A stretch of DNA of 15,888 nt, from contig CAMEMX010000009.1 of the NCBI GenBank assembly GCA_945927915.1, forward strand, positions 1-15,888, written 5' to 3'. Source of the stretch: an uncultured Clostridia bacterium. GTDB lineage: Bacteria > Bacillota > Clostridia > Oscillospirales > Oscillospiraceae. Below, one piece after another: positions 1-15,888 of this stretch. A model generated the notes under the pieces. It was not told the DNA's origin and searched no databases. It saw nothing but the letters and a program-made list of their open reading frames with translations. Every line of letters starts with the position of its first letter. Positions within the stretch are counted from its first letter, which is position 1. A program made the translations under genes and the position numbers.

Positions 1-1976
1 CCCAGCTCGCCGCCCTTGCCGGCCTTCATCTCCTGCATCCAGCCGATGACGCCGCGGACGTTGCCCTCGATGTCGAGCTTGCCGGGCTTCCATGCGCCGA
101 CGGCGTAGAGGATGTGGGTGTAGCCGTGCTTCTTCAGCACCTCGACCGAGGGGGCCTCGGCGTTCAGGCGAACCTCCGCGCCGTAGGCGAGCATGAGGTC
201 GATGTCGCGGTCGATGGCGGCGCCGCTGATGCGGAATTCGGGGATGACGTGGCGGACGATGCCGCCGAGCTTGCCCGTGCGCTCAAACAGGGTGCAGGGC
301 ACGCCGGCTCTGCCGAGGAAGTAGGCCGCGGCGATACCCGTCGGGCCGCCGCCGATGATGGCGGCCTTCTTGCCCTCGACGCGGGCGGGCTTTTGGATCG
401 AGGCCATCAGGGCGTCGATGCCCTTTTCGGCGGCGAGCAGCTTGGTCGCGCGGATCCGGACGGCTTCGTCGTAGAAGTTGCGGCTGCACTTGCCCATGCA
501 GCGGTGGGCGCAGATGGTGCCCGTGATGAAGGGCAGGGCGTTTTTCTCGGTGATGAGCTTCAGCGCGTCGTTGTAAAGCCCCTTGCGGCACAGCTCGATA
601 TATTCGGGGATGTCCTGGTTGATGGGGCAGCCGCCCTTGCAGGGCGCGATATAGCAGTCCATCCAGGGCACGCGGTCGGCGTTCTTGCGCGTGGGCAGCG
701 GCTTGATGGGCTTGACGTGGTGGTAGTCGGTGCGGCAGTCGTGGGACATTTTGGCGATGGCGTCGGTGTCCGTGCCGTCAAACGCCCTGAACGCCATGCC
801 CTCGACCTTTTTCGCCATCTGGGTCAGGCGGTTGTAGCCGCCGGGCTTCAGGATGGTCGTGGCGACGGTGATGGGCCAGATGCCCGCGGCAAAGAGCTTG
901 TCGCAGTTGAAGTATTCCGCACCGCCGGCGAAGGAGATCTTCATTTTGCCGCCGAACTGCGTGGAAATGCGGCGGCACATCTCGATGGTCAGCGGGAACA
1001 GGGCGCGGCCGGACATATACATCTCGTTGTTCGGCAGCTCGCCGCGCGTGGTGTCGACGGGGAAGGTGTTCGACAGCTTCAGGCCGAATTCCAGGCCGTT
1101 TTCGTCCGCCAGCGCCTGCAGGCGCTCGAACATCGGCACGGCGTCCTTCCACTGCAGATCCTCGTTGAAGTGATGGTCGTCGAAGACGATGTAGTCATAG
1201 CCCATCGAGTCGAGGATGCTGCGGGCGTCATGGTAGCCGAGGATGGTCGGGTTGCACTTGACAAAGGTGTTGACCTTCTTCTCGGTGATGAGGTAGGAGG
1301 CGATGCGCTCGATCTCGTCGGGCGGGCAGCCGTGCAGGGTCGAGAGCGTGACGGAGCGGGAGACACGCGGGGAGATGCTTGCGATGAACTCCGCTTCCTC
1401 GGGGAACAGCTCGGTCAGGACGGCCTTGCACTCGGCGAAGATGGGCGCGCGGGTCGCGTCCTTCATGGACTCGATGTAGTTGTCGACCTTTTCGCCCTTG
1501 ATGCCCTCCAGGTCATAGCCGACGGACATATTGAACACGAAGCCGTCCGGATCGCCGTAGCCCCAGACCTTCGCCATGATCTTGAGCGCGCACCACGCCT
1601 TGATGTACTCATTGAGCGCCTGCCCGACCTCCAGCTCGGTCGACCACTCCTGGTTGTAGCCCTCGTCGTCGGCTAAAATGCACGGACGCGGGACACAGGC
1701 GGCAAGCTCCTCGCCGTCCATCTTCTGCACGGTCTTGACCTCGAAGAAGCGGGCGCCGGCGACATAGGAGGCGATGATATTCTGCGCAAGCTGGCTGTTC
1801 GGGCCGGCGGCAGGGCCGAAGGGCGTCTCGATCTTCTCGCCGAAGATCGGCAGGGTCTTTGCGGGGTCGGCCTTGTATTCGGTGTGGATGCCGAAGACCG
1901 TGCCGCTGTTTTTGCGCTCGGTGACGACCCAGCGCATCAGGTCCTTAAAGGGGATCGGATACATTCTTTCAGACAT
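1..1976 (-). CDS. ygfK: YgfK-like putative selenate reductase / FAD-dependent iron-sulfur oxidoreductase subunit, 3' end outside window
   Basis: The first 658 codons are present and the frame is open to the left edge; E. coli YgfK is about 1030 residues, so roughly the last third is missing. The N-terminal part resembles the dihydropyrimidine/dihydroorotate dehydrogenase barrel, with the hallmark STLHGCPPDEIE at residues 212-223. A ferredoxin-like cysteine set follows (C441, C446, C450, then C489, C493, C497 in a CAHRCMGKCSRN stretch), as in glutamate-synthase small-subunit-type proteins. A dinucleotide-binding loop GGGPTG lies at 542-547. The start is the ATG at 1976, preceded by AAGGAGG that overlaps the ssnA stop; only 12 nt separate the genes, so they are co-transcribed and probably coupled. 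In gut anaerobes ygfK sits with ssnA, hyuA, ygeW/X/Y and xdh genes in clusters tied to urate and xanthine breakdown. Its exact reaction is not established. Family call is firm; the selenate reductase name is historical. Confidence 0.93.
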   Translation of the reverse strand, partial: MSERMYPIPFKDLMRWVVTERKNSGTVFGIHTEYKADPAKTLPIFGEKIETPFGPAAGPNSQLAQNIIASYVAGARFFEVKTVQKMDGEELAACVPRPCILADDEGYNQEWSTELEVGQALNEYIKAWCALKIMAKVWGYGDPDGFVFNMSVGYDLEGIKGEKVDNYIESMKDATRAPIFAECKAVLTELFPEEAEFIASISPRVSRSVTLSTLHGCPPDEIERIASYLITEKKVNTFVKCNPTILGYHDARSILDSMGYDYIVFDDHHFNEDLQWKDAVPMFERLQALADENGLEFGLKLSNTFPVDTTRGELPNNEMYMSGRALFPLTIEMCRRISTQFGGKMKISFAGGAEYFNCDKLFAAGIWPITVATTILKPGGYNRLTQMAKKVEGMAFRAFDGTDTDAIAKMSHDCRTDYHHVKPIKPLPTRKNADRVPWMDCYIAPCKGGCPINQDIPEYIELCRKGLYNDALKLITEKNALPFITGTICAHRCMGKCSRNFYDEAVRIRATKLLAAEKGIDALMASIQKPARVEGKKAAIIGGGPTGIAAAYFLGRAGVPCTLFERTGKLGGIVRHVIPEFRISGAAIDRDIDLMLAYGAEVRLNAEAPSVEVLKKHGYTHILYAVGAWKPGKLDIEGNVRGVIGWMQEMKAGKGGEL

Positions 1977-1988
1977 GGTGGTACCTCC

Positions 1989-3329
1989 TTAATAGGTTTC
2001 GTTGTTGAGAGCGCCCCAGAGCTTCTTGGCCTCTTCCAAAATGTGGGCGTTGACGGCCTCCTCGTCGATGCCGATCAGCTCGCGGTCCTTCATCAGGAGC
2101 TTGCCGTTGGCGATGGTGGTCTGGCACTGGCGGCCGGTCATGCCGAAGAGCATATGACCGTCGATGTTCGCGTCGGAGAACGGGGTGTAGGGCTTGTAGT
2201 CCATGACGATGACGTCGGCGGCGGCGCCTTCCTCGAGAACGCCCAGCTTCGTGTCAAAGTAACGCTCGCCGATCTTTGCATTGTTCTTGAAGAGCATATC
2301 CGTGACCTCGCACCAGCCGACGTTCGGCAGGCAGGCGTTCTGGCGCTGGGCGCACAGGGCGACCTTGATGGATTCCAGCATATCGTTCGTGTAGGCGTCC
2401 GTGCCCATGCCGAGCAGGATCCCCGCCTTGTAAAGCGGCAGGACGGGGCAGGTGCCGACGGCGTTGCCCATGTTGGATTCGGGGTTGTTGACGACCATCG
2501 TGCCGGTGTTTTTGATGAGCTCGATCTCGGCGGAGTTGACGTGGATGCAGTGGCCGAGGATGGTCTTCGGGCCGAGGATGCCGTGGTCGTGCAGGCGCTG
2601 GACGGGACGGCGGCCGTAGTTTTGCAGGGAGTCGTAGACGTCGTTCATGCCCTCGGAGACGTGGATGTGGTAGCCCGTTCTGCCGTTGTTGGCCTCGACC
2701 ATGCGGTCGAAGGTCTTGTCCGAGATGGTGAACAGGGCATGACCGCCGAACATGGCCGCGAGCATCGGATCCTTTTCCTTCTCACAGTAAGTGATGAAAT
2801 CGGCGTTTTCCTTGACGGCCTGGATGGACTTTTCCTCGCCGTCGCGGTCGGAGACCTCGTAGCACAGGCAGGAGCGGATGCCGAACTGCTTCGCGGATTC
2901 CGCGATCTGGAACAGGCTGCCGGGGATCTCGCAGAAGGAGGCGTGATGGTCGAAAATCGTCGTGACGCCCTGCTTGATGCAGTCGATGTACAGCGCGTCG
3001 GCGGAGGCCTTCGTGCCCTTGAGGGTCAGGCGGCGGTCGATGGCCCACCACGTTCCGTCGAGCACCTCGTAGAAATTGGTGGGGTTGTTGCCCTTGATGG
3101 AAAGGCCGCGGGCAAGGGCGGAATAGATGTGGGTGTGGGCGTTAATGAGGGCGGGCATGATGACGCCGCCCTTTGCGTCGATGAACTCGGCTTCGGGGTA
3201 TTTTGCCCGCAGCGCTGCGGTCGTGCCGACCTCCTTGATCTTCGTGCCGTCGATCACGACGCCGCCGTCGGGCAGGTAGGGAAGCGTCTGTGAGCGGGTG
3301 ATGAGCTTACCGTTGGCGAGAATGTACAT
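1989..3329 (-). CDS. ssnA: SsnA-type putative aminohydrolase (metal-dependent amidohydrolase)
   Basis: A 446-residue protein, close to the usual SsnA length of about 440. It belongs to the amidohydrolase superfamily: the metal-binding HxH is H65-T-H67 in INAHTHIYSALARG, followed by H221-I-H223, H260 in LGHCIHV and the catalytic D311 in LGMGTDAYTN. Such enzymes hydrolyse or deaminate C-N bonds in heterocycles. SsnA is a standing member of the ygfK/xdh/hyuA purine-degradation cluster, but its substrate is not settled. The start is the ATG at 3329 (MYILANGKLIT), which has AGGAGGT 8 nt upstream (3338-3344). The frame is open to an ATG at 3461, but that would read through the structured leader and terminator and adds residues unlike the family. 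It is the first gene of the operon, directly upstream of ygfK, and is expressed from the promoter at 3479-3507 through a candidate regulatory leader. Confidence 0.93.
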   Translation of the reverse strand: MYILANGKLITRSQTLPYLPDGGVVIDGTKIKEVGTTAALRAKYPEAEFIDAKGGVIMPALINAHTHIYSALARGLSIKGNNPTNFYEVLDGTWWAIDRRLTLKGTKASADALYIDCIKQGVTTIFDHHASFCEIPGSLFQIAESAKQFGIRSCLCYEVSDRDGEEKSIQAVKENADFITYCEKEKDPMLAAMFGGHALFTISDKTFDRMVEANNGRTGYHIHVSEGMNDVYDSLQNYGRRPVQRLHDHGILGPKTILGHCIHVNSAEIELIKNTGTMVVNNPESNMGNAVGTCPVLPLYKAGILLGMGTDAYTNDMLESIKVALCAQRQNACLPNVGWCEVTDMLFKNNAKIGERYFDTKLGVLEEGAAADVIVMDYKPYTPFSDANIDGHMLFGMTGRQCQTTIANGKLLMKDRELIGIDEEAVNAHILEEAKKLWGALNNETY

Positions 3330-3472
3330 ATTGTTTACCTCCTGTAAAAGATTCGGAAAAACAAAAATGGGGATGTGAACCCAAAGGTCAACATCTCCAC
3401 TCAAGCATACCTGAGTGATAGTCGGAAGCCCGTGCGCGAAGCACTTCGTTACAGCTATCAATCTTCAATTAC
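3330..3472 (-). ncRNA. Structured 5' leader of ssnA-ygfK with terminator; candidate orphan riboswitch
   Basis: The predicted transcript starts near 3472, about 7 nt after the TATAAT box, leaving about 143 nt before the ssnA ATG. Within it I can fold: (1) a closing stem TGATAG/CTATCA (3455-3460 with 3416-3421) around an inner imperfect hairpin containing GTGC/GCAC; (2) a hairpin CACTCA/TGAGTG with an 8-nt loop (3412-3417 with 3398-3403); (3) a GC-containing hairpin followed by T runs (3357-3399), a typical intrinsic terminator. Stem 2 shares bases with both the closing stem and the extended base of the terminator, so alternative folds are possible. This aptamer-then-terminator layout is typical of riboswitches. 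It does not match the purine, TPP, THF, cobalamin, glycine or T-box consensus as I know them. Ligand unknown; a purine or related metabolite is a guess from the genes controlled. Confidence 0.55.
3355..3399 (-). terminator. Intrinsic terminator in the ssnA leader (putative attenuator)
   Basis: On the minus strand, TGGAGATGT (3391-3399) pairs with ACATCCCCA (3368-3376), 8 of 9 positions. An inner extension GACC/GGTT closes a TTTG loop, and the transcript then reads ATTTTTGTTTTT. It ends about 25 nt before the ssnA start, after the promoter and before the ribosome-binding site, so it can only act as an attenuator of the ssnA-ygfK operon. Confidence 0.65.
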
Positions 3473-3478
3473 GATACC

Positions 3479-3507
3479 ATTATATCGGATTTTTTTCCGA
3501 ATTGCAA
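3479..3507 (-). promoter_or_regulatory. Sigma-A promoter of ssnA-ygfK
   Basis: Minus-strand -35 TTGCAA (3502-3507), 17-nt spacer, -10 TATAAT (3479-3484). The spacer contains the inverted repeat TCGGA-N6-TCCGA (3485-3500), and a perfect palindrome GCTCAATTTTGAGC lies at 3543-3556, about 40 nt upstream. Either could be an operator, but this is only suggested by symmetry. Confidence 0.8.
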
Positions 3508-3825
3508 CGGGTTTTTCCTTGCTGATTTTTACAAATCTTGCGGCTCAATTTTGAGCATTTTGCACGGAAAGCTTTACAATCCGGAAGCAAGCGTGTAAAA
3601 TAGGCGTAGCGGACTATTTTGAATCTGTAGGGCGGAGGCAGCCGTAAGCCGCCGCAGGAACTACCGATTGCGTACAAACCTGTCCGTCTGTACTGTCTGC
3701 CGCTTCGCGGTCGGCGGGGACGTGTCCCCGCCCTGCATCCTTTGACATTCGGAATGAAATGATGAGGAAATTCAGCATGATATCCAAAGACCCTTTTGAA
3801 ATACTTATCTGAAAGAGGAAACGAT
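3508..3825. other. Intergenic region between divergent ssnA and DUF362 genes
   Basis: There is no credible gene here. The stretch next to ssnA is AT-rich and holds the palindrome GCTCAATTTTGAGC at 3543-3556. A GC-rich repeat element occupies 3626-3737. On the plus strand a consensus -35 TTGACA occurs at 3742-3747, but there is no good -10 box at 16-18 nt, so the promoter of the DUF362 gene is not resolved. Confidence 0.6.
3626..3737. repeat. Dispersed palindromic repeat, copy A (REP/MITE-like, 112 bp)
   Basis: It is bounded by imperfect inverted ends: TGTAGGGCGG at 3626-3635 and the complement of TGCAGGGCGG at 3728-3737. The left part carries the motif GCAGGAACT. The right part contains GCCGCTTCGCGGTCGGC and the near-palindrome GGCGGGGACGTGTCCCCGCC. 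Positions 3672-3737 match 15633-15698 at 59 of 66 bases, and the left ends match at 15409-15448. There is no transposase, so it is a non-autonomous, dispersed unit. Confidence 0.8.
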
Positions 3826-4974
3826 ATGACAGAAGTATCCATTGTGCGCTGCGCGGACTATACGCAGGCCGAATGCACGCGGGCGCTGACACAGGTTTTG
3901 GAGCCGCTGGGCGGCCTTAGCTGGGTCAAACCCGGCATGAAGATCGTCATCAAGGCGAATTTGGTGTCAGCGATGAAGCCGGAGAAGGCGGCGACGACCC
4001 ACCCGACTTTGCTGGCCGCGCTGACAAGACTGCTGATTGCGCGCGGCGCGTCGGTCGTGATTGGCGACAGCCCCGGCGGGCTTTATAACGCCGCGTTTTT
4101 GAATCGCGTCTACGCCGCCACGGGAATGCATGAGGCGGAGGACGCCGGCGCGGTGCTGAACCGTGATTTTTCGCAGAGCACCGCCGATTTCCCCGACGCG
4201 CACGTCGCCAGGCACTTTACCTACACCGCCTATTTGGACGGTGCGGACGCGATCATCAGCTTCTGTAAGCTCAAAAGCCACGGCATGATGTCGCTCTCCG
4301 CCGCGACGAAGAACCTGTTCGGCGTTATCCCCGGCACGATGAAGCCCGAATACCACTTCCGCTATCCCGACCCGATGGATTTTGCGGGCATGATCGTTGA
4401 CCTCAACAGCTATTTCAGGCCATGTCTGTTTCTGGTCGACGCGGTCGAGACGATGGAGGGCAACGGCCCGACGGCGGGCACGCCGCGCTACATGGGCGCG
4501 CTTCTGGCGGGCACGGACTGCCACAAGACCGACCTGATCTGCGCGAAGCTGATCGGGCTTGACCCGATGGCTGTGCCGACGCTGCGCGCGGCGGCGAATT
4601 TCGGCCTCTGCCCCGAAAACGCGGACGAGGTCGCCGTTTCGGGCAAGGTCGGGGACTTCGTGCTTGCGGATTTTCAGCGCATCGAGCGCAAGCGCAGCCT
4701 GCAATTTGAATCCATCCTGCCCGGCAGGGCGGGAAAGGCGTTCGGAAAAATCGCGCAGAAGGCGCTGCGCTCGTCGCCGCGGCTGAAAAAGAAGGAGTGC
4801 GTCGGCTGCGGCCTGTGCGCGAACGTCTGTCCGGCGAAGGCGATCGGGATCGTTGAAAAGAAAGCGCACATCGACAAAAGCAAGTGCATCCGCTGCTTCT
4901 GCTGTCAGGAATTCTGCCCCAAGGGCGCGATGAAGGTCCACCGCCCGCTGCCTGCGCGGATATTGAACCGCTAA
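3826..4974 (+). CDS. DUF362 domain protein with C-terminal two-[4Fe-4S] ferredoxin domain
   Basis: A 382-residue protein. Residues 1 to about 300 form a DUF362 domain (for example VIKANLVSAMKPEKAATTHP, a GDSPGG loop, and CKLKSHGMMSLSAATKNLFGVIPG). The C-terminal ferredoxin module has two CxxCxxCxxxCP motifs: C325/C328/C331/C335 and C354/C357/C360/C364. It is expected to be a soluble electron-transfer or iron-sulfur-handling protein; no reaction is assigned to the family. The ATG at 3826 (MTEVSIVRC) is chosen over the in-frame upstream codon at 3796 because GAAAGAGGAAAC precedes it and family similarity begins there. It stands alone, divergent from ssnA and convergent with the 8-oxoguanine deaminase gene, which suggests but does not prove a redox role in the same purine pathway. 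Confidence 0.88.
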   Translation: MTEVSIVRCADYTQAECTRALTQVLEPLGGLSWVKPGMKIVIKANLVSAMKPEKAATTHPTLLAALTRLLIARGASVVIGDSPGGLYNAAFLNRVYAATGMHEAEDAGAVLNRDFSQSTADFPDAHVARHFTYTAYLDGADAIISFCKLKSHGMMSLSAATKNLFGVIPGTMKPEYHFRYPDPMDFAGMIVDLNSYFRPCLFLVDAVETMEGNGPTAGTPRYMGALLAGTDCHKTDLICAKLIGLDPMAVPTLRAAANFGLCPENADEVAVSGKVGDFVLADFQRIERKRSLQFESILPGRAGKAFGKIAQKALRSSPRLKKKECVGCGLCANVCPAKAIGIVEKKAHIDKSKCIRCFCCQEFCPKGAMKVHRPLPARILNR

Positions 4975-4980
4975 CCGTAT

Positions 4981-5028
4981 AAAACCGGCTGCCGCAAGGA
5001 GAAAAGCTCCTGCGGCAGCCGGTTTTTG
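4981..5028. terminator. Strong intrinsic terminator between convergent genes
   Basis: A long hairpin: the left arm starts at 4981 with AAAACCGGCTGCCGCA and pairs with TGCGGCAGCCGGTTTT ending at 5026, around a short AGGAG/CTCCT-flanked loop, and is followed by more T. The plus strand has the better T run, serving the DUF362 gene. The minus strand has TTTT after the stem, so it may also serve the 8-oxoguanine deaminase gene. Confidence 0.9.
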
Positions 5029-5029
5029 C

Positions 5030-6385
5030 TTATTTTTGCAGATATGCGTCGCAGACCCTGCGGGCTTCTTCCGCAACAAGTGCTTCGTCCACGCGGGTCA
5101 GACGGCCGTTTTCGACGGTGATTTTGCCGTTCACGACCGTATAGTCGACCGCACCGCGCAGGCCGACCGTGCCGAAGAGGTTCTTCGGGTCATAGGTCGC
5201 GCCGACCAGCTCCAACCGGCGCGAATCGACCAGGAACAGGTCGGCGCACTTGCCGACCTCGACCGAGCCGATGTCCGTCCGCCCCAGCAGGGAGGCGGAG
5301 CCGCGCGTGGCCATTTTCAGCACGTCGTAGCCCGACGGAGCTTTTTTCGACGAATTCAGGCGGTGCAGCAGGAAGCACACGCGGATCTCCTCGAGCAGGT
5401 TCGACCCGTCCTGTGACGCCGAGCCGTCCACCGCCAAACCGACCTTCACGCCGCGCGCCAGCATATCGGGGATGCGCGCGATGCCGGACGAGAGCTTCAT
5501 ATTGGAGACGGGGCAGTGCGCGACGCCCGTGCCCGTTTGTGCAAGCAAGTCCAACTCCTCATCCGTGAAGTGGATGCCGTGGGCGTACCAGACGTCGTCG
5601 CCGATCCAGCCGAGAGACGCCATATACGCCAGCGGACGCAGGCCGCAGCGCTCTAAGGTGTAGTTTTCCTCGTCCTTCGTCTCGCACAGGTGGGTGTGCA
5701 GCCGCACGCCGTACTGCCGCGCCAGGATCGCCGACTGCCGCAGCAGCTCCGCCGAGACGGAGAACGGCGAGCAGGGCGCAAGGACGATCTGCCGCATCGA
5801 GCCGAAGGACGGGTCGTGATAGGCTTCGATCACGCGGGCGCAGTCCTTCAGAATTTCGTCCACGCTCTGCACCACGCTGTCCGGCGGCAGGCCGCCGTCC
5901 TTGACGGATAAGTCCATGCTGCCGCGGGAGCAGACCATGCGCATGCCCAGCGCGTCGGCGGCTTCCAATTGCGCGCCGATCAGGTCGCCCGCACCCGCCG
6001 GGAAGACGTAGTGATGGTCAAAGCAGGTGGTGCAGCCGTTTTTCATCAGCTCGCCCATGCCGGTCAGCGAGGAACAGCGCACGACCTGCGTGTCGAGATT
6101 CTTCCAGATCTCGTAGAGCGTCTTGAGCCAGTCGAACAGCTCCATGTTCTGCACCTGCGGGAGGTTGCGTGAAAACTGCTGGTACAGGTGGTGGTGCGTG
6201 TTGATGAGGCCGGGGTAGCACAGCAGGTGGGTGCCGTCGATCTCGCGGGCGGCCTTTTGCGGCAGATTTTTGCCGATGGCGCGGATGACGCCGCCCTCGC
6301 AGTAGACGTCCACGCCGCGCAGCACCGTGTCATTGTCGTCACAGGTGACAAGAGCGGAGAGGTTGCGGATCAGCAGATCGGACAT
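5030..6385 (-). CDS. Probable 8-oxoguanine deaminase (amidohydrolase family)
   Basis: A 451-residue cyclic deaminase of the amidohydrolase superfamily. Expected reaction: 8-oxoguanine + water to urate + ammonia, in the cytoplasm with one divalent metal ion. Metal and catalytic residues are all present: H64 and H66 in INTHHHLYQ, H230-T-H232 with E235 in LHTHLCET, H269 in YAHGIHF and D320 in VDGSASQD. Segments typical of the 8-oxoguanine deaminase branch rather than TrzN/AtzA or SAH deaminases include VQNMELFDWLKTLY, GSMDLSVKDGGLPPDSVVQ and APCSPFSVSAELL. The start is the ATG at 6385 (MSDLLIRN) with AAGGAGG at 6393-6399; a TTG at 6403 would overlap that site. It lies 27 nt downstream of the aldo/keto reductase gene and is probably co-transcribed with it. 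It is a distant paralogue of ssnA. Substrate is inferred from similarity. Confidence 0.86.
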   Translation of the reverse strand: MSDLLIRNLSALVTCDDNDTVLRGVDVYCEGGVIRAIGKNLPQKAAREIDGTHLLCYPGLINTHHHLYQQFSRNLPQVQNMELFDWLKTLYEIWKNLDTQVVRCSSLTGMGELMKNGCTTCFDHHYVFPAGAGDLIGAQLEAADALGMRMVCSRGSMDLSVKDGGLPPDSVVQSVDEILKDCARVIEAYHDPSFGSMRQIVLAPCSPFSVSAELLRQSAILARQYGVRLHTHLCETKDEENYTLERCGLRPLAYMASLGWIGDDVWYAHGIHFTDEELDLLAQTGTGVAHCPVSNMKLSSGIARIPDMLARGVKVGLAVDGSASQDGSNLLEEIRVCFLLHRLNSSKKAPSGYDVLKMATRGSASLLGRTDIGSVEVGKCADLFLVDSRRLELVGATYDPKNLFGTVGLRGAVDYTVVNGKITVENGRLTRVDEALVAEEARRVCDAYLQK

Positions 6386-6412
6386 GGGAAAGCCTCCTTT
6401 CAAAAATTGCGG

Positions 6413-7441
6413 TCAGTCGACCTTGACTTCGCCGGCCAGCACGCGCTTGTAATCCTCGTAATTCCTGCGCAGCAGGGCGGGCGTATCCAGCTCGTAGGGG
6501 CATTTTGCCCTGCACGCGCCGCAGGAGACGCAGCCCTCGATCTTGCGCATCTCGGCCTGCATGGGCGGCGCAAGCCAGTCGGCGGAGGGCGCGCGGCGGA
6601 GCATCAGCGACATTCTCGCGCACTGGTTGATCATGATGCCCGCCGGGCAGGTGGGTACGCAGTAGCCGCAGCCGCGGCAGAAATCGCCCGTCAATTCGGC
6701 GCGCTCTTTTTCGATAAAGGCGCGCAGCTCGTCCGTCAGTTCGGCGGGACGGTCAAAAAACGCGAGCCATTCGTCCAGCTCGTGCTCGCGCTGGATGCCC
6801 CAGATGGGCAAAACGTTGTCAAACTGCGCAAGGAAGGCAAAGGCGGCGGCGGAATTTGTGATGAGGCCGCCGGCAAGCGCCTTCATCGCGATGAGGGTCA
6901 TGCCGGCGTCCCGGCATTTTTCCACGAGCGCCAGCTCACGCGGAGAGGACAGGTAGCTCAGCGGGAATTGCAGCGTCTCGTACAGGCCGGAGGCGATGGC
7001 CTCCTCGGCAACGCCGATCTTGTGCGTCGTGATGCCGATGTGGCGGAGCTTGCCCTGCTTTTTCGCCTCGAGCATACACTCGTACAGCCCCGTGCCGTCG
7101 CCCGGACGGTAGCACTGCGGGACGCAGTGGAGCTGGTACAGGTCGATGCAGTCGGTTTTGAGCAGGCGCAGCGAGGTTTCCAGGTCGGCCCAAAAGCCCT
7201 CCGTCGTGCGCGATTCGGTCTTGGTGGCGAGATAGATGCCGTCCCAATGCCCGCCAAAGGCGAGGCCGAGCTTTTCCTCGCTGTCGGAGTAGGCGCGGGC
7301 GGTGTCGAAAAAGCGCATCCCGCCGTCGCGCGCACGGCGCAGGAGCCGCACGGCGGTGTCGCTGTCCACGCGCTGGATGGGCAGAGCGCCGAACGCGTTT
7401 TGCGGCACGGTGATGCTGCCGCAGAGTGTCACGGTTTTCAT
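6413..7441 (-). CDS. Aldo/keto reductase with C-terminal dicluster 4Fe-4S ferredoxin domain
   Basis: A 342-residue protein. The N-terminal aldo/keto reductase barrel has the full catalytic tetrad: D46 and Y51 in FFDTARAY, K74 in LATKTE and H105 in LYQLHCV. The C-terminal part carries two CxxCxxCxxxCP clusters (C255/C258/C261/C265 and C304/C307/C310/C314). Such fusions are common in anaerobes and could couple NAD(P)H and ferredoxin to reduction of a carbonyl, but no substrate can be read from the sequence. The start is the ATG at 7441, preceded by GGAGGAAGAACC; the frame is open further upstream, but that extension crosses the promoter and the previous gene's terminator. It is the first gene of an operon with the probable 8-oxoguanine deaminase. 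Confidence 0.92.
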   Translation of the reverse strand: MKTVTLCGSITVPQNAFGALPIQRVDSDTAVRLLRRARDGGMRFFDTARAYSDSEEKLGLAFGGHWDGIYLATKTESRTTEGFWADLETSLRLLKTDCIDLYQLHCVPQCYRPGDGTGLYECMLEAKKQGKLRHIGITTHKIGVAEEAIASGLYETLQFPLSYLSSPRELALVEKCRDAGMTLIAMKALAGGLITNSAAAFAFLAQFDNVLPIWGIQREHELDEWLAFFDRPAELTDELRAFIEKERAELTGDFCRGCGYCVPTCPAGIMINQCARMSLMLRRAPSADWLAPPMQAEMRKIEGCVSCGACRAKCPYELDTPALLRRNYEDYKRVLAGEVKVD

Positions 7442-7466
7442 GGTTCTTCCTCCGCTTTTTTCTTTC

Positions 7467-7495
7467 AGTGTATCACAGTTCCATCCGTTTTTCAA
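7467..7495 (-). promoter_or_regulatory. Promoter of the aldo/keto reductase - 8-oxoguanine deaminase operon
   Basis: Minus-strand -35 TTGAAA (7490-7495), 17-nt spacer, extended -10 TGATACACT (hexamer TACACT at 7467-7472). It sits between the upstream terminator and the AGGAGG-type site of the aldo/keto reductase gene. Confidence 0.7.
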
Positions 7496-7499
7496 CGGA

Positions 7500-7527
7500 A
7501 AAAGCGGCGTCCGCGGACGCCGCTTTT
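7500..7527 (-). terminator. Intrinsic terminator after the zinc-ribbon membrane protein gene
   Basis: A perfect 28-bp inverted repeat, AAAAGCGGCGTCCG followed by its exact complement CGGACGCCGCTTTT, lies 9 nt past the stop at 7537. On the minus strand it ends in a T run (TTTTTCC). It isolates the downstream aldo/keto reductase promoter. Confidence 0.9.
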
Positions 7528-7536
7528 GTAACGGTA

Positions 7537-8880
7537 TCAGGCACAGCAGCGCTTCTTGCAGGCGCGGCTGATGAGCAGCCCGGCAAGGCCGACGACAAAG
7601 GCGATGCCGCCGCGCAGGGCAAACAGCGCGGCAACGTGCAGCAGAAGCGCCGACAGCAGCTCCACGATGGGCACGGAGACGAGCAGCGCCGCACCGCACA
7701 GCGCCAGCGCTACCGGCAGATACAGGCAGCCGAGCACCAGCACGGTGACGAAGATCGCGGTCAGACAGGCGGGGATGTTCGCGCGGTTGACGACAAGGAT
7801 CAGCGCCAGCATCAGCACGCACAGGAAGATGGACAGCCCATAGCCGAGCGGAGAGAGCGCAAACCGGGTCAGACCGAAATCGGCGTCCAGGAAGCGCTCC
7901 AGACGGGCGGCGGACCTGATGTTGTCAAAATCGAAGGAGGCGTTGAGGCAGGTAATGAACTGCTTACGGCCGACGTCGCTGGCGAAAATGTCGCCCGCCA
8001 GCTCACGGTTGTCGTCGAAGAAATCCACGATGTCCTCCGCCGTGAGCGGGATCACCGGCTTATTCGCGACAAAGTAGTCGGTGTAGCCTGCCAGCGCGTG
8101 CGCAACGGCCTCCTTCGCCTCGTCAGAGTCCAGGATATTCTGAAGATCCTTGCCGCTGAAGGCGTGGGTGAGCGGCGCGGGCATGGTGTTCCAGATATAT
8201 TCGGCAAGGCTGTACCGCTCGCCGTCCACCTCGACGCTGGCGTGGCGGAGATCGGTGTCCTTCAGCACGGATTCATAGGTGTCCTCGTTGAGGATGCCGC
8301 GCAGGATGCCGACAGAGCTGGCATAGAGGAAGAAAATGGCGAAGAAAATGCACAAAATGGCCGTTGCCGCCTTCGTGCCGCCGGAGGGAGCGGGTCGGGT
8401 CTTGCGCGCCTTGCCGGGCTGCGCGGGCGGCGCCTGCGGCGGGACGGGGGGCGCATACCGGGGCGGCACAGGCGGAACGGGCGGAACGGGCGGCGCGTAC
8501 TGCGGCGGGGTGAAGGGCGTATACTGCGGCGCGGAAGGCGCTTCCGACTGCGGTTCCTCCGCCGGGAAGATCGGCTCTGCGGGCACCTCCTCCGCCGGGA
8601 AGGCCGGCATCACAATCGTATCCTCCGGCAGCGGCTCCGCCGGGACGTCGGTTTCCGGCAGCGGCGCGGTCTCCGGCATGAAAGCGGTCGTCTCGACCGG
8701 ATCGGGGAAAACGACGGGCGCGTTGGGCGCGGGCGTCCACTCGACCTGCGGCTTTACAGGCTCGACCGGCGGCTCGATCGGCGCATACGGCGCAGGTTCG
8801 GGCGCCCACAGCGGTGCGCCGCACCGGGAGCAGAACCGGCTGTCGTCGGGATTCGGATTTCCGCATTTGTTGCAGAACAT
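7537..8880 (-). CDS. Zinc-ribbon, proline-rich, multi-pass membrane protein of unknown function
   Basis: A 447-residue protein. An N-terminal zinc ribbon (C3/C6 and C17/C20 in MFCNKCGNPNPDDSRFCSRCG) is followed by a long low-complexity Pro/Glu/Ala linker (about 22-166) with PPVPP-type repeats. One membrane segment lies at about 171-193. A soluble region of about 150 residues follows (about 194-343), probably outside the cell. A cluster of hydrophobic segments fills about 345-437 and the protein ends in a short Cys/Lys tail. This layout, a zinc ribbon in the cytoplasm tethered to membrane segments, is common in uncharacterised Firmicutes proteins; no enzymatic motif is visible. The start is the ATG at 8880, where the ribbon begins, with GAGG 8-9 nt upstream. 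Expression is from its own promoter at 8915-8943. Confidence 0.85.
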   Translation of the reverse strand: MFCNKCGNPNPDDSRFCSRCGAPLWAPEPAPYAPIEPPVEPVKPQVEWTPAPNAPVVFPDPVETTAFMPETAPLPETDVPAEPLPEDTIVMPAFPAEEVPAEPIFPAEEPQSEAPSAPQYTPFTPPQYAPPVPPVPPVPPRYAPPVPPQAPPAQPGKARKTRPAPSGGTKAATAILCIFFAIFFLYASSVGILRGILNEDTYESVLKDTDLRHASVEVDGERYSLAEYIWNTMPAPLTHAFSGKDLQNILDSDEAKEAVAHALAGYTDYFVANKPVIPLTAEDIVDFFDDNRELAGDIFASDVGRKQFITCLNASFDFDNIRSAARLERFLDADFGLTRFALSPLGYGLSIFLCVLMLALILVVNRANIPACLTAIFVTVLVLGCLYLPVALALCGAALLVSVPIVELLSALLLHVAALFALRGGIAFVVGLAGLLISRACKKRCCA

Positions 8881-8914
8881 GATAAAGACCTCGCTTTCCA
8901 TGATACTTTTCATT

Positions 8915-8943
8915 ATTTTACCATCGCCGGGAGAAAAATGCAA
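8915..8943 (-). promoter_or_regulatory. Promoter of the zinc-ribbon membrane protein gene
   Basis: Minus-strand -35 TTGCAT (8938-8943), 17-nt spacer, -10 TAAAAT (8915-8920), in the 79-nt gap after the DHHW gene. There is no terminator in this gap, so read-through from the upstream operon is also possible. Confidence 0.65.
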
Positions 8944-8959
8944 TCCGTTTTGTGGGGGT

Positions 8960-10207
8960 TTAACCGCCGGAGCGGTCGATGTTGACGGGGGAGCAGAACA
9001 TCACGATAACGATGTCGGGCTGCAGCTCGTCGCGGTAGGCGTCGAGGCTGCCGTCAAAGTTGCCGTTGGCCTGCCGCACGTCGATCATATCCAGGCGGCT
9101 GCAAAGCAGCGACAGGTAGGGCGCGACGACGGTGGAATACGAGTCGTGGATCAGCAGCACGCGCGGCCCGTCGGGGTTTTGCGAGTTGGTGATGCGCGTG
9201 AGCGGGCGGTTGCCGCAAAGCACGGCCTCATAGAGGCTGGCGGCGTAATAATCCGTCTCGGAGAGCATTTCGCGGTCGAACATCACGTCGGAAAAACTGC
9301 CCTGTACGTCGACGACCTTGTCCGGATGCTCCACGCGCAGCTCTGTCTCGAAATCGGGCACAACGAGGGTGAACTCGTCGGGCGAAATGTAGCCGCGCGT
9401 CACCTTGCGGCCCTGCGTGCCAAGGTAGCGGTTGGGCAGGGTCGTTTCGGAAAAGTTTTCCGCGGAGAGAAGCGAGGTGTCGAGGTCGAAGCCGCGCTCG
9501 CTGACGGCTCCTGCCACGGTTCGCGCCGCCCAAAGCCCGGCTGCCATCGTCCAGTGGTGGTCGGTGCGGAAATACAGACCGTAATGCGACAGACCGTCCG
9601 CGTGCAGCGCCTGCCGCAGGTCAAGCGTGTCCACGCCGCCCGCTTCAAGCAGGGCGAGGTGGCGGTCGAGGTTCTGGTTGATGTAGCTCAGCTCGCCGGG
9701 CGGCATCTGGTCGTCATATTGGCAGACCTTCTGCGGCACCTGCACATACAGAAGCGGGATGCCGGCTTTCTCCGTTGCGTCCGCGAAGCGCACGACGCTG
9801 TCCGCGATCTGCGACTGCGTCTGCGCGTCGGTCTGCTCGACGATGGTCGTCAGATAGCCGTTGTTCAGCAGGACGATCTCGTCGGTTTTTGTCTGAAAGG
9901 TCGCCCGGCGGAACGCGCCGCACAGCTCCAGCAGGCGCTGCCGTCCGAGCAGATGCTCCCGGCTGCCGTCGAGCCGCGCTTGGAAGTCAGTGATCCGGTC
10001 GAGTACGGTCTGTTCCCGCGCTGGCGCCTGCGCCTGTTCGGGCGCGGGCGTGTCGAAGGGGTAAAGCGCACGCCAGTCGACCGTCTGCGCGGTTTCCTGC
10101 GGCGCTTTTCCGGCAAAAAATTCGCCGAAGAGCATCGACCCGCCGCCGACAAAGAGCAGGGCGAGTACGCAGACGCATAGCAAATTGGTGGGGGTAAATC
10201 GTTTCAT
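8960..10207 (-). CDS. AlgJ/AlgX-like SGNH-type acetyltransferase partner protein (DHHW family)
   Basis: A 415-residue protein with an N-terminal hydrophobic signal anchor (about 8-28, NLLCVCVLALLFVGGGSMLF), so the catalytic part is expected outside the membrane. The family signature DHHW is at 216-219 in YFRTDHHWTMAAG, and the conserved H354-D355-S356 is in LLIHDSYST near the C terminus. DHHW/AlgJ/AlgX proteins work with MBOAT proteins to O-acetylate secreted polysaccharides, and here the MBOAT gene lies 10 nt upstream. The ATG at 10207 has GAGGAAG at its ribosome-binding position, overlapping the MBOAT stop, so translation is probably coupled. The polymer modified is unknown; no polysaccharide synthesis genes are in the window. 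Confidence 0.88.
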   Translation of the reverse strand: MKRFTPTNLLCVCVLALLFVGGGSMLFGEFFAGKAPQETAQTVDWRALYPFDTPAPEQAQAPAREQTVLDRITDFQARLDGSREHLLGRQRLLELCGAFRRATFQTKTDEIVLLNNGYLTTIVEQTDAQTQSQIADSVVRFADATEKAGIPLLYVQVPQKVCQYDDQMPPGELSYINQNLDRHLALLEAGGVDTLDLRQALHADGLSHYGLYFRTDHHWTMAAGLWAARTVAGAVSERGFDLDTSLLSAENFSETTLPNRYLGTQGRKVTRGYISPDEFTLVVPDFETELRVEHPDKVVDVQGSFSDVMFDREMLSETDYYAASLYEAVLCGNRPLTRITNSQNPDGPRVLLIHDSYSTVVAPYLSLLCSRLDMIDVRQANGNFDGSLDAYRDELQPDIVIVMFCSPVNIDRSGG

Positions 10208-10217
10208 GGCGGCTTCC

Positions 10218-11603
10218 TCAAAAGTTGAAATAGATGAACGGGTCGTAGGTGCTGCTCAGGATGAAGCCCACGGTCAGCAGGAAGACCAGAAGCTGGAACA
10301 GCGCCGCGAGGTACTGCGCGGCGGGCCTTTGCGCGAAGCGCCGCTTTTTCAGCCACGGCACGAGCGGGAAGCTCAGCACACCGCCGAGCAGGAAATAGAC
10401 GAAGCCGTTCGTGAGAGCGCTGCTCGTCGCGCCGCTCCAAAGCCCGCAGGGCGCACGGAAGAACAGGGCGCGGAAGTATTCGCCCGCCGCGCCGAGCGAG
10501 ACGGCGCGGAACAGCACCCAGCACAGCCCGACCGCCAAAAGCGTGTAGGCGCGGCCCAAAAGCGACGGCAGGCGCTGCAGAGGCGTGTATTTTTCGAGCA
10601 TCAGCAGGACGAAGTAGGTCAGACCCCAGAGCAGGAACGTCCAGTTTGCGCCGTGCCAGAGACCCGTCAGGAGCCAGACCGCAAAGAGGTTGAACAGATG
10701 CCGCGCCGGACGGACGCGGTTGCCGCCGAGCGGGATGTAAACATAGTCGCGGAACCAGCTCGAAAGCGAGATGTGCCAGCGCCGCCAGAAGTCGGTGACG
10801 CTCCGCGCGGCGTAGGGATAGTTGAAGTTTTCGTTGAAACGGAAGCCGAACATCCGCCCGAGGCCAATGGCCATGTCGGAATAGCCGGAGAAGTCGAAGT
10901 AGATCTGCAGAGCGTAGGCGCCCATGCCCAGCCACGCAAGGCCGGTGGTCAGTGCGCCGCCGTCAAAGGCGAGGTCGGCGGTTTTGGCGAGGTTGTTCGC
11001 CAAAATGACCTTTTTCGCCAGACCCCAGAGGAAGCGGCGCAGCCCCTCGGAAAAATCCGTCCAGCTTTCCCGCCGCGCGACGATCTGCTCCGCGACCGTC
11101 TCATACCGGACGATCGGCCCGGCGATGAGCTGCGGGAAGCAGGCGATGTACAGCCCGACGTGCAGCAGGTTCTTCTGCGCGAGGGCGGGCTTGCGCTTGA
11201 CGTCGATGACGTAGGACAGCGCCTGGAAGGTGTAAAACGAGATGCCGATGGGCAGCTCCAGCCCCGCCAGCGTCAGCGTCAGACCCAGCAGGTTGTTGCA
11301 GTTCGTGATGGCAAAATCGAGGTATTTGAACACGAACAGTACCGCGAGGTTGAACACGGAGGCGCAGGCGACGACGGCGTTGCCGTTCTTCCCCGCACCG
11401 ATGGCAAGGCCGAACAGCCAGTTGACGGCGATGGAGGCGAGCATCAGAAGGACATAGACCGGCTCACCCCACGCGTAGAACGCGACGCTTGCGAGGAACA
11501 AAAACGCGTTGCGGAAGCCGCGGCCGCGCACAAGCGGATTGTAGTAGACGAGCAGCGTCAGGGGCAGAAACAGAAACAGAAAGGTGGCGGATGAGAAAAC
11601 CAT
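10218..11603 (-). CDS. MBOAT family O-acyltransferase, AlgI-like
   Basis: A 461-residue polytopic membrane protein beginning FSSATFLFLFLPLTLLVYY, typical of AlgI/DltB-like MBOAT proteins. Diagnostic segments are LPIGISFYTFQALSYVIDV, FPQLIAGPIVRY, IYFDFSGYSDMAIG, FWRRWHISLSSWFRDYVYIP (H277) and the active-site region LTGLWHGANWTF (H317, the invariant MBOAT histidine). It should carry acyl groups across the membrane for transfer to an extracellular glycan by the DHHW partner encoded next. The ATG at 11603 has AAGGAG 6 nt upstream, overlapping the stop codon of the GTPase-ribonuclease gene (10-nt gap), which places it in that operon. Confidence 0.94.
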   Translation of the reverse strand: MVFSSATFLFLFLPLTLLVYYNPLVRGRGFRNAFLFLASVAFYAWGEPVYVLLMLASIAVNWLFGLAIGAGKNGNAVVACASVFNLAVLFVFKYLDFAITNCNNLLGLTLTLAGLELPIGISFYTFQALSYVIDVKRKPALAQKNLLHVGLYIACFPQLIAGPIVRYETVAEQIVARRESWTDFSEGLRRFLWGLAKKVILANNLAKTADLAFDGGALTTGLAWLGMGAYALQIYFDFSGYSDMAIGLGRMFGFRFNENFNYPYAARSVTDFWRRWHISLSSWFRDYVYIPLGGNRVRPARHLFNLFAVWLLTGLWHGANWTFLLWGLTYFVLLMLEKYTPLQRLPSLLGRAYTLLAVGLCWVLFRAVSLGAAGEYFRALFFRAPCGLWSGATSSALTNGFVYFLLGGVLSFPLVPWLKKRRFAQRPAAQYLAALFQLLVFLLTVGFILSSTYDPFIYFNF

Positions 11604-11613
11604 GGCTTGCTCC

Positions 11614-14199
11614 TTACGTCGGATCGGGCAGATTTTGCAGCGGGCTGTGCTGCACGGCGGCGCGACGGGCCTCGGCGTGCAGCGCGCGGATGACGGCGGC
11701 GATCTTTTCGTTGGTGCGTTCGATCTCGCCCAGAAGCTCGTTCGCCGACACGCGCAAAACGCCGCTTCTGAGCGCCGAGAGCTGGATGAGCGCGTCGCTC
11801 GTCGCCACGCGGACGCGGTAGTTTTTGCCGATTTTGCCGACGAGCGTTTCGATATAGAGGTCGGCGCTCTCGTTTTCCTTCGTATAGACCACGCGGAGGT
11901 TGTCGCGCCGCGTCTTCGCGCCGAGGCCGCCCTTGACGCGGTAGCTGTCGAAGACGACCACCGTCTCGCAGGGGTGGAAGCCGCAGAAGTTGCTTAAAAT
12001 GTCCAAAAGCCGCTCCCTTGCGCCGGAGAGGTCGCTTTGCGCCTGTTCGCGCAGACCGTCCCACGCGAAGATCATGTTGTAGCCGTCGACGATCAGATAT
12101 TCCTGCTTATGCGGCGGGAGGGAGACGGTCTCCTGCGAGGTCTGCACGGGCGGGCGGTAGAGCGTGCGTTTTTCCGGGCCGAACTCCCGCTCGATGATTT
12201 TTTGCAGCTCCCGCTCGTCGAGGTCGACGTTCTGCGTGCGCACGCGGACGGGTGGCGGCGCGTCGTCCTTCGCCTCGCGCAGGACGCTTTCCAAGTGCAT
12301 ATAAGACGGCACATCATTCCACTTGACATTCATGCCCGCGCCGTGCGAGCAGAAGACGGAATCGGGCGTGTTATCCACGTCGGCTTCGGGGTCGTAGGCC
12401 GCTTCTTCGATGATCTTCTGCGCGTTGTGGCAGGGGGCGTAGCCCTCGACCTCGCAGACGAGCTTGCCCTGTCCGCGCGTGTAGGCGACGACCTCGGACA
12501 TATAAGACTGCATCTCGGATACGGGCGCACTGCCCTCCAGAACGGTCAGAGCGCCGTCCTGCTCCGGCGCACCGAACGTGCCGCCCATGGCGCGCAGGTC
12601 GTTGATGGCGCGGCCGAGCTGCGCCGCAGGCACGCTGAGGCGGAAGCGGTAGTAAGGCTCCAGAAGGACGCTCTGCGCCTGCATCAGCCCCTGCCGCACG
12701 GCGCGGTAGGTCGCCTGACGGAAGTCGCCGCCCTCGGTGTGCTTGAGGTGGGCGCGTCCCGCCGCGAGGGTGAGCTTCATATCGGTGACCGGCGACCCGG
12801 TCAGGACGCCGAGGTGTGTTTTTTCCTCCAGATGGGTCAAGATCAGGCGCTGCCAGTTGCGCTCGAGCACATCCTCGGAGCAGATGCTGTCAAATTGCAG
12901 TCCGCTGCCGCGCGGCAGGGGAGAGAGGAGCAGATGCACCTCCGCATAGTGGCGCAGCGGCTCAAAGTGCCCGACGCCCTCGACGGTGTCCGTGATCGTC
13001 TCGCGGTAGGAAACGCGCCCGCCGTCGATGGCGACGTCGAGGCCGAAGCGCTCCGCAATGAGCGCCTTCAGTACCTCGATCTGCACCTGTCCCATGAGCT
13101 GGGCGTGGATCTCGCGCAGACGCTCGTCCCAGACGATGCGAAGCTGCGGTTCCTCTTCTTCCAGTTCGCGCAGCCTGGGAAGCACCGTGCGCACGTCCGC
13201 ACCTGCGGGCAGGCCGATGCGGTAGGTCATCACGGGCGCAAGCAGCGCGCTTTTGCCCTCCGCCTGTGCGCCGAGACAGTCGCCCGCCAGAAGGGAGGAA
13301 AGTCCCGTGACCGCGCAGACCGTACCCGCCGGGGCAAGCTCCGCCGGCACGAAGTCCGCGCCGGAATACAGGCGGATCTGCGTGACCTTTTCCTCGATCG
13401 GTTCGCCGCCGCGCGGGGTATAGGCAATGGGCATCCGCACGCGCAGAGTGCCGCCCGTGACCTTCAGGAAGGTCAGGCGGTTGCCCTGCGCGTCGCGGGC
13501 GATCTTGTACACCCGTGCGGCAAATTCGTCCGGGTAATACGGCTGGGCGGTAAAGCGCTCCAAAGCGGACAGCAGCTCGTCCACGCCGTCTAAATGCAGG
13601 GCCGCACCGAACAGGCAGGGGAAGAATTTCTCCTGCGCCCAGAGCGCGGCGACCGTCTCGTCCGGCAGGCTGCCGTTCGTCAGATAAGCGTCCAAAGCTG
13701 CCTCATCGCAGAGCGCAATGCTGTCAAGATCGCTCAATTCCGCGCATAATTCGCTCAAATGCGCCTTTGCGTCCTCCAACAGGCGCGTTTTGTCCGCGCC
13801 GGGGAGATCCATTTTGTTAAAAAACAGCAGGGTCGGGACATGATAGCGGCGCAGCAGCTTCCAAAGCGTTTCGGTGTGCGCCTGCACGCCGTCGGTACCG
13901 CTGACGACCAGGATCGCGTAATCCGGCACGGTCATGGCGCGCTCCGCCTCGGGCGCGAAATCGACGTGGCCGGGCGTATCGACGAAGGTGACGGCGAGCC
14001 GCTCCGTCTGAAAGCGCGCCTGCTTGGAAAAGATCGTGATGCCCCGCGCACGCTCTAAGCTGTGATTGTCCAGAAACGCGTCGCCGTGGTCGACCCGACC
14101 GAGCTGCCGGCGCTGACCGGAGCGGTAGAGCAGCGCCTCGGACAGCGTCGTCTTGCCCGCGTCCACGGGCGCGAAAATGCCTAATACGATATGCTTCAT
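11614..14199 (-). CDS. Tet(M)/EF-G-like translational GTPase fused to a C-terminal NYN (YacP/Rae1-type) ribonuclease domain
   Basis: An 861-residue protein; Tet(M)-type proteins are about 640. Residues 1 to about 660 are the ribosomal-protection GTPase: G1 APVDAGKTT (10-18), G2 RGITI (52-56), G3 DTPGH (74-78), G4 NKMD (128-131), then the EF-G-like later domains (GVLTGSPVTDMKLTLAAGRA; MQSYMSEVVAYTRGQGKL). Residues about 700-845 form an NYN/PIN-like nuclease: D705 and N708 in VDGYNMIF, D751 in VVVFDSY, D780 in ESADLYIE and D802 in VATSD, matching the acidic set of YacP/Rae1, which cuts mRNA in the ribosomal A site. G1 has Pro11 where EF-G and Tet(M) have His (GHVD/AHVD). The ATG at 14199 lacks a Shine-Dalgarno, and an in-frame TAA lies 3 codons upstream, so translation probably depends on the leader ORF whose stop overlaps it. 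It is followed by MBOAT/DHHW genes. The fusion is certain; a role in tetracycline resistance is doubtful. Confidence 0.92.
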   Translation of the reverse strand: MKHIVLGIFAPVDAGKTTLSEALLYRSGQRRQLGRVDHGDAFLDNHSLERARGITIFSKQARFQTERLAVTFVDTPGHVDFAPEAERAMTVPDYAILVVSGTDGVQAHTETLWKLLRRYHVPTLLFFNKMDLPGADKTRLLEDAKAHLSELCAELSDLDSIALCDEAALDAYLTNGSLPDETVAALWAQEKFFPCLFGAALHLDGVDELLSALERFTAQPYYPDEFAARVYKIARDAQGNRLTFLKVTGGTLRVRMPIAYTPRGGEPIEEKVTQIRLYSGADFVPAELAPAGTVCAVTGLSSLLAGDCLGAQAEGKSALLAPVMTYRIGLPAGADVRTVLPRLRELEEEEPQLRIVWDERLREIHAQLMGQVQIEVLKALIAERFGLDVAIDGGRVSYRETITDTVEGVGHFEPLRHYAEVHLLLSPLPRGSGLQFDSICSEDVLERNWQRLILTHLEEKTHLGVLTGSPVTDMKLTLAAGRAHLKHTEGGDFRQATYRAVRQGLMQAQSVLLEPYYRFRLSVPAAQLGRAINDLRAMGGTFGAPEQDGALTVLEGSAPVSEMQSYMSEVVAYTRGQGKLVCEVEGYAPCHNAQKIIEEAAYDPEADVDNTPDSVFCSHGAGMNVKWNDVPSYMHLESVLREAKDDAPPPVRVRTQNVDLDERELQKIIEREFGPEKRTLYRPPVQTSQETVSLPPHKQEYLIVDGYNMIFAWDGLREQAQSDLSGARERLLDILSNFCGFHPCETVVVFDSYRVKGGLGAKTRRDNLRVVYTKENESADLYIETLVGKIGKNYRVRVATSDALIQLSALRSGVLRVSANELLGEIERTNEKIAAVIRALHAEARRAAVQHSPLQNLPDPT

Positions 14200-14225
14200 C
14201 GGAAATTAAGAGAAGTAAGCGGCAT
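14196..14225 (-). CDS. Candidate 9-residue leader peptide MPLTSLNFR upstream of the GTPase-ribonuclease gene
   Basis: ATG at 14223-14225 with AGGAGG (14231-14236) 5 nt upstream, nine codons, and a TGA that overlaps the downstream ATG as ATGA. The downstream gene has no ribosome-binding site of its own, so this short frame may deliver ribosomes to it by termination-reinitiation. There is no run of rare or repeated codons pointing to amino-acid attenuation, and no terminator between the two. Tet(M)-type genes often have short leader peptides, which makes a regulatory role plausible. Confidence 0.55.
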   Translation of the reverse strand: MPLTSLNFR

Positions 14226-14255
14226 AATTGCCTCCTGTTGTGTTCAGAGTTTCTC

Positions 14256-14284
14256 TTGCAAGTATGGAAAAACTGCGGTATAAT
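14256..14284 (+). promoter_or_regulatory. Promoter of the TIGR00300-family gene
   Basis: Plus-strand -35 TTGCAA (14256-14261), 17-nt spacer, -10 TATAAT (14279-14284). The hexamers and spacing are identical to those of the ssnA promoter. On the opposite strand TTGCAT, a 16-nt spacer and CATACT overlap this site and are a weaker candidate promoter for the leader peptide and GTPase operon. Confidence 0.8.
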
Positions 14285-14310
14285 GCAAATATACGAAAGG
14301 AGAGAAGCGA

Positions 14311-15396
14311 ATGTTTTCACTCAAGCCCTATTTCCCGCCCGATTTTTCCGAGGCGAGATTTCAAAACGCGCCCGAGGCCGTCTTAACGCCCGCGCCCTTT
14401 GACGGCGTTGCGCCGGAGCATTACCACGCCATGAGCATCTTCCCCGAGTATTTCAAGATCGGGGGTCAGTGGCTTCTGGCGGAGGAGAGCCGCATGGACT
14501 GCGTGGCGGTCTACGAAAACGGGAAGATCGTCGTGCGCGAATTCCGCCTGCTGAAACAGGGCGACCTGGTCGTCACCGGCCGGACGGAGAACTGCGAGGA
14601 AGGCATCTATATGTATCCCGACGGCTTCCGCGAGCAGAAGGCGGAGAAGGATGTCTTTGCCTTCCGGCAGAACCGCTCGCGCGAGACGGCGTTCTCCCGC
14701 GATTATGACGAGCTTTACGAGCTGCTCAAATACGAGCGCGACCATGGCAAGATCGTCTGGGTCATGGGCCCGGCCTTCGCCTTCGACGCCGACGCACGAC
14801 GCGCCATGTCGAAGCTGATCGAAAACGGCTATGTCCACGCGGTTTTGGCGGGCAACGCCCTTGCCACGCACGACCTGGAGGGCGCCTATCTGCGCACGGC
14901 GCTCGGACAGGACATCTACACGCAGGAGTCCATGCCGAACGGGCACTATAACCACCTCGACCTCATCAACCGCGTGCGCTACCACGGCAGCATCAAGGCG
15001 TTCATCGAAAACGAGCACATCGACAACGGCATCATCTATAGCTGCGAAAAGTGCGGCGTGCCCTATGTCCTCGGCGGCTCCATCCGCGACGACGGCCCGC
15101 TGCCTCCGGTCTACGGCGATGTCTACGCCGCGCAGAACGCGATGCGCGATCAGATCCGCGGCGCGACGACGGTCATCTCGATGGCGACGATGCTGCACAC
15201 CATCGCCACGGGCAACATGACCCCGTCCTACCGCGTCCTGCCCGACGGCACGGTGCGGCAGATCTATTTCTACTGCGTCGACGTGTCGGAATTCGTCGTC
15301 AACAAGCTCGCCGACCGCGGCAGCCTGTCCGCCCGCGGCATCGTGACGAACGTGCAGGACTTCGTCGTGAACCTGCAAAAGGGCTTGGGACTGTAA
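14311..15396 (+). CDS. TIGR00300-type LOR/SDH domain protein (ArgZ/AgrE C-terminal-like, possible ornithine cyclodeaminase)
   Basis: A 361-residue protein with the LOR/SDH bifunctional-enzyme domain. Recognisable blocks are VMGPAFAFDADARRAMSKLI (about 150-170), VLAGNALATHDLEGAYL, MPNGHYNHLDLINRVR, CEKCGVPYVLGGSIRDDGPLP (C245, C248) and RGATTVISMATMLHTIATGNMTPS. In cyanobacterial AgrE/ArgZ the matching C-terminal domain, and in methanogens the stand-alone protein, convert ornithine to proline plus ammonia with NAD, so that is the best guess. The ATG at 14311 follows AAAGGAGAGAAGCG. It is transcribed divergently from the GTPase-ribonuclease gene and is alone on its strand. No ArgZ-type guanidine-modifying domain is attached. 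The family is fairly sure; the substrate is not. Confidence 0.78.
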   Translation: MFSLKPYFPPDFSEARFQNAPEAVLTPAPFDGVAPEHYHAMSIFPEYFKIGGQWLLAEESRMDCVAVYENGKIVVREFRLLKQGDLVVTGRTENCEEGIYMYPDGFREQKAEKDVFAFRQNRSRETAFSRDYDELYELLKYERDHGKIVWVMGPAFAFDADARRAMSKLIENGYVHAVLAGNALATHDLEGAYLRTALGQDIYTQESMPNGHYNHLDLINRVRYHGSIKAFIENEHIDNGIIYSCEKCGVPYVLGGSIRDDGPLPPVYGDVYAAQNAMRDQIRGATTVISMATMLHTIATGNMTPSYRVLPDGTVRQIYFYCVDVSEFVVNKLADRGSLSARGIVTNVQDFVVNLQKGLGL

Positions 15397-15408
15397 TGCG
15401 CTGATGCC

Positions 15409-15698
15409 TGTAGGGCGGGGGCATGCCCCCGCCGGTGCAGGAACTGCCAAATATGGCTAAGGGCTAAGAACTAAGAGTGAATGACGGTGGTGTTCGCTGC
15501 GCGAACGGATTTTGAATTTGGATTGCTACGTCGGGCTACGCCCTCCTCGCAATGACACGGACGGGCGACCCCGATTGTCATTGCGAAGCCAGTGCGCACA
15601 CTGGCTGTGGCAATCTCAGAGCCACCGAATTTGTACAAATCTTTTCGTCTGCACCGTCTGCCGCTTCGCGGTCGGCGGGGACATGTCCCCGCCCTACA
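15409..15698. repeat. Dispersed palindromic repeat, copy B, interrupted
   Basis: The left end (15409-15448) shares TGTAGGGCGG and GCAGGAACT with copy A. The right end 15633-15698 matches 3672-3737 at 59 of 66 bases, and weaker similarity extends left to about 15620. Two perfect 20-bp palindromes are present: GGCGGGGGCATGCCCCCGCC (15414-15433) and GGCGGGGACATGTCCCCGCC (15677-15696). The terminal inverted repeat TGTAGGGCGG is exact at both ends. Compared with copy A, about 170-180 bp are inserted in the middle. Confidence 0.75.
15521..15617. repeat. GATTGC/GCAAT-bounded imperfect palindromic repeat nested in copy B
   Basis: It begins GATTGCTAC and ends GTGGCAATC, an imperfect inverted terminal pair. 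Internal CTCGCAATGAC and GTCATTGCGA are also inverted copies. The right arm contains a perfect hairpin GCCAGTG-CGCA-CACTGGC (15588-15605). It resembles a short GTCATTGCGA...GTGGCAATC repeat that I recognise as widespread in Clostridia genomes. It has no coding capacity. Confidence 0.7.
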
Positions 15699-15701
15699 AA
15701 C

Positions 15702-15888
15702 TTATTCGGCGGCGTCGGGTTCCTCCGGCGCCGCTTTTTTTGCGGCGGCTTTTTCCTTGAGCTGCGTGACGAGGGGGAGAAACGCATTGACCAAGCCCTT
15801 CGACTTCGTCTCCTCCTCGGCGACGTGCAGCACCTGCACCTCCCTGCCGCACACGGCGAGGAAGGACAGCGGCGTTTTGGTGATCTTC
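15702..15888 (-). CDS. C-terminal end of an unidentified protein, 5' part outside window
   Basis: The last 61 codons and TAA stop of a minus-strand gene, open to the right edge. The visible sequence has a short hydrophobic/ordered part (TPLSFLAVCGREVQVLHVAEEE, given here in part only as TPLSFLAVC and VQVLHVAEEE) and an Ala/Lys/Glu/Pro-rich tail (KEKAAAKKAAPEEPDAAE). Codon use resembles neighbouring genes. Its stop lies only 3 nt from the end of repeat copy B. I do not recognise the family. Confidence 0.65.
   Translation of the reverse strand, partial: KITKTPLSFLAVCGREVQVLHVAEEETKSKGLVNAFLPLVTQLKEKAAAKKAAPEEPDAAE

Follow-up and report, generated by a model that had tools for sequence, protein, structure and literature searches.

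A clostridial fusion of an EF-G-like GTPase and a Rae1-type NYN endoribonuclease found in place of stand-alone YacP

The window, by which we mean the whole stretch of 15,888 nucleotides from an uncultured Clostridia bacterium that was analysed here, carries a gene for an 861-residue protein in which a translational GTPase and a YacP-type NYN domain are joined in one frame with an ATG start (Table 1). The preliminary description of this DNA had recognised the 861-codon frame and its GTPase motifs and left the strand unstated; the gene is on the minus strand, and the plus strand across the same interval is broken by stops. An AGGAGG motif (14231-14236, minus strand) precedes a 9-codon frame, MPLTSLNFR (14196-14225), whose TGA overlaps the ATG of the fusion gene (window 14196-14236, minus strand). 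This short frame could be a translationally coupled leader; by eye, no obvious counterpart lies upstream of the other genes compared. The genes that follow the fusion immediately on its downstream side (8960-11603, minus strand) encode an MBOAT acyltransferase and an AlgX-like SGNH protein, and the Pfam matches of the divergent neighbour on its other side (14311-15396, plus strand) are to ArgZ-like C-terminal regions only.

Table 1 Features of the fusion gene and the protein it encodes, in window coordinates.
Feature	Position	Strand	Basis or remark
Whole fusion gene, 861 codons and stop	11614..14199	-	Frame, Pfam, database relatives
G domain, residues 1-216 (Pfam GTP_EFTU 2-216)	13552..14199	-	PF00009, 166 bits
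EF-G domain II (EF-G_D2), residues 226-309	13273..13524	-	PF22042, 30.3 bits
EF-G domain III (EFG_III), residues 322-391	13027..13236	-	PF14492, 22.1 bits, below the 27-bit cut-off
Domain IV (EFG_IV), residues 394-509	12673..13020	-	PF03764, 70 bits
Domain IV tip, residues 484-494 (H-L-KHTEGGDFR)	12718..12750	-	K486 aligns with TetM Pro509
Domain V (EFG_C), residues 511-593	12421..12669	-	PF00679, 61.6 bits
Subfamily C-terminal extension, residues 590-640	12280..12432	-	GYxPCHN...SVFCxHGAG...W..V..MH
Tether, residues 641-700, mostly disordered, one helix at 662-673	12100..12279	-	Predicted model
NYN_YacP / Rae1-type endoribonuclease domain, residues 702-843	11671..12096	-	D705, N708, D751, D780, D802

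The Pfam domain search that the preliminary description had proposed recovered the EF-G domains and NYN_YacP, with EFG_III below its own cut-off; the domain III call also rests on domain order and on the EF-G fold of the predicted model. The G domain has the motifs APVDAGKTT (G1), DTPGH with His78 (G3) and NKMD, and domain IV corresponds to the segment with which TetM extends into the drug pocket of the A site, according to the available portion of PMC8161019. The acidic linker that had been described ahead of the NYN domain stands only in part, as residues 590-634 are a conserved extension predicted with confidence in the structure model and only residues 641-700 are mostly disordered (pLDDT below 50 at 643-660 and 674-695), with about 12 acidic and about 11 basic residues by hand count. 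The extension is present in NYN-less relatives too, and its profile, run on the same genomes, left the true Tet and EF-G genes unmatched. The NYN domain scores 137.5 bits on NYN_YacP (cut-off 24.6), and this half of the protein matches the Rae1 fold in a fold comparison (B. subtilis Rae1, PDB 5mq8 and 5mq9), so that the earlier identification of a GTPase joined to a Rae1-type nuclease is supported by Pfam, fold and active site. All of the best 120 of 7998 database matches show PF05991, so the fusion does not stem from faulty assembly.

Residue conservation was assessed in 169 fused proteins, namely the window protein, 48 locus translations and 120 database proteins that are the closest among those listed (67-98% identical) and so are not independent. 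D705, N708, D751, D780 and D802, the set named in the preliminary description, and E784 are each found in all 169, and the five columns of that set are invariant across 56 fused and stand-alone rows as well. On the GTPase side, Lys16 is present in 169/169 and His78 in 168/169. Since the catalytic residues are kept across the 169 fused proteins, both enzymes look active. Residue 11 of the G1 motif is variable, with Q the commonest (111 of 169), followed by H (46) and P (9), and the suggestion that Pro11 marks a specialised GTPase did not hold up.

The architecture of a translational GTPase joined to an NYN domain is already known, having been published in 2015: the available portion of that paper reports Tet proteins with an acquired YacP-like NYN RNase domain from ten Clostridiales species (Atkinson 2015, PMC4342817). 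Those fusions share the domain architecture of the window protein and apparently come from the same bacterial group, and the window protein is a further member. It is the sole paper on the fusion that we found, and no functional test of the fusion turned up, in a searched literature that included few subscription papers and was judged mostly by titles and the openings of abstracts. While Atkinson 2015 files the fusions under Tet, the window GTPase lies outside the curated Tet proteins, has no equivalent of TetM Pro509, has NYN-less sisters and belongs to a protein that replaces YacP. Its separation from Tet, together with its replacement of Rae1, makes the fusion worth an experiment.

The fusion GTPase is a separate subfamily, neither curated Tet nor EF-G. 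On the NCBIfam model tet_protect the window protein reaches 392.3 bits against a curated cut-off of 775 bits. Among the matches listed, fusion-family members score about 366-467 bits, and ten matches over the cut-off, in 8 of 118 class genomes, score 819-1001 bits; seven class EF-Gs score 358-395 bits, so this measure places the window protein no closer to Tet than genuine EF-Gs are. On the EF-G model TIGR00484 it scores 242 bits (cut-off 659.4), whereas the seven EF-Gs score 1159-1213 bits, and its own genome encodes a separate EF-G with 1177.6 bits (contig C47, L184). The window GTPase is 39-48% identical to class NYN-less relatives and 30-32% to Tet proteins, with which it shares the EF-G-like five-domain layout; identity to EF-G is 24-27% over the length for six of the seven, the seventh being aligned over 143 residues only. 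In a tree of 60 GTPases, 29 fused rows (99/95) are sister to 17 NYN-less rows of the class (89/63), every one of which lies outside the fused clade, and the two groups together form a clade (100/99) outside the 7 Tet and 7 EF-G rows. The Tet set of this comparison comprises five proteins over the curated cut-off and two under it (L192, 561 bits; L181, 417 bits), and the tree omits L152-L161, which are repeats of L192-L197 and L166 or, in the case of L155 and L157-L159, further Tets.

In the genomes compared, the fusion nearly always stands in place of stand-alone Rae1 (YacP). The census of the fusion against separate yacP genes that the preliminary description had called for covered 293 genomes of the class, including that of the window, and gave a near one-for-one exchange: 104 genomes have the fusion, 88 the stand-alone form, 1 both and 102 neither (Fisher p 1e-19 for the exclusion, with genomes treated as independent of shared ancestry). 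That 102 of 293 have neither form indicates a dispensable function. At the family level, the fusion is present in 24 and the stand-alone form in 31, with 6 families containing both (f22, f23, f27, f28, f47, f51), f51 only through G284, the one genome with both forms. The fused count takes in eight genomes with contig-edge or frame-broken copies (G044, G062, G071, G156, G172, G185, G190, G235), and the stand-alone count takes in G286, with a frame of 342 residues, but not a 27-residue fragment below the cut-off in G261. Also uncounted were second, sub-threshold NYN_YacP matches (21 bits, frames of 163-165 residues) in three fused genomes of one genus, at C1:2323953 in G120, C1:2636501 in G174 and C20:134518 in G208. 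As for Rae1/YacP of B. subtilis, with which the fusion shares fold and catalytic residues, one copy per genome is the rule. Of 199 genomes drawn from the phylum, 109 have a match over the cut-off, one copy each (12 fused frames, 97 short), and in the assembly of the window, which is 85% complete, the fusion is the single NYN_YacP copy.

The genomic settings of the two forms differ. Stand-alone yacP genes have sigH nearby in 18, rlmB in 17 and mrnC in 15 of 19 loci, whereas the fusion, besides having a GTPase attached, does not lie between rlmB and sigH in the loci seen. A conserved operon around the fusion was rejected, because no neighbour is common to more than 3 of 26 fused loci. A sigH search of 20 fused-type genomes gave 17 matches with E < 1e-30, of which 9 have rlmB in the 1.5-kb flank; in 7 of these 9 genomes the rlmB-sigH interval contains no yacP, in G022 it holds a yacP disrupted by stop codons and a change of frame, and in G284, with both forms, yacP is intact there. 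Conversely, G206, which has stand-alone YacP, retains a 54-residue scrap of the fusion. These remnants in G022 and G206, one for each direction of exchange, carry more weight than the counts. The fusion of G191 (L036 5780-8428) is the one case near the usual yacP site of other genomes, at no more than about 4 kb from sigH.

The GTPase tree supports a single origin of the fusion within the class, with the caveat of a Ligilactobacillus salivarius protein described below. In a tree of NYN domains with 26 fused and 41 stand-alone rows (58 of them different), the stand-alone rows of G209 and G140 join the fused ones (100/100), and one origin of the fused rows appears in 12% of bootstrap trees. The free NYN protein of G209 shares up to 61% identity with the NYN domains of fusions, and no cysS, mrnC, thyX, rlmB or sigH was found in its 11-kb locus; with the usual yacP neighbours absent and this identity, it may be a later split from the fusion. 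Large plasmids from Clostridia encode two fusions of nearly full length, and fusion frames of 875 and 869 residues are present in two unannotated records labelled Bacteriophage sp. (MT835563.1, L228; MT835514.1, L229). The genes around the latter two read by eye as bacterial chromosome, and the idea of phage or plasmid cargo was dropped. The idea of a defence system was likewise dropped, the one PADLOC match being to LeoA, at 20.5 bits (E 5e-5) and in the GTPase only.

GTPases of the subfamily that lack the NYN domain occur in 20 of the 293 class genomes, 7 of which have no YacP match at all; for four of the 20 (G054, G203, G214, G290) NYN-less status was assigned by frame length only. Stand-alone YacP is present in 13 of these 20 genomes and in 74 of 170 others (p 0.096; 169 when the window's own genome is set aside from the comparison group). 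This is a trend only, and without a significant preference of the NYN-less GTPase for genomes with stand-alone YacP an obligate partnership of the two modules is not supported. Outside Clostridia, an NYN-less member is encoded on plasmid pMP118 of L. salivarius UCC118 (WP_164920261.1). It is 49% identical to the fusion over residues 1-637 and has the HTxGGDF tip and the SVFCAHG extension, but it ends before the tether and has Val at the K486 column. A quick tree of 58 rows, computed without L038, L181 and L203, places this protein with the fused ones (SH-aLRT 96), so that a strictly loss-free history of the fusion is not upheld; either it lost its NYN domain, or its lineage branched off before the fusion event. 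Its gene (L230 4402-6920) adjoins rpsN (S14) and a small gene for a putative metal homeostasis protein.

Rae1 is a translation-dependent endonuclease that works within the A site of ribosomes that are probably stalled, as described in the available portions of PMC10100781, PMC6613710 and PMC12320835. On balance, and with a confidence only a little above even, we read the fusion as a ribosome-directed endoribonuclease with its own translational GTPase that replaces free-standing Rae1 (YacP). This reading draws on the domain content, the Rae1 fold, the intact catalytic residues, the separate GTPase subfamily and the exchange with YacP, including the decay remnants; ribosome binding, cutting in the A site and a GTP-dependent hand-over are what we infer. 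The earlier idea that the fusion acts on stalled ribosomes gains support from the near one-for-one exchange with YacP. As a replacement for Rae1, the fusion most likely acts through its NYN half in the way that Rae1 does, and the catalytic residues and the EF-G-like domain IV with its conserved tip make it most likely that the GTPase binds the same ribosomal site. The GTP-bound module would bind the factor site of a stalled or slow ribosome with a vacant A site, bringing domain IV, with the KHTxGGDF tip, into the decoding centre. The A site cannot hold both domain IV and the NYN domain at once, so either a hand-over or a second molecule would be needed, and this conflict and the long tether suggest a hand-over after GTP hydrolysis. 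On hydrolysis the module would release or shift, and the NYN domain on its flexible tether of 60 residues would enter the A site and cut the mRNA as Rae1 does; the truncated mRNA would then go to decay and the ribosome to rescue. More tentatively, and as a proposal that we think somewhat more apt to fail than to hold, the GTPase would sense ribosomes with a vacant A site and by hydrolysis hand the decoding centre to the tethered Rae1 domain, as a one-protein surveillance factor that has taken over from Rae1 in one third of the sampled class genomes, with the NYN-less sisters sensing alone. If true, these proteins, at present labelled as tetracycline resistance, would form a class of rescue factor. 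A natural fusion of a Rae1-type nuclease and an EF-G-like GTPase also makes the recruitment of such a nuclease to the right ribosomes testable.

The main rival is that the two halves are independent and merely kept together: the NYN domain would do the job of Rae1 unaided, the GTPase would have another ribosomal role (back-translocation, recycling or something hibernation-like), and the tether would just co-localise them. Rae1 functions alone in B. subtilis (PMC10100781, PMC6613710 and PMC12320835, as far as available), the NYN-less GTPases, some in genomes without any YacP, show that the other half also occurs by itself, and the free fused-type NYN of G209 outside the usual cluster and the L. 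salivarius protein among the fused rows fit the same picture. The fused form, however, is retained in 104 genomes of 24 families, and no class NYN-less row lies within its clade; we regard independent halves as unlikely.

That the fusion is a tetracycline ribosomal-protection protein with an accessory RNase, the GTPase evicting the drug and the RNase adding to resistance, is improbable. The source labels of fusion proteins, as the preliminary description had anticipated, include TetM, TetW, TetO and TetS family (others read translation factor GTPase family), TetM and TetO are the best full-length sequence matches among solved structures, and a new resistance mechanism is what Atkinson 2015 suggests in its available portion (PMC4342817). 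Against this stand the score of 392 bits, about that of EF-Gs and far from that of true Tets, the separate clade with 30-32% identity to Tets, and the residues at the domain IV tip. The drug site of TetM contains Pro509 (PMC8161019, available portion), whose column holds K in 27/29 fused (K486 in the window) and 17/17 NYN-less members, as opposed to P in 5/7 of the Tet set. This Lys is followed by HTxGGDF in nearly all fused and NYN-less members, giving KHTxGGDF where 5/7 of the Tet set have SPVSTPxDF, and column 484 holds an EF-G-like His in 28/29 and 17/17, respectively. The Cys-containing extension and the NYN domain are further differences from Tet(M) and Tet(O), and in G029 a true Tet and the fusion occur together. 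The view that the fusion is probably not a bona fide resistance determinant, already taken in the preliminary description, thus agrees with curated cut-off, tip residue and tree, and these results suggest that in clostridial genomes the label of tetracycline resistance is often wrongly given, an error that would distort the counting of resistomes. L202 and L203, two strongly divergent fusions from f6 genomes, depart from the general pattern: the former has PP for GG in the tip and F at C617, and the latter has T at C617, a long branch and an unsure position in the tree.

A maturation factor, whose GTPase would dock on pre-ribosomes while the NYN domain trims rRNA or tRNA precursors, is highly improbable, as fold and active site are those of Rae1, an orthologue described as an A-site mRNA nuclease (PMC6613710 and PMC12320835, available portions), even though the available portion of PMC4342817 cites proposals that NYN domains function in the maturation of rRNA and tRNA and stand-alone yacP clusters with rlmB and mrnC.
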